DNA of 64,000 nucleotides, from contig JAIQEV010000011.1 of assembly GCA_020073585.1 (NCBI GenBank), positions 1 to 64,000 of the forward strand, in the 5' to 3' direction. Shown one piece after another: positions 1 to 64,000 of this stretch (position 1 is its first letter; the number at the start of each line of letters is the position of its first letter). The notes under the pieces are model-generated. The model was given only the letters and a program-made list of their open reading frames with translations. It had not been told where the DNA came from and searched no databases. The stretch comes from Terriglobia bacterium (GTDB lineage Bacteria > Acidobacteriota > Terriglobia > Acidiferrales > UBA7541). The translations under genes and the position numbers were made by a program.

Positions 1-581
1 GTGGAGAAGATGACGGTCTTGCCGCGGTCGCGGCACTCGCGGATGAAGGCAAGGATGGTCCGCGCGGTCATGACGTCCAGCCCCAGGGTCGGTTCGTCAA
101 AGATCATCACCGGAGGATCGTGCACCAGCGTGCGGGCGATGGAGACCTTCTGCTTCATGCCCGTGGAGAGTTTGTCGCAGCGCCGCTCGCGGAAGCTGTC
201 CATTTCCAGCCGCGCGAAGATTTCCGCCACGCGCCGCTGCAGCGTGACCTCGTCCAGCCCGTTCAGCCGCCCGAAGTATTCCACCATCTCCTGCGCCGTC
301 AGCCGCGGATAGAGCGCCGTGGCGGTGGAGAGAAAGCCGACGCTGGCGCGCACTTTTTCCGGCTGCGCGACGATGTCGTAACCGGCCACGGCGGCCGTGC
401 CGTCCGAGGGCTCCAGGATGGTGGCCAGCATGCGCAGTGTGGTGGTCTTGCCCGCGCCGTTGGCCCCCAGCAAGCCGTAGACCCGCCCGGGCTGGCAGGT
501 AAAGCTGACGTTTTCCACGGCGTGGATCTCTCCGCGCTTCTTGTCCCGAAACCGTTTGCAGAGACCGCGCGCTTCAATCAT
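1..581 (-). CDS. ABC transporter ATP-binding protein, NatA/CcmA type (3' end outside window)
   Basis: Nucleotide-binding subunit of an ABC exporter acting on the inner face of the cytoplasmic membrane. The first 193 codons are visible, starting at the ATG at 581; the gene runs off the left edge. Walker A is GANGAGKTT near residue 37, the signature LSTGMKQK follows, and Walker B with the D-loop reads [12 protein letters not shown]; the last visible residues are the H-loop (FSTH). The LSTGMKQ form is typical of NatA-like ATPases that pair with separate ABC-2 or FtsX permeases. It lies 35 bp downstream of the zinc-ribbon gene on the same strand, so they are probably co-transcribed. The substrate cannot be told, and the partner permease would be to the left. 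Confidence 0.93.
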
Positions 582-616
582 GGCAAGGGATCATGGGATC
601 GGACGTTTCCGGCTGT

Positions 617-793
617 TCAGCCTTTATGGCAGCTGGGGCATTGCTTGGCGTCGTAGTTCTCCGGCGCCACGCGGAACATCCCGTTGCACTGGATGCACAC
701 TCGGTGGATGGCGGGAGCGCCCGGTGGCGGGACCGGTGGGGGCCCTTTATGTTCGGGCTTGTTTGCTTGGGGTGCGGCCGGTGCACTGCTCAT
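617..793 (-). CDS. Small zinc-ribbon protein (58 aa)
   Basis: A short open frame of 58 codons whose first half is Pro/Ala-rich and disordered-looking (residues 1-30) and whose second half carries two CxxC pairs, CIQC and CPSC, about 20 residues apart. This spacing is that of a rubredoxin/zinc-ribbon knuckle, so the protein probably binds one zinc ion. The ATG at 793 is preceded six bases upstream by a TAGAAT -10 box and no Shine-Dalgarno, which suggests a leaderless message. It precedes the ABC ATPase gene by 35 bp. Function is unknown; a role as a small regulatory or assembly partner of the transporter is only a guess. Confidence 0.7.
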   Translation of the reverse strand: MSSAPAAPQANKPEHKGPPPVPPPGAPAIHRVCIQCNGMFRVAPENYDAKQCPSCHKG

Positions 794-799
794 GAGCGG

Positions 800-808
800 A
801 TTCTAGCA
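800..808 (-). promoter_or_regulatory. Extended -10 promoter for the zinc-ribbon gene, putatively leaderless
   Basis: Read on the minus strand the sequence is TGC-TAGAAT, an extended -10 element, followed by six bases and then the ATG at 793. Transcription would start at or next to the A of the start codon. No convincing -35 hexamer is seen at 17 bp, which fits the TGn-extended class. Confidence 0.4.
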
Positions 809-844
809 CGAGACCGGCCGCCGCCGCGCCCACGCGCATTCCCG

Positions 845-873
845 TTGGCCGGACAGGGAAACGCCAGTAGAAT
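845..873 (+). promoter_or_regulatory. Sigma-70-type promoter of the Crp/Fnr gene
   Basis: TTGGCC (845-850) and TAGAAT (868-873) are 17 bp apart, a good fit to the vegetative consensus. The start site would be near 880, leaving a leader of about 38 nt before the TTG start at 918. Confidence 0.45.
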
Positions 874-917
874 CGAGCGGTTGCACCGGCGCGCGCGGTG
901 CGGGAAATGAGGCGGCT

Positions 918-1619
918 TTGCCCCTGGGCGCAAACGCAGAAGCGATCTTGCGGCGGATTCCCCTGTTTGCCGGGCTGACGGAGAGCGAGCTGCACGCCCT
1001 GGCGGCGCGCGTCAGCTCCAGGCACTTCGGCCGCGGCGAGCTGCTGTTTTCCGAGGGCGATCCCTGCCAGGGTCTGTTCATTGTCGCCGCGGGCAAGGTG
1101 CGCATCTTCAAGATGTCCGCGTCCGGCCGCGAGCAGATCCTGGCGCTGGAAGGCGCGGGCAGCACGATTGCCGAACTGCCTGTCTTCGACGGCGGCAACT
1201 ATCCGGCCTCGGCCTCGGCCGCCGAAGATGCGGAAGTGCTGTTCATCTCCCGCAAGGATTTCCAGAACTTCTGCCGCGAGCATCCCGAAGTAGCGCTGAA
1301 GGTGATTGCCGTGGTCGGCGGGCGCCTGCGCCGCCTGGTGGGCATTATCGAGGAGTTGTCCTTCACCACGGTGCGGCAGCGCCTGATCACCCTGCTGCTG
1401 CGCCTGGCGCAGGAGAAAGGCGCCATGAGCAAGCAGGGAATCCGCATCGAGCTGGGCGCCAGCCACCAGGAACTGGCCGCGGAACTGGGCACGGTGCGCG
1501 AACTGGTGTCGCGCAACTTGGGGCGGCTGCAGGCCGAAGGCCTGATTGAGGTGGAGGGCCGGGAGATCATCGTGAAGGACGCCGCCGGGCTGAAACGCGA
1601 GCAGGCGGCCGCGGAATGA
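918..1619 (+). CDS. Crp/Fnr-family transcriptional regulator
   Basis: A 233-residue cytoplasmic DNA-binding regulator. Residues about 10-130 form the cyclic-nucleotide-binding beta roll (FAGLTESELHALAARV, then GELLFSEGDPCQGLFIVAAG) and residues about 150-215 the winged helix, with the recognition region in ASHQELAAELGTVRELVSRNL. There are no N-terminal cysteines, so it is not an Fe-S Fnr; the effector could be a nucleotide, NO through haem, or another signal. The start is a TTG with GAGG about six bases upstream. The next gene is ric, and a GTGA-N6-TCAC operator lies between them, so the likely job is to activate ric under nitrosative or oxidative stress. That regulatory link is inferred from position. 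Confidence 0.92.
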   Translation: MPLGANAEAILRRIPLFAGLTESELHALAARVSSRHFGRGELLFSEGDPCQGLFIVAAGKVRIFKMSASGREQILALEGAGSTIAELPVFDGGNYPASASAAEDAEVLFISRKDFQNFCREHPEVALKVIAVVGGRLRRLVGIIEELSFTTVRQRLITLLLRLAQEKGAMSKQGIRIELGASHQELAAELGTVRELVSRNLGRLQAEGLIEVEGREIIVKDAAGLKREQAAAE

Positions 1620-1644
1620 GGCCGATCCCCGTTTTTCCCGCCCC

Positions 1645-1686
1645 GTGACTTTTGTCACTGCCAGCCCCAGCAGGCCTCTCTAGGAT
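1645..1686 (+). promoter_or_regulatory. Crp/Fnr-type operator and -10 box controlling ric
   Basis: GTGACTTTTGTCAC (1645-1658) is a perfect inverted repeat matching the Crp core GTGA-N6-TCAC. A -10 box TAGGAT lies at 1681-1686 and there is no -35 hexamer at the normal distance. With a start near 1693 the operator centre (1651.5) is at about -41.5, the class II activator position. The regulator encoded immediately upstream is the obvious candidate to bind it. Confidence 0.65.
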
Positions 1687-1707
1687 GAAGTCATCAGGGA
1701 GGCGAAA

Positions 1708-2436
1708 ATGCAACTTTCGCATGACAGCAAATTGAAAGATGTGGTTCTGAATCATCCCGCGACGGCCGTGGTCCTGGAAAAGGCCGGCCTGGATTACTGC
1801 TGCGGGGGCAAGCAGACGCTCGGCGAGGCGTGTATGCAGGCGGGCATGCCTCCGGAGGAACTGCTGGCGCGGCTGCAAGAAGCGGCGGGCGCGGACTCGC
1901 CGGAGAAGCAGAATTGGGCCGCGGCGCCGCTCGGGGCGCTGGCCAGCTATATCGTCGAAAAGCACCACGGCTACGTCCGCGAGGCTCTGCCGCGCATCAC
2001 CGCGCATCTGGAGAAAGTGGCGGAGAAGCACGGCGAACGCCACCCCGAACTCTTCAAGATCCGGCAGGATTTCGACCTGGTGAGCCGCGAGATGACGCAG
2101 CACATGCAGAAAGAGGAGATGATTCTTTTTCCCTTTATCCAGCAGATGTCCGATGCGGTGGAGAGCGGCGCCGGGCTTTACGCGCCCTTCTTCGGCAGCG
2201 TGCAGCAGCCGGTCGCGATGATGATGCAAGAGCACGATACGGCTGGCGGGCTGGTCAACGAGATGAACAGCCTGAGCGGCGGTTATGTGGCGCCCGCCGA
2301 CGGCTGTACCACCTATGAGCTGGTCTACCGCGAGCTGGCGGAATTCGACCACGACCTGCGCACCCACGTGCATCTGGAGAACAACATCCTCTTTCCCCGC
2401 GCCGTCGAGCTGGAGCAGAAGCTGACGTACCGCTAG
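1708..2436 (+). CDS. ric: Iron-sulfur cluster repair di-iron protein Ric (ScdA/YtfE/DnrN)
   Basis: Repairs Fe-S clusters damaged by NO or oxidants in the cytoplasm, donating iron from a haemerythrin-like di-iron site. The 242-residue length fits the family. The N-terminal ScdA_N domain (residues 1-55) has the characteristic CC pair (YCCGG, 31-32). The C-terminal four-helix haemerythrin domain carries the expected histidine and glutamate ligands in EKHHGY, MQKEEMILFP, MQEHDTAGG and HVHLENNILFP. A GGGAGG ribosome-binding site precedes the ATG. It follows a Crp/Fnr regulator gene and has a Crp-type operator in its promoter, an arrangement known for NO-responsive dnrN genes. A clear terminator follows. 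Confidence 0.95.
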   Translation: MQLSHDSKLKDVVLNHPATAVVLEKAGLDYCCGGKQTLGEACMQAGMPPEELLARLQEAAGADSPEKQNWAAAPLGALASYIVEKHHGYVREALPRITAHLEKVAEKHGERHPELFKIRQDFDLVSREMTQHMQKEEMILFPFIQQMSDAVESGAGLYAPFFGSVQQPVAMMMQEHDTAGGLVNEMNSLSGGYVAPADGCTTYELVYRELAEFDHDLRTHVHLENNILFPRAVELEQKLTYR

Positions 2437-2454
2437 TCCGGGTTGCACGCGCCG

Positions 2455-2491
2455 GCCCGCCGGGAGACCTCCACCCGGCGGGCTTTTTTTT
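2455..2491 (+). terminator. Rho-independent terminator after ric
   Basis: A perfect 10-bp GC-rich stem (GCCCGCCGGG at 2455-2464 with CCCGGCGGGC at 2474-2483), a nine-base loop and a run of eight T at 2484-2491. Confidence 0.95.
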
Positions 2492-2543
2492 GTTTCCGGG
2501 GCTGGCGGCATTCCAGGGAGCGGTGGGGACATCCACATCCAGC

Positions 2544-2563
2544 GTGACCGCAAAGCGGTCAAC
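2544..2563 (-). repeat. 20-bp palindromic repeat, single copy
   Basis: GTGACCGC-AAA-GCGGTCAAC, the reverse complement of the family form GTTGACCGC-N3-GCGGTCAC. It is inverted with respect to the other copies in this window. Confidence 0.75.
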
Positions 2564-2659
2564 ACTACTGGGCTGGGTGTGGGCTCTCGCCGGACTCGCG
2601 CAAGAGGTTGCTGGAGAAAGCGCTCGGGGAATTGCTAGAATGAAGGATATCGGCTAGGA

Positions 2660-2706
2660 GTGGAGCGCCCTGCGGTCACACTGGGAGTTGACCGCTGCGC
2701 GGTCAC
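2660..2706 (+). repeat. Pair of 20-bp palindromic repeats with 27-bp period
   Basis: A degenerate unit (2660-2679, ending TGCGGTCAC) and a perfect unit (2687-2706, GTTGACCGC-TGC-GCGGTCAC) separated by seven bases. The 27-bp period is the same as in the pairs at 24154-24200 and 29622-29668. Confidence 0.7.
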
Positions 2707-2817
2707 ACATGGAGAGGTTGGCGAGGCAGCGCTGCCGGCCGGCATCCCCGCACAACTGGAGCAAAGTGCCGCGGAACGGCGGGAGGATTGTGGTCCGGCC
2801 CCGGCAAACGGATAACC

Positions 2818-4074
2818 ATGGAACGCAAGCTGCGAAATCGGATTCTGTTGTTCCTGCTGCTGGCGGGCGTGATCGCCTATGTGCTGGTATGGATGAGCGG
2901 GCGCCAGCCGGCGGCCAAAATCGCCGCGGTCCTGCCCGCGCGCGAGAATTTGGTGGCCTCCATCAGCAGCAACGGGAAAGTGGAGCCGATCGCGCCGTTC
3001 GTGATGCGCGCGCAGCTGGCCACTTTCGTGGATAAAGTCTATGCGCTGGAAGGACAAAGCCTGCACAAAGGGCAGCCGATCCTGGAGCTGGACGTAAAGG
3101 ACGCCGCGGCGCAACTGGCGCAGGCCCGCGCCAGTCTGCTGCGCGCGCAGGACGATCTGCGCGCCGCCCGCGCCGGCGGGCGCAGCGATGACATCGCCCG
3201 CGTTACAGGGGATCTGGTGCGCGCGCAGGCCGAGCGCGACCGCCTGCTGCGCGACAACGAAGCCCTCAAGCGCCTGGTGGCCCAGCAGGCCGCCACCAAG
3301 GACGAGCTGGCCGCCAACGAAGTGGCTCTGGCGCGCGCGCAATCCGAATACAACCGCCTGGCCGCGGTTAAGCAGGAGTTTGCCCGCCAGGTGCTGCTGG
3401 ACGCCCAGCGCGCCGCCCTGCAGGTCGAGCAGGCGCGCAGCGAAGTGGCCGCGCTCGAGGAAAAGGTCCGCGAGAGCCGCGTCGTGGCTCCCGCCGACGG
3501 CACCTTGTATTCCCTCCCGGTGCGCACCGGCGATTTCGTCAAGGTTGGCGATCTGCTTGGGGAGATGGCCAATCTCCGCCAGGTGCGCGTGCGCGCCTTC
3601 ATTGACGAGCCGGAGCTCGGCTCGCTGGCTCCCGACGAGCCGGTGACTATTACCTGGGACGCTCTGCCCAGCCGCTCCTGGCAGGGCCGCACCACGGTCA
3701 TTCCCAAGCAGGTGGTGGCGCGCGGCACGCGCAGCGTCGGCGAGCTGTTGTGCGCCGTGAACAACGACAAGCTCGAGCTGCTCCCCAACACCAACGTAAA
3801 CGTGCTCATCAACGCCAAGGAGCGTCAGCACGTCCTGGCCGTGCCGCGCGGCGCCGTGGAGCTGGAAGGCGGGCAGCGCTATGTTTTTGTCGTCAAGGAC
3901 AACGATCTGGGCGTCGGCAAGAAGCACCTGGAGAAGCGCCAGGTGCAGGTCGGCATCGCCAGCCCCACCAGCTATGAGATCACCGGCGGTCTCCAGGAGG
4001 GCGAGTATGTCGCGCTACCGAGCGATGTCGATCTGAAGGACGGCATGGCCGTGCGCGTGGTCAATCTGGAGTAG
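2818..4074 (+). CDS. HlyD/MacA-family periplasmic adaptor
   Basis: Membrane-fusion subunit of a tripartite exporter, linking an inner membrane permease to an outer membrane channel. 418 residues from the ATG at 2818; a TTG at 2788 would add ten residues but its GGGAGG is only one base away. One N-terminal membrane anchor (about residues 8-26) is followed by the beta-barrel/lipoyl half (VVAPADGTLYSLPVRTGDFVKVGD), a long coiled-coil hairpin rich in Ala, Arg and Gln (about 85-215) and a C-terminal membrane-proximal domain. The permease and TolC-like gene follow on the same strand with a TPR gene between, so the four probably form one export unit. Confidence 0.9.
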   Translation: MERKLRNRILLFLLLAGVIAYVLVWMSGRQPAAKIAAVLPARENLVASISSNGKVEPIAPFVMRAQLATFVDKVYALEGQSLHKGQPILELDVKDAAAQLAQARASLLRAQDDLRAARAGGRSDDIARVTGDLVRAQAERDRLLRDNEALKRLVAQQAATKDELAANEVALARAQSEYNRLAAVKQEFARQVLLDAQRAALQVEQARSEVAALEEKVRESRVVAPADGTLYSLPVRTGDFVKVGDLLGEMANLRQVRVRAFIDEPELGSLAPDEPVTITWDALPSRSWQGRTTVIPKQVVARGTRSVGELLCAVNNDKLELLPNTNVNVLINAKERQHVLAVPRGAVELEGGQRYVFVVKDNDLGVGKKHLEKRQVQVGIASPTSYEITGGLQEGEYVALPSDVDLKDGMAVRVVNLE

Positions 4075-4101
4075 CAAGCGGGCGGCGGGGCAGGGTTTCC
4101 G

Positions 4102-5094
4102 ATGCGCAGCTCCATCCTGGCACTCTTTCTTCTGGCCTCCGGCCTCGGGGCTGGCTTCACCGCGGCGCAAGGAGATTCGCGCGCGCTTTTCGAAGCGGGC
4201 CGCCAGGCCTACGAAGCCAGCCGGTATCCCAGGGCCGTGCAGCTTCTCCAACTGGTTGTGGCGGGCGATTCCCGGAACGCCGACGCTCTGCTCCTGCTGA
4301 CCAAGTCCTACATCGAACTGGCGCAATACGACAAGGCCGTGGACAGCGCCGAGCGTGCCGTGGCCCTCGCCCCGCAGAGCTCCCTCTACCATCAGTGGCT
4401 CGGCAAGGCCTACGGCGAAAAGGCCGAACACGCTTCCTGGTTCTCCGCGATCTCCCTGGCCAAGAAGACGCACAAGGAATTCGAGATCGCCGTGCAGCTG
4501 GACGAGCACAATTTCGCCGCCCGCCAGGACCTCATCGAGTTCTATTGCAGCGCCCCGGGCATGGTCGGCGGCGGAGTAGATAAAGCCACGCCGCACATCG
4601 CCCGCCTGCTGGTGCTGGATGCCTCCGAAGGGCATTACGCGAAGGGCAACTGCCGCCGCCAGAAGAAGGATTTTGCCGCGGCGGACGCCGAATTCACCCT
4701 AGCCCTGGAATCCGGCCCGAAAGCCCCGGACCTGATCTACGACATCGGCGACTATGCCGTGAAGCAGAAGCAGCCGGCGCGCCTGCTGGCTGTCGTGGAG
4801 GCCGGCCAGAAGGCGGATCCCGCCGATCCCCGCGGCGATTACTACCAGGCCGTCGCCTTCCTCCTGAAAAACGAAAAAGCCGAGCAGGCCGAGCAGCTCT
4901 TGCGCTCCTACCTTCAGCGCGCACCGGTGCGCAACGCTTATCCGCGCCCCGCCGCCGCGCACGACTGGCTGGGGCACGCCCTCGAACGGCAGGGCAAGAT
5001 CGCCGAGGCCTTGCAGGAATTTCGGGCCGCCCTGCAGGCCGATCCACGCAACAAGGATGCGCGTGAGTCCGTGGAGCGTCTGGAAAAGCACTGA
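4102..5094 (+). CDS. Secreted TPR-repeat protein
   Basis: A 330-residue protein with a cleavable signal peptide (hydrophobic residues 5-17, cleavage likely after FTAAQ) and tetratricopeptide repeats: RALFEAGRQAYEASRYPRAV, ADALLLLTKSYIELAQYDKA and, near the end, AHDWLGHALERQGKIAEAL. It is predicted to be periplasmic or outer-membrane associated and to bind other proteins. It starts 27 bp after the adaptor gene and lies inside an exporter operon, so a scaffold role for that exporter is plausible. Its exact function is unknown. Confidence 0.85.
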   Translation: MRSSILALFLLASGLGAGFTAAQGDSRALFEAGRQAYEASRYPRAVQLLQLVVAGDSRNADALLLLTKSYIELAQYDKAVDSAERAVALAPQSSLYHQWLGKAYGEKAEHASWFSAISLAKKTHKEFEIAVQLDEHNFAARQDLIEFYCSAPGMVGGGVDKATPHIARLLVLDASEGHYAKGNCRRQKKDFAAADAEFTLALESGPKAPDLIYDIGDYAVKQKQPARLLAVVEAGQKADPADPRGDYYQAVAFLLKNEKAEQAEQLLRSYLQRAPVRNAYPRPAAAHDWLGHALERQGKIAEALQEFRAALQADPRNKDARESVERLEKH

Positions 5095-5274
5095 GCGGAC
5101 TCTCGCCAGAAAGAGATCCCATCGACGCACTTCTCTTCGGACCACGCGGCGGCGCCAGGAAACGCGCGATGGCGCTGGCGCAGATCGCAGCGCAGGATGA
5201 CGGCATGGCCCTCGATGCGCGAAGCGCCATGGTATCGTTTGGAGGTAGACCAGTGAAGGGCCGGGCATAAGCCG

Positions 5275-6477
5275 ATGATGAATCTGCGCGAGACATTCAC
5301 CGTTGCCACCGACGCGCTGCGCGCGAATAAGCTGCGCGCCATCCTCACCTCCATCGGCGTGATCATCGGCAGCGCTTCCCTGGTCCTGGTGGTCACCGTG
5401 GCGCTCACCAGCCGCAAGTTCGTCATCTCCCAGATCGAAGGCGTGGGCTCCAACCTGGTGTGGGCGGAGATGGTCAAGCCCCCGGACAAAGTCCTGCCGC
5501 TCAGCCACGAAATTACGCTCGCGGATATGCAGGCCGTGAAGGCCGCGGTGCCGGGAGTGGCGGAAGTCGCGGGCATCCGCGAAATGCCCATGACCGCCAT
5601 GGTCGGAGGCACGGTGCGCGCGGTGAGTCTGATCGGAGTCACCGAGGGTTACCAGACCATCCGCCGCCTGGTGATTTTCCGCGGGCGCTTCTTCGATCCC
5701 GTGGACATGGAGACGCGCGGCAAGGTCTGCCTGATCACCGAGGAGCTGGCGGCGCGCATCTTCCGCCAGGAAAACCCCATCGGCAAGCCGCTGCGCATGG
5801 GCGAGCTGACGTTCACGGTCATCGGGGTGTTCCGCGAGCGGGTGACCACCTTCGGCCTTTCCGAGATCCAGGACGAATCCGTGCTGGTGCCCTTCACGCT
5901 GATGAAGTACTACACCGGATCGGACGTGGTGCGCCTGCTGGACGTGCAAGCGCAGCGGCCGGAGGACGTGCCGTTCGTGCAGCGCCAGATCGAGCTCTTG
6001 CTGCGCAGCCGGCATCCCGCCGAAGCCGAATACAAGGTGCAGACCCTCACGGCCATTCTCGCCGCGGCCAAGAACATCTCCCTGGCGCTGACCATCGTGC
6101 TCCTGCTGATCGCCTGCATCGCCCTGCTCATCAGCGGCATCGGCATCATGAACATCATGCTGGTCACCGTCACCGAGCGCACCAAGGAGATCGGCATCCG
6201 CAAGGCCATCGGGGCCTCGCGCCGCGAAATCCTCGCGCAGTTTCTCGTGGAAGCCTTTCTGCTCAGCGGCGGCGGCGCGGTGATCGGGATTCTGATCGGC
6301 CTGGCCATTCCCGCGGCCATCCAGCCTTTTCTTCCCGGCAACCTGCGCGTGCCGGTTTCCGGCCTGTCCGTGGTGATCTCCTTCGTGGTCTCCTGCTCCA
6401 CGGGGATCTTCTTCGGGTATTTGCCCGCCAACGAAGCCGCCAAGCTGCAGCCCGTGGAATCCCTGCGCTACGAGTAA
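5275..6477 (+). CDS. MacB/FtsX-type ABC transporter permease
   Basis: A 400-residue inner membrane protein with one TM segment at residues 20-45, a large periplasmic core domain (about 50-260, MacB_PCD type) and three TM segments at the C-terminus (about 270-390). The FtsX loop motif ERTKEIGIRKAIGASRREIL is intact. It lacks a fused nucleotide-binding domain, and no ATPase gene lies between the adaptor and TolC genes, unlike ordinary MacAB-TolC operons. The ATPase must come from elsewhere, or the permease may work without one. ATG at 5275 or 5278 are both possible; no strong ribosome-binding site is seen. Confidence 0.9.
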   Translation: MMNLRETFTVATDALRANKLRAILTSIGVIIGSASLVLVVTVALTSRKFVISQIEGVGSNLVWAEMVKPPDKVLPLSHEITLADMQAVKAAVPGVAEVAGIREMPMTAMVGGTVRAVSLIGVTEGYQTIRRLVIFRGRFFDPVDMETRGKVCLITEELAARIFRQENPIGKPLRMGELTFTVIGVFRERVTTFGLSEIQDESVLVPFTLMKYYTGSDVVRLLDVQAQRPEDVPFVQRQIELLLRSRHPAEAEYKVQTLTAILAAAKNISLALTIVLLLIACIALLISGIGIMNIMLVTVTERTKEIGIRKAIGASRREILAQFLVEAFLLSGGGAVIGILIGLAIPAAIQPFLPGNLRVPVSGLSVVISFVVSCSTGIFFGYLPANEAAKLQPVESLRYE

Positions 6478-6574
6478 CGCCGCGGGCGCGAACCGGACTT
6501 GCGCGCCGCCGCGCGAGGTAGAATGAGCACAGCCAGGGGGGACTGCGGGAAGGGTTCCGCAGGGGGAGACGACG

Positions 6575-7900
6575 ATGGCACGCAACACGTGGGGGAAGAG
6601 AGTGGCCGGAAGCGCGGCGCTGGCCGTGCTGTTGTGCTCGGCGCTGCGGGCGCAGAGCCCGCCGCTGGCGCCGCCCGCAACGGTGGCACTGACGCTCAAG
6701 CGCGCCATCGAGCTGGCCCTCTGGAACAGCCGCGACATCCAGGTGGCCCGCATTCAGGCCAGCCTCGCCGAGCGCGCCGCGTACGTCACCAAGGCCGAAT
6801 TCCTGCCCAACCTCTACGCCGGCTCCGGCGTGGGCTACACCAAAGGCATTCCCGAGACTCCCGGGGGGCACGCGCCTTCCCTCTTCAACGTGACCTACAC
6901 CGAGCAGGTCTTCAACCGTCCGCTCTGGGGGCAGGCGCGCGAGCTGCAGGAACAGGTGAGCGCGCAGAAGCTGGCGCTCGAGGATGTGCGCAACAGCGTG
7001 ATCCAGCGCACGGCCATGGCCTACCTCGAACTGGGCAAGGTGCGCCATGGCCTCGAGCTACTGCGCCAGGAGCAGGCCAGCGCGGAAAAGATTCTGCAGG
7101 TGACCCAGGAGCGCCAGAGCGAAGGCTTCGAGCTGCCCCTCGAAGTGAGCCGGGCCCAGCTTACGAGCGCCCGCATCGTCCAACGCATTCTGCAGCTCGA
7201 AGGCCGCGAGGACGAACTCGAAGTTTTCCTGCGCAGCCAGCTGGGCCTGGCCGCCGAGCAGTCCCTCGAGGTGGCTCCGGAGGAGTTGCCCGGCGCCGCG
7301 GAACAAGCCGGTGCGGACCTGGTGGCCCTGGCCCTGCACGACAATGTGGCCGTGCAGATCGCGGAATCCGACACGCGCGCCCGCGAATTCCGCCTGCGCG
7401 GCGAAAAGGGCGGCTACCTGCCCACCGTGCAGGCGGTGGCCATTTACAGCCTGCTCGCGAAATTCAACAACTACGAACAGTTTTTCACCCGCTTCGAGCG
7501 CAACAACCTGAATGTCGGGATGCAACTGCAGATTCCGCTTTTCAGCGCGCGCGTCAAGGCCGCCGTCGGCGTCGCGCAGATCAATCTCGATGCCGCCAAG
7601 GCCAGCCTAGCCAGCAAGAAGGCCGCCGTCTCCGCCGACGTTCGCCAGAAGACGCGGCGCATCCGGGAAAGCGAGGCCGCGCGCGAGGTGGCGCGCCTGG
7701 AGCTGCAGATCGCCCAGCAGAAGGCGGCCCTCCTCCAGGCCCAGTTCACCGAGGGCAAGGCCAACCTGCGCGACGCCGAAAACGCCCGCCTCGAGGAGAA
7801 CGAAAAGTGGATGGCTTTCCTCGACGCCACCTTCCAGCGGCAGCAAGCCCAGCTCGACCTGCTGCGCACCGCCGGCCAGCTCGACAAGGTGTTCCAATGA
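6575..7900 (+). CDS. TolC-family outer membrane efflux protein
   Basis: Outer membrane channel component of the tripartite exporter. 441 residues with a signal peptide (about 1-27, ending LRAQ) and two repeated halves of the OEP fold: LKRAIELALWNSRDIQVARIQ begins the first and DLVALALHDNVAVQIAESDT the second, each with long alpha-helical, Ala/Gln/Arg-rich stretches. GGGGGAGA precedes the ATG by about seven bases. It closes the adaptor-TPR-permease-TolC run, 97 bp after the permease. Confidence 0.92.
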   Translation: MARNTWGKRVAGSAALAVLLCSALRAQSPPLAPPATVALTLKRAIELALWNSRDIQVARIQASLAERAAYVTKAEFLPNLYAGSGVGYTKGIPETPGGHAPSLFNVTYTEQVFNRPLWGQARELQEQVSAQKLALEDVRNSVIQRTAMAYLELGKVRHGLELLRQEQASAEKILQVTQERQSEGFELPLEVSRAQLTSARIVQRILQLEGREDELEVFLRSQLGLAAEQSLEVAPEELPGAAEQAGADLVALALHDNVAVQIAESDTRAREFRLRGEKGGYLPTVQAVAIYSLLAKFNNYEQFFTRFERNNLNVGMQLQIPLFSARVKAAVGVAQINLDAAKASLASKKAAVSADVRQKTRRIRESEAAREVARLELQIAQQKAALLQAQFTEGKANLRDAENARLEENEKWMAFLDATFQRQQAQLDLLRTAGQLDKVFQ

Positions 7901-7946
7901 TCTTGCGCCCTCCGCTGCGCGCTCCTGCGCCGCTGGGCGCCCGCTG

Positions 7947-9329
7947 ATGCTGGAGCGCGACTCGCTCGCCGTTTTTCTGGAGGCCGCGCGCCGCCTGGAT
8001 GCGGGCTTCGCGGCGCTGCCGGAGTTTGCCCCGGATGCTCCCGGCATGGCGCGCCTCCCGGAAGTCCTGTTCGCCGCCGCCGACCGCCTGCGCGACAACT
8101 ATCCCTATTTCCACCCGCTCTACGCCGGGCAGATGCTCAAGCCCCCGCACCCCGTGGCGCGCCTCGCTTACGCTCTGGCGATGTGGATCAATCCCAACAA
8201 TCACGCCCTCGACGGCGGGCGCGCCAGCTCGGCCATGGAGAAAGAAGCGGTCGCGGAACTCGCCGCCATGTTCGGCTGGAAGAATTTTCTCGGGCATCTC
8301 TGTGGCGGCGGCACCATGGCCAATCTCGAAGCCCTGTGGATTGCCGGGCAGTTGCAGCCCGGCAAGACCATTCTTGCTTCCGCGCAGGCCCACTACACGC
8401 ACAGCCGCATCTGCGGCGTCCTGCAGTTGCCCTTCGAAGCCGTGCCCTGCGACGCCCGCGGGCGCATGGATGCCGCGGCGCTCGCGGCGCGCCTGGCGCG
8501 CGGCGGCGTGGCCGCCGTCGTGGCCACCCTGGGCACCACCGCCACCGGCGCCGTGGATCCGCTGCCGGAGATCCTGGCCCTGCGCGAACGCCACGGCTTC
8601 CGCCTCCATGCCGACGCCGCCTACGGCGGCTATTTCACCCTGGCGGAAAATCTCGGCGCGGAAGCGCAGAGCGCCTTCGCGCGCCTCGCGGAAGCCGATT
8701 CCATCGTCATCGATCCCCACAAGCACGGTTTGCAACCCTACGGCTGCGGCTGCGTCCTCTTCCGCGATCCCGGCGCCGGGCGTTTCTACCGCCACGATTC
8801 GCCGTACACCTACTTCACCTCCGCGGAGCTGCATCTCGGCGAGATCAGCCTGGAATGCTCCCGTCCGGGCGCCGCGGCCGTGGCGCTGTGGGCCACGCAG
8901 AAGCTGCTGCCGCTGCGCAAGGGCGGAGAGTTCGCCCGCGGCCTGGAGCGGGGCCGCGCGGCGGCGCTGGCCCTCGATCAGAAACTGCGCCGCGACCCCC
9001 GCTTCGTCGTGCCCTTCGAGCCGCAACTGGACATTCTCGTTTTCGCGCCGCTGGCCCCCAGCGTCAGCGCGGCCTCGGCGCTCTCCCGGAGCATCTTCGC
9101 CGCCGCCGCGCGCCGCCAGCTCCACCTGGCGCTGGCCGATTTGCCCGTGGAGTTTTTCGCGGGCCAGGCGCCGGGCATGCGCCGCGATCGCGCCGTGCTC
9201 ACCTGCCTGCGCTCGGTGCTGATGAAGCCCGGGCACCTGGACTGGGTGGAAAAAATAGCGGAGCTGCTCTCCGCCGCGGCCGGGGAAGCGTGCGCGGCAA
9301 GCCGGGGTACGGAAACGCAGCAGCCCTGA
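7947..9329 (+). CDS. Group II pyridoxal-phosphate-dependent decarboxylase
   Basis: A 460-residue cytosolic enzyme of the aspartate-aminotransferase fold that removes CO2 from an amino acid. The PLP-binding lysine is K259 in DSIVIDPHKHGLQPYGCG, and the aspartate that holds the pyridine nitrogen is D223 in HADAAYGG. The stretch GHLCGGGTMANLEAL (about 116-130) binds the phosphate. These are the hallmarks of the glutamate/tyrosine/aromatic amino-acid decarboxylase group; the substrate cannot be read from sequence. It begins 47 bp after the TolC gene and may share its transcript. No good ribosome-binding site precedes the ATG. Confidence 0.9.
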   Translation: MLERDSLAVFLEAARRLDAGFAALPEFAPDAPGMARLPEVLFAAADRLRDNYPYFHPLYAGQMLKPPHPVARLAYALAMWINPNNHALDGGRASSAMEKEAVAELAAMFGWKNFLGHLCGGGTMANLEALWIAGQLQPGKTILASAQAHYTHSRICGVLQLPFEAVPCDARGRMDAAALAARLARGGVAAVVATLGTTATGAVDPLPEILALRERHGFRLHADAAYGGYFTLAENLGAEAQSAFARLAEADSIVIDPHKHGLQPYGCGCVLFRDPGAGRFYRHDSPYTYFTSAELHLGEISLECSRPGAAAVALWATQKLLPLRKGGEFARGLERGRAAALALDQKLRRDPRFVVPFEPQLDILVFAPLAPSVSAASALSRSIFAAAARRQLHLALADLPVEFFAGQAPGMRRDRAVLTCLRSVLMKPGHLDWVEKIAELLSAAAGEACAASRGTETQQP

Positions 9330-9469
9330 GGAATTGGTTTGGGCCGGGAAAGCCAGTCGGGTAGAATAAGAGCTTGCTTCCTGTGCTCCGGAGAGCCGTC
9401 AGCCGCGTGCGGGGCTGTTTCCGGGCGCGGGGTGAGACGAATCTGTCCCGATGGGATTGAGGGTGAAGA

Positions 9470-10972
9470 ATGCCGGATGTAATGAAGACTCTGCTGCTGA
9501 ATCCGCCGAGCTTTGAGAATTTCGACGGCGGAGCCAGCTCGCGGTGGCCCGCGACGCGCGAGATCGAATCCTACTGGTACCCCGTGTGGCTGACCTACCC
9601 GGCGGGCATGCTCCCGGGCAGCCGCCTGCTGGACGCCTCGCCGCACAAGGTGAGCTGGAAGCAGACCATCGAGATCGCCAAGGATTACGAATTCTTGGTC
9701 CTCTTTACCTCTACTGTCGGCTTTGCCAGCGACCTGAAACTCACGCGCCTGATCAAGGAACGGAATCCGGGACTGAAGATCGCCTTCGTCGGCCCGCACG
9801 GGCACATCAAGCCGGACGAGACGCTGCAAGCCAGCGAAGACATCGACTTCGTGACCCGCGGGGAGTTTGATCACTCCGTGGTGGAATTCGCCCAGGGCAA
9901 GCCGCTCGCCGAGATCGCCGGGATCAGCTACCGCAAGGACGGCAAGATCGTGCACAACCCGGACCGCGCGCAGTTGCACACCGTGGAACTCGATGCGCTG
10001 CCCTTCGCCACCGAAATTTACAAGCGCGACCTGGAGATCGAACGCTACAACGTGCCCTTTTTGCTGCATCCCTTCGTTTCCTTCTATACCAGCCGCGGCT
10101 GCCCCGCGCTGTGCACCTTCTGCATGTGGCCGCAGACCATTTCCGGGCACGCCTGGCGCGTGCGCTCCGCGGAGAACGTGGCCCGCGAAGTGAAGTTCGC
10201 CATCGAAGCTTTTCCGCAGATGAAGGAAATCTTCTTCGACGACGACACCTTCAACATCCGCAAGGACCGCGTCCTCGAGCTCTGCAAGCTCTTCAAGCCC
10301 CTCAAGTTCCGCTGGTCCAGCACCGCGCGCGTGCACAGCGACTACGAAACCCTCAAGGCCATGGCCGATGGCGGCGCCCGCCTGTTCATCGTGGGCTTCG
10401 AATCCGGCGATGCGCAGATCCTCAAGAACATCAAGAAGGGCGCCACCGTCGAGATGGCCCGCACCTTCATGAAGAACTGCCGCAAGGTTGGCATCCGCGT
10501 GCATGGGGACTTCATCATCGGTTTGCCCGGAGAGACCCGCGAGTCCATCGCCAACACCATCGAGTTCGCCAAAGAGCTCGATTGCGAGACCATCCAGGTC
10601 TCCCTGGCACATGCCATGCCCGGCACCGAGCTCCACGACCAGATGGCCCGCGACGGCTTCCTGCGCGTCGAAGCCCTCGCGGATTCCGGCGGACACCAGC
10701 TCCCGCACATCGAGTTCCCGCACCTCTCCAAGGCCGAGATGATGGCCGGGGTCCACCGCTTCTACGACGAATACTACTTCCGCCCCAAGGTCGCCTGGCG
10801 CATCATCCGCGAAGCCCTGTGGGACGGCCACGAGCGCAAGCGCCTGTATCACGAGGCCGTGGATTTCCTCAAACTTCGCTCGGAACGCCTGAAGTGGGCC
10901 CGCCAGCAGCACGACGCCCCGGCCAAGACCGTGGTCTCCGTGCCGGGCGCCGCGGCTTCCGCCAACGATTAA
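9470..10972 (+). CDS. hpnJ: Hopanoid-associated B12-binding-type radical SAM protein HpnJ
   Basis: A 500-residue protein matching the HpnJ pattern: the start NPPSFENFDGGASSRW, a cobalamin-binding-like N-terminal half, and the radical SAM triad C211-x3-C215-x2-C218 in GCPALCTFCMWPQT. HpnJ is established as the enzyme that converts bacteriohopanetetrol-glucosamine into the cyclitol ether. The product head group is made in the cytoplasm or at the inner membrane. GAGGGTGAAG precedes the ATG. It leads a plus-strand run of HpnI-like glycosyltransferases and membrane transferases, which strengthens the hopanoid assignment. HpnK, the deacetylase that normally acts before HpnJ, is not in this window. 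Confidence 0.88.
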   Translation: MPDVMKTLLLNPPSFENFDGGASSRWPATREIESYWYPVWLTYPAGMLPGSRLLDASPHKVSWKQTIEIAKDYEFLVLFTSTVGFASDLKLTRLIKERNPGLKIAFVGPHGHIKPDETLQASEDIDFVTRGEFDHSVVEFAQGKPLAEIAGISYRKDGKIVHNPDRAQLHTVELDALPFATEIYKRDLEIERYNVPFLLHPFVSFYTSRGCPALCTFCMWPQTISGHAWRVRSAENVAREVKFAIEAFPQMKEIFFDDDTFNIRKDRVLELCKLFKPLKFRWSSTARVHSDYETLKAMADGGARLFIVGFESGDAQILKNIKKGATVEMARTFMKNCRKVGIRVHGDFIIGLPGETRESIANTIEFAKELDCETIQVSLAHAMPGTELHDQMARDGFLRVEALADSGGHQLPHIEFPHLSKAEMMAGVHRFYDEYYFRPKVAWRIIREALWDGHERKRLYHEAVDFLKLRSERLKWARQQHDAPAKTVVSVPGAAASAND

Positions 10973-10981
10973 TCCAGGCAG

Positions 10982-11410
10982 ATGGGACAACAACGCAGGC
11001 TGCGCATCAAAACCCTGGTCATGGTCTGCGCCATGGTGCTTTGCGCCAATGCCGGAGACCTGCTGCTCAAGCGCGGCATGACCCAGGTCGGAGCGGTCGA
11101 GCTTTCCGCCGCGGGGCTCTCCCGCGCTTTCCAGCTTACGGTTCTTAATTCCACCATCTGGATCGCCATTCTGTTTCTGCTGGGCTTCATGTTCAGCTAC
11201 ATGACCGCCGTCTCCTGGGCGGACTACAGCTACGTGATGCCCGCGGGAGCCTTCGGCTACGCGGCGCTGACGTTTCTGGCGGTCGTCTTCCTCGGGGAGA
11301 CGGTGACGCCGCGGCGCTGGGCCGGCGTGGCGCTGATCTGCATCGGCGTGCTGCTGGTGGGACAGACCAAGCCGCGCACCACCGCTGCGGCGCCCCAGGT
11401 GACGCCATGA
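10982..11410 (+). CDS. Small EamA/DMT-superfamily membrane protein, ArnE/ArnF-like subunit 1
   Basis: A 142-residue protein with four predicted TM helices (about 10-28, 52-78, 85-105, 112-130) and the SMR/DMT pattern SYVMPAGAFGYAALTFLAVVFLGE followed by RRWAGVALICIGVLLV. It overlaps the next gene, a second small protein of the same kind, by ATGA, and the pair resembles the ArnE/ArnF heterodimer that flips a lipid-linked sugar across the inner membrane. It starts 10 bp after hpnJ. A role in moving a polyprenyl- or hopanoid-linked intermediate is inferred from neighbours; simple drug-metabolite export is the alternative. Confidence 0.82.
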   Translation: MGQQRRLRIKTLVMVCAMVLCANAGDLLLKRGMTQVGAVELSAAGLSRAFQLTVLNSTIWIAILFLLGFMFSYMTAVSWADYSYVMPAGAFGYAALTFLAVVFLGETVTPRRWAGVALICIGVLLVGQTKPRTTAAAPQVTP

Positions 11411-11778
11411 TCCGCAGCATGGGCATGCTCGGGGTGCTGATTCTGAGCAGCACCGGCGGTGAAATCGCCATCACCCACGGGATGAAGGCGGTGGGTGAGC
11501 CGGAGCGCTTGCGGCCCCGCGCTTTGCTGCTCTTCCTCGGGCGGGCCTTGCGCAATACCTGGTTCTGGACCGGCGTGCCGCTGCTGGCCCTCTCCTTTTA
11601 TTCCTTGCTGGTGCTGCTCTCCTGGGAGCCGGCCAGTTTTGTCATTCCGGCCTCCGCTCTGAACTACGTGGTGGGCACGTTCGGGGCCAAGTATCTCCTG
11701 GGCGAAGAAGTGAACGCGGCGCGCTGGGCGGGTGTCCTCCTGGTCTGCGCCGGCGTGGCTCTGGTGGCGGCGGGCTAG
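11407..11778 (+). CDS. Small EamA/DMT-superfamily membrane protein, ArnE/ArnF-like subunit 2
   Basis: A 123-residue four-helix membrane protein. The C-terminal half repeats the DMT signature: SFVIPASALNYVVGTFGAKY, then LGEEVNAARWAGVLLVCAGVAL. Its ATG overlaps the stop of the preceding paralogue (ATGA at 11407-11410), so the two are translationally coupled and probably form a heterodimer as ArnE and ArnF do. An ArnT-like transferase is encoded further down the same run. Confidence 0.82.
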   Translation: MIRSMGMLGVLILSSTGGEIAITHGMKAVGEPERLRPRALLLFLGRALRNTWFWTGVPLLALSFYSLLVLLSWEPASFVIPASALNYVVGTFGAKYLLGEEVNAARWAGVLLVCAGVALVAAG

Positions 11779-11797
11779 TGCGTTGCGGGGTTCTCCA

Positions 11798-13120
11798 GTG
11801 AGCTTTTCGACAACCGGCACGCGTTCCGCGCGCGTTCTCTTCATCCTGGTCGTTCTGGCGCTGGCCGTCCGCATTGCCGTAATCCCGTTTCTGATCGGCG
11901 ATCAGCTCAATCCCGCTCGCGACCACTGGGATTTTGGCTGCGAAGAGGGCCGCATCGCCCGCTCGATTGCCGCCGGCGAGGGCTTCGGTTCGCCGCTCTT
12001 CGGCCGCACCGGCCCCACGGCGTGGACCACTCCGCTCTATCCCTATCTTCTCGCCGGCGTCTTCCGTCTTTTCGGTATCTACACGCGGGCCTCGGCCTGG
12101 ACCATGCTCATCGTGGACGCGCTCTTCGCCGCGCTCACCTGCATCCCCGTCTATTTCGCGGCGCGGCGGTGCTTCGGGCTGGCGGCGGCCTTCTGGGCCG
12201 GAGTCATCTGGGCGTTTCATCCTTATTCCATTTATCTTTCCGCGAGCTTTATCTGGGGCAACTGCCTCGACGCGCTTCTGATGGCCCTGCTCCTCTGGTA
12301 CACCCTGGTCCTCGAGGATCAGGCCAGCCTCGCGCGGTGGATCGGATACGGCCTGCTGTGGGGCGTGGCCGCGCTGAATAATGCGGTCGTCCTCTCCACT
12401 CTCCCGTTTCTTCTCGGGTGGCTCGCCTGGCGCCGCCAGCGGCTGGGTCTCGCTTGGCGCTTCTCTACGCTTGCCGCGCTGTTGACGCTGGTCCTCACCG
12501 TCTCCCCTTGGTTCGTCCGCAACTACACCACCTTCGGACGCTTCATACCGTTCCGCGACACCTTCTGGATGGTCGTCTGGCAGGGCAATACGGGAGATAC
12601 CTCGGACCTCTATCCGGACTGGGCCAATCCGGCGCACAACGATGCGGAGCTCGAGAAGTACCGCCGCCTGGGCGAACTCGCTTACATGCGGGAAAAGCGC
12701 GCGGCCGCGCTCGATTTCTTGCGCCGCTACCCGGGCCTGTTCCTGCGCACTTCGGCGAAGCGCTTCGTCTTTACCTGGACCGGCTTCTGGTCGTTCAGCC
12801 CGGCCTATCGAGCGATGGAGCCGATGGAAATTCCGAACATCGGATTTTGCGTGGCGCTCACCGCGCTCATGCTGGCCGGAATGCGCCGGGCCTGGCGGCT
12901 CAGCCGGCAAGCCGTGATTCCTTTTGCGCTTGTCTTGTTGAGTTATCCGCTGGTGTACTACTTCACGCACCCGGGCATCGATTACCGGCATCCTATCGAT
13001 CCCGTGGCGGCGGTCTTCATCGGCGTGCTGATCGCCGGCTGGCGCGGAAAGCACGCGAAACCCGGCACAGGATCCGGGAGTGCGGAATTCGCATCCGATT
13101 CCGCGGCCGTGCGGGTATAA
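11798..13120 (+). CDS. GT39-type membrane glycosyltransferase
   Basis: A 440-residue polytopic inner membrane protein with about ten hydrophobic helices and the first-loop pattern of Dol-P-sugar/PMT-like transferases: an acidic loop after helix 1 (DHWDFGCEEGRIARSIAAGE) and GPTAWTTPLYPYLLAGVFRL. Such enzymes use a polyprenyl-phosphate sugar on the periplasmic side. I take the GTG at 11798, which has GGGG seven bases upstream; an in-frame earlier start at 11732 would overlap the previous gene. Acceptor unknown; hopanoid, lipid A or protein are all possible. Confidence 0.83.
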   Translation: MSFSTTGTRSARVLFILVVLALAVRIAVIPFLIGDQLNPARDHWDFGCEEGRIARSIAAGEGFGSPLFGRTGPTAWTTPLYPYLLAGVFRLFGIYTRASAWTMLIVDALFAALTCIPVYFAARRCFGLAAAFWAGVIWAFHPYSIYLSASFIWGNCLDALLMALLLWYTLVLEDQASLARWIGYGLLWGVAALNNAVVLSTLPFLLGWLAWRRQRLGLAWRFSTLAALLTLVLTVSPWFVRNYTTFGRFIPFRDTFWMVVWQGNTGDTSDLYPDWANPAHNDAELEKYRRLGELAYMREKRAAALDFLRRYPGLFLRTSAKRFVFTWTGFWSFSPAYRAMEPMEIPNIGFCVALTALMLAGMRRAWRLSRQAVIPFALVLLSYPLVYYFTHPGIDYRHPIDPVAAVFIGVLIAGWRGKHAKPGTGSGSAEFASDSAAVRV

Positions 13121-13138
13121 GGGCGAGAGGACCGGGAG

Positions 13139-14329
13139 ATGTCCTTGCATCTATTGCGATGGGCGGTGCTGCTCACGGCGCTGGGGCCGCTGGTCTACTA
13201 CGTCCTGGCGATCTACTGCGGCTGGGATTTTTTCCGCCGCGTGCGCCGCAAATCGCCGGCCGCTTCTTCGTTCACCCCTCCGGCCAGCATCCTCAAGCCC
13301 GTGCGCGGCGTGGACCGCGACGCCTATGAGAATTTCGCCAGCTTCTGCCGCCTGGACTACCCCGAATACGAAATCCTCTTCGCCGTCGGCGACGCCGATG
13401 ATCCCGTCATCCCGCTCATCGAGAAGCTGCGGCGCGACTTTCCCCAGCGCTCCATCCACCTGCTCACCTCCGTGCCCCAGCTCGGCGCCAATCGCAAGGT
13501 CAACAACCTCTGCGCGCTGGTGCGCGCCGCGCGCCACGACCTGTTGGTGATCAACGACAGCGACGTGCGCGTCGAGCCCGGCTATCTGCGGGAAGTGGCC
13601 GCGCCGTTCGCCGATCCGCGGATGGGCGCGGTGACCTCGTTCTTCCGCGGCCTCGTCCAGGGCAGCGTCGCCGCCGCCCTGGAAGCCCTGGTGCTCGCCA
13701 CGGAGACGGTGCCGAACGCCCTGGTGGCCCGGAAAATCGAGGGTAAAGTGCAGTTTGCCTTTGGCTGGACCATGGCCACCACTCGCCAGCATCTCGCGGC
13801 CATCGGCGGCTTCGAGGCCATGGCCAATCACCACTCCGACGATTTCGAGCTGGGTAACCGCATCGCCGCGCGGGGCCTCCGCCTCGAGCTGCTGCAGCAC
13901 CCGGTGTGGATGGTCTTTCCCCGCGAAACCCTGCGCGAATTCCTGGGGCACGAACTGCGCTGGGCCATCGGCCTGCGCAACGTCCGTCCCCTCGGCTATG
14001 CCGGCCTGCTGCTGACCTTCGGTCTGCCGTGGGCCGTCCTCGCCGCGCTTCTCGCGCCTTCCGGCGTTATCGCCGCGAGCTATCTCGCGGGCTATCTGTT
14101 CCTGCGCTTGCTGCTGGTCTGGACCGTGGGCGTCTGGGGACTCGACGATCCTGTGACGCGGAAAAGCCTGTGGCTCGTGCCCCTGCGCGATGCCCTGAAT
14201 TTTGCGGTGTGGATCGCCGGCTTTTTCACCAGCAAAATCCGCTGGCGCGGCCTGGAGTTCCGCGTCCGCAAGGGGCTTCTGGTTCCCGTGCAGGACGCCC
14301 GGGACGCGCAGGCCGCCCCCCGCGCCTGA
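13139..14329 (+). CDS. hpnI: HpnI-like glycosyltransferase (GT2/GT21, ceramide glucosyltransferase type), copy 1
   Basis: 396 residues: an N-terminal membrane helix, a cytosolic GT-A domain and three C-terminal hydrophobic helices. The family motifs are visible: PPASILKPVRGVD near residue 42, the nucleotide-binding NDSDVRV, the acceptor motif DDFELGNRI and HELRW in place of QxxRW. HpnI is established as the enzyme that adds N-acetylglucosamine to bacteriohopanetetrol, upstream of HpnK and HpnJ. A paralogue with the same layout lies at 16359-17561. The two may use different sugars or acceptors. Confidence 0.85.
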   Translation: MSLHLLRWAVLLTALGPLVYYVLAIYCGWDFFRRVRRKSPAASSFTPPASILKPVRGVDRDAYENFASFCRLDYPEYEILFAVGDADDPVIPLIEKLRRDFPQRSIHLLTSVPQLGANRKVNNLCALVRAARHDLLVINDSDVRVEPGYLREVAAPFADPRMGAVTSFFRGLVQGSVAAALEALVLATETVPNALVARKIEGKVQFAFGWTMATTRQHLAAIGGFEAMANHHSDDFELGNRIAARGLRLELLQHPVWMVFPRETLREFLGHELRWAIGLRNVRPLGYAGLLLTFGLPWAVLAALLAPSGVIAASYLAGYLFLRLLLVWTVGVWGLDDPVTRKSLWLVPLRDALNFAVWIAGFFTSKIRWRGLEFRVRKGLLVPVQDARDAQAAPRA

Positions 14330-14455
14330 ACTCCGCGCCTTCCTCGGCGGCCAGTGGTTGCAGCAGGACAATCGAAGTACCATAGGGGCGCGAAAGAACA
14401 GTAGGGAAGTCGCGGTACGAAACTCCTTTTGCCAGACAAACGTCCAACATCAGAC

Positions 14456-16309
14456 ATGGCCCTGAACGCCAAGCCACTCTCCGGGATGCAGGACATTAGC
14501 CGGCGTGCGGCTCTGTTCCTGCTCCTGTTTTTCTCCGCGCTCATCTATCTCGGCAATGCCGGCTTCCCCGGCCTGCTCGATGATGCCGACTCTTCCCACG
14601 CCATGGTCGCCCGCGAGATGCTGCAGCGCCACGACGCGGTCATCCTGTACATGAACGGCATCCGCTACCTGATGAAGGCCCCGCTGCACTATTGGGCCGT
14701 GGCCGCCAGTTACCGGGTGTTCGGCAGCAACGAATTTTCCACGCGCTTGCCCGTGGCCCTGGCCATGATCGGCCTGGTGTTGCTGGTGAACGCCTTCGCG
14801 CGCCGCTTTTTCGGCCCGCGCGCCGGCCTCTATAGCGGCCTGGCCGCCTGCACCGGCGCGGGATTTTTTCTCTTCACGCGCATCATGATTCCGGAGGCTC
14901 TCTACGCCCTGGAATTCACCGCCGTCTTCTATCTGTTTCTGCGCGGCTGGACCGGCTCGCTCGAGCCGCGCCGGGCTTACTGGGGAGCCGCGCTGTTCAC
15001 CGCGCTGGCTATGCTCACCCGCGGACTCGTGGGCGTGATCTTTCCCGTGGCCGTGCTCGGCCTGTTCCTCCTGGCCACGCGCGGCTGGAGCCGCTGGCGC
15101 GAATTGCGGCCCGTTTCCAGCAGCCTGATCTTTCTCCTGGTCGCCGCACCATGGCACATCCTCGCCAGCCTCCGCGCCCCCACCTTCTTCTGGTCCTATT
15201 TCATCAACGAGCATTTCAAGCGCGCCGTCGGCACCCGCTTTCCGCCGGACTACGAAGCGGTCCCGCTGTGGTTGTGGCTCGGCGCGCATTTCATCTGGTT
15301 TTTTCCCTGGAGCGTCTTTCTTCCCGCGGCGTTGCGGAATATTCCCCGCCCGCGCACCTGGAAGGCATTGTCTCCCGAAGGCCAGGCGCGGCTGCTGCTC
15401 GTCTTGTGGGCGGGATTCATTCTGCTCTTCTTCTCGCTCACCTTTGGCTCGCGCATGGAGTACTACAGTTTCGGCGCCTGGCCGGCCATCGCCATGCTCC
15501 TCGGTGCGGGCCTGGCGCAGGCGGAGCGGGATGGCCAGCGCTGGCTGGGCGCGATGCAGTCGGCGCTGGCGCTTCTCGGCGCGGGCATCGCCGGCGTGCT
15601 GGCGGCCCTGCTGTGGCGCTCCGCCGGCGTGCCGGTCCATGGCGATATCGCTTCGCTGCTGCGGGAGCGGGAAATCGATTTCTACCGCGTCTCCATGGCC
15701 CACATGCTGGACCTCACCCCGCAGGCCTTTGCCGTGCTGCGGCTCCCGGCGGCGCTGGCTGCCGTGGCCTTGCTGTTCGGCTTCGGGGCGGCCTGGTGGC
15801 TGCGCCGCGCCCAGCGCGCCACCGGCGCGGCGGTCTGCATGGCCGCCACCATGGCCGTCTTTTTCTTCGCCGCCAATATCGCCCTGGGCGATTTCGGGCC
15901 CTATCTTTCGGCGCGCCCCCTGGTGCACAAGGTGCAGTCGCAGATTGGCCCGGACGACTTGGTGGTTCTCTACGGCGAGTTCGACTCCGGCTCGAGCGTG
16001 GCCTTTTACACCCATCGCCGCCTGCTGCTTTGGAACGGGCGCTACAACAATCTCGTGCCGGGCTCCTACTATCCCGATGCGCCCCGGCTGTTTCTCACGG
16101 ATGCGGACTTTCTCCCGCTCTGGCAGGGCCCGCAGCGCGTGATCCTCTTTGTGCCCGCGGAGAAGCGCCAGGAAGCCCTCCAGCGGCTCCCGGATGCGCG
16201 CGCCCACCTGCTCGCCGAATCCGGCGGCAAAGCCGTCTACAGCAATCATCCGCCTCCCGGCCTTTCCGCTGCGGGAGCCCCGGCGCCCGCAGCGCCGGCG
16301 GGAAATTGA
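14456..16309 (+). CDS. ArnT-like membrane glycosyltransferase (GT83)
   Basis: A 617-residue polytopic membrane protein beginning with the ArnT pattern: an Asp pair after helix 1 (LLDDADSSHAMVAREML) and NGIRYLMKAPLHYW, the loop that in ArnT carries catalytic acidic residues and the KPPL.YW motif. About twelve TM helices precede a soluble C-terminal part (about 500-600). ArnT moves aminoarabinose from undecaprenyl phosphate to lipid A on the periplasmic side. Here the neighbours are HpnI-like genes and an ArnE/F-like pair, so a lipid-linked sugar pathway is likely. An in-frame TTG at 14429 is an alternative start; the Ala/Pro-rich C-terminal tail is unremarkable. Confidence 0.85.
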   Translation: MALNAKPLSGMQDISRRAALFLLLFFSALIYLGNAGFPGLLDDADSSHAMVAREMLQRHDAVILYMNGIRYLMKAPLHYWAVAASYRVFGSNEFSTRLPVALAMIGLVLLVNAFARRFFGPRAGLYSGLAACTGAGFFLFTRIMIPEALYALEFTAVFYLFLRGWTGSLEPRRAYWGAALFTALAMLTRGLVGVIFPVAVLGLFLLATRGWSRWRELRPVSSSLIFLLVAAPWHILASLRAPTFFWSYFINEHFKRAVGTRFPPDYEAVPLWLWLGAHFIWFFPWSVFLPAALRNIPRPRTWKALSPEGQARLLLVLWAGFILLFFSLTFGSRMEYYSFGAWPAIAMLLGAGLAQAERDGQRWLGAMQSALALLGAGIAGVLAALLWRSAGVPVHGDIASLLREREIDFYRVSMAHMLDLTPQAFAVLRLPAALAAVALLFGFGAAWWLRRAQRATGAAVCMAATMAVFFFAANIALGDFGPYLSARPLVHKVQSQIGPDDLVVLYGEFDSGSSVAFYTHRRLLLWNGRYNNLVPGSYYPDAPRLFLTDADFLPLWQGPQRVILFVPAEKRQEALQRLPDARAHLLAESGGKAVYSNHPPPGLSAAGAPAPAAPAGN

Positions 16310-16358
16310 CGTGGCGCCCGTGCGGCTCTAGAGTAACCGGAAGAACGGACGGGATTCT

Positions 16359-17561
16359 TTGCCGACCCTGCTTCATTCGCTCTGGCGTTACGCGCTGCTG
16401 CTCGTGGCCGCGGCGCCCCTCGCCTATTACGCCGCCGCGACCTTCGCCGCCGTACGCTTTTTCCGCCGCGAGCGCGCCCGCCAGCTCCCCGCGTTTACTC
16501 CTCCGGTGAGCGTCCTGAAGCCCGTGCGCGGCGTGGATTTCGCTTCCTACGAAAATTTCGCCAGTTTCTGCCGCCAGGACTATCCGGACTTCGAGCTGCT
16601 CTTCGCCGTCAACGATTCCGCCGATCCCGCCGTCGCGCTGGTCCACCGCCTGATGGCCGAATTCCCGCACCGCCAGATCCGCCTGTTCATTGGCGCGGAA
16701 ACCGTCGGCTCCAACCGCAAGGTCAACAAGCTCTGCCGCCTGGCCCGCGCCGCCCGCCACGACATCCTCGTCGTCAGCGACGGCGACGTGCGCGTCGGCC
16801 CGCGCTACCTGCGCGAAGTCGCCGCGCCCTTCGCCGACCCGCAGACCGGCGTCGTCACCTGCTTCTACCGCGGCATCGCGCAGGAAAACCTCTTCGCCGC
16901 CATCGAAGCCATCGGCGCCTCTTCGGATTTTTTCGCCGGCGTCCTCATGGCCCATTGGCTCGAGGGCATGAGCTTCGCTCTCGGCGCCACCATGGCCACC
17001 ACTAGGGCGTGGCTCGCCAAAATCGGCGGCTTCGAAGCCCTCGCCGCCACGCACTCGGACGATTACGAGTTCGGTCATCGCATCGCCCTGCAAGGCGGCC
17101 GCATCGTCCTCTCCCGCGAACCCGTATGGACCATGTACCCGGCGCAGTCCGCGCGAGGTTTCTGGGAGCACCAGGTGCGCTGGGCGCGCACCGTGCGTCT
17201 CTGCCGCCCGCTCTCCTTTGCCGGCTTGATCTTCACGCACGGCCTGCCCTGGGCCCTGCTCGCCGTGTTCCTCGTGCCCGGCAAAGCCCTGGCCGCGGCC
17301 TGGCTCGCCGCCTATCTCCTTCTGCGCCTGCTGCAGGCCTGGGTGGTCGGCGTGTGGGGCGTCGGCGATGACGTTCTGCGCCGCAAGCTCTGGCTGGTGC
17401 CCTTCCGCGACGCTTTGTACTTCGCCGTCTGGCTCGCCAGTTTTGCTTCCAATCGCATCACCTGGGGCGGCACCCAATTCGCGATGCAAAAAGGCCAGAT
17501 GGTCGCCGTCGAAGAGGACAACCCCGCCGCCGCGGCCCTTTCCACGCGCCCGCGCAGCTAG
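16359..17561 (+). CDS. hpnI: HpnI-like glycosyltransferase, copy 2
   Basis: 400 residues with the same plan as the copy at 13139: N-terminal helix, GT-A domain, C-terminal helices. The motifs read PPVSVLKPVRGVD, SDGDVRV, DDYEFGHRI and HQVRW. The two share long stretches (RKVNxLCxLxRAARHD, YLREVAAPFADP) and clearly arose by duplication. It starts at a TTG with GGACGGGA upstream. The gene ends the hopanoid/glycan run and is followed within five bases by a heptamer repeat array. Whether both copies are HpnI or one has a new acceptor cannot be told. Confidence 0.85.
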   Translation: MPTLLHSLWRYALLLVAAAPLAYYAAATFAAVRFFRRERARQLPAFTPPVSVLKPVRGVDFASYENFASFCRQDYPDFELLFAVNDSADPAVALVHRLMAEFPHRQIRLFIGAETVGSNRKVNKLCRLARAARHDILVVSDGDVRVGPRYLREVAAPFADPQTGVVTCFYRGIAQENLFAAIEAIGASSDFFAGVLMAHWLEGMSFALGATMATTRAWLAKIGGFEALAATHSDDYEFGHRIALQGGRIVLSREPVWTMYPAQSARGFWEHQVRWARTVRLCRPLSFAGLIFTHGLPWALLAVFLVPGKALAAAWLAAYLLLRLLQAWVVGVWGVGDDVLRRKLWLVPFRDALYFAVWLASFASNRITWGGTQFAMQKGQMVAVEEDNPAAAALSTRPRS

Positions 17562-17565
17562 CCGC

Positions 17566-17668
17566 CGAAACTCGAAACTCGAAACTCGAAACTCGAAACT
17601 CGAAACTCGAAACTCGTTCTCCTTTCCCAGCCTCTTTCGAATTTCGTATTTCGCATTTCGAGTTTCGC
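17566..17668. repeat. Two opposed 7-bp repeat arrays
   Basis: Seven perfect copies of CGAAACT (17566-17614) begin five bases after the hpnI stop codon. At 17635-17668 about five units of TTTCGNN, the reverse complement form, follow. The two arms could pair into a long imperfect hairpin in RNA or single-stranded DNA. Confidence 0.9.
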
Positions 17669-17780
17669 TTCCTCCCCCGCCCGGGTTGACGCTTGGCGCT
17701 TTCCTGATTAAAGTAGAAGAGATGAATCGCGGTTGCCGGGACACCCGGAGTTGCCGCGGTTCCTTTTTGTTCCTCCCCGC

Positions 17781-17855
17781 TGGGAGGTCGTCCAATCGGT
17801 AGGACTCCAGACTCTGACTCTGGCTATCCTGGTTCGAGTCCAGGCCTCCCAGCCA
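17781..17855 (+). tRNA. tRNA-Gln(CUG)
   Basis: A full cloverleaf: acceptor TGGGAGG pairs with CCTCCCA, the D-arm is GTCC/GGAC, the anticodon stem is CCAGA/TCTGG with loop CTCTGAC (anticodon CTG), and the T-arm contains GGTTCGAGTCC. The discriminator is G and CCA is encoded. The TGGG start of the acceptor stem is usual for tRNA-Gln. Confidence 0.96.
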
Positions 17856-18097
17856 AAATTTCTTGCCGCCATCGCCCGCGCAGGGAAGGCCTTCTGGCAT
17901 TCACTTTCCGCCCCTCGCTCCTTCGTCGAAAATCTGGAAGCAGCCTCCCGGCGCGCAGCGCAGGAGGATGGCGGAGCAGTCTGGAAAATTGATCGGGGAT
18001 CGGGTGTTGGTCCTGCGGCCCAGCTTTTTTTGCGGCCACGCGCGGGAGTGCGCGCGGTCAAAGACGGCCGCTGCCGCCGCTCGCCGGAAGAAGAGTC

Positions 18098-18589
18098 TTA
18101 CAGTCCCTTTTGAATGGGGTAGCCCTTGGCCACCCAGTCGGTGGCGAAGTCCGTGGGCAGGATGAGCACGCGCAGGTGCGTGAAGCCCATGTCGCGCAGG
18201 GCAGCGAAGGCCGGGCGGATATTGGGGCAGCGCGCCAGGGGGCAGCAGCCGCAATAGACCACCAGATTCGTCTCGCGCGGAAGCGTTCCCGCCCATTTTT
18301 TCAGATCCGCAAGGCCCTGTTCCGTCGACGCGGAGCCGTGGAACGCGGCCCCGGGGATGTGCGCGCCTTCGAAGAGCGTGCGAAAGCCGGCGCAGACGAC
18401 GACCGGGGAACCCGCGCTCTTCGCCGCCGCAAGCTCGCGGACCAGATCCGCGGCCTGCACGCTCTGCGCGGGCGTCCAGGGATCGGACGCGGCGGGCGCC
18501 GGCAGCCATGCCAGCAGCACGGCGAACGCAACGAGCAAGCCGGAAACGAGCAGGGCTTTCGGGGCTGCGATTCTTTTCTGGACAGGCAT
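18098..18589 (-). CDS. Exported rhodanese-domain protein
   Basis: 163 residues with an N-terminal hydrophobic signal or anchor (about 12-34) and a rhodanese domain that should lie in the periplasm. The active-site loop is YCGCCPLARCPNIRPAF, cysteine-rich with a CPNIRP tail, a variant of the usual C-x4-R loop. It may move sulfur or act as a thiol/redox protein; the extra cysteines could also bind metal. GAGGTG lies seven bases before the ATG. It follows the conserved unknown gene on the same strand by 30 bp, so they may share a transcript. Confidence 0.85.
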   Translation of the reverse strand: MPVQKRIAAPKALLVSGLLVAFAVLLAWLPAPAASDPWTPAQSVQAADLVRELAAAKSAGSPVVVCAGFRTLFEGAHIPGAAFHGSASTEQGLADLKKWAGTLPRETNLVVYCGCCPLARCPNIRPAFAALRDMGFTHLRVLILPTDFATDWVAKGYPIQKGL

Positions 18590-18619
18590 TGGCTTGCACC
18601 TCGCTGGGGAAATTTTTAA

Positions 18620-19588
18620 CTAGCCGCCGGATTTCACCGTGCGCTGGCGGTGCATTTTCAGGGCCGTGGTGCGCAGCGTCTCCGGAACGTTCTTGTTGGT
18701 GATGAGCATCTTGAGGTCCTGGGCATTCAGGAGCGGCAGCATGTGCAGAGTAACGTCCAGCGGCGTCTTGGGATTGTTCATGAGGCTGCGGATGACCAGA
18801 TAGTTCTTGCGGAAATTGCGGTTGTTGGCGATGAGCCGCAGGATTTCGTCGCTCAGGTTGGTCATCGCCGCGAAGGATTCGACTTCGCGGTCGGTCAGGC
18901 GCGGCGACTGCAGGACCGCGCGCTGCACCACTTTGTTGGAATCGCGAATCAGCGAGCGCCGCTCGCCCGAGCCGCCCTTGAGGGCCAGTTGCACGCGCTG
19001 CGACACGGTCATCTTGGCCAGCCTTTGCAGCAGCGTCTGCTGTTTGGCCTTGTCCGGCTCCGCGGCGGCCACACCCTCCGCCAGCGCGGCTTCATCCACC
19101 GCCGAGCCGCGCAACTCCTCGAGCTGCTTCTTTTGGTCGAGCGTGACCGAGGTGGAGTGCTCGAGCGCGGCCGCCAGCGCCGGGCAGCCGCTGACGCGGT
19201 CCAATTCTTCCATCAGCGTCTGGATGTTCTGCGTGGAAAGATGGCGCACCACGGGAACCAGATCTTCGGCGGGGCAGGCATGGTTGTGGACCAGGGCTTC
19301 GCCGATGCCCGGCTTCTCCGCGAGATTGTGCGCGCAGTAGTGGAAGAGCGCAGGCAGGGCCTTCTCCCGCTTGAGGGCGGCGACGAAGGATTCGGCGGAT
19401 TGCGAGACCAGCGCCTGCTGGGCGTGCTCGGCGACCATGGCGTCCTCATCGGCGGAAAAGACCACCAGGATTTCGGCGCGGTCGGGGGGATCGAGATGCA
19501 GCGTGCCGCCGCAGATGGCCAGCTTGCGCTCGCGCGTGGCGCGGCCGATGCGGAATTGCTCGATTTGCTCAGCGGTGAGTGGTTCCAC
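18620..19588 (-). CDS. Conserved protein of unknown function with helical repeats
   Basis: A 322-residue soluble protein, no signal or TM segment, GTG start at 19588. The C-terminal 120 residues (KMTVSQRVQLALKG, LIRDSNKVVQRAVLQSPRLTDREVE, ILRLIANNRNFRKNYLVIRSLMNNPKTPLDVTL split over successive helices) look like HEAT-type helical pairs with an Asn-Pro-Lys-Thr turn. I have seen this pattern in Acidobacteria and Deltaproteobacteria but know no function for it. Its start overlaps the end of the RodZ-like gene by 20 bp, so the two are coupled, which hints at a link to cell shape or envelope. Confidence 0.7.
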   Translation of the reverse strand: MEPLTAEQIEQFRIGRATRERKLAICGGTLHLDPPDRAEILVVFSADEDAMVAEHAQQALVSQSAESFVAALKREKALPALFHYCAHNLAEKPGIGEALVHNHACPAEDLVPVVRHLSTQNIQTLMEELDRVSGCPALAAALEHSTSVTLDQKKQLEELRGSAVDEAALAEGVAAAEPDKAKQQTLLQRLAKMTVSQRVQLALKGGSGERRSLIRDSNKVVQRAVLQSPRLTDREVESFAAMTNLSDEILRLIANNRNFRKNYLVIRSLMNNPKTPLDVTLHMLPLLNAQDLKMLITNKNVPETLRTTALKMHRQRTVKSGG

Positions 19589-20375
19589 GGGTTGTCGGCC
19601 TCAGGTCTTTGCGACTTAAGCTGATTGTACCCGAGGAGCCGGGCGTGCCAAGGGGCGGCATGGCCTGGCCGTTCAATTCCAGCAACACCGCGCTGGAATC
19701 CGCGGCGCTGACCTCGAAGCGCTCATTGGCGGCAAAGTGCAGGGTGTCGCCGGAGCGCATTTCGCCGTCCAGGAGAACTACGCCGTCGGCCACGATGCGC
19801 ACGCGCGTGGGGGCGCTGGCGGAAACGGAGAGGTCCAGGGAGGCTTCCGCCGGAACGCTGGCGGCGGGCCTCTTTTCCGCCGGCAACGCCGGTGCAGTGG
19901 TTGTTGACGTGGTGGCAACAGGAGGTGCGGCGGCCGCGGCTGCGGGGGCCGGAGTACTCGCCGGGGCGCTGGCCGCGGCGGTGTGCGTGGAGCGGCGCGC
20001 GGAAAGTCGGCGCCAGCCATAGACGACGCCGGCGAGCAGCAGGACGAGCACAACCGCGGCCACGGCGGCGGGGAGCCAGCGCGGCAGCTCCTGGGGCGTG
20101 GGCTCGAGCGTCTGGTACGGCTGCGGAGGCGGCTCCTTGCTGCGCGCCAGGTCGAATTCGGCGAGCAGGCTCTCTTCGTCGAGGCCCAGGTAGCGGGCGA
20201 TGGTGCGCACGAAGCCGCGGGCGAAGACCCCGCCGGGCAGCTTGCTCCACTCCTCGCTCTCCAGGGCTTGGAGATAGCGATTGGATATGCGCGTGGCCAT
20301 GGAGATCTCTTCCAGGGAGACCTCGCGCATCTCGCGCTCGCGCTTCAATCGCTCGCCAAAAGTGCCCTTGGTCAT
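19569..20375 (-). CDS. RodZ-like HTH membrane protein
   Basis: 268 residues from the ATG at 20375. Residues 1-75 are a Cro/C1-type helix-turn-helix (FGERLKREREMREVSLEEIS, then RYLQALESEEWSKLPGGVFARGFVRTIARYLGLD), residues about 105-125 a single TM helix, then an Ala/Thr/Pro-rich linker and a C-terminal DUF4115-type beta domain (SAPTRVRIVADGVVLLDGEM). This is the layout of RodZ, which ties MreB to the membrane in rod-shaped cells. An upstream in-frame start is possible but lacks support. The gene overlaps the conserved unknown by 20 bp. Confidence 0.88.
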   Translation of the reverse strand: MTKGTFGERLKREREMREVSLEEISMATRISNRYLQALESEEWSKLPGGVFARGFVRTIARYLGLDEESLLAEFDLARSKEPPPQPYQTLEPTPQELPRWLPAAVAAVVLVLLLAGVVYGWRRLSARRSTHTAAASAPASTPAPAAAAAAPPVATTSTTTAPALPAEKRPAASVPAEASLDLSVSASAPTRVRIVADGVVLLDGEMRSGDTLHFAANERFEVSAADSSAVLLELNGQAMPPLGTPGSSGTISLSRKDLRPTTRGTTHR

Positions 20376-20568
20376 AAGCAGGGACCTGCCTGAAGTATGC
20401 GGCTGGCGACGGGGCGAGGTGCGGAAACCCGTCCGAGAAACTATAGGCGGGCGCTGCAGGAGTGTCAAACGGCGGCAAGAAAAAGAAGGTCGTCTGCACT
20501 GCGCCTGATTCTGCCGAGGAGATGTATCAGCGGCGTTGCGCCATCCGCCGGGTCTTATGGACCAGGCT

Positions 20569-21981
20569 TCAATCGCCGGTCTTGGATAGGACCTTTACCA
20601 ATTCGTATAAGAACGTCTGGCCCTCGTAAAACGATTGCACGCTCAGCCGTTCATCCCGTCCGTGGAAGCGGATGTCATCGCGGTCCATGAAAATACCCTG
20701 GACTCCATAGGTCGGAATACCCGCCGCGCGCAGGTAGGCCCCGTCGGTCGCGCCCATGACCATGGTCGGCACCACCGGCACACCGGGCCAGAGCGTGTCC
20801 GTAACGCGGCTAACGGCGTTCAATACATCCGGCCGCAAAGCGGAAGCCGGCGCCTTCGTCACGTCGTGGATAATCTTAACGGTGACCTGGTCGTCTGCCA
20901 GGACCCTTTGCAACGTGCTCTGCACATATTCGACGGAGTCCTCGGGCAGGACCCGGCAATTCACGGTCGCAGCCGCGAGTTGCGGCAAAGCGTTCATCGC
21001 GTGCCCGCCTTCCAATTGCGTTGCCACGCAGGTCGTGCGCAGTGTGGCGTTCCACGCCGGAGAAGCCGCTGCCACCCGCGGCATGGCCTCCTGCGAACCT
21101 TCGGCAACCTTCGCGAGATCTTCTTTCAAAGGGCCCGCTTCGAGCTTGGCCATCTGCCGGAAATAAGCCGCGGTCACTTCGTTGGTTTTCAGCGGAAATC
21201 CGAAGTGCGCAAGGCGCTCCAGGGCGCAGGCGAGATGATAGATCGCATTGTCCGGCACGGGCAGCGAACTGTGACCACCCTTGTTGCGTACCTCCAGCCG
21301 AAAATTGACCACGTACTTCTCGCTCACCTGCAAGTCGTTGGAGATCTTCTTCCCGCCCGCCGATTCGCCCCAGCCGCCCTCGTTCAGGGCCAGCTCTGCA
21401 TCGATCAAATCCCGGTGGTTCTTGAGCAGCCAGGTGACGCCGTTGTACGGGCCGCCGCCCTCTTCATCCGCGGTGAGCGCCACGATGATATCGCGGTCGG
21501 GCCGGAACCCTTCTTGCTTGTACCGGATCAAGTTCGCGATCCAGATGGCCGCCTGCGCCTTATCGTCGCCGGTGCCCCGGCCGTAAAAGAAGCCATCCCG
21601 TTCAATGAATTGAAACGGGTCCAGAGTCCAGTCTTCCCGCTTGGCTTCCACGACATCCGTGTGGGCCAGAAGCAGGAGCGGCTTGCGGGCCCCCGTGCCG
21701 TGATAGCGAACCACGAGATTAGCCTTCTTGGGGTTCGCGCCGCCCACAAAGATATCGGACTCCGGGAATCCCGCGGCTCTCAACCGCGCTGCCGCTGCCT
21801 GGGCAACGGGAGTGGTCGCGCCCGTCGTATAACCAGACTGGATTTCGACAAATTCCTTGTAGATCGCGCGCGCGAGCTGTTTTTCCGCCTCCGGCCGCAT
21901 GGATTGGGCACTGAGGGGAGCGGCGCAGAGAAACGGGATGAGGAGCAATCGGAGGACTGAACATTTTTTCGCGGTCAGCAT
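20569..21981 (-). CDS. Secreted M20-family zinc metallopeptidase
   Basis: 470 residues with a signal peptide (about 8-26, ending PLSAQ). The M20 di-zinc site is complete: H107 and D109 in LAHTDVV, D139 in GRGTGDDK, and the catalytic and metal glutamates E173-E174 in ADEEGGG. A dimerisation domain lies around residues 220-350. It should cleave small peptides or acylated amino acids in the periplasm or outside the cell. Its promoter puts transcription start on the A of the ATG, and it has no Shine-Dalgarno. The cytochrome c gene diverges 258 bp away. Confidence 0.92.
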   Translation of the reverse strand: MLTAKKCSVLRLLLIPFLCAAPLSAQSMRPEAEKQLARAIYKEFVEIQSGYTTGATTPVAQAAAARLRAAGFPESDIFVGGANPKKANLVVRYHGTGARKPLLLLAHTDVVEAKREDWTLDPFQFIERDGFFYGRGTGDDKAQAAIWIANLIRYKQEGFRPDRDIIVALTADEEGGGPYNGVTWLLKNHRDLIDAELALNEGGWGESAGGKKISNDLQVSEKYVVNFRLEVRNKGGHSSLPVPDNAIYHLACALERLAHFGFPLKTNEVTAAYFRQMAKLEAGPLKEDLAKVAEGSQEAMPRVAAASPAWNATLRTTCVATQLEGGHAMNALPQLAAATVNCRVLPEDSVEYVQSTLQRVLADDQVTVKIIHDVTKAPASALRPDVLNAVSRVTDTLWPGVPVVPTMVMGATDGAYLRAAGIPTYGVQGIFMDRDDIRFHGRDERLSVQSFYEGQTFLYELVKVLSKTGD

Positions 21982-21987
21982 TGCGAC

Positions 21988-22016
21988 ATTGTTCCACGGT
22001 GAACAGGCTGATGCAA
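21988..22016 (-). promoter_or_regulatory. Promoter of the M20 peptidase gene, putatively leaderless
   Basis: On the minus strand TTGCAT (22016-22011), a 17-bp spacer and AACAAT (21993-21988) are followed by six bases and the ATG at 21981. The predicted start is the A of the start codon. Confidence 0.4.
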
Positions 22017-22239
22017 CTTTTCCATGCCCTTGCCTTCCAGCGGCTTACTCGAGTTTGTCCGGGAAATGGCTCCCGCCGCTGCATGGCAGAGAAGAGGGGG
22101 CGGGCGACAGGCAGGGTGAGGGGCAGCATTGACAACGAAAGCGCAAAGGGGGTAACTGCGGGATGGAGGGCCCAGCGCGCACGGCTCTTCACTCCTTCCG
22201 GCAACGTCCCCAGAATGTACGCGCAGGTGGAGGCTCATC

Positions 22240-22686
22240 ATGAGGTACCGGGCCACGTTCGGCGCAGCCCTGATGTCTGCGCTGCTGTTGTGCTTCGTTC
22301 CCTTGAACAATGCCCAGGAAAAAGAAGAGGGCGCGAAGATCAAGAAAAAGAAGGTCAGCTACACGGCGCCGGATTCGGGCGTCGAGATGTATCAGCGCTA
22401 TTGCGCCGCCTGCCATGGCCAGGATGGCAAGGGAGGCGGGCCGGTGGCGGCGGAGCTCAAGGTGCCGCCCACGGACCTCACGGCCCTGGCCAAGCAGAAC
22501 AGCGGGAAGTATCCCGCGGAGCGGGTGCTGGCGGTGCTGCGGCACGGAGTCAGTGTCCCGGCGCACGGCACCAGCGACATGCCGGTGTGGGGGCCGGTGC
22601 TGCAGTCCATCAGCTCTCCAGAGCGGGTGGTGCATTTGCGCATTTTTAATTTGAACCGCTACATCGAGTCGCTGCAGCGGAAATAG
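22240..22686 (+). CDS. Periplasmic c-type cytochrome
   Basis: 148 residues with a signal peptide (about 1-25, ending NNAQ), a lysine-rich linker and one class I cytochrome c domain. Haem is attached at C55-A-A-C58-H59 and the distal ligand is probably M114 in SDMPVWG. It would carry electrons in the periplasm. GGAGG precedes the ATG. A possible TTGACA -35 lies at 22129-22134. No oxidase or dehydrogenase gene is adjacent, so the partner is unknown. Confidence 0.92.
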   Translation: MRYRATFGAALMSALLLCFVPLNNAQEKEEGAKIKKKKVSYTAPDSGVEMYQRYCAACHGQDGKGGGPVAAELKVPPTDLTALAKQNSGKYPAERVLAVLRHGVSVPAHGTSDMPVWGPVLQSISSPERVVHLRIFNLNRYIESLQRK

Positions 22687-22830
22687 CGTACCGCCGGGAT
22701 TCCCAGTCCACAGGAGGAAAGAGCTTCTTCGGGAGGCGCAGGAGGGGTGTGTCCCTTGCGCGGCAAAAGGAAGCGGGGAAGAGAGGCCAAGAGAGCGATG
22801 CCGGGATGGCAACCCGGTACGAGGAGTTAG

Positions 22831-22860
22831 TTGCGCGTCGGAAAGGCGGCTGCTTATACT
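22831..22860 (+). promoter_or_regulatory. Promoter of the GGDEF gene
   Basis: TTGCGC (22831-22836), an 18-bp spacer and TATACT (22855-22860). The start would be near 22867, giving an 86-nt leader. The 266 bp between cytochrome and GGDEF genes otherwise show nothing recognisable. Confidence 0.45.
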
Positions 22861-22952
22861 GGCCTATAGTTCGGCCCGTCATGGGAACCCTTCCGCGGGT
22901 GCAGGCAGAGGTGCAGGCCGGCGGAGAACTCGAGGCACGGATCTAACCAGAC

Positions 22953-24110
22953 ATGGAGGACGTGAAACAATTTCCGGCTGTGGAACGGCGCCGCAACCCC
23001 TCTGTGGCGCTGGAGCGCCGCGAAGCGGGCGAAGTCGCGATCTTCCAGGAACTGGGCAAGGCGCTTACCTCTTCCCTCCAGCTCGACCAGGTTCTCAGCA
23101 CCATCATGGAGAAAATTGACCAGTTTTTACGTCCCGACAACTGGTCGCTGCTGCTGCTGGACGAAAGCAAGCAGGAGCTGTATTTCGAACTGGCCATCGG
23201 CAAGGCCTCGCAGTCGCTGAAGGATGTGCGCATCAAGCTGGGGCAGGGCATCGCCGGCTGGGTGGCGCAGCACGGGGAAGCCGTGGTGGTGCCGGACGTC
23301 TCCAAGGACACCCGCTTTTTTGCCAAGGTGGACGAAAAGACGAAAATGGAAACGCGCTCCATCGTGGCCGTGCCCGTGAAGTTCCGGGACACCTGCCTGG
23401 GGGTTATCGAGCTCATCAACTGCTACGGCAAGGAGGGCTTCCAGGAGCGCGACCTCAAGCTGCTCGAGGCCCTGGCGGACTTCGCGGCCATCGCCCTGGA
23501 GAACGCCCGGCACGTCAAGCGCATCCATGAGCTGACCATCACCGATGACTGCACCAGCCTGTACAACGCGCGGCACATGACCTTCATCCTGGACACCGAG
23601 ATCTACCGCTCCAAGCGCTACAACTACGAATTTTCCCTGGTGTTCATCGACCTCGACCACTTCAAGCTGGTGAACGATACCCATGGGCACCTGGTGGGTT
23701 CGCGCCTGCTGGGGGAGATCGGTGAAGCCCTCAAGACCCACTGCCGGCTGATCGATTTTGCGTTCCGTTACGGCGGGGATGAGTTCGTGATCCTCCTGCC
23801 GCAGACCTCCAAGGAAAATGCCCTGAACGTGGCCCGCCGCCTGCACAAGCTGGTGCGCGAGACAACCTGGCTGGAGAAGGAAGGGCTGAACATCCACGTC
23901 ACCGCGAGCATCGGCGTGGCCGCCTATCCCCAGGATTCGCGCACCAAGGAAGGCGTGATGCACCTGGCGGACGAGGCCATGTACCTGGTGAAGAATACCA
24001 ACCGCGACAGCGTCGCCGCGGCGAACATGGGCATCCTCGGCCCGCAGTCCGCGGAAACCTCCGGAACGCCGGACGCCACCGGAAGTTCCCGACCCACCGA
24101 CCGGACCTAA
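22953..24110 (+). CDS. GAF-GGDEF diguanylate cyclase
   Basis: 385 residues, cytoplasmic. A GAF sensor domain occupies about 28-185 and the GGDEF domain about 195-350. The active site is GGDEF at 274-278, and an inhibitory c-di-GMP site RxxD (R265-D268) lies exactly five residues before it, so the enzyme should make c-di-GMP and be subject to product feedback. The GAF ligand is unknown. The C-terminal 30 residues are Pro/Thr/Ser-rich. The gene ends shortly before the truncated lptC copy. Confidence 0.94.
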   Translation: MEDVKQFPAVERRRNPSVALERREAGEVAIFQELGKALTSSLQLDQVLSTIMEKIDQFLRPDNWSLLLLDESKQELYFELAIGKASQSLKDVRIKLGQGIAGWVAQHGEAVVVPDVSKDTRFFAKVDEKTKMETRSIVAVPVKFRDTCLGVIELINCYGKEGFQERDLKLLEALADFAAIALENARHVKRIHELTITDDCTSLYNARHMTFILDTEIYRSKRYNYEFSLVFIDLDHFKLVNDTHGHLVGSRLLGEIGEALKTHCRLIDFAFRYGGDEFVILLPQTSKENALNVARRLHKLVRETTWLEKEGLNIHVTASIGVAAYPQDSRTKEGVMHLADEAMYLVKNTNRDSVAAANMGILGPQSAETSGTPDATGSSRPTDRT

Positions 24111-24153
24111 CCCCCCCTAGCGCGCGCTATACTCATACGCACAGCGAACGACA

Positions 24154-24200
24154 GTTGACCGCTTCGCGGTCACGCTTGCAGTCGACCGCTTCGCGGTCAC
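24154..24200 (+). repeat. Pair of 20-bp palindromic repeats with 27-bp period
   Basis: GTTGACCGC-TTC-GCGGTCAC at 24154-24173 and GTCGACCGC-TTC-GCGGTCAC at 24181-24200, seven bases apart. The pair lies between a TATACT box (24128-24133) and the ATG of the truncated lptC copy, accounting for most of the extra distance relative to the intact gene. Confidence 0.85.
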
Positions 24201-24228
24201 GCTGGAAAAGGAGCGGCGCACCCGCACG

Positions 24229-24420
24229 ATGCGCAGAACGGAAGCGGCGCGCTATGCGCGCTGGTCGGCTGGCGTGGCGATGGTCCTGGCGGCCATCACG
24301 CTGGGAGTGTATGTGCAGCGCGGCTGGGTGGCCCGGCGCGAGCGCCACGACACCATCCACACCCGCAACTTCCTGCGCCAGCTACTTCTTCTCAAGGAAC
24401 TCCCGGCAGCTCATTCATAG
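24229..24420 (+). pseudogene. Truncated duplicate of the lptC 5' end
   Basis: A 63-codon remnant of the gene at 28407. Bases 24240-24346 match 28418-28524 with a single mismatch, and 24347-24367 match 28711-28731. The missing 186 bp lie between two GCGAGCGCC direct repeats of the intact gene (28516-28524 and 28702-28710), so the remnant has lost them by recombination between short repeats. After 24367 the similarity stops and the frame runs into the end of the permease gene. The membrane anchor (about residues 12-28) is kept but the LptC domain is gone. Confidence 0.85.
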
Positions 24421-26780
24421 GAAAGCGCTTCCCGGGTGGACACCTGGATTGTTTTTCGCGCCGGAATGCGGCTGGCCAGCCACCCGAACGCCATGGTCGT
24501 CGCCAGCGTGATCCAGAAGCCGCTGGCGCTGAACGCAAAGCGCAGCGAAGCCCCGTCGCCCAGCATCAAACTGCCGAAAAACGGCGCGGCGGCGGAGCTC
24601 AGCGGCCAGGAGAGCAGCAATCCCAGAAGAACGCTGGCCACGCTGACTATCATGCCCTCGCCCACAAACAACCTGTAAATCATTTCCGGCGTGCCGCCAA
24701 TCGCCCGTAGCACCCCGATTTCCCGCGTCCGTTCCATGATGTTGATGCCGGTCGCGGAGGCCATTCCCATCGCGCTCACCACCAGTACCGTCAGGGCAAA
24801 AATAACGATGGTCGTCAGGATGATATTCAAATGGTCGTAGATGACCTTCACCCGCTCGGCTTGCGACATCGCGTAGAGAACGTTCAGATCCGACGGCGCA
24901 ATGGCCTTCTCGATCTCCCGCTTCATGGCCATCACCTTGCCATAGCTCCTGTCCTCCGCCACGAACATCAGGCTGTTGACCAGATGTCCGGGATTGGCAA
25001 TTCCGTCGTACAACTCCTCGTCCATGTAGATTTTCGGTTTGTCCAAATCCCAGACCACGCCGGCCAGCTTGACCGTGAGCTGTTTGCCGTTTATTTTCAG
25101 CGCATGCGTTCCTCCCACCGGCAGGTGTCCGTAGATTTCCACGGCCTTCTGGTTCATCACCACTTCCGGCTCCTTCGATCCCTGCAGCCAGCGCCCCTCG
25201 ACAACCCTCATTCGCAATAGCTCGCTATTGTAGGGAAGGGCGATAATGCCCACGCCGTCGTCCGTGGCAACGACTCTGTTTTCTATCTCGCCCTTTCCCC
25301 CGTTCCAGGTCTCGATGCGATTCAGATTCCCGATCGATTGGAAAGGCGCCAGCGCCTTCTCCCTCGGTATCTGATCGCGCAGCACCACCTGCACGTCATA
25401 CCGCATCCCGTCACGCACCTCCGACAGCAGCATCCGGAGAGACTCCCGCACATTAAACCCGGTATTGAAAATGGCCACGCCCAGCGCCATCGTCAATACC
25501 GTCACCAGCAGCCGCCTCTTTCTCCGCAGCGTGTTTCGAAACGCCAGCACCAGGATCGTCGGCACGGGCAGCCGGGCCGCCACACCCCCGCTCCTGCCGG
25601 GGCTCTCCTGCCGGATGCCGTAATCGCTCAGCGCCTCATAAACCGACACCCGCACCCCTTTCCGCAGCGCGGGCAGCGACAGCAAAATCGGCATCAGCAA
25701 ACCCGCCGCGGCGAGGTAGACGTAGAGACGCAACGGCAAATGGGTGGTGAGAATGTCAAAATTGAGCTTTCCGGCCACAAAACGCGCGAAAGCGGAACCC
25801 GAGGACACCGCCAGCGGTATGGCGACCGCGCTCGCCGCCGCGCCCAAAACCAGCACCATGCCCAGATAAATCTGCAGCACCTGGAATTGCGAAGCCCCGA
25901 TGGCCTTGAGAATCCCGATTTGCCGGATTTGCCCCGACAAGATGGCGGCCATCAGCTGCGATACCAGCACCGCCCCCATCAGAAATGCCAGAAATCCGAT
26001 GCTCCCTTGAAGCAACAGCAGCGTATTCAACTGCCACTGGTGCGGGTGCTCGTTCAACTTGGGTATTTTGACGCTCGCCACGGTAATCCCCGCGGATTGG
26101 AAATCCTCAGCCATCCGCTTCACGGCGGCCTCGACATCCTTCTTTGTCTCCGCGTTCTTCACCCGCAAGATCAGCCGCTGATTGGCCGGCTCTCCGGTGA
26201 TCTCCGTATAGGTTTTCTTGTCCACATAGGCGTAGATAAAGTGGTCCTGCGTGGCGGGCGCCTGCGCCGGATCGAAACTGATCCCGCTGATGGGCACCTC
26301 GGCAATTCTGCCGGCCGCCCGGATTCGCGCGTGCCTCCCCAGCCTCAGATCCGAGATGAGCTGCCCGTCGCGCTCCATCAGCATGGTTCCCGGATCAGGG
26401 ACCCTTTTCCCCTCTTGGCTGTAGAACCTCGCCAGCTTGAAGTTCTCGAAATCCTCCACCCCGAACAGCCACAGTGGAATCCACTCGTTCGGATGGACCT
26501 CGATCCTCTGCAGGGATAAGTCCCGAAACTCGGCGCTTTCGATCTCCGCGCGGTTGCGGAACGCCGCCAGATCCAGCCGGTCAAAATCCTTTGCCGTGAG
26601 CGCGGCGTGCGGCGGCGCGGTCCTCGTGAAATTCTCCCGCAGGTCGTTGCGCAGGATGGTGGCCGAGACCAGCAGCGACCCCACGCCCCACAACCCGATC
26701 ACCAGCGCGAAAATCACCAGCGCCGTGCGCCCCGGTTTCGCCCGCAGTTCGCTGAACGACTTCTTCCATTTTGTATTCAT
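24411..26780 (-). CDS. FtsX-family ABC transporter permease with two FtsX domains
   Basis: A 789-residue inner membrane protein: one TM near the N-terminus (about 18-42), a periplasmic domain, three TM (about 265-375), a TM at about 425-445 beginning the second half, another periplasmic domain and three TM at the C-terminus. FtsX loops read SGQIRQIGILKAIGASQFQVL and ERTREIGVLRAIGG. This is the LolC/E-like or MacB-like long permease often controlled by PadR in Acidobacteria. It is the last gene of padR-ATPase-permease and ends inside the truncated lptC copy. Confidence 0.92.
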   Translation of the reverse strand: MNTKWKKSFSELRAKPGRTALVIFALVIGLWGVGSLLVSATILRNDLRENFTRTAPPHAALTAKDFDRLDLAAFRNRAEIESAEFRDLSLQRIEVHPNEWIPLWLFGVEDFENFKLARFYSQEGKRVPDPGTMLMERDGQLISDLRLGRHARIRAAGRIAEVPISGISFDPAQAPATQDHFIYAYVDKKTYTEITGEPANQRLILRVKNAETKKDVEAAVKRMAEDFQSAGITVASVKIPKLNEHPHQWQLNTLLLLQGSIGFLAFLMGAVLVSQLMAAILSGQIRQIGILKAIGASQFQVLQIYLGMVLVLGAAASAVAIPLAVSSGSAFARFVAGKLNFDILTTHLPLRLYVYLAAAGLLMPILLSLPALRKGVRVSVYEALSDYGIRQESPGRSGGVAARLPVPTILVLAFRNTLRRKRRLLVTVLTMALGVAIFNTGFNVRESLRMLLSEVRDGMRYDVQVVLRDQIPREKALAPFQSIGNLNRIETWNGGKGEIENRVVATDDGVGIIALPYNSELLRMRVVEGRWLQGSKEPEVVMNQKAVEIYGHLPVGGTHALKINGKQLTVKLAGVVWDLDKPKIYMDEELYDGIANPGHLVNSLMFVAEDRSYGKVMAMKREIEKAIAPSDLNVLYAMSQAERVKVIYDHLNIILTTIVIFALTVLVVSAMGMASATGINIMERTREIGVLRAIGGTPEMIYRLFVGEGMIVSVASVLLGLLLSWPLSSAAAPFFGSLMLGDGASLRFAFSASGFWITLATTMAFGWLASRIPARKTIQVSTREALSYE

Positions 26781-26837
26781 CGCATTATCCCTATTGGACC
26801 GGAATTTCCGCAGCGCGAGAAACCGGGGTCGCGCCCG

Positions 26838-27554
26838 CTAGGCGTGCTGCTGTTGCGCAGTCCTGGTTGTCTCTCCCGCCACCGCGCCGTCGCTCAGCGT
26901 GATAATCCGGTCGTATTCCGGGCCGGACACCTTCTCGTGGGTCACCACAATGACGGTCTTGCCCTGGGCCACCAGCTCGGCAAACACCTTCCGAATGACT
27001 TCGCTGGTCTTGCTGTCCAGATTGCCGGTGGGCTCGTCCGCCACCAGGATGGGCGCGTCGTTCGCCAGCGCTCGCGCGATGGCCGCGCGCTGCTGCTCCC
27101 CGCCGGAGAGCGCCGCGGGCAGCTTGTCGGCGTGCTGCGCAATGCCCACCTGCGCCAGCAGCGCCTCCGCGCGCCGCGCCCGCTCCTTCTTGGGCACCAC
27201 ATCCACGAAGTCCATGGCCAGCAGGATGTTTTCCCGGATGCTCAGCGTCGGAATCAGCTGAAAAAATTGAAACACAATGCCGATATTCTCTCCCCGCCAC
27301 TTGGCCAGCCGGCTTTCGTCCAGACGGTGCACTTCGGTGGCATGGATGGTTACCGAGCCCTGGCTGGGGTGGTCGATGCCGGTCAGCATATTGAGCAGCG
27401 TCGATTTCCCGCTCCCCGATTTCCCCACAATCGCCACGTGCTCCCCCTGCCGGATGTTCAGATTGATTCCCTTGATGGCTTCGAAGCGGCCCGCCGCCGT
27501 CTCGAACCATTTCGAAACCTGCTTGAACTCGATGAAGCCGGTTGTGCTGTTCAT
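26838..27554 (-). CDS. ABC transporter ATP-binding protein, LolD/MacB type
   Basis: 238 residues from the ATG at 27554, which has GAGGAG about nine bases upstream; earlier in-frame starts are not supported. Walker A is GKSGSGKST, the signature LSGGEQQR, Walker B VADEPTGNLDS. It should power the FtsX-type permease encoded 57 bp downstream. The EPTGNLD motif is typical of ATPases paired with FtsX permeases. Confidence 0.94.
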   Translation of the reverse strand: MNSTTGFIEFKQVSKWFETAAGRFEAIKGINLNIRQGEHVAIVGKSGSGKSTLLNMLTGIDHPSQGSVTIHATEVHRLDESRLAKWRGENIGIVFQFFQLIPTLSIRENILLAMDFVDVVPKKERARRAEALLAQVGIAQHADKLPAALSGGEQQRAAIARALANDAPILVADEPTGNLDSKTSEVIRKVFAELVAQGKTVIVVTHEKVSGPEYDRIITLSDGAVAGETTRTAQQQHA

Positions 27555-27623
27555 GGCGCTGCTCTCCTCTTTTCCGGTTTGCTCCCGGGCGTGCCTTCCC
27601 CGGCCTTTTCCGCTTGGCACGGG

Positions 27624-28172
27624 CTATTTCGTTTTCTTGAACTCCCCGATGGTCTCTTCCGCCCAGTCCAGCAGCGTCGAGATCGTCATGCGGTACTGCT
27701 TTACAATCGCTTTTCCGGCGAAGGCCAGGCGGGGCGATGCCTCTCTTTCGTGCTCGATGATCCATTCCTTCAACCCGGCCAGCGCATCCCGCAGGGCTTT
27801 CAGCATCTTCAGCCCGCGCGGCTTCCCCGCCTTTTCCACGTGAAAAAGGAACGCATTGAAGTCCAGGTAAAACGGCATGACGTTCGAGGAAAAATGCTCC
27901 ATCAGCGCGAAAAACCGCTCCTTCCCCTTCTTGTTGATCCGGTAGATGGTCTTTTCCGGCTGCTCTCCTTCTTTGGATGTTCTTCCGTCAAGGAGGCCTG
28001 CTGCGTAGAGCCGTTTGCAGCTCTTATAGATGGCTGGGGCGCTGATCTTCAGAAACCGGTTGACCTGCTTTTCCTCGATCAGGCAGGCCAGGTCGTAGGC
28101 GCTCAGCGGCTTTTCCAACAGAACGCCCAGGAGAATCAAATCGATGGTGGAGGCGGCGCGTTCGTTTGTCAT
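27624..28172 (-). CDS. PadR-family transcriptional regulator
   Basis: 182 residues from the ATG at 28172. The N-terminal winged helix (about 6-85) contains DLILLGVLLEKPLSAYDLAC and SAPAIYKSCKRLYAAGLLDG; the C-terminal half is the helical dimerisation part. PadR proteins usually repress their own operon and release DNA on binding small phenolics, drugs or peptides. A perfect TACTAT-N5-ATAGTA repeat touches the start codon and covers the -10 region. It leads the ATPase-permease operon. Confidence 0.92.
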   Translation of the reverse strand: MTNERAASTIDLILLGVLLEKPLSAYDLACLIEEKQVNRFLKISAPAIYKSCKRLYAAGLLDGRTSKEGEQPEKTIYRINKKGKERFFALMEHFSSNVMPFYLDFNAFLFHVEKAGKPRGLKMLKALRDALAGLKEWIIEHEREASPRLAFAGKAIVKQYRMTISTLLDWAEETIGEFKKTK

Positions 28173-28208
28173 ACTATACACGATAGTAGTATTGGCGATA
28201 GTTGTCAA
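28172..28208 (-). promoter_or_regulatory. Promoter and PadR operator, putatively leaderless
   Basis: On the minus strand TTGACA (28208-28203), a 17-bp spacer and TATCGT (28185-28180) put the start at 28173-28172, the A of the ATG. The inverted repeat TACTAT-ACACG-ATAGTA (28172-28188) overlaps the -10 box and start site, the right place for autorepression. Confidence 0.65.
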
Positions 28209-28370
28209 GCCCTGTTGGGCTTGCCGGTCGGCCCCTCTTGTTCCTGCAAAAGAGCATGGGAAAAGAGCAGCGCGCCGCGGAAATCCCGGCCAATCGAATC
28301 CAGCGCGTCCTCCTCAGCCATCCCCCGGCGGTCTTTCCCGCCCCGTTTGTCCCCCGCCGGCGGCTTCGCC

Positions 28371-28376
28371 TATACT
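28371..28376 (+). promoter_or_regulatory. -10 box of lptC-lptA
   Basis: TATACT 31 bp before the lptC ATG; no good -35 is seen. The same TATACTC occurs at 24128 before the truncated copy, so this element seems to have been duplicated too. Confidence 0.3.
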
Positions 28377-28406
28377 CGGCATCGAACCCAGTAGGATAGG
28401 AGCCGC

Positions 28407-30767
28407 ATGAAGAGGCAGGAAGCGGCGCGCTATGCGCGCTGGTCGGCTGGCGTGGCGATGCTCCTGGCGGCCATCACGCTGGGAGTGTATGTGCAGCGCG
28501 GCTGGGTGGCCCGGCGCGAGCGCCGGCACGCGCCGCCCCCGGCGCCGCCCAGCGTCGAGAAGCAGTCCACCGCCCTGACCTTTTCGAAAGTGGAAGGGAA
28601 CCGCACGCTGTTCACGGTGCGGGCCTCGCGCTCCACGCAATTCCGGGAGCGCGCCGAAGACCTCCTGGAAGACGTGCAGATCACCATCTTCGGGCGCAAC
28701 GGCGAGCGCCACGACACCATCCACACCCGCAGCTGCCAGTACGCCAAGGACGGCGGGAGGATCTCCTGCGCGGGCGAAGTGCAGATGGAGCTGCAAAGCG
28801 CCGCGGACGCCCAGCGCGCGGCGCAGGAACCCGGCGCGGCGGCCGCCCGTACCGTGCACGTGGAAACCCGGGGCGTGAGCTTCGACCGCGAGAGCGGCGT
28901 GGCGCGCACCGAGCAGACCGTGAAATTCGCGTTCCCGGACGGGGAGGGGCAGGCGCAGGGGCTGGAGTATCGCTCGGACGAGGGATTGCTGCGGCTGGAG
29001 AAAGACGTGCTCCTTCGGATGCAGCGGCTAACGCCTGGCGGGGCGGGCGCGGAAGTGAACCTCACGGGCGCCAGCCTGGAATACCGCCATGAGCGGCGAA
29101 TCATGCGGCTGGGCGGGCCGGTGCGCGCGGCGTCCGGGGCTGCGGAGCTGGCGGCGGGGGAGATGACGCTGGAGCTGGACGCAAATTACCGCGCGCAGCG
29201 GCTGGTGGCGAAGGCGGGAGCGCCCGGCGGCGCGCGGCCGGAAGTGCGCGCCAAGCGCCCGACCGGCGCGGGGCGGATTTCCGCGGACGAACTGGTCGCG
29301 CTCTTGGATTCCAGCGGCGCACTGCGCCAGGTGCAGGGAACGGGGCAGGTGCAGGGGGAGTTTGCGAATGGGACGGCGGCAACGACGCTGGCCGCGCAGC
29401 ACGTGACCCTGGAATTTGCCGGGCGCAGCGGGGAGCCCCAGCAGTTGACGGCCACCGGAGCGGTGCAGGCGGAGACGCGCGCGGAGCGCCCGGGCGGCGC
29501 CGGGGAAACGCTGCGGCGCTTGCAGAGCGAGGCGGTGCTGTTGAAGTTCGCGCGGCGCGGGGCCCAGGGCGGCGCGCGGCTGGAGAGCGCGGAGACCCTG
29601 GCGCCGGGATCGCTGGCGTGGGTTGACCGCTTGGCGGTCACCAAAACAGTTGACCGCATTGCGGCCACACCTAAAGAGGGAAGCGGCGCGGGGGAGCGCG
29701 CGACGCGACTGCAGGCGGAGCGCATTCAACTGGCGCTGCAGCCGAACGGGCGCGCGGGCGAGGCCCTCGCGCGGGGGAACGTGCAGTTGCAGCGCACCCA
29801 GCCGGGCCGCCCGGAGGAGACCAGCACGGCGCGGGAGGGCACGGCGCGCTTCGACGCGCAGGGCGACTGGGCGGAGATGACCCTGCGCGGGGACGTGCAG
29901 GTGCGCGCCGGGGAGCGGCGCGGGCAGGCGGATACCGCGCTGTTCGTGCGCGCGGCGCAGACCGCGCAACTGAGCGGCAACGCCATAGTGAGCGATGCGG
30001 GCACGCGCACCACCGCGCGCACCATCACCTTTTACCAGGCCACGGGCGAGATTCGCGCCGAAGGCGGGGTGCGCTCGACGGATCTGGCGCCCCGCGGCGG
30101 GGCCGTGCAACTGGCTCCGGTTCCGGCCAATCTTTCCGCCGATCATCTGCAGGCCAATGCACAGACCGGGCGGGCGGTCTACTCCGGGCATGCGCGGTTG
30201 TGGCAGGGCGATTCGGTCCTGGAGGCGGACCGCATCGAGATGCTGCGCAATGAGCGGGTGCTGAACGCCAGCGGCAACGTGCGCGCGGTCTTTCCGCAGA
30301 CGGCGGCGGCGCCGGGCGCGGCGGGGAGCCGGGCGCCGCTCGCGGGAGCGGGCGGGCCGGCGTTGTGGCACGTGCAAGCCGGGACGCTGAGCTACCGCGA
30401 AGCGGAGAGCCGGGCGCGGCTGGAGGGCCGGGTGGTGGCGCAATCGGCGGGGCAGAGCCTCCGTGCGGCGGCGCTGGATCTGGAATTCCGGCGCGCGGCC
30501 AGCGGCGGAGCGCAGCAACTGAGCCGGGCCGTGGGCACGGGCGGGGTGACGGTGGCGCAGGATGGGCGGCGCGCCACGGCGGAGCGCGGCGAGTACAGCG
30601 TCAGCGAGGGCAAGTTCGTGCTTTCCGGGGGGAATCCGACGCTCTACGACGACGCCAGCGGCGCCACCACGGGCCGTCAATTGACCTTCTTTCTAGCGGA
30701 TGATACGATCATCGTGGACTCAGAAAAAGGAACACGCACGCTGACGAAGCACCGAGTCGAGAAATGA
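28407..30767 (+). CDS. lptC: LptC-LptA fusion-type LPS export protein
   Basis: 786 residues. An N-terminal membrane anchor (about 12-30) and an LptC-type domain (about 50-210: LTFSKVEGNRTLFTVRASRS) are followed by several OstA/LptA-type beta-jellyroll repeats to the C-terminus, for example NLSADHLQANAQTGRAVYSG and LEADRIEMLRNERVLNASGNV. Such a protein would form part of the periplasmic bridge that carries LPS to the outer membrane. It is much longer than LptC (about 190) or LptA (about 185) alone. lptB follows after six bases. A pair of palindromic repeats is present in frame at codons 406-421. AGGAG precedes the ATG. Confidence 0.85.
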   Translation: MKRQEAARYARWSAGVAMLLAAITLGVYVQRGWVARRERRHAPPPAPPSVEKQSTALTFSKVEGNRTLFTVRASRSTQFRERAEDLLEDVQITIFGRNGERHDTIHTRSCQYAKDGGRISCAGEVQMELQSAADAQRAAQEPGAAAARTVHVETRGVSFDRESGVARTEQTVKFAFPDGEGQAQGLEYRSDEGLLRLEKDVLLRMQRLTPGGAGAEVNLTGASLEYRHERRIMRLGGPVRAASGAAELAAGEMTLELDANYRAQRLVAKAGAPGGARPEVRAKRPTGAGRISADELVALLDSSGALRQVQGTGQVQGEFANGTAATTLAAQHVTLEFAGRSGEPQQLTATGAVQAETRAERPGGAGETLRRLQSEAVLLKFARRGAQGGARLESAETLAPGSLAWVDRLAVTKTVDRIAATPKEGSGAGERATRLQAERIQLALQPNGRAGEALARGNVQLQRTQPGRPEETSTAREGTARFDAQGDWAEMTLRGDVQVRAGERRGQADTALFVRAAQTAQLSGNAIVSDAGTRTTARTITFYQATGEIRAEGGVRSTDLAPRGGAVQLAPVPANLSADHLQANAQTGRAVYSGHARLWQGDSVLEADRIEMLRNERVLNASGNVRAVFPQTAAAPGAAGSRAPLAGAGGPALWHVQAGTLSYREAESRARLEGRVVAQSAGQSLRAAALDLEFRRAASGGAQQLSRAVGTGGVTVAQDGRRATAERGEYSVSEGKFVLSGGNPTLYDDASGATTGRQLTFFLADDTIIVDSEKGTRTLTKHRVEK
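29622..29668 (+). repeat. Pair of 20-bp palindromic repeats inside lptC-lptA
   Basis: GTTGACCGC-TTG-GCGGTCAC (29622-29641) and GTTGACCGC-ATT-GCGGCCAC (29649-29668), seven bases apart. The 27-bp unit equals nine codons, so the reading frame is kept; it encodes VDRLAVTKTVDRIAAT. Confidence 0.85.
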
Positions 30768-30773
30768 CGAGGT

Positions 30774-31499
30774 ATGCTGAAGCTTCAGGCCGTCGAAATC
30801 AGCAAGACGTATCGTGGACGGAAGGTCGTTGACGGCGTCGAGCTGGAGATCGGTCAGGGCGAAGTCGTCGGGCTTCTGGGACCTAACGGCGCAGGGAAGA
30901 CCACTACTTTTTACATCCTCGTGGGTCTCGCGCGGCCCGATTCCGGCCGAGTTCTCCTGAACGGCAGCGAGATCACCGACCTCCCGATGTACCTTCGGGC
31001 CCGCAGCGGTATCAGCTATCTCCCCCAGGAACCTTCGGTGTTTCGTCAGTTGACCTGTGAAGAGAACCTGCTGGCGGTGCTGGAGACCCTGCCGCTGACG
31101 CCGGAGCAGCAGCGGGACCGCCTCGAGGAGCTGCTGATGCAGATGGGACTGGAGACGGTGCGTACCAACAAGGCCTATGCCCTGTCGGGCGGCGAGCGCC
31201 GGCGCTTGGAGATTGCCCGCTCGCTGACCCTGCAGCCGTCATTCATCTTGCTGGACGAGCCCTTTTCGGGGATCGACCCCCTGACGGTGAAGGACCTGCA
31301 GGAGATCATCCGCGGGCTGAGCCGCCTGGGCATCGGCGTGCTCATCACCGATCACAACGTCCGGGAAACTTTAAACGTCACGGATCGCGCATACATCCTG
31401 AATCATGGCAAAATCTTTAGAGCGGGCACTCCCGAGGTCCTGAGCACGGACCCGGAAGTGCGCCGCGTGTACCTGGGAGATCATTTCCGTCTGAACTAG
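30774..31499 (+). CDS. lptB: LPS export ABC transporter ATPase LptB
   Basis: 241 residues, the normal LptB length. Cytoplasmic ATPase that drives LPS extraction with LptF/G. Walker [10 protein letters not shown] at 36-44, signature [15 protein letters not shown], Walker [13 protein letters not shown], and the LptB-typical H-loop [10 protein letters not shown]. It starts six bases after the LptC-LptA gene and is followed by rpoN, the common lptB-rpoN order. Confidence 0.97.
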
Positions 31500-31529
31500 C
31501 GGTGCGCGGTTCGCGGCGGAGAGCGAAAC

Positions 31530-32972
31530 ATGAGCTGGCAAGGACTCAAGCTCAATTTGCGGGTGGCGCAGAAGCAGATTCTGACGCCCGGTCTGGTGCA
31601 GATGGTGAGCGTGCTCGCGCTCAACCGCCTCGAACTGCGCGAGATGATCAACCAGGAGATGGTGGAAAATCCCGTCCTGGAAGAGCTGAGCGAAGAGCCC
31701 ACGGTCTCCGACAACTACAGCGACGAAACCTTCCTGAAAGCCGAAACCGAAAAGATTCCGGAAAAGGAAGCGGCCAACCCCTTCGACGAATTCGACGTCG
31801 GCAGCTTTTTCAACCAGTACCTGGATAGCGGGGGCGACGGCGGGCAATCGCAGGAGCGCGAAGTTTCCGAGCGCCCCTCGTTCGAGAAGTTCCTCTCCTC
31901 GCCCACCGGGCTGACCGAACATCTGACCTGGCAACTGAGCGTCACCATCTGCTCGGAGAGCGTGCGCGAGGTCGCCGAGAGCATCATCGGCAACCTCGAC
32001 GAAAACGGCTACCTGATGGCGACGCCCGAAGAGCTGGCGCAGGAGGGCAAGTATTCGCTGGAGGACATCGAGGATGCCCTGGCGGTGGTCCAGGAGTTCG
32101 ATCCTCTGGGAGTGGGCGCGCGGGATCTGCGCGAATGCCTGCTGATGCAGTTGAAGACCCTGGACCCCCAGAACACCCTGGCCCAGCAGATCGTCGCGGA
32201 CCATCTGAAGTTCGTGCAGGCCAACCAGCTCAAGGAGATCGCGCGCGCGCTGAACCGTCCGGTGGAAGTGGTGAAGCACGCCGTGGACGTGATCAAGAAG
32301 TGCGATCCCCGGCCCGGGCTGCGCTACAACAAGACCGAGCCGCGGCTGGTCGAGCCGGACGTCTACTTCCGCAAAGTGGACGACGAGTGGCAGGTGTTCC
32401 TGAACGAGGACGACATGCCGCAACTGCGCCTCAGCCCCACCTACCGCCGGCTGCTGGCGCGCGACGCGGCGGACCGCGACGTGCGCAATTACGTCAAAGA
32501 GCGCTTCACCGCCGCCATCCAGCTGCTCAAGAACATCGAGCAGCGCAAGCACACCATCCTGCGGGTCTGCCAGTCCATCATCGCGCGCCAGGGCGAGTAC
32601 CTGGACCACGGGCCGGACGCCCTCAAGCCCATGATGATCAAGGAAGTGGCGGAAGAGGTGGGCGTGCACCCCTCGACGGTAAGCCGCGCGGTGGCCAGCA
32701 AGTACGCGCACACGTCGCAGGGCGTCATCGAGCTGCGCTCGTTTTTCTCCGAGTCCGTGAACGGGCCGGAGGGCGGCGGAATGTCCCTGCTCACGCTGAA
32801 GCGCGTGGTGAAGAAGATGATCGAGGAAGAAGATTCCGCCAAGCCCCTGACCGACGACCAGATCGCCAAGAAACTGGAAGAGAACGGCATCCGCGTGACG
32901 CGCCGCACGGTGGCCAAGTACCGCGAAGACATGCGCATCCCCAGCACCCACCAGCGCCGGGTGAAGGCCTAG
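31530..32972 (+). CDS. rpoN: RNA polymerase sigma-54 factor RpoN
   Basis: 480 residues. Region I is at the N-terminus (LNLRVAQKQILTPGLVQMV), region II is acidic, the core-binding domain follows, then an HTH (VAEEVGVHPSTVSRAVASKY) and the RpoN box TRRTVAKYRE near the C-terminus, which reads the -24 element. GGAGAGCG precedes the ATG. It directs transcription from -24/-12 promoters with help from enhancer-binding proteins. It sits between lptB and rapZ as in many bacteria, though hpf and ptsN are absent here. Confidence 0.97.
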   Translation: MSWQGLKLNLRVAQKQILTPGLVQMVSVLALNRLELREMINQEMVENPVLEELSEEPTVSDNYSDETFLKAETEKIPEKEAANPFDEFDVGSFFNQYLDSGGDGGQSQEREVSERPSFEKFLSSPTGLTEHLTWQLSVTICSESVREVAESIIGNLDENGYLMATPEELAQEGKYSLEDIEDALAVVQEFDPLGVGARDLRECLLMQLKTLDPQNTLAQQIVADHLKFVQANQLKEIARALNRPVEVVKHAVDVIKKCDPRPGLRYNKTEPRLVEPDVYFRKVDDEWQVFLNEDDMPQLRLSPTYRRLLARDAADRDVRNYVKERFTAAIQLLKNIEQRKHTILRVCQSIIARQGEYLDHGPDALKPMMIKEVAEEVGVHPSTVSRAVASKYAHTSQGVIELRSFFSESVNGPEGGGMSLLTLKRVVKKMIEEEDSAKPLTDDQIAKKLEENGIRVTRRTVAKYREDMRIPSTHQRRVKA

Positions 32973-32985
32973 TCTGGGCGCCTCC

Positions 32986-33861
32986 GTGAAACGCGCGCCG
33001 ACTCACGAAGCCCGCCAGCTGGTCATCCTCACCGGCCTCTCCGGTTCCGGAAAAAGCACGGTCCTGCGGGCCTTCGAGGACATGGGTTTCTACTGCGTGG
33101 ACAACCTGCCCGTGGATCTCATTCCCACCTTTGCCGAACTGCACGCCCAGGGCGGCGGGGAATTCAGCCGCGCGGCGCTGCTGGTGGACGCGCGCGAGGG
33201 TGCGCAGCTGGAAAAGCTGCCGCCGCTCTACCGCAAGCTGAAGCGCGAGCATCCGGTGACCCTGGTGTTCATCGAAGCCACCGAGGACGCCCTGCTGCGG
33301 CGCTACAGCGAGACGCGCCGCCCGCATCCCCTGGGCAAGGATTCCTCGGTACGCGAGAGCCTGCGGCGCGAGCGCGCCATGGTGGACCCCATCCGCAAGA
33401 TGTCCGACGTGGTCATTGATACCACGCGCTTCAACGTGCACGAACTCCGCCATTTCATCACCAAGCGCTTCAAGACCGCGGAGCACCAGCTCCTGCTGGT
33501 CTCCCTGGTGAGTTTCGGCTACCGCTACGGCCTGCCGACGGACGCGGATCTGGTCTTTGACGTGCGCTTTCTGCCCAACCCCCATTTCGTGGCCCGCCTG
33601 CGGCGCTTTTCCGGGCGCGCTCCCAAGGTGGTGCGCTATCTGAACTCCTTTCCGCAGACCGGGGAGTTTCTGCGGCGCATCGAAGGGCTGCTCACCTACC
33701 TGATTCCCCATTACATCCGCGAAGGGAAGAGTTACCTGACCATCGCCATCGGCTGCACGGGGGGCCGGCACCGCTCGGTGATGCTGGCGGAAGCCATGCG
33801 CAAAGACCTGGCGAAGCGCGGGTTCGAGACCAAGGTCGTGCATCGCGACGTCGAGAAGTAG
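32986..33861 (+). CDS. rapZ: RNase adapter RapZ / nucleotide-binding protein
   Basis: 291 residues, GTG start 13 bp after rpoN. Walker A GLSGSGKS at 17-24 and the C-terminal signature GCTGGRHRSVMLAE are diagnostic of RapZ (YvcJ/YhbJ). In E. coli it guides RNase E to the GlmZ small RNA and so controls amino-sugar synthesis; the partner here is unknown. Position after rpoN is conserved across phyla. Confidence 0.96.
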   Translation: MKRAPTHEARQLVILTGLSGSGKSTVLRAFEDMGFYCVDNLPVDLIPTFAELHAQGGGEFSRAALLVDAREGAQLEKLPPLYRKLKREHPVTLVFIEATEDALLRRYSETRRPHPLGKDSSVRESLRRERAMVDPIRKMSDVVIDTTRFNVHELRHFITKRFKTAEHQLLLVSLVSFGYRYGLPTDADLVFDVRFLPNPHFVARLRRFSGRAPKVVRYLNSFPQTGEFLRRIEGLLTYLIPHYIREGKSYLTIAIGCTGGRHRSVMLAEAMRKDLAKRGFETKVVHRDVEK

Positions 33862-33914
33862 GCGCTGCGGCGCGCGCCGTCCCGCCGGGGGACGCGCCGG
33901 GACCCTGGGGAAAC

Positions 33915-33943
33915 TTGACAGGCCGCGGCGCGGCGCATAGCGT
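33915..33943 (+). promoter_or_regulatory. Promoter before the MsbA-like gene
   Basis: TTGACA (33915-33920), a 17-bp spacer and TAGCGT (33938-33943). The start would be near 33950, which argues against the TTG at 33949 as start codon of the next gene. Confidence 0.4.
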
Positions 33944-33981
33944 ACCAATTGCGAAATTCAGGGGAAGAGAAAGGCGGAGGC

Positions 33982-35850
33982 TTGCTGGTTTCACCGCAAT
34001 TGCGCCGGCTGTTGAGTTATGTGCGGCCGTACCTGCTGCGCATGTCGCTGGGCGTGGTGTTGCTGGCCTTCGTGGCCGTCGGGGAAGGCCTCTTCGCCCT
34101 GATGCTGAAGCCCGCCGTGGACTATGTGCTGGATCCCTCGATCGTGGGCTCGCGGCTCCCCCTGGTCACGCTTCCCGGCGGGCGCACCATCTTTCTCAAT
34201 GCCTTCTTCCCGCCCACCATTCATAACGTCTGGACCATTTTTGCGATCTCCCTGGTGATCCTCGTTAGCGTCAAGGCCGTGGCGGAATACCTGGGATTGA
34301 CGCAGATTCAATATGTGGGTCACGCCGCGGTCACCGATCTGCGCAATGCCGTCTTTGCCAAAATCATCCGCCAGCCCATCGGCTTCTTCCAGCACAACCC
34401 CACCGGGCGGGTGATGTCCACCACGATTAACGATGTGGAGCGCACGCGTATCGCGCTCTCCGAATATCTGGCCGATCTTTTCCAAAAAGGCTTCACCTTC
34501 ATCGTCCTGGTGGCGGTTCTGCTGCTCGTGAATTGGAAAATGGCGCTGGGCGCGGCCGTGTTGCTGCCCCTGGTGGTCCTGCCGGTGAACAAGTTCGGCC
34601 GCAAGATCCGCAGCTCCGCGGAAAAGAGCCAGACGCGCCTGGGGGATCTCAGCCAGATCCTGCAGGAAACGGTCAGCGGGAACCGCATCGTGAAAGCCTT
34701 TGGGATGGAGGAGTTCGAGATCGGAAAATTCCGCCAGGCGTCGCGGCGCCTGCTGCGGGAGAGCATGCGCTGGGTGCGCGCCGCGGTGATCACCCCCTCC
34801 CTGATGGACCTCCTGGGCGCCGTGGTCATCCCGCTCATCCTGCTCTATGCCCGCGACCAGATTCGCATGCACGCGATGACCAAGGGTGATTTTTCCGTCT
34901 TTCTCTATGCCATGTTCAGCGCCTACATGCCCGTCAAGCGCATGGGCTACGTCTATCAGCAGTTTCAGGCGGCCCAGGGCGCCAGCGCGCAGGTCTTCGC
35001 CTATCTGGACCGGGAAGAGGAAGTGCACGAAGCGCCCGGGGCGCGGCAGTTGCGCACCTTTTCCGGCGAGATCGAATTCGACAACGTGGGCTTTGCCTAC
35101 GAGGAGGCGCCGGTGCTGCGGGAGATCAGCTTCCGCACGCGCAAGGGCGAGGTGATCGCCCTGGTGGGCTCCAGCGGCGCGGGCAAGACCACCCTGGTGA
35201 ATCTCCTGCCGCGCTTCCACGACGTCACCGGCGGCGCCGTGCGCATCGACGGCGTGGATGTGCGCGAACTGTCGCTGCGCTCCCTGCGCAGCCAGATCGC
35301 CATGGTCACCCAGGAAAACATCCTGTTTCACGACACGGTGTGGAACAACATTTGTTATGGCCAGACCAACGTCGCGGAAGCGCGCGTGCTCTCCGCGGCG
35401 CAGGCCGCCCTGGCCCACGATTTCATTCTCGAGCTGCCCCAGGGGTACCATACCCTGCTGGGCGAGCGCGGCCAGAGATTGAGCGGCGGGCAGCGCCAGC
35501 GTATCGCCATCGCGCGGGCCATCCTCAAGGATTCGCCGATCCTCATCCTGGATGAAGCGACCTCGGAGCTGGATTCGGAATCGGAGCGCCTGGTGCAGGC
35601 GGCCCTGAGCAACCTGATGGTGGGGCGCACCGCGTTTGTGATCGCCCACCGCCTGGCGACCATCCGCCGCGCCGACCGCATCTTGGTGCTGGAAGACGGC
35701 CAGATCCGGGAAACCGGCACGCACGGGGATCTGCTGGCGCGCGGCGGCCTCTATGCCCGGCTCTACGATCTGCAATTTGCGGATGACGAGAGCCCGGCGC
35801 CGCCGCGCGCGGAAAACGGGCAGTTGCGGGAGCCAGCGAGCCAATCATGA
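33982..35850 (+). CDS. MsbA-like ABC transporter (fused permease and ATPase)
   Basis: A half-transporter of about 620 residues: six TM helices in the first 320 residues, then a nucleotide-binding domain with GSSGAGKTT, LSGGQRQRIAIARAI and LILDEATSELD. This is the MsbA/lipid-exporter type; next to lptB it may flip lipid A-core. The start is uncertain: I chose the TTG at 33982 (AAGG seven bases upstream, after the predicted transcript start), but a TTG at 33949 is in frame. The stop overlaps the yicC start by ATGA. Confidence 0.92.
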   Translation: MLVSPQLRRLLSYVRPYLLRMSLGVVLLAFVAVGEGLFALMLKPAVDYVLDPSIVGSRLPLVTLPGGRTIFLNAFFPPTIHNVWTIFAISLVILVSVKAVAEYLGLTQIQYVGHAAVTDLRNAVFAKIIRQPIGFFQHNPTGRVMSTTINDVERTRIALSEYLADLFQKGFTFIVLVAVLLLVNWKMALGAAVLLPLVVLPVNKFGRKIRSSAEKSQTRLGDLSQILQETVSGNRIVKAFGMEEFEIGKFRQASRRLLRESMRWVRAAVITPSLMDLLGAVVIPLILLYARDQIRMHAMTKGDFSVFLYAMFSAYMPVKRMGYVYQQFQAAQGASAQVFAYLDREEEVHEAPGARQLRTFSGEIEFDNVGFAYEEAPVLREISFRTRKGEVIALVGSSGAGKTTLVNLLPRFHDVTGGAVRIDGVDVRELSLRSLRSQIAMVTQENILFHDTVWNNICYGQTNVAEARVLSAAQAALAHDFILELPQGYHTLLGERGQRLSGGQRQRIAIARAILKDSPILILDEATSELDSESERLVQAALSNLMVGRTAFVIAHRLATIRRADRILVLEDGQIRETGTHGDLLARGGLYARLYDLQFADDESPAPPRAENGQLREPASQS

Positions 35851-36785
35851 GCGCCAACCGGGAAGCCACAGCACGAAAGCGGGAATGCGTATCCATGACC
35901 GGCTTCGCCATGGCCCGTGGCGAATACCAGGGCTGGGCCCTGCGCATGAGCGTAAAGAGCGTGAACCACCGCTTCCTGGACGTGAAGCTGCGCCTCCCCG
36001 AGGGCTTCGATCTCTACGAAGCGAAGCTGCGGCAGGCGGTGCGCGAAAAGCTCCATCGCGGCCACGTCGAGGTGTACGTGAACCTCGAGCCGACCGGGGC
36101 CGCGCCGCTGCAGATCAATCAGGATCTGGCGCGGGCCTTTCTGCATGCCGCGGAGGAGTTGCGCCGGCAAACGCAGGGGCCGAGCGGTGTGGACGTGATC
36201 GCCCTGCTGCGCCTGCCCGGAGTGGTCATGGGCGTGGCCCCGGCGGTGCCGGAAACGGAAGAGGAGCAGGAGCGCATGGGCGGCGCGCTGCTGGCCTGCC
36301 TCACGGAAGCGCTGGGCAAGCTCGAGGAAATGCGCCGGATCGAGGGGCAGCATCTGGTGCAGGAGTTGCGCGCGCGCCTGGCGCGCATCGCCGAGCACGC
36401 CGCGCAGATCCGCGAGCTCGCGGTGAAGGTGCAGCCGGCCTTCCACCGCCGGCTGGAGACGCGCCTGAAGGAGCTGCTCAGCGGGTCGGGGCTGGAGCCC
36501 GCGCGCATCGCGCAGGAAGCCGCGCTGCTCGCCGAGCGCAGCGACGTCAGCGAGGAACTGGACCGCCTGCGCAGTCATCTGACACAATTCGCGCAGCTCC
36601 TGGACGGCGGCGGGGAAGCCGGCAAGAAGCTCGATTTCCTGCTCCAGGAAATGCACCGCGAGGCCAACACCCTGCTTTCGAAGACCCCGGGCGCGGAAAG
36701 CGAAGGGCTGGCCATCACCGGCCTGGCCCTGGAGATCAAGGCGGAGATTGAAAAGCTGCGCGAACAGGTGCAGAACATCGAATGA
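35847..36785 (+). CDS. yicC: YicC-family endoribonuclease
   Basis: 312 residues. The family start MTGFAMARGEY is at residue 17 after a short extension, so a later start at the ATG at 35895 is possible. Other signatures are KSVNHRFLDVKLRLPEG and the C-terminal GGGEAGKKLDFLLQEMHREANTLLSK. YicC proteins are RNases involved in stress and small-RNA decay. It overlaps msbA-like and gmk by four bases each (ATGA), so translation is coupled; yicC-gmk-rpoZ is a common order. Confidence 0.95.
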   Translation: MSANREATARKRECVSMTGFAMARGEYQGWALRMSVKSVNHRFLDVKLRLPEGFDLYEAKLRQAVREKLHRGHVEVYVNLEPTGAAPLQINQDLARAFLHAAEELRRQTQGPSGVDVIALLRLPGVVMGVAPAVPETEEEQERMGGALLACLTEALGKLEEMRRIEGQHLVQELRARLARIAEHAAQIRELAVKVQPAFHRRLETRLKELLSGSGLEPARIAQEAALLAERSDVSEELDRLRSHLTQFAQLLDGGGEAGKKLDFLLQEMHREANTLLSKTPGAESEGLAITGLALEIKAEIEKLREQVQNIE

Positions 36786-37420
36786 GCGCGGAGAGCCAGG
36801 CAGAGCCCATGGTGTTGATCGTGTCGGGTCCTTCGGGATCGGGAAAATCCACGTTGGTGCAGCGCATTCTCGAGCTGCCGGGAACCATGCCTTCGATCTC
36901 CTGTACCACGCGCCCCCGCCGCGCGACCGAGAGCAGCGGGAAGTGCTATGATTTTGTCGGGGAAGCCGAGTTTGAAGCCATGGTCCGGCGCGGCGACTTT
37001 CTTGAGTACGCGCGGGTCTTCGGCAAGCACTCCTATGGCACGCCGCGCAAGTGGCTCGAGAAATCGCGCGAGACCCGCCGGGACCTGGTGCTGGAGATTG
37101 ACGTCCAGGGCGCGGCGCAGGTCAAGGAGAAGCTCCCGGAAGCGGTGGCCATCTTTATCCTGCCGCCCTCCCGCGAAGAGCTCGAGCGGCGTCTGCGCAG
37201 CCGCGGCCAGGATTCCGAAGACGAGATCCGCCGCCGGCTGGGCCAGGCCCGGGATGAGATTCAGGCCTTCGGCCGGTATTATGATTATTGCGTGGTGAAT
37301 GACGACGTGGAGCGCGCGGGACGCGAAGTGCAGGCCATCGTAGTGGCCCTGCGCTGCGCCAGCGCCCGCAACCGCGGCCGGGTTCAGGAGCTTCTAGCCT
37401 CGTTCGGAGGGAAAGATTGA
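36782..37420 (+). CDS. gmk: Guanylate kinase
   Basis: 212 residues; phosphorylates GMP to GDP with ATP. P-loop GPSGSGKST, GMP-binding SCTTRPRRATESSGKCYDF, and the lid region RLRSRGQDSEDEIRRRL are present. Its ATG overlaps the yicC stop. A second possible start is the Met at residue 10, just before VLIVSGPSG. Confidence 0.97.
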   Translation: MSAESQAEPMVLIVSGPSGSGKSTLVQRILELPGTMPSISCTTRPRRATESSGKCYDFVGEAEFEAMVRRGDFLEYARVFGKHSYGTPRKWLEKSRETRRDLVLEIDVQGAAQVKEKLPEAVAIFILPPSREELERRLRSRGQDSEDEIRRRLGQARDEIQAFGRYYDYCVVNDDVERAGREVQAIVVALRCASARNRGRVQELLASFGGKD

Positions 37421-37421
37421 A

Positions 37422-37643
37422 ATGAGCGCGCAGTCCAAAGCACCCGAAAGCAAGTTTGCCTATGTCGTCATCGCGGCTCGCCGCGCGCGCCAGCTCATGG
37501 CGGGCGCTCCGCCGCTCATCGAGAATCCCCACTCGCAGAAGGCGACCCGCATCGCCCTGGAAGAGCTCGATCACAGTCTCCTGGAGTTCGAACTGCCGGA
37601 AACTCCGGTGGAAGAAGACAAGGAAGGCAAGCGCCGGAAGTAG
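37422..37643 (+). CDS. rpoZ: RNA polymerase omega subunit
   Basis: 73 residues; helps assemble RNA polymerase. The conserved omega core is ESKFAYVVIAARRARQLMAG followed by KATRIALEELDHS. It starts one base after the gmk stop, the usual gmk-rpoZ arrangement. Confidence 0.95.
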   Translation: MSAQSKAPESKFAYVVIAARRARQLMAGAPPLIENPHSQKATRIALEELDHSLLEFELPETPVEEDKEGKRRK

Positions 37644-37660
37644 CCGCGCGCGGAGGCGGG

Positions 37661-38899
37661 ATGCGCATCACCCTGGGCGTGACCGGCGGCGTGGCGGCCT
37701 ACAAGGCCGCTGAACTGGCGCGCCGTTTGCAGCAGGAAGGCTTCTCCGTGCAGGTGGTGATGACCCGCAGCGCGCGGGAATTCATCGCCCCGCTGACTTT
37801 CGCCGCGCTCACCGGAGAAAAAGTAATCACCGATCTCTTCGCCGCACCCTCCGGCGGCCCCGCCAATCTGGACAGCGCCATCGAACACATTGCCGTCGCC
37901 CAGCGCACGGACCTCCTGCTGGTGGCTCCGGCGACCGCGGACACCCTGGCGAAATTCGCGCGCGGCCTGGCCGACGATTTTCTTTCCACCCTGTATCTGG
38001 CGGCGGCGGCCCCGGTGGTGGTGGCCCCGGCGATGAACGTCAACATGTGGCGGCACCCGGCCACGCAGGAGAATATCGCGATGCTGCGCGCGCGCGGCGT
38101 GCGCATCGTCGAGCCCGGCGAAGGCTACCTGGCCTGCGGGATGACCGGCGCGGGGCGCTTGGCGGAAATCGACGAGATTCTGGCGGCGGTGCGCGAGGCC
38201 CTGCAGTTGAAGCGCGATCTCGCGGGCGAGACCCTGCTGGTGACCGCCGGGCCCACCTGCGAGGATCTCGACCCGGTGCGTTATCTGACCAACCGCTCCT
38301 CCGGAAGAATGGGCTACGCCGTGGCCGAAGCCGCGGCGCGCCGCGGCGCGCGCGTGATTCTGATCAGCGGCCCCACCGCGCTGGCGGCTCCCGAGGGCGT
38401 CGAGCGGGTGAGCGTGCGCACCGCGGAGGAGATGCACCGCGCCGTGCTCGAAAAATTCCCGGCCTGTACGGCGGCGGTTTTCGCGGCAGCGGTTGCGGAT
38501 TACCGCCCGGTCGAGAAGCTGCCGCAGAAGATGAAGCGCAACAAGGCCCCGCTCACCATTGCTCTCGAACCCACCCCGGACATCCTCGCCGACCTGGCGC
38601 GGCAGAAGGGCCAGCGCGTGCTGGTGGGCTTCGCGGCGGAAACCGAGCACGTGGCGGAAAACGCCCGCAAGAAGCTGGCGGCCAAGAACGCCGACCTCAT
38701 CGTGGCCAACGACGTCAGCGCCCCGGGCGCGGGCTTCGACCTGGACACCAATATCGTCACCCTCTACGCCCGCGACGCGCGCGAGAACGCCCTCCCGCAA
38801 ATGAGCAAGTTCGAAGTCGCCCAGCGCATCCTCGACGAAGTGCTGCGCCTGCGCGCCACTCCGCGCCTGGTCCCCGCGGCGCGGCGCTCGCAGGCCTGA
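37661..38899 (+). CDS. coaBC: Bifunctional CoaBC (PPC synthetase / decarboxylase)
   Basis: 412 residues; makes 4'-phosphopantetheine for coenzyme A. The N-terminal flavoprotein decarboxylase has the active-site histidine in SAIEHIAVAQ, the APAMNVNMW motif and the flap ACGMTGAGRLAE. The C-terminal CoaB half has TAGPTCEDLDPVRYLTNRSSG and the lysine cluster KLPQKMKRNK. It lies 17 bp after rpoZ. Confidence 0.97.
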   Translation: MRITLGVTGGVAAYKAAELARRLQQEGFSVQVVMTRSAREFIAPLTFAALTGEKVITDLFAAPSGGPANLDSAIEHIAVAQRTDLLLVAPATADTLAKFARGLADDFLSTLYLAAAAPVVVAPAMNVNMWRHPATQENIAMLRARGVRIVEPGEGYLACGMTGAGRLAEIDEILAAVREALQLKRDLAGETLLVTAGPTCEDLDPVRYLTNRSSGRMGYAVAEAAARRGARVILISGPTALAAPEGVERVSVRTAEEMHRAVLEKFPACTAAVFAAAVADYRPVEKLPQKMKRNKAPLTIALEPTPDILADLARQKGQRVLVGFAAETEHVAENARKKLAAKNADLIVANDVSAPGAGFDLDTNIVTLYARDARENALPQMSKFEVAQRILDEVLRLRATPRLVPAARRSQA

Positions 38900-38906
38900 A
38901 GCGATC

Positions 38907-39821
38907 ATGCCCGCCCGCCTCGACGAAACACTCCGCGAAAAACTGGCCCAGCGCCTCCGCTACTACGAGGATATCGGAATCACCCTGTTTTACCGCGACC
39001 GCGCTGTGGCTGCCGCCGCGCCGGAATCCTTGTCCGCGGAGCTCCCGCTCGAAGCCCCCATGGAACAAGTGGAACCATCCGTTGCCTTTGAATCCCCGTC
39101 CGCTGCTGTCCCGGAGAAGGAAGCGATCTTGGCGAAGCGCTCTGCCGCACCCGCAACATCCCCATCCAGCCCCGCCGTGGCGAAGCCTGGGGGGCTCGTC
39201 ACGCCCCCGGCGCTCTCTCTGTTTGAAAGCACCGTGCGCGTGCCCGGCGATTCGCTCGAAAAAATCCGCGCCGATATCGGCGAGGACTGCCGGCGCTGCA
39301 AGCTGTGCCGCCAGCGCAACACGATCGTCTTCGGCGACGGCAATCCCCGCGCCGAGCTGCTCTTCGTGGGCGAAGGCCCGGGGCACGACGAGGATGTGCA
39401 GGGGCTGCCCTTCGTCGGCCGCGCCGGGAAGCTGCTCACGCAGATGATCGAGGCCATGGGCCTGGCGCGCCAGGACGTCTACATCTGCAACGTGGTGAAG
39501 TGCCGCCCCCCGGAAAATCGCCAGCCCGAGAAAGACGAAGTCGAAATTTGCTCGCCCTACCTGATGCGCCAGATCGACGCGATCGCCCCGAAAGTCATCG
39601 TCGGCCTGGGCGCCACCGCCTCGCGCACCCTGCTCAACACCGAGCGTGGCATCTCACACTACCGCGGAGAGTGGCAGGAGTTCCGCGGAACGAAATTCAT
39701 GGCCACCTATCATCCCGCCTACCTGCTGCGCAATCCGGCCGCCAAGGCCGACGTCTGGAAGGACCTCCAGAAAGTCATGGCCGTCCTCGGCCTGGCTCCC
39801 AGGAAGGGCAAGCCCGCGTAG
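38907..39821 (+). CDS. Family-4 uracil-DNA glycosylase with N-terminal extension
   Basis: 304 residues; removes uracil from DNA. The catalytic domain is residues about 110-300, with the Fe-S cysteines CRRCKLC and a later Cys pair (CNVVKC region), active-site motif FVGEGPGHDEDVQGLPFVGRAG in segments and YHPAYLLRN. The first 110 residues are a Pro/Ala/Glu-rich, low-complexity linker after a short helical start (LREKLAQRLRYYEDIGITLFY), longer than in most family members. It lies between coaBC and priA, seven bases after coaBC. Confidence 0.93.
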   Translation: MPARLDETLREKLAQRLRYYEDIGITLFYRDRAVAAAAPESLSAELPLEAPMEQVEPSVAFESPSAAVPEKEAILAKRSAAPATSPSSPAVAKPGGLVTPPALSLFESTVRVPGDSLEKIRADIGEDCRRCKLCRQRNTIVFGDGNPRAELLFVGEGPGHDEDVQGLPFVGRAGKLLTQMIEAMGLARQDVYICNVVKCRPPENRQPEKDEVEICSPYLMRQIDAIAPKVIVGLGATASRTLLNTERGISHYRGEWQEFRGTKFMATYHPAYLLRNPAAKADVWKDLQKVMAVLGLAPRKGKPA

Positions 39822-39874
39822 CCGGCAAGGGAAATCCTCCCCGGCCTTTCCTACCTGCTAAACTACAACGCGCA

Positions 39875-42313
39875 ATGAGCAAACTGTACTGCGATGTGGC
39901 CCTGCCGGTGCCCCTGCCTTCGCTGTTCACCTATGCGGTGCCGCGCGAAATGGCGGAGACCCTGCGCGCGGGCAGCCGCGTGCTCGTCCCGTTCCGCCGG
40001 CGCACGTTCGTCGGTGTGGTGGTGACGCTGGATACCCAGCCCCCGGCCACGGCGCAGGTGCGGCCCATCGCGCAGCTCCTCGATCTCCTGCCCGCTCTTC
40101 CTCCCTCCCTGATGGAACTCGGCCAGTGGATCACCGGCTACTACCTCGCGCCGCCGGGCGAAGTCTTTCGCGCCATGCTCCCTCCGCTGACGGAGCTGCG
40201 CTCGCGCCAGGAGCTGCGCCTCACGGAGAGCGGGCGCGCGGCCATCGCCGAAGGCCCCGAGGGCGGCCTCTCCGCGCACGAACTGGACACGCTGCAGGAA
40301 GTCGAGCGCGGGGAGCAGCGCGCGGGCTTTGCCGTGCCGCCGAAGCCGGAAGAGCAGAAGGCGCTGGTCGCCCGCCTGCTGCGCCGCGGCCTGCTGCACT
40401 TGCAGGAAGGCGTCGTCGGCACCAAGCGCCGGCTGCAGCGCGTGATCGCTTGGAAAAGCGGGGCGGCGGAGAGCCTCACGCACCTGGCGGAGAAAGAGGA
40501 GCGCATCCGCCAAATCCTGGAAGTCGAGCGCGGGCCGCTTCCTCTTCCCGTACTGCTGCGCGTGGCCCACGTGACCCGCGCGGTGATCGAGCGCCTGCTG
40601 AAGCAGGGGCTGCTCGAGAGCTGGGAAGAGCCCATCGATCCCGGCGAGGATCCCTTCGATGCGGGCTTCACGCCCCCGGCCCACGAGCTGAACGAGGGCC
40701 AGGCCGCGGCGGCCGCGGCGATCCGCGCGCGCCTCGATGCCGGGGAGTTCGGCGTGAGCCTGCTCTTCGGCGTCACCGGCAGCGGCAAGACCGAAGTCTA
40801 CCTGCGCTGCGTGCAGGAGACGCTGGCGCGCGGCAAGACGGCCATCGTCCTGGTGCCGGAGATCGCGCTCACCCTGTGGATCGGCCGCCTGTGCCGCTCG
40901 TGGTTCGGCGCGCGCTTCGAAGGCGTGGCCGTGCTGCATTCCGCGCTCAGCGACACCGAGCGCGCCCGCGAGTGGTGGCGCGTGCGCAACGGCGAGGCCC
41001 GCGTGGTGGTGGGCACGCGCTCGGCGGTCTTCGCGCCGCTGGAAAACCTCGGCCTGATCATCGTGGACGAGGAGCAGGAGGGCAGCTACAAGCAGGAAGA
41101 GACCCCGCGCTATCACGGACGCGACGTGGCCATCGTCCGCGCCAAGCTGGAGCAGGCCGCGGTCCTGCTGGGCTCCGCCACACCCTCGCTCGAAAGCTTC
41201 CACCACGCGCGCTCGGGAAAATACGGCCTCCTGCGCCTGGCCGGCCGCGTCGAAAACCGCCCCCTGGCCCCGGTCGAGATCGTGGACCTGCGCGACGACT
41301 TCCGCGAATCGCACAACACCAGCCCCATCTCCGCGGCTCTCCGCCGCGGCATCGCAGAGTGCCTGGCGGCGCAGACCCAGGCGCTGATCCTCATCAACCG
41401 CCGCGGCTACTCCTGGTTCGTGCTCTGCCGCAGTTGCGGCGCTTCGGTGCAGTGCGCGAACTGCAGCATCTCGCTCACCTATCACAAACAGCGCAACCGC
41501 CTCGAATGCCACTACTGCGGCGCCATGCAGCCGGTCCCGAAGAAGTGCCCCAAGTGCGAGTCGCAATATCTCCACTATTTCGGCGAAGGCTCCGAGCAGC
41601 TCGAAGAGCGCCTGCGCAAGGAGTTTCCCGGCGCCCGCGTCGGCCGTCTGGACCGCGACACCGCGCGCACCAAGCGTCAGTACCAGGAAACCCTCGCGGC
41701 CTTCGCCGGCGGCGCGCTGGACATCCTGGTAGGCACGCAGATGCTCGCCAAGGGCCACGACTTCCAGCGCGTCACCGTGGTCGGCGTGGTCTCCGCCGAC
41801 TCCACGCTCAGCCTGCCGGACTTCCGCGCCGCCGAGCGCGCCTTCCAGCTATTGACCCAGGTGGCCGGCCGCGCCGGCCGCGGCGAGTTGCCCGGCCGCG
41901 TCCTAGTGCAGACGTATTATCCCGAGCACTACGCGATCCGCGACGCCGCGCGCCAGGACTACGAGGCCTTCTTCGAGCGCGAGCTGCACTTCCGCCGCAT
42001 GATGGCCTATCCGCCCTTCACCGCGCTCGCCAATATCCTCGTGCGCGACACCTCGCTGGAAAATGCCATCCGCTGGTCCCGCCAGCTCGGCGATTTCTTC
42101 GCCCCTCACGACGGCCAAGGCGTAAAGGTTCTCGGCCCCGCCGCCGCCCCCCTCGCCCGCCTCAAAAAAGAGCACCGCTTCCAGTTTCTCCTGAAATCCC
42201 CCAAGCGCTCCCTGCTGACCAATCTCCTGCAGCAGGCCCTCTCCCGCTGCGAAGCCCAGGAAATCCCCCGCACCGCCGTCCTGGTAGACATGGACCCCCT
42301 CAGCCTGCTCTAG
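39875..42313 (+). CDS. priA: Primosomal protein N' (PriA helicase)
   Basis: 812 residues from the ATG at 39875. Restarts stalled replication forks as a 3'-5' DNA helicase. The N-terminal DNA-binding domain begins CDVALPVPLPSLFTYAVP. Helicase motifs are GVTGSGKTEVYL, DEEQEGSYKQEE and GTQMLAKGHDF. The zinc-binding insertion has four CxxC pairs: CRSCG, CANC, CHYCG, CPKC. A longer upstream frame exists but is the shadow of the UDG gene. A heptamer array starts ten bases after the stop. Confidence 0.97.
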   Translation: MSKLYCDVALPVPLPSLFTYAVPREMAETLRAGSRVLVPFRRRTFVGVVVTLDTQPPATAQVRPIAQLLDLLPALPPSLMELGQWITGYYLAPPGEVFRAMLPPLTELRSRQELRLTESGRAAIAEGPEGGLSAHELDTLQEVERGEQRAGFAVPPKPEEQKALVARLLRRGLLHLQEGVVGTKRRLQRVIAWKSGAAESLTHLAEKEERIRQILEVERGPLPLPVLLRVAHVTRAVIERLLKQGLLESWEEPIDPGEDPFDAGFTPPAHELNEGQAAAAAAIRARLDAGEFGVSLLFGVTGSGKTEVYLRCVQETLARGKTAIVLVPEIALTLWIGRLCRSWFGARFEGVAVLHSALSDTERAREWWRVRNGEARVVVGTRSAVFAPLENLGLIIVDEEQEGSYKQEETPRYHGRDVAIVRAKLEQAAVLLGSATPSLESFHHARSGKYGLLRLAGRVENRPLAPVEIVDLRDDFRESHNTSPISAALRRGIAECLAAQTQALILINRRGYSWFVLCRSCGASVQCANCSISLTYHKQRNRLECHYCGAMQPVPKKCPKCESQYLHYFGEGSEQLEERLRKEFPGARVGRLDRDTARTKRQYQETLAAFAGGALDILVGTQMLAKGHDFQRVTVVGVVSADSTLSLPDFRAAERAFQLLTQVAGRAGRGELPGRVLVQTYYPEHYAIRDAARQDYEAFFERELHFRRMMAYPPFTALANILVRDTSLENAIRWSRQLGDFFAPHDGQGVKVLGPAAAPLARLKKEHRFQFLLKSPKRSLLTNLLQQALSRCEAQEIPRTAVLVDMDPLSLL

Positions 42314-42322
42314 CCCTGCGGC

Positions 42323-42377
42323 GTGACTCGTGATTCGTGACTGGTGACTCGTGACTGGTGGAACCCGTTGCGGCCAC
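42323..42377 (+). repeat. 7-bp repeat array joined to a degenerate palindromic unit
   Basis: Five units GTGACTC/GTGATTC/GTGACTG (42323-42357) begin ten bases after the priA stop and run into a degenerate 20-mer (42358-42377, ending TTGCGGCCAC) of the palindromic family. Confidence 0.8.
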
Positions 42378-42474
42378 ACCCGATCCCGCTAGCTATGCGG
42401 GCTCTGGTATGATGCGAGCATGGCGATGCATTGGGGCAGCCAGTCAAAGTCTAAAGATTGAGGACATTCCTCCA

Positions 42475-42684
42475 ATGATCTTTCATGTTTCGCTGGAACA
42501 GGCGGAAGACGGTTGGATCGTCGCGCAGTGCCCGGCGCTGCCCGGCTGCGTCTCCCAGGGACGGGACGAGAAGGAAGCCCTGGAAAACATCAAGGAAGCC
42601 ATCACTGCCTGGCTATGGGCCGAAGACCAGAAGGCCGTGAAGGCGCTGGGGCCCGATCGCACCCCGGTGGTCGTGGCCGTTTGA
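42475..42684 (+). CDS. hicB: HicB-family antitoxin (short form)
   Basis: 69 residues from the ATG at 42475: the HicB partial RNase H-like fold, with EDGWIVAQCPALPGCVSQGRD and EALENIKEAITAWLWAED. It lacks a C-terminal DNA-binding domain, so autoregulation would need another factor. A TATGAT box at 42408-42413 may be the -10. The HicA gene follows after six bases. It should neutralise HicA. Confidence 0.9.
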   Translation: MIFHVSLEQAEDGWIVAQCPALPGCVSQGRDEKEALENIKEAITAWLWAEDQKAVKALGPDRTPVVVAV

Positions 42685-42690
42685 CGATCG

Positions 42691-42927
42691 TTGACGCGCA
42701 AACGCATGGGACGCCTCGGCAACATTTCCGGAAAAGAAGCGGTGAAAGCATTCGGCAAGGCGGGCTGGCTCGTCATGGGCCAGGTGGGCAGTCACGTGGT
42801 GATGACCAAGGCTGGCGTGCGGACGAATCTCTCGATTCCACAGCACAAGGAACTTTCGACGGGAACGCTGCGAGCCCTGATTCGTGCCGCGGGAATGACG
42901 GTTGAGGATTTCGTGGCGCTCCTCTGA
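42691..42927 (+). CDS. hicA: HicA-family mRNA interferase toxin
   Basis: 78 residues from a TTG at 42691, or 73 from the ATG at 42706. The dsRBD-like HicA fold is seen: NISGKEAVKAFGKAGWLVMGQVGSH in two parts, with the catalytic histidine in GSHVVM, then LSIPQHKELSTGTLRALIRAAGM. It would cleave mRNA when HicB is lost. Order is antitoxin first. Base composition here is lower in GC than the flanking genes, consistent with transfer. Confidence 0.9.
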   Translation: MTRKRMGRLGNISGKEAVKAFGKAGWLVMGQVGSHVVMTKAGVRTNLSIPQHKELSTGTLRALIRAAGMTVEDFVALL

Positions 42928-43711
42928 AGATTTTGTAGAGGCCGGGCGGAATTTATCCCGACCTGGTCGGGAGCCCGGCGGTGTTGTCTCCCCGCCTCCG
43001 AACAAAACAGTGAAGTAATCCGTGACTCGCAACTTGGGCCACCCGTTGTAGCCGCCCTCTTCAGAGGGCGGGCCTTTCCGCCCCGCCAGCGCAGACTACC
43101 CCTCCTCTCAAAAAATCCAGACTACGTCGCAATTTCCAGCCGCATAAAAACCAAAATGCCGGGCGCTCGCGCCCGGCCTGAATTCTCATAAATTGGTTGC
43201 GTGGCTTGGATTGACTCCCCCCACCGCCACCCCATCCGAACCAATCTCATTCGACCGTACTACCGCCAGCCATTCGAAACTAGTACCATTAAGTACTGAT
43301 ACTTTACTGAATACTCCTTTCGTGCTACCATGCCCCGTGACACTCGCACCCCACCCCTCATTACCTCGTTACCTCCCCACTTCTTTACCTCACGCCCCAT
43401 TTATCTCTTGTATTCCCAATGACTTCCACACTCTTTTCCCCCACGGCCGCCACGCAACCCCCGTAGAATCAATCACTCCCGCACTCTTTTCACCCCAACG
43501 GCACCCGGTACACCCCTCGCCCTCCACCCCGCAACCCCACTTTCCACGTAACTCCCATGGAATCAAACTCTTTGCCCACCCCTACCATCTAAGTCCCATC
43601 GAATCGAGTTTTTGCAATAACCATAGGGGAGAGGGTGGCTCTCTTTCTCCAAACTTTCAACTTTCAACTGTTAACTTTCAACTCTTAACAAAGCCCGGCA
43701 GCGATGAAAAT
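42928..43711. other. Noncoding stretch with hairpins and pyrimidine-rich sequence
   Basis: 784 bp without a credible gene. Three perfect hairpins come first: a nested one at 42941-42979 (GCCGGGC/GCCCGGC around CCCGACC-T-GGTCGGG), CCGCCCTC-TTCA-GAGGGCGG at 43052-43071, and GCCGGGCG-CTCG-CGCCCGGC at 43158-43177. From 43190 to 43620 the plus strand is strongly C+T rich with lower GC. CACGCAACCCCCGTAGAATC (43451-43470) recurs in diverged form 94 bp later. A 7-bp array closes the region. One long plus-strand frame crosses it but has a composition unlike protein. Confidence 0.6.
43652..43689. repeat. 7-bp repeat array, AACTTTC family
   Basis: Five units AACTTTC, AACTTTC, AACTGTT, AACTTTC, AACTCTT. 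It ends 23 bp from the stop codon of the minus-strand permease gene. Confidence 0.8.
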
Positions 43712-45052
43712 CTAGGCGGGTCCGGCCCCGCGCTTGTGCCAGAAGAAATAGGCGGGCAGGCCGAGAGCGAAAAGCCCAATGGCTATGGCAATGTTGGCGA
43801 AGCCCTGAGGATCGCGCAGCGCCACATAGACGGCGTTGCCCACCAGAGCCGCGGCAACGATTACGAAGAGCAGCGGCGTCCAGGGATAGAAGGGCACGCG
43901 ATAAGGAATGGCTTTCTCGCCGTTGGCGCGGCGCAGCGGGAAGATGCTCGCGGCGCCCAGTCCGTAGAAGATCCAGCCGATGAAGATGACCCCACCGATC
44001 AACTCGGTGAATTTTCCCGCGCAGGCCAGCACCGCCGACCACACACCCAGGCTGATGACCGCGGCGGCGGGGGTGCGGAATTTCGGATGCACCACGGCGA
44101 GCTTCTTGAAGAAGAGATTGTCCTGGGCCATGGCGAAGAAGACGCGCGGGGCGGTGAGGATGACGCTGTTGGCGGCGCTGAAGGTGGAAACCAGGATGGT
44201 CAGCGCCACGATGCGCCCGGCCCAGGGACCGAGCACCGCGCGGATGGAAGTGGCGGCGATGGTATCGCTGGCGGCCGCCGCGGCGGGACCCAGCGCAACC
44301 AGATAGGCGACGACCGCGATCAGGTACAGCCCGGAGAGAACCAGCGAGCCGGTGAGAAAGGCCCGCGGAAAACTTTTCTGCGGATCCAGCACTTCGCCCG
44401 CGCTGTAGGTGCCAAACTGCCAGCCTTCGTAGGCCCACAGCACGGTGATCATCGCCAGGCCGAAGCTGGAGAGCAGCGAGAAGCCGTGCTGACGGGAGAC
44501 CAGCGCCGGAGGTAGATCCGCGGCATGGTGGCCCAGGGAGAGCAGCACGGCGCTCAGGATGACGATGATCAGCACCTTGATGAGCGTAGTCCAATTCTGC
44601 AGGTCGGAACTCTTGCGCGTGCCCCACACGTTGACCGCGGTGACCACGCCGATCACCAGGACGGTGACGGCGGTCGCGCCGCCGCTGGAGAGCGGAATGA
44701 TTTCGGCGAGGTAACGGCTGAAGGCCCGAGCCAGCGCGGCCACCGAGCCGCTGGCGATGACCAGGAAGAGGCACCAGCCGTAGAGAAAGGCCAGGGGGCG
44801 GCCGAAACCGTCGCGGATGAAGCAGTACAGCCCGCCGGCGGAGGGATTCGTGGCCGCCAGTTCGGCGTAGGTGAGCGCGCCGAGCAGCGAAAGCACCCCG
44901 CCGATGATCCACACCAGCATGGCCGCGCCGACCGAGCGGTCTACCTGGCGCAGAATGACGCCGGGGGTCAGGAAGATGCCGGAGCCGATCACCGATCCGA
45001 CGAAGAGCAGGAGCAAATCGCGCAAACGAAGTGTACGGATCAGTGTGCTCAT
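43712..45052 (-). CDS. APC-family amino acid permease
   Basis: 446 residues, about twelve TM helices, inner membrane. The APC signature GSVIGSGIFLTPG is in helix 1, and helix 6 has VLWAYEGWQFGTYSAGE. It resembles the LAT/SteT-type amino-acid exchangers; the substrate is unknown. GGGAGG precedes the ATG by four bases. A 14-bp palindrome lies 20 bp upstream, and the DUF4337-type gene is 51 bp further up on the same strand. Confidence 0.92.
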   Translation of the reverse strand: MSTLIRTLRLRDLLLLFVGSVIGSGIFLTPGVILRQVDRSVGAAMLVWIIGGVLSLLGALTYAELAATNPSAGGLYCFIRDGFGRPLAFLYGWCLFLVIASGSVAALARAFSRYLAEIIPLSSGGATAVTVLVIGVVTAVNVWGTRKSSDLQNWTTLIKVLIIVILSAVLLSLGHHAADLPPALVSRQHGFSLLSSFGLAMITVLWAYEGWQFGTYSAGEVLDPQKSFPRAFLTGSLVLSGLYLIAVVAYLVALGPAAAAASDTIAATSIRAVLGPWAGRIVALTILVSTFSAANSVILTAPRVFFAMAQDNLFFKKLAVVHPKFRTPAAAVISLGVWSAVLACAGKFTELIGGVIFIGWIFYGLGAASIFPLRRANGEKAIPYRVPFYPWTPLLFVIVAAALVGNAVYVALRDPQGFANIAIAIGLFALGLPAYFFWHKRGAGPA

Positions 45053-45071
45053 GCGCCTCCCGGCGGAACGC

Positions 45072-45085
45072 TTTGCGATCGCAAA
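45072..45085. promoter_or_regulatory. 14-bp perfect palindrome before the permease gene
   Basis: TTTGCGATCGCAAA, 20 bp upstream of the permease ATG, in the short gap after the DUF4337-type gene. A protein-binding site is likely; its core GCGATCGC equals the HIP1 octamer, but only one copy was noticed. Confidence 0.4.
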
Positions 45086-45103
45086 ACTTTTCGGATCATC
45101 CGG

Positions 45104-45628
45104 CTAGTGCAGCAGGAATCCGGTGACCGAGACAGCCACACCCGAAGCCGCGGAAATGACGCCCAGCACGGGAAAAAGCTTCTTCTTGGAAATGAAGTAC
45201 AGGGAGCAGAGCACCAGGCCAAGCTCCAGAAAGCCTTCGCCGAGATCGAACCGCAGGGCCTGTTTTTCCGCCAGCGCGCATTCCTTTTCCTTGGTCTGCG
45301 CCTCTTTCTGAATCTCCTTGGCGTCTTCGGAGTAGCGCTCCGCCTCGCTCTTGTAGCGCTCGATGAGCGCGGCGGATTTCTCGGTGGGCGGGAGGTTGCT
45401 GAGGAGGTCGCGCCCGACTTCCAGGGTATGCCCCTTGATCTTTTTGGCCTGATAGAAGGACCACTGGTCGTTGGCTTCGGTGCGCACGATCACCGCCTGG
45501 GTATGCGAGCGGTGCGATTGGATGGTGACCACGGCGAGAAAGATGCCGATGATTGCGGCGAGGATGCCGATCCTCTGCCCGGCCGGATCCGCTTCATGGC
45601 CGCCTTCATGATGCATCTCGTGTTCCAT
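45104..45628 (-). CDS. DUF4337-type membrane protein
   Basis: 174 residues with a His/Glu-rich start (MEHEMHHEGGHE), a TM helix at about 20-36, a central soluble helical part (NDQWSFYQAKKIKGHTLEVG, then a charged coiled coil) and two TM helices at the C-terminus (about 128-172). This layout is that of the DUF4337 family, whose function is not known. AAGGGG precedes the ATG. The permease gene follows on the same strand. Confidence 0.85.
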   Translation of the reverse strand: MEHEMHHEGGHEADPAGQRIGILAAIIGIFLAVVTIQSHRSHTQAVIVRTEANDQWSFYQAKKIKGHTLEVGRDLLSNLPPTEKSAALIERYKSEAERYSEDAKEIQKEAQTKEKECALAEKQALRFDLGEGFLELGLVLCSLYFISKKKLFPVLGVISAASGVAVSVTGFLLH

Positions 45629-45682
45629 GGGTTGCGATTCCCCTTCGTTTCAGGATGTGCTGCGAATCCAGCCGAAAAAATA

Positions 45683-45710
45683 ATCATACCGTCCCCGCAG
45701 CCGGGGTCAA
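45683..45710 (-). promoter_or_regulatory. Promoter of the DUF4337-type gene
   Basis: On the minus strand TTGACC (45710-45705), 16 bp, TATGAT (45688-45683); start near 45676, 48 nt before the ATG. A hairpin CCGCGGG-ATGC-CCCGCGG lies just upstream at 45810-45827, after the HU gene. Confidence 0.5.
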
Positions 45711-45844
45711 CGGTAAGTTCGCAGGGAAGTGCGGAGCGGCGCGGGGGCCGGTGCGGTTTTCTACGGCCGCGCCGGGAATGGCGCGGCGGCGGGATGCCGG
45801 ACAAGGGAACCGCGGGATGCCCCGCGGCGCGCGCCGGCCGCGCC

Positions 45845-46111
45845 TCAGATTCCTTGCAGTTCTTTGCCGGGCTTGAAGCGCACAGCCTTGCCCGGGGGGA
45901 TGCTCACTTCTTCCCCGGTGCGCGGGTTGCGCCCGATTCCGGTCTTGCGCGGCTTGACGCTGAAGACCCCGAAGCGGCGCAGTTCGATCCGCTGCCCGCG
46001 CCCCAGCGCGCTCTTGAGCGCCTCGAAGATGGTTTCCACGGCCTGCTCGGCCTTGGTGCGGCTGATATTCGTGCGGGTCACGACGGCGTTGACGATATCC
46101 AGCTTGATCAC
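45845..46111 (-). CDS. HU/IHF-family DNA-binding protein
   Basis: 88 residues; bends and compacts DNA as a dimer. The HU signature GRNPRTGEEVSIPPGKAVRFKPG is intact with the intercalating Pro in the arm, and the helical start is KLDIVNAVVTRTNISRTKAE. The start is a GTG with GGGGAGG five bases upstream. It is divergent from dcd and shares overlapping promoters with it. HU versus IHF cannot be decided from sequence alone. Confidence 0.95.
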   Translation of the reverse strand: MIKLDIVNAVVTRTNISRTKAEQAVETIFEALKSALGRGQRIELRRFGVFSVKPRKTGIGRNPRTGEEVSIPPGKAVRFKPGKELQGI

Positions 46112-46141
46112 AGAGTCCTCCCCGGAGCACGACGCGACCCG

Positions 46142-46192
46142 ATGCTAGTTGCTGAGTTCCGGGTTGTCAAGACGTGCCCTGTGTACTACACT
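46142..46192. promoter_or_regulatory. Overlapping divergent promoters of HU and dcd
   Basis: Minus strand: TTGACA (46170-46165), 17 bp, TAGCAT (46147-46142) for the HU gene. Plus strand: TTGTCA (46164-46169), 17 bp, TACACT (46187-46192) for dcd. The two -35 boxes overlap almost fully, so the promoters should exclude each other. Confidence 0.6.
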
Positions 46193-46244
46193 GCGCTTCT
46201 TTTTGCTGCACGCGATTCTTCGCAAAGAGGCACGGGAGGCAAGG

Positions 46245-46799
46245 ATGTCGGTCAAGCCGGATGGCTGGATTCGCCGCATGGCGCTGCAACACAAGATGAT
46301 CGAGCCGTTCACCGACCGCCAGATGCGCGAAGGGGTGATCAGCTACGGCGTATCCTCGTACGGTTACGACATCCGCGTGGCCGACGAGTTCCGCATCTTC
46401 ACCAACGTGAACTCCACCATCGTGGATCCCAAGCACTTCGATCCCCGCTCGCTCGTGGATTTCAAGGGCGACGTCTGCATCATCCCGCCGAATTCCTTCG
46501 CCCTGGCGCGCTCCATCGAATATTTCCGCATCCCGCGCAACGTCCTCACTCTGTGCGTCGGCAAATCCACCTACGCGCGCTGCGGCATCATCGTCAACGT
46601 CACGCCCTTCGAGCCCGAATGGGAGGGCTTCGTGACCCTGGAGATCAGCAACACCACGCCCCTGCCGGCGAAGATTTACGCCAACGAAGGGCTCTGCCAG
46701 GTGGTCTTCTTCGTTTCCGACGAGGACTGCGAAGTCTCCTACAAGGACAAGAAGGGCAAATACCAGTCGCAGCAGGGCATCGTCCTGCCGCGGCTGTAG
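46245..46799 (+). CDS. dcd: dCTP deaminase
   Basis: 184 residues from the ATG at 46245, with GGGAGG upstream; a longer frame to 46149 is not supported. Converts dCTP to dUTP, the first step towards dTTP. Conserved stretches are [39 protein letters not shown] (catalytic Arg and Glu) and [10 protein letters not shown] at the C-terminus. Confidence 0.96.
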
Positions 46800-46807
46800 T
46801 CCCCGCG

Positions 46808-47776
46808 CTAGCCGCGCGGCGGGCGTTCCGCCTTGGGGGAGTTCTCCGCGGAAGCGAGCGGATAGCCGCGCTCGCGCCAGGCGCCGAGCCCGCCCAGCAG
46901 CGGGCGAATGCGCGCGATGCCTTGTCTCTTCAGGAGCAGCGCCACCCGGGCGCTCGTGGCTTCGTTGGGTCAAGTACAGTAGAGGATCACTTCGCGGTCG
47001 CGTGGCAGGCGCTCGTTCCGCTCCTGCAGTTCCTGCGCGTCCATGTGCAGCGCGCCGGGAATCGTTTCCGGAGCGGCGTCGAAATCCAGGGCGTGGCGCA
47101 GGTCCACGATCACCAGATCCTCGCCCGCCTCCAGCTTCTGCTTCAATTCCTCGGGCGTAATCCGCGCAATGCGCAGCTCGCGCAGGAAGCGCTGGCGGGC
47201 GATGAATTTCCAGCCGATGTAGCCGGCCAGTGCGCCGGCCAGCAAAACAAACAGGGAACCGCCCAGCGAGAGTGCGCCGCCGGCGATGCGCTCGAGCTCT
47301 CCGCTGAAGGCGAAGCCCAGCCCCAAAAAACTGCCGGCCCAGAGAAGCGCTCCCGCCGCGTCGAAGAGCAGAAAGCGCGCCAGGCGCATGCGGAAGATGC
47401 CCGCCAGCGGCGGAGCCACGGTGCTTAACCCCGGAAGGAATTTGGCCACCAGCAGGGAGCGCGCGCCGTGCCGGGCAAAAACGCCTTCGGTGCGGCGCAC
47501 GCAGGAATCGGGCTCGAACGAGATGCGGCAGAGCCACTGCAGGACGCGGTTCCCGCGGCGGCGGCCCAGCTCGTACCAGAGCATATCGGCGAGCAGCGCC
47601 GCGCAAACGGCGGTGAACAGCGAGACCGCCAGACTCAAGCGCCCCGCGCCGGCCAGCGCGCCCGCGGCCAGCAACAGCGGAATCGCCGGCAGAGGCAGGC
47701 CGAGCTGTTCCGCAAAGACCCAGGCGAAGAGAACCAGCGCTCCGTGTCGCAGTAGAAATTCGAGCGGGCCGTGCAT
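46808..47776 (-). CDS. DedA-rhodanese fusion with an in-frame UGA at an active-site Cys position
   Basis: The frame starts at 47776, has a TGA at 46972-46970 (codon 269) and continues in frame for 53 codons to a TAG at 46810-46808. Residues 1-195 are a DedA/SNARE-associated membrane domain (FAEQLGLPLPAIPLLLAAGA, then FLPGLSTVAPPLAG). Residues about 210-322 are a rhodanese domain; the text across the stop is ILYCT-(UGA)-PNEATSARVA, then RPLLGGLGAWRERGYP. Relatives read YCTCPNEA, so the UGA replaces the second Cys of the loop. Either selenocysteine is inserted, or a point mutation or sequencing error truncates the protein. It begins nine bases after the nitroreductase stop. Confidence 0.75.
46938..46954 (-). 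other. Hairpin downstream of the rhodanese UGA (possible bacterial SECIS)
   Basis: In the message AGCGCC-CGGGU-GGCGCU forms a 6-bp stem with a five-base loop containing GGGU. The loop begins 24 nt from the U of UGA, within the usual 16-37 nt for bacterial SECIS elements. Such hairpins are common in GC-rich coding DNA, so this is only suggestive. Confidence 0.3.
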
Positions 47777-47785
47777 GGGGAGAGA

Positions 47786-48403
47786 TTACGCTTTCTTCCC
47801 CCCGGCGGCGAGCGCCGCGCTGTTTCCCCACGTTCCGGACATTACGAATTCGGAAAGTGGCTTGCGGCTGCGCGGCTCGATCTCGCGCCGGCGCAGCTCT
47901 TCCGGCAGGGAAGCGGGGTCGCCGGGATAGCCGATGGCGATGGCCGCGACGGGCTCCCAGCCGTCCGGGATGCGGAATGTGGCGCGGGCCTTCTCGGCAT
48001 CGAAGCCCCCCATCTGGTGGGTGCACAGGCCCCGCGCGGTGGCTTCCAGGGCCAGGCTGGTGCTGGCGGCGCCCACGTCATGCAGGGCGTGACGGTTGGG
48101 CTTGCCGTTGTGGCGGAAACTGGTGCGCGCGACGGAGAGCGCGAGGACCGGCGCCGCCGCGGCCCAGGCCTTGTTCCATTCGATCAGGATCGCGAGCATG
48201 CGTTCGTATTCTTCCGGGTTCTCCTTGCTGGCCACCAGATAGACCCAGGGCTGGTCGTTGTAACAGGAGATCGCCCAGCGCGCCGCTTCGAACAGGCTGC
48301 CAAGCTCCGCGGCCGGGACGCGCTTGTCCGCGAAGGCCCGCGGGCTCCAGCGGCGCCGCAGCAGTTCGTGTATGGGGAAATCATTTGTTGCCGGATTTTC
48401 CAT
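47786..48403 (-). CDS. Nitroreductase-family protein
   Basis: 205 residues, FMN-dependent NAD(P)H oxidoreductase fold. FMN-binding features are RRRWSPRAFADKRV at the start, ARWAISCYNDQPW (a Ser/Asn stretch) and GLCTHQMGGFD. It may reduce nitro compounds or quinones. AAGGAG precedes the ATG. It sits between a MarR gene and the DedA-rhodanese gene on one strand. Confidence 0.92.
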   Translation of the reverse strand: MENPATNDFPIHELLRRRWSPRAFADKRVPAAELGSLFEAARWAISCYNDQPWVYLVASKENPEEYERMLAILIEWNKAWAAAAPVLALSVARTSFRHNGKPNRHALHDVGAASTSLALEATARGLCTHQMGGFDAEKARATFRIPDGWEPVAAIAIGYPGDPASLPEELRRREIEPRSRKPLSEFVMSGTWGNSAALAAGGKKA

Positions 48404-48470
48404 GACTGTTCTTCTCCTTGAAATCCTCTGGAATGGAAATTTTATTTCTGAGGCAACCGATGCAGACCGG

Positions 48471-48932
48471 CTATTCGGGCGCGCGGGCGCGGACCTCGTC
48501 CAGCAGGTTGCCGAGCGTCTTGAGGCGGGCTTTCGAGAGATGCCGCAGTTGCCGCCGGTGCAGCTCGCGCATCGGCTGGTCCAGCCGCTGGAGAAGGTCC
48601 AGGCCTTGCGCCGTTATCCGGGTGGTGATCACGCGCCGGTCGTCTTTCCGGCGTTCCCGGGTGATGAGCCCCGTCTTTTCCAGGCGGTCGAGCAGGCGGG
48701 TCATGTCCGGATCGCGGGTGACCATGCGCCCGGCGATCTCCCGGCAGGAGAGGCCTTCGGGGCCGGCGCCGCGGAGAATGCGCAGAACGTTGTACTGGGC
48801 CGGGGATAGGGCGTGGGATTTCAGGAGCTGCTCGACGCCCTGCAGCAGCCAGTCCGCGGCGCGCTCGAGGCGGACGAAAATCTCTTCCTCGAAGGGCGGG
48901 AGGGGGTGGGGGGAACGGGAGCGAATCTTCAT
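48471..48932 (-). CDS. MarR-family transcriptional regulator
   Basis: 153 residues from the ATG at 48932; the next upstream ATG (48947) would lie before the predicted transcript start. Winged-helix features: LSPAQYNVLRILRGAGPEGLSCREIAGRM, then DPDMTRLLDRLEKTGLITRERRKDDRRV, the MarR wing. It probably represses the nitroreductase gene 67 bp downstream and itself, responding to an oxidant or aromatic ligand. Confidence 0.93.
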   Translation of the reverse strand: MKIRSRSPHPLPPFEEEIFVRLERAADWLLQGVEQLLKSHALSPAQYNVLRILRGAGPEGLSCREIAGRMVTRDPDMTRLLDRLEKTGLITRERRKDDRRVITTRITAQGLDLLQRLDQPMRELHRRQLRHLSKARLKTLGNLLDEVRARAPE

Positions 48933-48938
48933 GGCCGA

Positions 48939-48967
48939 AGAATACATGTTATAACGACTATTGTCAA
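48939..48967 (-). promoter_or_regulatory. marR promoter with palindrome, putatively leaderless
   Basis: On the minus strand TTGACA (48967-48962), 17 bp, TATTCT (48944-48939), then six bases and the ATG at 48932. The spacer holds GTTATAAC (48948-48955), an 8-bp palindrome that could be the MarR site. Confidence 0.55.
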
Positions 48968-49009
48968 GAGGAAAATACCGCCGCGTCTTGCGGCCCCCTT
49001 GCGGTTCCC

Positions 49010-49759
49010 CTACGGCTTGTGCAGCGGGCGCATCTGCACTTCGCTCACGAAGCTCCGCGGGCCCTGCGTCACCAGCATCTCCACCACGTGCGCCACGTCC
49101 TCCGCCTGCAGCAGCTTGGAAAGGTCCCGGCCGGTCCACGGGGAGAACTCCGTGGCCACGCTTCCCGGGCAGACGGTGCTCACGCGGATGCCGTATTCGC
49201 GCAGGTCCTCGGCCATGCAGCCGGAAAGCCCTTGCAAGCCCCACTTGGAGGCGCAGTACAGGCCGCCGTTGGCAAAGGTATTCTTCCCGGCGAGCGAGCT
49301 GATGTTGACGATGTGTCCTTTGCGGCGGGCGATCATCGCGGGGACCACGGCGCGGGAGACGAGGAAGACGCCCTTGAGGTTGGTGTCCAGGACGCGGTCC
49401 CACTCCTCTTCGCTGCGCTCGTGCGCGGGGCCGAAGAGACCCACGCCGGCGTTGTTGACCAGGATGCCGATGGGGCCCAGGGCCGCCTGACTGGCCGCGG
49501 CGAGGCGTTCGGTGTCCGCGGCGCGCGTGACGTCGGCGAGGCAGGAGAAAGCGGGAACGCCGGCGGCGCGCAGCGCCGCTTCGCTGGCCTGCAAAGCGGC
49601 GGCGTCGCGTCCGCTGACGGCCACGGCGGCGCCCAGGGCGGCCAAGCGCAGGGCAATGGCCCGGCCGATGCCGCGGCTGCCTCCGGTGACCAGGGCCACT
49701 TCCCCGGCGAGGGGGCCGGGGCCGGAATCGTGCATAGTTCGCGTCATTTTCTCGGACAT
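49010..49759 (-). CDS. Short-chain dehydrogenase/reductase
   Basis: 249 residues from the ATG at 49759, GGGAG seven bases upstream. Classical SDR: cofactor motif TGGSRGIG near residue 20, NNAG, and catalytic Ser with Y-x3-K (SSLAGKNTFANGG then YCASK). It should oxidise or reduce a carbonyl/hydroxyl with NAD(P)H; many such enzymes are 3-oxoacyl-ACP reductase-like. The substrate is unknown. It diverges from the secreted TPR gene. Confidence 0.92.
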   Translation of the reverse strand: MSEKMTRTMHDSGPGPLAGEVALVTGGSRGIGRAIALRLAALGAAVAVSGRDAAALQASEAALRAAGVPAFSCLADVTRAADTERLAAASQAALGPIGILVNNAGVGLFGPAHERSEEEWDRVLDTNLKGVFLVSRAVVPAMIARRKGHIVNISSLAGKNTFANGGLYCASKWGLQGLSGCMAEDLREYGIRVSTVCPGSVATEFSPWTGRDLSKLLQAEDVAHVVEMLVTQGPRSFVSEVQMRPLHKP

Positions 49760-49911
49760 AAGATTCTCCCTCGCCCAGGCCACTCTTTTTGTGCGAAACT
49801 CATCTTACCATCCAGGCCGTAGCCGCCCCGGAGGTGCGCCGGAGGAAAGGGAAAAAGCCTGTACCTTTGCAGTAACCCACCCAGAAAGTGGTTTAGTGCG
49901 GGGTAACGGGC

Positions 49912-49940
49912 TTGCGGAGTTCTCGCAGCTTCCCTATACT
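49912..49940 (+). promoter_or_regulatory. Promoter of the secreted TPR gene
   Basis: TTGCGG (49912-49917), 17 bp, TATACT (49935-49940); start near 49947 with a leader of about 90 nt. Confidence 0.5.
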
Positions 49941-50037
49941 TCTGCAGTTTTCCCGGCCAAGTGATTCCCGCTGGAATCATCTCCCGGCGCAGAGCTGGAC
50001 TGATCCCCAAACGAATGTTGGATTGAGGAGACTAGGG

Positions 50038-51372
50038 ATGAACGGAACACGAAGACTGGCAGTCGCCGCACTCGCCGCAGCGCTTGCTTTGACCCTTGCG
50101 GGAGGCCTGTTCTCCGGCGCGCGCGCCCAGGAGACGCCCGCCAAGCAGCCGTACACCATGGCGGAGTACAACTCCTATACCGCGGCGGCCAGCGAGAAGA
50201 CGCCGGGGCAGCAGATCAAGCTGCTGGACGATTTTGCCGCCAAGTACCCCAATTCCGCGCTTTCCAATTACGTCTACGAGCTCTACTACCAGAATTACAG
50301 CGCGCAGCGGAACTACCCCAAGGCCATCGAGTACGTGGACAAGCTCCTGGGCCTGGGCGATAAGGTGGACAGCGGCATGCGCTACAAGGCCTACTACGCG
50401 CGGGCCTTCGTCTTCAACAACCTCAATCTCTCCGACAAGGACCCCAGCACCAAGGGGCAGGCGGAAAAGGCCCGCGACGCCGCCATCGCCGGTCTGAAGA
50501 CGGTGGCCGAGATCAAGAAGCCGGAGAACGTGGACGAGAAGACCTTTGCCGAGCAGAAGCGCCCGGCGACGATCTTCTTCAACTACACCGCGGCGGCCGC
50601 CTCGATGCTGGCCAAGGACTTCCCCAGCGCGGTGCAGTACTACAAGGCCACGCTGGAGTTGACGCCCAACGAAGCGGTGACCTGGTTCCGTCTGGGCGTG
50701 GCCTATCTGGCCACGGCCCCCCCGCAGCCCATGGACGCGTTCTGGGCCCTGGCGCACTCGGTGGCCCTGAAGGGTCCCAGCGAGGCCAAGGTGCGCACCT
50801 ACCTGCGCACGCAGATGCTCAATTACCAGCAGACCACCTGCGAAAATCTGGCGGACGCGCAGATGAACGAACTGGTGGCGCTGGCCGGCAGCTCCGCGGA
50901 GCGTCCGGCGAGCTACAAAATGCCCAGCGCGGCGGATCTGGAAGCCGCGCGCAAGGACATGACCATCGCCTCGGTGCTCGCGGACCTCAAGGCCGGCGGG
51001 GACAAGGGCAAGGTCACCTGGCTGGCTTCCTGCGGCCTGGAATTTCCGGACGTGCCGGGCAAGCTGATCGAAGTGGCCCCCGCCGCGGATGGCGCGACGC
51101 TGAAGGTGGCGTTCGTGACCAGCGACGCGGAGTTCGAAGCGGCCACCTCAGCCAACATGGAAGTGAAAGTGGCCGGGCAGCCGGAAGCGGCGCGGCTCGA
51201 AAAGGGCAACCCGGTGCGCTTCACCGGCACGTTGACCTCCTACGATCCCGATCCGGCCTTCCTGATGCACTGGGAAAAGGCCAAGGTGAACGCCGAGGAC
51301 ATCCCGGCGGAAAAGAAGGCTCCCGTAAAGAAACCCGTGCGGCGTCCGCCAACGAAGAAACCGGCGCAGTAA
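50038..51372 (+). CDS. Secreted TPR-containing protein
   Basis: 444 residues from the ATG at 50038, GAGGAG upstream. Signal peptide about 1-31 (ending ARAQ). TPR-like helical repeats include YELYYQNYSAQRNYPKAIEYVD and AVQYYKATLELTPNEAVTWFRLGVAYL. The C-terminal part (about 300-420) is a beta-rich domain and the last 20 residues are Lys/Pro-rich (KKPVRRPP). Predicted periplasmic; function unknown. A terminator follows. Confidence 0.85.
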   Translation: MNGTRRLAVAALAAALALTLAGGLFSGARAQETPAKQPYTMAEYNSYTAAASEKTPGQQIKLLDDFAAKYPNSALSNYVYELYYQNYSAQRNYPKAIEYVDKLLGLGDKVDSGMRYKAYYARAFVFNNLNLSDKDPSTKGQAEKARDAAIAGLKTVAEIKKPENVDEKTFAEQKRPATIFFNYTAAAASMLAKDFPSAVQYYKATLELTPNEAVTWFRLGVAYLATAPPQPMDAFWALAHSVALKGPSEAKVRTYLRTQMLNYQQTTCENLADAQMNELVALAGSSAERPASYKMPSAADLEAARKDMTIASVLADLKAGGDKGKVTWLASCGLEFPDVPGKLIEVAPAADGATLKVAFVTSDAEFEAATSANMEVKVAGQPEAARLEKGNPVRFTGTLTSYDPDPAFLMHWEKAKVNAEDIPAEKKAPVKKPVRRPPTKKPAQ

Positions 51373-51400
51373 ACGGCGCAGCTTCGCCTAAGAATGAAGA

Positions 51401-51433
51401 ACGGCTCCGGCACTGCCGGAGCCGTTTTCTTTA
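51401..51433. terminator. Terminator between the TPR gene and the Fis-type gene
   Basis: ACGGCTCCGG-CACTG-CCGGAGCCGT (51401-51425), a perfect 10-bp stem followed by TTTTCTTT. The convergent gene may use it as well, since A-rich bases precede the stem. Confidence 0.9.
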
Positions 51434-51462
51434 GGGACGCCCGCGTTACCGGGGTGCGCGGA

Positions 51463-51681
51463 TCAGCGCGTGCGGCGGCGGGAGTCCAGCTTGTATTCGC
51501 CGATCTTGCGGCTCAGGGTGTTGCGATGGATGCCCAGGATCTGCGCGGCGCGGCTCTGGTTGCCTTCGGCGTACTCCAGGACGTGCTTGATAAAGCGCTT
51601 TTCGAACTCCCCGACGGCCTCGTCGAAGAGGATGCCGCGCTCCACCATCTGGCTGACCAGCCCTTCCAATTGCTCCTTCAC
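51463..51681 (-). CDS. Fis-type helix-turn-helix protein
   Basis: 72 residues from a GTG at 51681 with GGAG about nine bases upstream; it is too short to stand out and is enclosed in a shadow frame. The Fis/NtrC C-terminal HTH is clear: FEKRFIKHVLEYAEGNQSRA then AQILGIHRNTLSRKI. It binds DNA, possibly as a dimer, as nucleoid or sigma-54-type regulators do. It lies 53 bp after purC on the same strand. Confidence 0.88.
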   Translation of the reverse strand: MKEQLEGLVSQMVERGILFDEAVGEFEKRFIKHVLEYAEGNQSRAAQILGIHRNTLSRKIGEYKLDSRRRTR

Positions 51682-51734
51682 GGGATCACGCTCCGCACGG
51701 AATTCGTCCGCTCCGCTGTGCTTGAGAAATTTCT

Positions 51735-52634
51735 TTAGTCCAGCTCGCGCCCGGTCAGAATCCGGTACGCCTCGCGGTACTTGGCCCGTGTGCCGGCCAC
51801 CACCTCGTCGGGAAGCTCCGGGCCGGGGGCCTGTTTGTTCCAGCCAATGCGCTCGAGATAATCGCGCACGTACTGTTTGTCGAAAGAAGGCTGCGCGCCG
51901 CCGGGCCGGTACTGCGCGGCCGGCCAGAAGCGCGAGGAATCCGGGGTCAGCGCTTCGTCGATCCACAGCAGTTCGTTGCCCAGGAGGCCGAATTCGAATT
52001 TGGTGTCGGCGAGGATGATGCCGCGAGGCTCGGCGTAGGCCGCGGCGCGCCGGTAAATTTCCAGGCTGATGGCGCGCACACGCTCGGCCAGCGGTGCGCC
52101 GACCAGCGCCGCGGCCTGCGCGAAGGGTATGTTTTCGTCGTGCCCGGTAACGGCCTTGGTGGACGGGGTGAAGACGGGCTCGGGCAGGCGCTCGGATTCG
52201 CGCAGCCCGGCGGGCAGTTTGATGCCGCACAGCTCGCCGGTGGCCTGGTAATCCTTCCAGCCGGAGCCGGAGAGGTAGCCGCGCACCACGCATTCGATGG
52301 GCAGGGGCTGGGTCTTGCGCACCAGCATGGTGCGGCCGGCCAGATCGCCGCGGAAGGCGTCAAAGGGCGGAGGAAGCTCGGTGCCGCTGAGGACGTGATT
52401 GGGGATGACGTCGCGCAGCAGCTCGAACCAGAAGAGCGAGAGCTGCGTCAGCACCCGGCCCTTGTCCGGAATGCCGGTGGGCAGGATGACGTCGAAGGCC
52501 GAGAGGCGGTCGGTGGCCACGATAAGGAGGCGCTCGCCCAGATCGTAGATGTCGCGGACCTTGCCGCGCGCCACGGGCGTCAGGCCCGGGAAGCGGGTCT
52601 CGCGAAGAACGCGTTGTGCAGGAGTGGTGGCCAT
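51735..52634 (-). CDS. purC: SAICAR synthase
   Basis: 299 residues, the long type of PurC. Joins aspartate to CAIR with ATP in purine synthesis. Signatures: [25 protein letters not shown] in segments, [22 protein letters not shown] and [10 protein letters not shown]. It precedes the Fis-type gene on the minus strand. Confidence 0.96.
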
Positions 52635-52817
52635 GGAATCGTCTACCCCGGAAAAGTGGACGATATTCTAGCGCAGGTTGGCGTCCAGGGAAAGGCGGGA
52701 GGCGAGCACCACCGCTCGGGGCTGTGCAAAAGTTTTCGCAGCGGGACGCGGCACTACTCTTTCACGCAAGCTCCGGGCCGGCAAGTTTGGCTGGACCGCG
52801 AAAGATGCCAGGAAAAA

Positions 52818-55800
52818 TTAAGCGGCGGAGGCGGCCGCGGCTTTTTTCGGCGCGTGCGCCTCGGCTTCTTCGCCTTCCCAGCGCACGCTGACGAGCTTGG
52901 AGACGCCGGGCTCCTGCATGGTCACGCCGTAGAGCACCGAGCCCATCTCCATGGTGCGGCGGTTGTGGGTGACGATGATGAACTGCGTCTGCGAGCTCAT
53001 CTGATCCACCAGGCGCGTGAAGCGCCCCACGTTGGCTTCGTCCAGCGGGGCGTCCACTTCGTCCAGGATGCAGAAGGGGCTGGGCTGGTAGCGGAAAATC
53101 GCGATCAGCAGGGCCAGCGCGGTCATGGCCTTCTCCCCGCCGGAAAGCAGCAGGATGTTCTGCAGGCGCTTGCCCGGCGGCGAGGCCACGATGTCGATGC
53201 CCGCGTCGCCGGAGCTGTCCGGCTCGGTCAGGCGCATCTCCGCCATGCCGCCGCCGAAAATGGTGTGGAAGGCGTCGGAGAAGCTGCGGTTGATCTCGTT
53301 GAAGGCGGTCTCGAATTTTTCGCGGCAGGCTTCGTCCAGCTCGCGGATGGCCTGCTGAGTGTCCACGATGGACTGCAGCAGGTCGTCGCGCTCGCGAGTG
53401 AGGAAGGCGAAGCGCTGCTCGCACTCGTTGTATTCCTCGAGGGCCATCATGTTCACCGGGCCCATGGCCTCGATGCGCGCCTTCATCTCGCGGTAGCTGC
53501 TTTCCGCAGCGGCCAGCTCTTCGCCGCTGAGGAACGCCACTTCCTGGGCGATGAGGTCCTCGGGATGGGCGTTGACCTCCGCCAGGCAGGTCTCGCGCAG
53601 GTGCTGGCGGTCGGAGTCGTTGCGCGCGCGGTCCACTTCGGCGTGGCTGCGCGCCTCGCGCAGCTCCTGCAGGGACTGGCGGCCCATGCGCAGGTGGTCT
53701 TCGGTCTGCGTGACGCGCGTGCGCGCGCCTTCCCATTCCTGCTCGAGCTCCTTCTGGCGCGCTTCCAGCCGCAGCTTTTCGCCGCGCAGCCCTTCGAGTT
53801 GCTGCCCGACCTCTTCGCTCTGGCGCACCAGCGCGGCGGCCTCTTCATCCATGGCCGCGAGCTGCTGGCGCAGCGCCGCTTCGCGCCGCTCGTTCTCCAG
53901 GCGCTCGTCATCGAGGCGCGCGGCGAGAGACTCCGCGGCCATCAGGCGTTCGGCGAGCGCGGCCTGTTCGGCGCGGGCCGCGGCGAGCTGTTCCTGGGAG
54001 GCCTGGATGGACAGGCGCATGCCCGCCAGCTCTTCCACCAGGCGCGTGCTCTCGGCCTCGGCGGCGGCGCGGCTGGCGGAGGCCGCGGCATGCTCTTCGC
54101 GGGCGCGTGCGGCGCGCAGCTTGGCGGCTTCGACGTCGCGGCGGATGCGCGTGAGGTCTTCCTGGCAGACGGTGAGCTCCAGGCTCAGCCGCGCCAGGTC
54201 GCTCTGCACCTGCTGGTAGCGGTGCGTAGCGGCAAAGACGCTGCGCTCGGCTTCGCGCTGCTTGCCGGCCAGCTCTTCCAGCGAGGCTTCCGCGCCGCGC
54301 AACTCCGCGGCGAGCGCTTCGATGGCCGCCTGCGCTTCCGCGGACTTCCGCTCGCACTCGGCAATTTCCGTTTCCAGGGCGCGCAGCTCGCGCTTCATGC
54401 CCAGCGGGCCGGCCGCGTCGGGGCGCCCGCCGCTGACCATGCGGCCCTGGTAGCAGGTGCCGTCGGGCAGGACGAAGGAGTACTGCGGATATTCGCGCGC
54501 CAGCTTTTCCGCGACCGCGGCGCTGTCCGTCAGAAACGCCGTGTGCAGCCGCGGCAGAAACTGCTTGGCCGCGGGACCCAGGGGATCGCGAAATTCCACC
54601 AGCTTGTCGAGGCGGCCGATGACGCCGTCTTCCGCGCGGAACGGCCGGACCGGAACGGAGTCCACAAGCTCCAGGTTGCGCAGGGAGTCCACGAAGAACG
54701 TGGCGCGCCCGCCGACCTCCTCGCGCAGCAGGGCGATGCCCGCGCGGGCGTGCTCGTAGGTCTTCACCACCACGTACTGCAACTCCTCGCGGAGGAACTG
54801 CTCGACGGCGATTTCGTACTGCTGCTCGACTTCGGCGTAATCGGCGAGCACCCCGACGGCGTGGAAGTCGCGGCCCGCGGCATCGCCGCCCTGGGGCATG
54901 GCGAAGAGCTTCTTCACGGCGTCGGCGGTGTAGGAGTGATCGTTGAGAATCTGCTCCAGCGTCTGGCGGCGCGCGCGCACCGCGGCCAGGGAATCGCGCA
55001 GGGCGGCGGCGGCGGTTTCCGTGCTGCTGCGCTGGCTGCGCAACCCGGCGATGCGCGCCTGCAGCTCCGCGGCCTGCTGCTCGATCAGGCGCAGGTTGCC
55101 GGCGGCGCTATCGCGCTCGCCGGCGGCGAGGCCGCCTTCGTCGCGCAGGCGGATGGAACTTTCCAGCAGCTCGGTCTCGCTGGCTTCCAGGCGGCGCAGG
55201 GCTTCGCCCTGGTGCAGCAGGGCCTCCTCGGCCTGGCGCTCTTCGCCGTGCAGCCGGGTCAGCTCCTCGCCGGCGGCCGCGGCGGAACGGCGCAGCATTT
55301 CGATGCGCTGCTCGGCCTGCTGCGTGTCGTCGCCGAGGGTCTGCGCGCTGCGCGAAAACTCTTCGACGCGCGCGCTCTGCCCCGCGGCTTCCGTGCGCAG
55401 CGCGGCCACGGTCTCTTCCTGCTCCTGGCTGCGCGCGCGGACTGCGGCGGACTGCGCCGCGGCCTGTTCGGCTTCCTGGGCGATCTGTTGGCCGCGCCCG
55501 GCGAGCTCTTCGTTGCGCTGGCGGTTGAAGGCCAGGCGGTTTTCCGCGCGGTCCAGCTCCAGGGCGGTCAGGCCGAGGTGGTTCTGGCTCTGGCGCATTT
55601 CGGCGTCCAGCTCGTAGATGCGCTGGTTGAGGCGGTCCTGCTCCTGCTCCTGCTGCTGCAGGGCGGCGGCGCGCTCGGTTTCCGAGCGCAGCAGCTCGTC
55701 GTGCTGCGCGGCCAGGCGCTCGGCTTCGGTGTCCAGCTCGCGGGCCTTGCTGGCCAGCATCTGGCGGACGATGCCGCGCATCTGGTCGCGCACTTCGGCG

Positions 55801-56687
55801 TAGCGCCGGGCCTTGGAGGCCTGGCGCTTCAGCGAGCCGAGCTGCTTTTCCACTTCCACCACGATGTCGTTGACCCGCGAGAGATTGACCTTCGAGGATT
55901 CCAGCTTGGCTTCCGCCAGCCGCTTCTTGGTCTTGAACTTGGTGACCCCGGCGGCCTCTTCGATGATCGCCCGGCGCTCCATGGGCTTGGTCGAGAGGAT
56001 CAGCCCGATGCGCCCCTGCTCGATGATGGCGTAGGAGTCTGGCCCCAGGCCCACGCCCATGAACATCTCCTGGATGTCGCGCAGCCGCGCCACCCGGCCG
56101 TTGATCAGGTATTCGCTCTGCCCCGAGCGGTACAGCCGGCGGCTGACCACCACTTCGCCGGGCTTGGTCACCAGCGCCGGCTTGTCCGCGCCGCGCTTGC
56201 GGCGCTTGGATTTGCCGGCCTCTTCGGGCGCGATTTCGGCGGAGGTTTCCGCGCCAGCCTCGGCGCCCGCATGGGAGGAAAACTCGGCGCTTTCCGAGAC
56301 CGTGACGTCGTCGGTGGCCGCGGAGTCGCCGCCGAGGGCCAGGAGATCGCTGCCGTCGCCGGCCGCGCCGCCGTCCTGGGCCTCGCCTTCCAGGACGAAG
56401 CGCGCCGCTTCCGCCAGCTCGGGATCTTCCAGGGTGATGGTGACTTCGGCGAGGCCCAGCGGCGGGCGCTTGGTGGTGCCGTTGAAGATGCAGTCGGCCA
56501 TGCGCTCGGCGCGCAGCGATTTGTGGCTCTGCTCGCCTAGCACCCAGGAGATGGCGTCCACCACGTTGGACTTGCCGCAGCCGTTCGGCCCCACGATGCA
56601 GGTGATGCCGCTGCCGCTGAAGGTGACGCTGGTGCGCTCGCAGAAGGACTTAAACCCGACAATGTCCACTTTTCGCAGCTTAAGCAC
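52818..56687 (-). CDS. smc: Chromosome segregation protein SMC
   Basis: About 1289 residues. Condensin ATPase that compacts and separates chromosomes with ScpA/B. I take the GTG at 56687 (start LKLRKVDIVGFKSF, AAGGGG five bases upstream); a GTG at 56693 is in frame. Walker A GPNGCGKSN near residue 33; two long coiled coils around a hinge (about 500-660); C-terminal signature LLSGGEKAMTALALL and Walker B FCILDEVDAPLDEANV. A low-complexity insertion of about 75 residues interrupts the N-terminal head at about 97-176, between ITLEDPELAEAARF and EVVVSRRLYRSG. Confidence 0.97.
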   Translation of the reverse strand: MLKLRKVDIVGFKSFCERTSVTFSGSGITCIVGPNGCGKSNVVDAISWVLGEQSHKSLRAERMADCIFNGTTKRPPLGLAEVTITLEDPELAEAARFVLEGEAQDGGAAGDGSDLLALGGDSAATDDVTVSESAEFSSHAGAEAGAETSAEIAPEEAGKSKRRKRGADKPALVTKPGEVVVSRRLYRSGQSEYLINGRVARLRDIQEMFMGVGLGPDSYAIIEQGRIGLILSTKPMERRAIIEEAAGVTKFKTKKRLAEAKLESSKVNLSRVNDIVVEVEKQLGSLKRQASKARRYAEVRDQMRGIVRQMLASKARELDTEAERLAAQHDELLRSETERAAALQQQEQEQDRLNQRIYELDAEMRQSQNHLGLTALELDRAENRLAFNRQRNEELAGRGQQIAQEAEQAAAQSAAVRARSQEQEETVAALRTEAAGQSARVEEFSRSAQTLGDDTQQAEQRIEMLRRSAAAAGEELTRLHGEERQAEEALLHQGEALRRLEASETELLESSIRLRDEGGLAAGERDSAAGNLRLIEQQAAELQARIAGLRSQRSSTETAAAALRDSLAAVRARRQTLEQILNDHSYTADAVKKLFAMPQGGDAAGRDFHAVGVLADYAEVEQQYEIAVEQFLREELQYVVVKTYEHARAGIALLREEVGGRATFFVDSLRNLELVDSVPVRPFRAEDGVIGRLDKLVEFRDPLGPAAKQFLPRLHTAFLTDSAAVAEKLAREYPQYSFVLPDGTCYQGRMVSGGRPDAAGPLGMKRELRALETEIAECERKSAEAQAAIEALAAELRGAEASLEELAGKQREAERSVFAATHRYQQVQSDLARLSLELTVCQEDLTRIRRDVEAAKLRAARAREEHAAASASRAAAEAESTRLVEELAGMRLSIQASQEQLAAARAEQAALAERLMAAESLAARLDDERLENERREAALRQQLAAMDEEAAALVRQSEEVGQQLEGLRGEKLRLEARQKELEQEWEGARTRVTQTEDHLRMGRQSLQELREARSHAEVDRARNDSDRQHLRETCLAEVNAHPEDLIAQEVAFLSGEELAAAESSYREMKARIEAMGPVNMMALEEYNECEQRFAFLTRERDDLLQSIVDTQQAIRELDEACREKFETAFNEINRSFSDAFHTIFGGGMAEMRLTEPDSSGDAGIDIVASPPGKRLQNILLLSGGEKAMTALALLIAIFRYQPSPFCILDEVDAPLDEANVGRFTRLVDQMSSQTQFIIVTHNRRTMEMGSVLYGVTMQEPGVSKLVSVRWEGEEAEAHAPKKAAAASAA

Positions 56688-57077
56688 GTTCACCCCTTTG
56701 CGTCGGCCACTGCTTGGCGGCTGCCCTTAACGAATACCGCGCCTGGGGCCCCGCGCCAATGTAGCACGAAGAGAGACGACGCTTCGTTCCTCGAAAGGAG
56801 GGGGATTCCAGCGACAGACCGGGACAAACATCGCCCGCGGTCAGAACATTTGGCAGGTTCCTGATCAGAGGCCCAGCCGCCTGGCGCAGTAGATGGCGGT
56901 ACACGAAAAACACTAGCACGGAGTTTTGCCCCTGTAAAGGGTTGCGCTACATGTTGTGGGCAGTCCGCAAAGACCACAATACATCCGCGGCAGGCCTGGG
57001 GCGCTGCGCTGCTCCGCAGCCTCCGGAACCCCGTGCGGGCGCCGCTATCCCGGGCGTCTCCGGGCGGACTCTGTTCC
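56688..57077. other. Intergenic region upstream of smc
   Basis: About 390 bp with no recognised gene. A possible smc promoter on the minus strand is TTTACA (56938-56933), 17 bp, TAGTGT (56915-56910), giving a leader of about 220 nt. Short frames here have no protein-like features. Confidence 0.4.
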
Positions 57078-57794
57078 TTAGGGCATTGCCGGAAAGACGA
57101 AATTGAGCGTTTGCGTTTCGCCCCCGGCGATGGTGAGTTCCTGGCTCCGCGTGCCGTAGCTCTCATGCCAGGCGGTAACGGTGTACTTGCCCGGGGGAAG
57201 GTCCGGCAGCTTAAATTGGCCGTCCTCTCCGGTGACCGCGAAGTGGCCGGTCTTCAGGACCACGAAATAGGCCTTCATCCACGCGTGAATATTGCACTTT
57301 ACGGGGATGAACTCTTCATTTTCGTAAGAGTAGGAGAAGGGCGGTGTTCCGGGCGGCTGCAAGCGGTTCCACTCGCGGTTGATTTTCGCCTGCGGGTGAA
57401 TATTGTGCGCCAAAGGGTCGCTGTTGGAGATCTCCACATTCTGCCCTGTGCGCAAGGCCAGCACGTGGGTCGCATAATGGCAGCCCTTCTGGTCGAAGCT
57501 CACCGCGGCCGCGGGCGCTGCGGAGCTATCCGGCGCGCCGGCCGAAATGTACACCACGACATTTTGCAGCGCGTTGCCGGGACCCGTGACCACATTCTCG
57601 GTCAGCAGCCCCTTCGGATGCATCTTGGCGCATGCCGGCTCCTTGGACATGTCAACGGGCTTGGCCTTCGCGGGAGTCCCCGTGTAGCTCACTTTTCCGC
57701 TGATGGCCCCGGCGCCCGGACCGGGAGAGACTACTGCTGGAGCGCACACCAAGGACAGGGCTGCCACGCATACTTTTGCCAGTTGCATTCTCAT
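57078..57794 (-). CDS. Secreted cupredoxin-like protein with carboxypeptidase-regulatory domain
   Basis: 238 residues from the ATG at 57794, GGAGG upstream. Signal peptide about 1-30. The middle part looks like a type I copper site: SDPLAHNIHP, later VKCNIHAWMKAYF, supplying His, Cys, His and Met ligands. The C-terminal 60 residues (GQFKLPDLPPGKYTVTAWHE) form a CarboxypepD_reg beta-sandwich. It may be a periplasmic electron carrier or copper binder. No redox partner is adjacent. Confidence 0.85.
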   Translation of the reverse strand: MRMQLAKVCVAALSLVCAPAVVSPGPGAGAISGKVSYTGTPAKAKPVDMSKEPACAKMHPKGLLTENVVTGPGNALQNVVVYISAGAPDSSAAPAAAVSFDQKGCHYATHVLALRTGQNVEISNSDPLAHNIHPQAKINREWNRLQPPGTPPFSYSYENEEFIPVKCNIHAWMKAYFVVLKTGHFAVTGEDGQFKLPDLPPGKYTVTAWHESYGTRSQELTIAGGETQTLNFVFPAMP

Positions 57795-58002
57795 TCTTCC
57801 TCCTGCCTGATCTGCCAAGAATTCGGATGAGTGCGAATGAGAACGGCTTAGCCGAGGTCCTGAACCGCATGCAGCGGTGAAGAGGGGCGCCCATGAGTGT
57901 CCCTCCCGCCCAAGTACCTCCGCTACGGCGAGATCTTATGCCCCGTAAAACGCCCAGCCATTAGAAATTGTTCGCGCAGTCCTCAATAAATCACTGTTCA
58001 TA

Positions 58003-58260
58003 TTGACCAGTAGTATCTTTGGAGTTATACTTTGTTTGCTTTTTTGCGCGGAGGAGATGGGATGTCATCCCTTGTCCGCGCAGCCCACCAGCCTGCTGTT
58101 CCCGCAAACCCTGCAGAATCAGCTCTTACGCACTTCCCTGCAAGAATTTGCAAATAAACAACTTAAACTATCTTTCTTTTCTGCTCTTACGCACTATTTC
58201 CCGGTAAGTCCTTTATATTCTGCTCTTACAAAAAACACCGGGGGTGGGGGTACCCTCTGT
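58003..58260 (+). ncRNA. Candidate small RNA
   Basis: TTGACC (58003-58008), exactly 17 bp, TATACT (58026-58031) is a near-consensus promoter with no gene downstream on the plus strand. The transcript would start near 58038 and open with a stem TGCGCGGA/TCCGCGCA (58045-58052 with 58075-58082) enclosing GGGAT-GTC-ATCCC. The rest is AT-rich with repeated CTCTTACGCAC motifs. The 3' end is not defined. A dispersed repeat element is the alternative. Confidence 0.35.
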
Positions 58261-58323
58261 CACCAGCCACCAATCACAAGCCACGAGTCACGAGTCACTA
58301 GTCACGAATCACGAGTCACCAGC
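58261..58323. repeat. 7-bp repeat array, CACGAGT family
   Basis: Nine units of the form CACNANY (CACCAGC, CACCAAT, CACAAGC, CACGAGT twice, CACTAGT, CACGAAT, CACGAGT, CACCAGC). It is the inverse orientation of the 42323 array and ends seven bases from the S9 peptidase stop codon. Confidence 0.85.
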
Positions 58324-58329
58324 CCCCAC

Positions 58330-60288
58330 TCACTTCAGGTGCTTGTCGTACCAGGCGAGGATGCGCTTCAGGCGGTCGAGAACGTGCTTCTCCTCGGCAA
58401 AGCCGTGATTCTCGCGGGGATAGACGACCAGCTCGGTCTCGACGCCGTAGCGCTTCAGGCCGCGATAGAGTTCCTGGCTCTGGCCGAGCGGATCGATGCT
58501 GTCGGCTTCGCCCTGGAGAATCAGCGTCGGCGTTTTGGCGTTCTTCAGATAGAGGAAGGGCGAACTGTTCAGGAAGCCTTCGGGCTTTTCGTAAGGCACG
58601 CTCCAGAACCACTCGTCGTAGGAAGGGTGCTCCTCGGTGCCGTATTCGGAGATGAGGTTGGCCATGCCCGCGCCGGAGACGGCGGCCTTGAAGCGCGTGG
58701 TCTGGGTAATCGCCCATTCGGCCATGTAGCCGCCGTAGGACCAGCCGCCGATACCCAGCTTGTCCGGGTCGGCGATACCGCGGGCCACCAGGTCGTCCAC
58801 GCCGGCCATGACGTCCTTGAAATCGGCGCCGCCCCAGTCGGCGCGGTTGCTCTCGACGAATTTCTGGCCGTAGCCGATAGAGCCGCGGATGTTGGGATAG
58901 AAGACGGCGTAGCCGCGCGCGGCCAAAAGCTGGCCCCAGGTTTCGATAGCGTCCTGCCAGTTGCCCGTGGGTCCGCCGTGGATCAAAGCAATCAGGGGCA
59001 GCTTGGATTTCCCGTCGTAGCCCGCGGGTTTGAGCAGCGCGGCTTCGATGGCCAGGCCGTCGAAGCTCTTGTACTGGTAATAGTCGGGCTTGGCGAGCGC
59101 GTACTGCCGCCAGGCGTCATTGAATTGCGAGACCTTGCGCAGCGCGAGCTTCTGGTCCCACAGCCAGAGTTCTTGCGGCTCGCTGGCGGTCTGGCTGACG
59201 AAAGCGATTTCGCCGTTGGGGGCCAACGCAAAGGAGCCGGGATTCGCGCTGATGAGCGCGGGCAGCTCCTGGCGCAGGCCTTGGGGAGTGACGGCCGCGA
59301 AGATAGTGCGGAAGCCGTCCGCGGCCACCGCCAGGATGCCGCCGTCCGGCCGCCAGCGGTAGTCGAAGACCGCGCGGTCGAGACTCGCGCCGGTGAGGTT
59401 GCGCGCCGCGCCGCCCGCGAGGGGCTGCAGCAGCAGGTCGTGCGGCGCCGGGCCGTCCTCGCGGCAGCCGATGTAGCCGAGAATCCCGCCGTTAGGCGAG
59501 ACGCGCAAATTGCCGAAGGGGCCGCGCGGCGCGGCAATCTGTTTCATGGTGCCGTCGGTGGCGGAGACGGCCAAGATGCGCTGCGTCTCCTGATCGGATT
59601 CCGGGTGGTCGGTGGCGGCGATGAGCAAGGCATCGCCGGCCGGGTGCCAGACCACTTCGCTCACCTGCCAGTTCGCGGCCGTCAGCGCGCGGGTTTCGCC
59701 GCTGGCCACATTCAGCAGCCACAGGCGGGCGCGCTTGTCGTCTTTGTCCACGGCGCGCGCGTCGTCCTTGTCCTTCTCCCTTTTTTCTTCGGCGTCGCTC
59801 TTGGCGTCGGGAGCGAGGAAGGCGAGCTGCTTGCCATCCGGGGACCACGCGAAACTCGTGATGTTGCGCTTGCCCTTGGTGAGCGGCGCGGCTTCGCCGC
59901 CGCCGGCGCGCAGCAGATAGATCTGGGCGAACTCCTCGCGGTTGGAGAGGAAGGCCAGCGCGGAGCCGTCGGGCGACCAGCGCGGCGAAGTCTCGGACTT
60001 GGCGGAAAAGGTGAACTGGCGCAGCGCGCTCGTCGCCTTGTCCAGGACCCAGATGTGGTGCGCGCGCCCTTCGCCCTTGGGGGGCTCGGTCACGACCACG
60101 GCCAGGCGCGCGCCGTCCGGCGAAAACTGCAGGTCGCTAAGGGTGCGCAGGTTCAGCGCGGCTTCCGGGGTCAGCGGCGGGAGCGCCCTGGCGGGGGATT
60201 TTTCCTGCGCGGGCAGCGTTCCCGCGAGTGCGGCAAGAGCGAGCAGGGCGGCGGCAGCGCACCTTCCGAGCGAGCGGCGAAGCGGCAT
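58330..60288 (-). CDS. S9-family serine peptidase (acylaminoacyl/dipeptidyl peptidase type)
   Basis: 652 residues with a signal peptide (about 1-27, ending LPAQ). The N-terminal half is a TolB-like beta-propeller (repeated SPDGxxLAF-type units such as WSPDGSALAFLSN). The C-terminal alpha/beta-hydrolase has the catalytic Ser at about 517 in GGWSYGGYM, Asp at about 596 in LQGEADSIDP and His at about 628 in PRENHGF. It should cleave peptides outside the cytoplasm. GGAGG precedes the ATG. Confidence 0.94.
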   Translation of the reverse strand: MPLRRSLGRCAAAALLALAALAGTLPAQEKSPARALPPLTPEAALNLRTLSDLQFSPDGARLAVVVTEPPKGEGRAHHIWVLDKATSALRQFTFSAKSETSPRWSPDGSALAFLSNREEFAQIYLLRAGGGEAAPLTKGKRNITSFAWSPDGKQLAFLAPDAKSDAEEKREKDKDDARAVDKDDKRARLWLLNVASGETRALTAANWQVSEVVWHPAGDALLIAATDHPESDQETQRILAVSATDGTMKQIAAPRGPFGNLRVSPNGGILGYIGCREDGPAPHDLLLQPLAGGAARNLTGASLDRAVFDYRWRPDGGILAVAADGFRTIFAAVTPQGLRQELPALISANPGSFALAPNGEIAFVSQTASEPQELWLWDQKLALRKVSQFNDAWRQYALAKPDYYQYKSFDGLAIEAALLKPAGYDGKSKLPLIALIHGGPTGNWQDAIETWGQLLAARGYAVFYPNIRGSIGYGQKFVESNRADWGGADFKDVMAGVDDLVARGIADPDKLGIGGWSYGGYMAEWAITQTTRFKAAVSGAGMANLISEYGTEEHPSYDEWFWSVPYEKPEGFLNSSPFLYLKNAKTPTLILQGEADSIDPLGQSQELYRGLKRYGVETELVVYPRENHGFAEEKHVLDRLKRILAWYDKHLK

Positions 60289-60381
60289 GGAGAGTCCTCC
60301 CGGGTGAATGGACGAAGCTCGACTGTAGCCGCCGCGCGGGCCACCGTCAATTGCGGCCCGCGGGGCAGGGAAGTCTTTGCA

Positions 60382-60411
60382 TTGCTACATCTCGGAGGCG
60401 TCGGCTACAAT
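60382..60411 (+). promoter_or_regulatory. cysS promoter
   Basis: TTGCTA (60382-60387), 18 bp, TACAAT (60406-60411); start near 60418. Confidence 0.45.
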
Positions 60412-60452
60412 CATTATCTTTGTTTTATGGAGAAGAAGGCTTTGTGGGAGCC

Positions 60453-61892
60453 ATGGCGGAAATCCGGCTGCATAACACGCTGACGGGGAAGAGCGAGCCT
60501 TTTGTGACCGGGCACCCGGGCGAGGTGCGCATGTACACCTGCGGGCCGACGGTGTACGACTACGCGCACATCGGGAACTTCCGCACCTTCGTCTTTCAGG
60601 ACGTGCTGCGGCGGTTTCTGCAGTTGCGCGGCTACCGGATGAAGCAGGTGATGAACCTGACCGACGTGGACGACCGCATCATCGCCAAAGCCGCGGCCGC
60701 CGGCGTGAGCATCCGCGAGTACACCGAGAAATACGCGCAGGCCTTCTTCGCGGATTGCGCCACGCTGGGCATCGAGCCGCCCGAGCACTGGATCCGCGCC
60801 ACCGAGCATATCGAAGAGATGGTGGGGCTGATCGAGCGGCTGCGCGCCAAGTCCTACACCTACGAGAGCGAAGGCTCGATCTACTACCGCATCGCGAAAT
60901 TTCCGGACTACGGCAAGCTCTCGAAGATCGACGTGAGCGGCATCCAGGCGGGGGCGCGCGTGGACGTGGACCGCTACGAGAAGGAGAGCGCGCGGGACTT
61001 CGCGCTATGGAAGGCGCCCAAGCCGGGCGAGCATTTCTGGGAGACGCGCATCGGTCCGGGGCGGCCCGGGTGGCACATCGAATGCTCGGCGATGGCCATG
61101 CGCTATCTCGGCGAAACGCTGGACATCCACACCGGCGGGATCGATCTGGCCTTTCCGCACCACGAAAACGAAATCGCGCAGTCCGAGGGCGCGACGGGCA
61201 AGCCCTTCGTGCGCTTCTGGCTGCATGCCGAGCATCTGCTGGTCGAAGGCGAGAAGATGTCCAAGTCGCTCGGCAACTTCTATACGCTGCGCGATCTCTT
61301 CGCCAAGGGCTACAAGCCCTCGACGATCCGCTTTCTCCTGGCCAGCGTGCCGTACCGCAAGCAGCTCAATTTCACCTTCGACGGACTGCAGCAGGCGGCC
61401 AGCTCCGTCGAGCGCCTGCGCAACTTCGCCGCGCGCCTGCGCCAGGAAAAATTTCCCGCGGGAGAGCAGGCCGGCTTTGCCGCGCGGGTGCGGCGCGCCG
61501 AGGAAGAGTTCGGCGCCGGGCTGGCCGACGACCTGAACACGGCGCAGGCCCTGGCCGCGGTCTTCGACCTGGTGCGCGAGACCAATAGCGCCATGGACCA
61601 GGGCCAATTCCGGCAGGGCGGCGTGGCCGCGGCCGCGGCCTTCCTGGCGAAATTCGACCGCGTGTTCGCCGTGCTCGCGGATACGGATGCGGAAAAGCTG
61701 CGCGCGCTGGGCTATGGCGCGGAGAGCGCGGGCCCCGGCGACGCGGAGATCGAAGCGCTGGTCGCGGAGCGCAACGCCGCCCGCAAACGGCGCGACTTCG
61801 CGGCCTCCGACCGCATCCGCCAGCAGCTTGCGGATCGTGGTATACTCCTCGAGGACACCAAGGATGGCGGTGTCCGCTGGAAACGCAAATGA
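60453..61892 (+). CDS. cysS: Cysteinyl-tRNA synthetase
   Basis: 479 residues from the ATG at 60453; a GTG at 60444 with AAGG upstream is also in frame. Class I synthetase with HIGN (in [12 protein letters not shown]) and KMSKS ([12 protein letters not shown]). Zinc ligands are CGPT near the start, ECSAM and HHENE in the middle. Attaches Cys to tRNA-Cys in the cytoplasm. Confidence 0.97.
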
Positions 61893-61990
61893 ACATGATT
61901 TCTCACATCCGCGTTCCGTACCTCCCGGGGCACATCCCGCCGGCCGCCCAGCGGCCAAACCTTTATAGCGTCGACTAACATTTTCATCCT

Positions 61991-62105
61991 TGGCAGGCCT
62001 TCCGGGGAGTAGTCCGTTCGCGCACGATCCCCGCTCGAGCTTGCGCTTTCCCCGCGGTACCCGGGACAACCTCCAACGCGAAACCGCCCAGGCGGTCAGA
62101 GGAGA
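61991..62105 (+). promoter_or_regulatory. Candidate structured leader before the aminotransferase gene
   Basis: The 5' region is GC-rich and foldable. It contains GGGGAGTAG (62004-62012) and GGACAACCTCC (62064-62074), where GGAG and CTCC could pair. GGGGAGUAG is a conserved core of the yybP-ykoY (Mn2+) riboswitch, but the second core element is not a good match and the gene has no manganese link, so this is only a weak candidate. Confidence 0.2.
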
Positions 62106-62110
62106 ATGAG

Positions 62111-63460
62111 ATGCAGATCACAGTGGAATCCAAGCTTCCCCGGCTGGTGACGGCGCTGCCGGGACCCAATGCCAAGCGCGTCGTGGAATACGACGGCAAG
62201 TTCATGTCGCCTTCCTATACCCGCGAATACCAGTTGGTGGCCAAGCGCGGGCGCGGGGCCATCGTCGAGGACGTGGACGGCAATACCTTTCTCGATTTCG
62301 CGGCGGGTATCGCCGTGTGCGCCACCGGGCACTGCCACCCGAAAGTGGTGGACGCGATCCAGAAGCAGGCGGCCGAGCTGATTCACATGTCCGGCACGGA
62401 CTTTTTCTATGAGAGCCTGCCGCAGCTGGCGGAGCGCCTGGTGAAGACCATGCCCGGCGCGGAGGCGAAGCGCGTTTTCTTCGGCAATTCGGGCACGGAG
62501 GCGGTAGAGGGGGCCATCAAGCTGGCGCGCTACACGACCAAGCGGGACAAGATCATCGCGTTCTACGGCTGCTTCCATGGCCGCACGCTGGGCGCGCTGT
62601 CGCTGACGGCTTCGAAAGCGACGCAGCGCAAGGGCTTCGGCACGATGCTCGGGGGGATCGAGCACATTCCGTATCCGAACGCTTATCGCTGCGCGCAGGG
62701 CCACACTTCGGAGACTTGCGGCACGGAAATCATCGAGCAGCTCGAAAACGATATCTTCAAGCGGCTGTTCGATCCCGCGGACGTCGCGGCGATCATCATC
62801 GAGCCGATCCAGGGTGAGGGCGGATACATCGCTGCCCCGTTGGCTTTCCTGCAGGAACTGCAGCGCATCTGCCGGAAGAACGGGATCATGCTGATCGCGG
62901 ACGAAGTGCAGTCCGGGATCGGGCGCACGGGAAAATGGTGGGCTTACGAGCACGCCGGGATCGAGCCGGACATCATCACCACGGCCAAGGGCATCGCCAG
63001 CGGGATGCCGCTGGGGGCCTTCATCGCGCGGGAGAGCGTGATGAACTGGAAGGCGGGCTCGCACGGCACCACGTTCGGCGGCAATCCGGTGTGCATCGCG
63101 GCGGCGCTGGCCACGCTGGACCTGGTCGAAGGCGGGTACATGGAAAACGCCCGGCGCATGGGCGAGTACCTGTTCGGGAAGATGGCGGACTGGACCAAAA
63201 AGTTCAAGATCATCGGCGAGGTGCGCGGGCGCGGGCTGATGATCGGCGTGGAGATCGTGCGGGACCAGAAGACCAAGGAAAAGGCCGCGGATCTGCGCAC
63301 GCAGATCGTGAACCTGGCCTTCCGCAAGGGACTGCTGATCCTCAGCGCCGGGGAGTGCACGTTCCGGCTCTCGCCGCCGCTGCTGATCGACGAGGAGCAG
63401 GCGGACTTCGCGGTGCGCACGCTCGAAGAGTGCTTCCGCGAGGTAGAGAAGAGCCTCTAA
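62111..63460 (+). CDS. Class III aminotransferase (GABA / acetylornithine type)
   Basis: 449 residues, PLP-dependent. The PLP lysine is in DIITTAKGIASG; the phosphate loop is NSGTEAVEGAIKLAR; the aspartate is in MLIADEVQSGIGRTG. The layout fits 4-aminobutyrate or related omega-aminotransferases (about 440 residues) better than short ArgD. The exact donor is unknown. GAGGAGA precedes the ATG. A terminator follows. Confidence 0.92.
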   Translation: MQITVESKLPRLVTALPGPNAKRVVEYDGKFMSPSYTREYQLVAKRGRGAIVEDVDGNTFLDFAAGIAVCATGHCHPKVVDAIQKQAAELIHMSGTDFFYESLPQLAERLVKTMPGAEAKRVFFGNSGTEAVEGAIKLARYTTKRDKIIAFYGCFHGRTLGALSLTASKATQRKGFGTMLGGIEHIPYPNAYRCAQGHTSETCGTEIIEQLENDIFKRLFDPADVAAIIIEPIQGEGGYIAAPLAFLQELQRICRKNGIMLIADEVQSGIGRTGKWWAYEHAGIEPDIITTAKGIASGMPLGAFIARESVMNWKAGSHGTTFGGNPVCIAAALATLDLVEGGYMENARRMGEYLFGKMADWTKKFKIIGEVRGRGLMIGVEIVRDQKTKEKAADLRTQIVNLAFRKGLLILSAGECTFRLSPPLLIDEEQADFAVRTLEECFREVEKSL

Positions 63461-63488
63461 CGCAGAGACGCAGAGATCGCAGAGGAGA
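63461..63488. repeat. Short tandem repeat abutting the aminotransferase stop
   Basis: CGCAGAGA, CGCAGAGA, TCGCAGAGG: three 8-9-bp units that begin on the base after the stop codon. Confidence 0.7.
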
Positions 63489-63495
63489 ACAGAAG

Positions 63496-63547
63496 AATCC
63501 CGTGGTTGCCGGAGAAGAGCGCCGGCGGCCGCGGGATTTTTGTTTTT
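63496..63547 (+). terminator. Rho-independent terminator after the aminotransferase
   Basis: AATCCCG (63496-63502) pairs with CGGGATT, extended inward by TGG/CCG and TTGCCGG/CCGGCGG with G-U pairs, followed by TTTTTGTTTTT. Confidence 0.9.
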
Positions 63548-63634
63548 CCGCGGGCCGCCCTTCTGGAAAGTCCGGCGATTCCGCCGAGCGGGAGGCGTCG
63601 GCGTGGAACACCCTGCGAAGTTCTTTGCCCGGAG

Positions 63635-64000
63635 TCAGTCCGCCGTTGCGCGGATGGGCTTTCCGGCCCAGCGGCGGCGCACGGCAGCCAGAAATCGCTC
63701 TTTGTTTTTTTTCATTTGGCGGACGAGCGCCGGATTGCCGGTATCTTCGTGCGCGGCGGCCCAGAGGACCATTTCCGTGAGGACCGGGGCAAGATCGATG
63801 CCTTTCGGTGTGAGCGAATAAATCAGTTTGCGGCCGTCCGCGGGGTCGCGTTTCGTGGCAATGATTCCGTGAGCTTCCAGCTTGCGCAGGCGATCCGCCA
63901 GGATGTTCGTGGCGATGCCTTCGTAGGAGTGGAGGAATTCCTTGTAGGTGCGGAATCCCAGAAGCATCATGTCGCGGATGATCAGCAAAGACCAGCGATC
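63635..64000 (-). CDS. HxlR-family transcriptional regulator (5' end outside window)
   Basis: The visible 121 residues begin DRWSLLIIRD, the usual HxlR opening some 20-30 residues from the N-terminus, so the true start lies beyond the right edge. The winged helix is seen in SYEGIATNILADRLRKLEAHGII and the wing in DPADGRKLIYSLTPKG. HxlR proteins respond to redox or small electrophiles in several bacteria. The target is not visible. Confidence 0.93.
   Translation of the reverse strand, partial: DRWSLLIIRDMMLLGFRTYKEFLHSYEGIATNILADRLRKLEAHGIIATKRDPADGRKLIYSLTPKGIDLAPVLTEMVLWAAAHEDTGNPALVRQMKKNKERFLAAVRRRWAGKPIRATAD

Follow-up and report, generated by a model that had tools for sequence, protein, structure and literature searches.

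A DedA-rhodanese fusion gene with an in-frame UGA codon predicted to encode selenocysteine in a genome of the Acidobacteriota

The stretch of DNA analyzed here (the window, 64,000 nucleotides from a Terriglobia bacterium) carries a gene in which a VTT/DedA membrane domain is joined to a rhodanese domain and whose reading frame is interrupted by a single TGA. The gene is part of contig C29 of a 4.03-Mb genome in a 113-contig assembly, and a search of the gene surroundings for repeats returned nothing of note. The features of the locus, in the direction of transcription, are as follows.

48967-48939, minus strand: promoter-like site just upstream of the MarR gene (pattern scan only)
48471-48932, minus strand: MarR-family regulator gene (Pfam PF01047), start codon uncertain
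47786-48403, minus strand: nitroreductase-family gene (Pfam PF00881), 9 nt upstream of the fusion gene
46808-47776, minus strand: DedA-rhodanese fusion gene with UGA read as selenocysteine (predicted), 322 aa, TAG at 46808-46810
47315-47689, minus strand: VTT/DedA membrane domain (Pfam PF09335), residues 30-154
47528-47530, minus strand: codon of C83, an invariant Cys of the DedA domain
47501-47503, minus strand: codon of C92, an invariant Cys of the DedA domain
46871-47158, minus strand: rhodanese domain (Pfam PF00581), residues 207-302
46976-46978, minus strand: codon of C267, the residue that matches the catalytic Cys in an alignment with solved rhodaneses
46970-46972, minus strand: UGA codon 269, predicted selenocysteine, in C-T-U-P-N-E-A
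46938-46954, minus strand: predicted bacterial SECIS hairpin AGCGCC-CGGGU-GGCGCU (comparative evidence), loop at 46944-46948

A first-pass annotation of this DNA had described a TGA at codon 269 in an otherwise intact frame, and translation of 46808-47776 confirms it: the 322-residue frame holds this one in-frame TGA, in the context YCT-U-PNEA, and continues for 53 codons to the TAG at 46810-46808. If the TGA acted as a stop, as in the standard code, translation would end after YCT, within the active-site loop of the rhodanese domain. Both domains are recognized by Pfam well above their gathering cut-offs, VTT_dom at residues 30-154 (50.4 bits against 33.9) and Rhodanese at residues 207-302 (49.3 bits against 22.2).

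The state of codon 269 was followed across 125 gene entries, in which it is TGA in 62 and Cys in 63; Trp occurs in none of the genes inspected. Sixty of the TGA entries are distinct over 54 nt, and the 63 Cys entries count one gene (from genome G050) twice, as L120 and L172, so that 62 are distinct. The proposal that the UGA falls on the second Cys of YCTCPNEA in relatives thus holds, as the same codon is TGA or Cys in the aligned genes, and these genes do not present a picture of Cys throughout with decay of the gene in the window. For gene-level comparisons we used 96 distinct genes (41 TGA, 55 Cys), made up of 63 relatives from a scan of named genomes, whose seed peptides covered the Cys form as well, and the relatives of the window's own genome, minus seven duplicate loci and L074, which ends before the codon site. 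Named records account for ten of the 41 TGA genes; eight of these records are titled Acidobacteria, Terriglobia or Acidiferrales, one is NC10 (L029) and one Deltaproteobacteria (L031). TGA is also present in homologues of only 35-48% identity (L115-L118). The fusion family was found in 58 of 297 genomes drawn from the phylum; the best 30 matches of this draw, with the gene of the window excluded, have TGA in 21 and Cys in 8. Neither this ratio nor that of all entries is a frequency, because the scan was seeded and the draw is limited to these best matches. One TGA-type gene (L123/L072, on QHYJ01000087 of genome G030) is broken in one assembly, around residues 183-190, by a frameshift or a TAG, which may reflect either error or decay.

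The hairpin downstream of the UGA has six pairs, a 5-nt loop (CGGGU), a UGA-to-loop distance of 21 nt and a folding energy of -9.2 kcal/mol, and it starts 15 nt after the UGA, a spacing shared by the first 35 distinct TGA genes. The first-pass annotation had placed a hairpin with a GGGU loop 24 nt downstream, within bacterial SECIS range; the hairpin is confirmed and its measured spacing is close to that value. It agrees with the bacterial SECIS model as given in a passage of PMC13188914 (loop of 3-9 nt, stem of 4-16 bp, G in the first two loop positions, a distance of 16-37 nt to the UGA, MFE of -7.5 or lower). A scan with this model, which takes unbroken stems only and recovered one of the two selD genes of the genome, matched 38/41 TGA genes, 10/55 Cys genes and 38/820 control positions; when a G[G/U] loop was required as well, these counts became 38/41, 1/55 and 9/820. 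L116 and L118 are among the three TGA genes that fail the strict stem, and in both of them a G-C pair has become A-U, with both sides changed; the control for such changes is mixed, as 35 of 500 shuffles also attained the pairs in which both sides are changed. Seven further TGA genes that fail the strict-stem scan (L170, L176, L177, L179, L181, L182 and L184) have SAARVA, a CGUGU loop and a seemingly bulged stem, and this is a possible second SECIS shape.

The contrast between the two forms of the gene extends to each part of the hairpin. Across the entries, a loop G followed by G or U is found in 62/62 TGA against 6/63 Cys sequences, and the three inner pairs in 62/62 against 28/63. At least five of the six pairs can form in all 41 TGA genes and in 11 of the 55 Cys genes, where synonymous shuffles expect 0.22 and 0.10, respectively, and 95.6% of the cells in the stem are paired in TGA genes compared with 56.9% in Cys genes. 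Codon choice follows the same division, with GCC fixed in the TGA genes (39/39, against 22/53 in Cys genes), as are GTG (37/37 against 15/28) and GCG (39/39 against 24/55); the Ser codon is AGC or AGT in both groups (TGA 41/41, Cys 20/20) and is uninformative. Taken alone, the 54-nt stretch of the gene in the window folds no better than its dinucleotide shuffles (z +0.47), and the evidence for the hairpin is thus comparative. Genomes that were assembled separately share this TGA and hairpin, which makes the observation more than a matter of chance.

The machinery for selenocysteine (Sec) insertion, the absence of which from the genome would have counted against the selenoprotein reading, is present. 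Profile searches identified selA (555.5 bits, cut-off 267.9) and selB (359.7 bits, cut-off 242.25), and a tRNA-Sec was found at 66.4 bits (cut-off 47), with the anticodon TCA assigned by ARAGORN; a second tRNA match also passes the cut-off, at 48.1 bits, and corresponds to a tRNA-Ser. Two selD genes score above the cut-off, each with one in-frame TGA, in the contexts GFAG-U-ASK and KAAG-U-AAK. In both of these genes (L018 and L019) the TGA is located where the selD domain begins, and the first gene directly follows a frame with a TGA of its own. Just after selD, contig C56 has a 43-position selB-like match (C56:63577-63702, L007), possibly a second selB cut by the contig end; the full-length selB is on contig C108. 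Among related genomes, selA was matched in 55 of the 58 searched, 54 of these above the cut-off, a set of 56 different genomes at most, since the places seen in G001 and G030 appear again under G072 and G075. It was not found in three of the 58, all incomplete or draft assemblies, one of which (G025) has a TGA gene. Above-cut-off selB was present in 41 of the 44 searched genomes that have the fusion gene and was not found in the other three, again incomplete or draft assemblies. A strict rule, by which the TGA form accompanies the Sec machinery and the Cys form arises only after its loss, fails, as selA is also present in genomes with the Cys form (e.g., G003 and G031).

Selection on the gene was assessed among TGA genes at least 75% alike. 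Synonymous variation is strongly reduced within the hairpin (pS 0.118) compared with the regions upstream (0.611) and downstream (0.529), and at codons +13 to +38 past the UGA dN/dS is 0.135. In the single comparison of the gene in the window with L022, the part after the hairpin has 12.5 nonsynonymous differences over 57.5 sites and 10.5 synonymous over 20.5, and appears only loosely constrained. In an unrooted tree of 93 proteins, built with the site masked, the Sec/Cys site needs eight changes, seven of which are forced by well-supported branches. Three Cys forms (L023, L026 and L043) are nested among Sec forms of the window's own genus, and their genomes keep selA (G031, G003 and G001/G072). 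Although the tree is unrooted, we infer that the direction of change was from Sec to Cys. In the Cys-type L026 (3805-3858) the hairpin stem is kept and the loop G is gone, and this is likely a SECIS relic.

These data allow the readings of the UGA to be weighed against each other. We conclude that the gene encodes a selenoprotein with a predicted selenocysteine at position 269, at a probability of roughly 0.96; the first-pass annotation had offered this as a possibility, and it is now supported computationally by the recoding signature of a hairpin that fits the published SECIS model, by the recurrence and conservation of TGA or Cys at the codon and by the Sec machinery of the genome. Alternatively, the TGA might have arisen through faulty sequencing or assembly, or through a nonsense mutation that recently struck a gene on its way to decay; in favor of this, TGA is a single base change away from TGC or TGT, and the window is one contig of a 113-contig assembly. 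A base-call error or the decay of a single gene is rejected because the relatives share TGA or Cys at this codon, the same TGA recurring in 62 entries (60 distinct over the 54-nt stretch), and the sequence past the UGA is under purifying selection; we give this explanation next to no weight. It is also conceivable that the UGA is decoded as Trp or Cys by suppression, or that read-through gives two products, with no involvement of selenium. The inserted residue is not visible to a comparison of sequences, and some Sec machinery is able to insert Cys at UGA. Yet 63 entries have Cys at the corresponding residue and none of those inspected has Trp, and the hairpin signature and Sec machinery go with the TGA, which leaves such decoding highly improbable.

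The rhodanese domain places the predicted selenocysteine in its active site. A predicted structure (pLDDT 90.1, pTM 0.81) was obtained, and a structure search limited to residues 197-317 returned rhodaneses, with Z up to 17.7. In an alignment with solved rhodaneses, C267 occupies the position of their catalytic Cys and U269 lies two residues further along; C267 and the Cys or Sec at 269 are both invariant in all 68 aligned fusion proteins. The suggestion that Sec replaces a catalytic Cys is thus only partly borne out: the UGA is in the active-site loop, but since C267 aligns with the catalytic residue, U269 does not take its place and instead completes a C-x-U motif.

The membrane domain differs from the DedA proteins found outside such fusions. 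We compared 30 VTT loci from 15 genomes, comprising 5 fusions, 20 alignable unfused DedA proteins and 5 loci without a usable alignment at the Cys sites. C83 and C92 are invariant in 68/68 fusions and occur in 0/20 of the alignable unfused proteins. In YghB, Arg130 and Arg136 are tied to the binding of undecaprenyl phosphate (in a passage of PMC10127716); mapped by their six-residue spacing, they correspond to positions 112 and 118 of the fusion. Position 112 is Lys in all 68 fusions, and position 118 is S, A, G, N or T and never Arg (0/68), compared with Arg in 19 of the 20 alignable unfused proteins, the exception being a doubtful 18.9-bit alignment. On this mapping, the Arg pair of the COG0586 undecaprenyl-phosphate flippases is lacking from the fusions. 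The PGDSL motif with its Asp, present in the eight unfused DedA proteins shown, is absent from the eight fusions shown, and E23 is kept in 57 of 68 fusions. Clusters of Lys and Arg are found at residues 75-116 (seven) and 191-206 (five). By the positive-inside rule, which assigns positive charges to the cytosolic side, C83, C92 and the rhodanese domain would face the cytosol. A DedA domain without the flippase-linked Arg and with two invariant Cys suggests a thiol or persulfide redox role.

MarR and nitroreductase neighbors had been claimed in the first-pass annotation, and both (PF01047, PF00881) indeed lie upstream on the same strand, so that MarR, nitroreductase and fusion gene form a row. 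The nitroreductase gene ends 9 nt before the fusion start, and the two genes are likely on the same transcript; a terminator-like site (pattern match only) directly follows the fusion gene. Nitroreductase matches were found in the flanks of 30/41 TGA loci against 3/55 Cys loci, counted irrespective of order and strand, although the flanks are unequal (about 1.5 or 3 kb) and absent matches mean little. The first-pass annotation took an operon with these two genes to fit redox chemistry, a link that is hypothetical.

Our analysis suggests a model for the production and activity of this protein. The ribosome would read UGA 269 as selenocysteine, guided by the SECIS hairpin and the cell's own SelA, SelB, SelD and tRNA-Sec, to yield a rhodanese that is anchored in the membrane and has a C-x-U pair, C267 and U269, in its active-site loop. 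We tentatively propose, at somewhat less than even odds, that the rhodanese domain is cytosolic and acts as a persulfide/thiol redox enzyme, in which sulfane sulfur may pass from a donor to C267, with U269 either resolving the C267 persulfide or forming a selenenylsulfide with C267. The pair might then be reset by a cytosolic reductant or by the C83/C92 pair of the membrane domain. The missing Arg at 118, the C83/C92 pair and the cytosolic placement together lead us to propose, more speculatively, a thiol/selenol or persulfide relay: a selenium-dependent membrane redox device in which a DedA fold without the flippase Arg may exchange electrons or sulfane sulfur, through C83 and C92, with the C-x-U rhodanese of the same chain. 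As a complete scheme this must be considered quite unlikely.

Other functions can be envisaged. The DedA half may flip undecaprenyl phosphate in the ordinary way and the rhodanese half may serve as a sulfurtransferase in regulation or detoxification, so that Sec would only tune an accessory activity; the weak matches to NCBIfam flippase models (UptA, 44.6 bits against a cut-off of 250) and the retention of E23 in most fusions are consistent with this, while the absence of Arg at position 118 from every fusion and of the PGDSL Asp from those shown argues against it, and we regard it as rather unlikely. The fusion might otherwise move or process oxyanions of selenium or sulfur, with DedA serving uptake and the CxU rhodanese acting as carrier of the reduced Se or S. 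A DedA protein of Ralstonia metallidurans is tied to selenite uptake in a passage of a review (PMC11422209), as it is in the title of Ledgham et al. (2005). These selenite-linked DedA proteins, however, have not been shown to be fusions, and Cys forms of the fusion are common, so that selenium supply is no obvious common theme; we find this function improbable.

If the selenoprotein reading is correct, a widely shared membrane selenoprotein is added to the Acidobacteriota, for which a passage of a 2006 account gives three selenoprotein families and four selenoproteins (PMC1794560), and gene callers that stop at the TGA cut the protein short within the loop of its rhodanese domain. The reason for the fusion of rhodaneses to DedA proteins has been called unclear (in a passage of PMC10127716, which also mentions DedA-rhodanese fusions), and the Cys pair together with the lost Arg offers a testable answer. 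Since the Sec and Cys forms alternate in a single genus that has retained the Sec machinery, these genes form a natural set in which to ask what Sec buys at this site.

Rhodanese selenoproteins of the CxU type are already known, as are DedA-rhodanese fusions of the Cys type; a literature search, with supplements and subscription journals outside it, found no paper on the combination of selenoprotein, rhodanese and DedA. Cys-type fusions (PF09335 + PF00581) such as P. aeruginosa PA1209 have, as described in a passage of PMC12893004, the same domain order, with Cys where the protein studied here has Sec, and homologues with CTC at this place are present in our compared set. The CxU rhodaneses, named in passages of the sources as "rhodanese-like domain-containing protein form 3, CxU" (PMC13188914) and "COG0607 form 2, CxU" (PMC9312934), resemble our protein in the rhodanese domain and its C-x-U motif (C267-T-U269). 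Their model NF041203 (rhodanese_LYCAU), an equivalog of 126 positions, covers the rhodanese half only and matches all 68 aligned members of the fusion family at E<=1e-5; here the domain is instead fused to a DedA membrane domain. Our protein scores 86.7 bits, below the cut-off of 115, and is thus a relative and not a formal member, and the genome has no NF041203 match above this cut-off. Persulfide reductases and a persulfide dioxygenase with rhodanese domains (3ict, 3nta and 5ve3; Z of 15-16.2) have the same rhodanese fold, but they are soluble and have other partner domains, and a common fold does not show a common function. The TsoB rhodanese/DsbD fusion-like selenoprotein (NF045694; in a passage of PMC13188914) likewise pairs a selenium-containing rhodanese with a membrane redox domain; its membrane domain is a different one, its Sec pattern is UxxxxU, and our protein scores 16.0 bits against the NF045694 cut-off of 805. 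The relay proposed here would resemble DsbD but make use of a different membrane fold.
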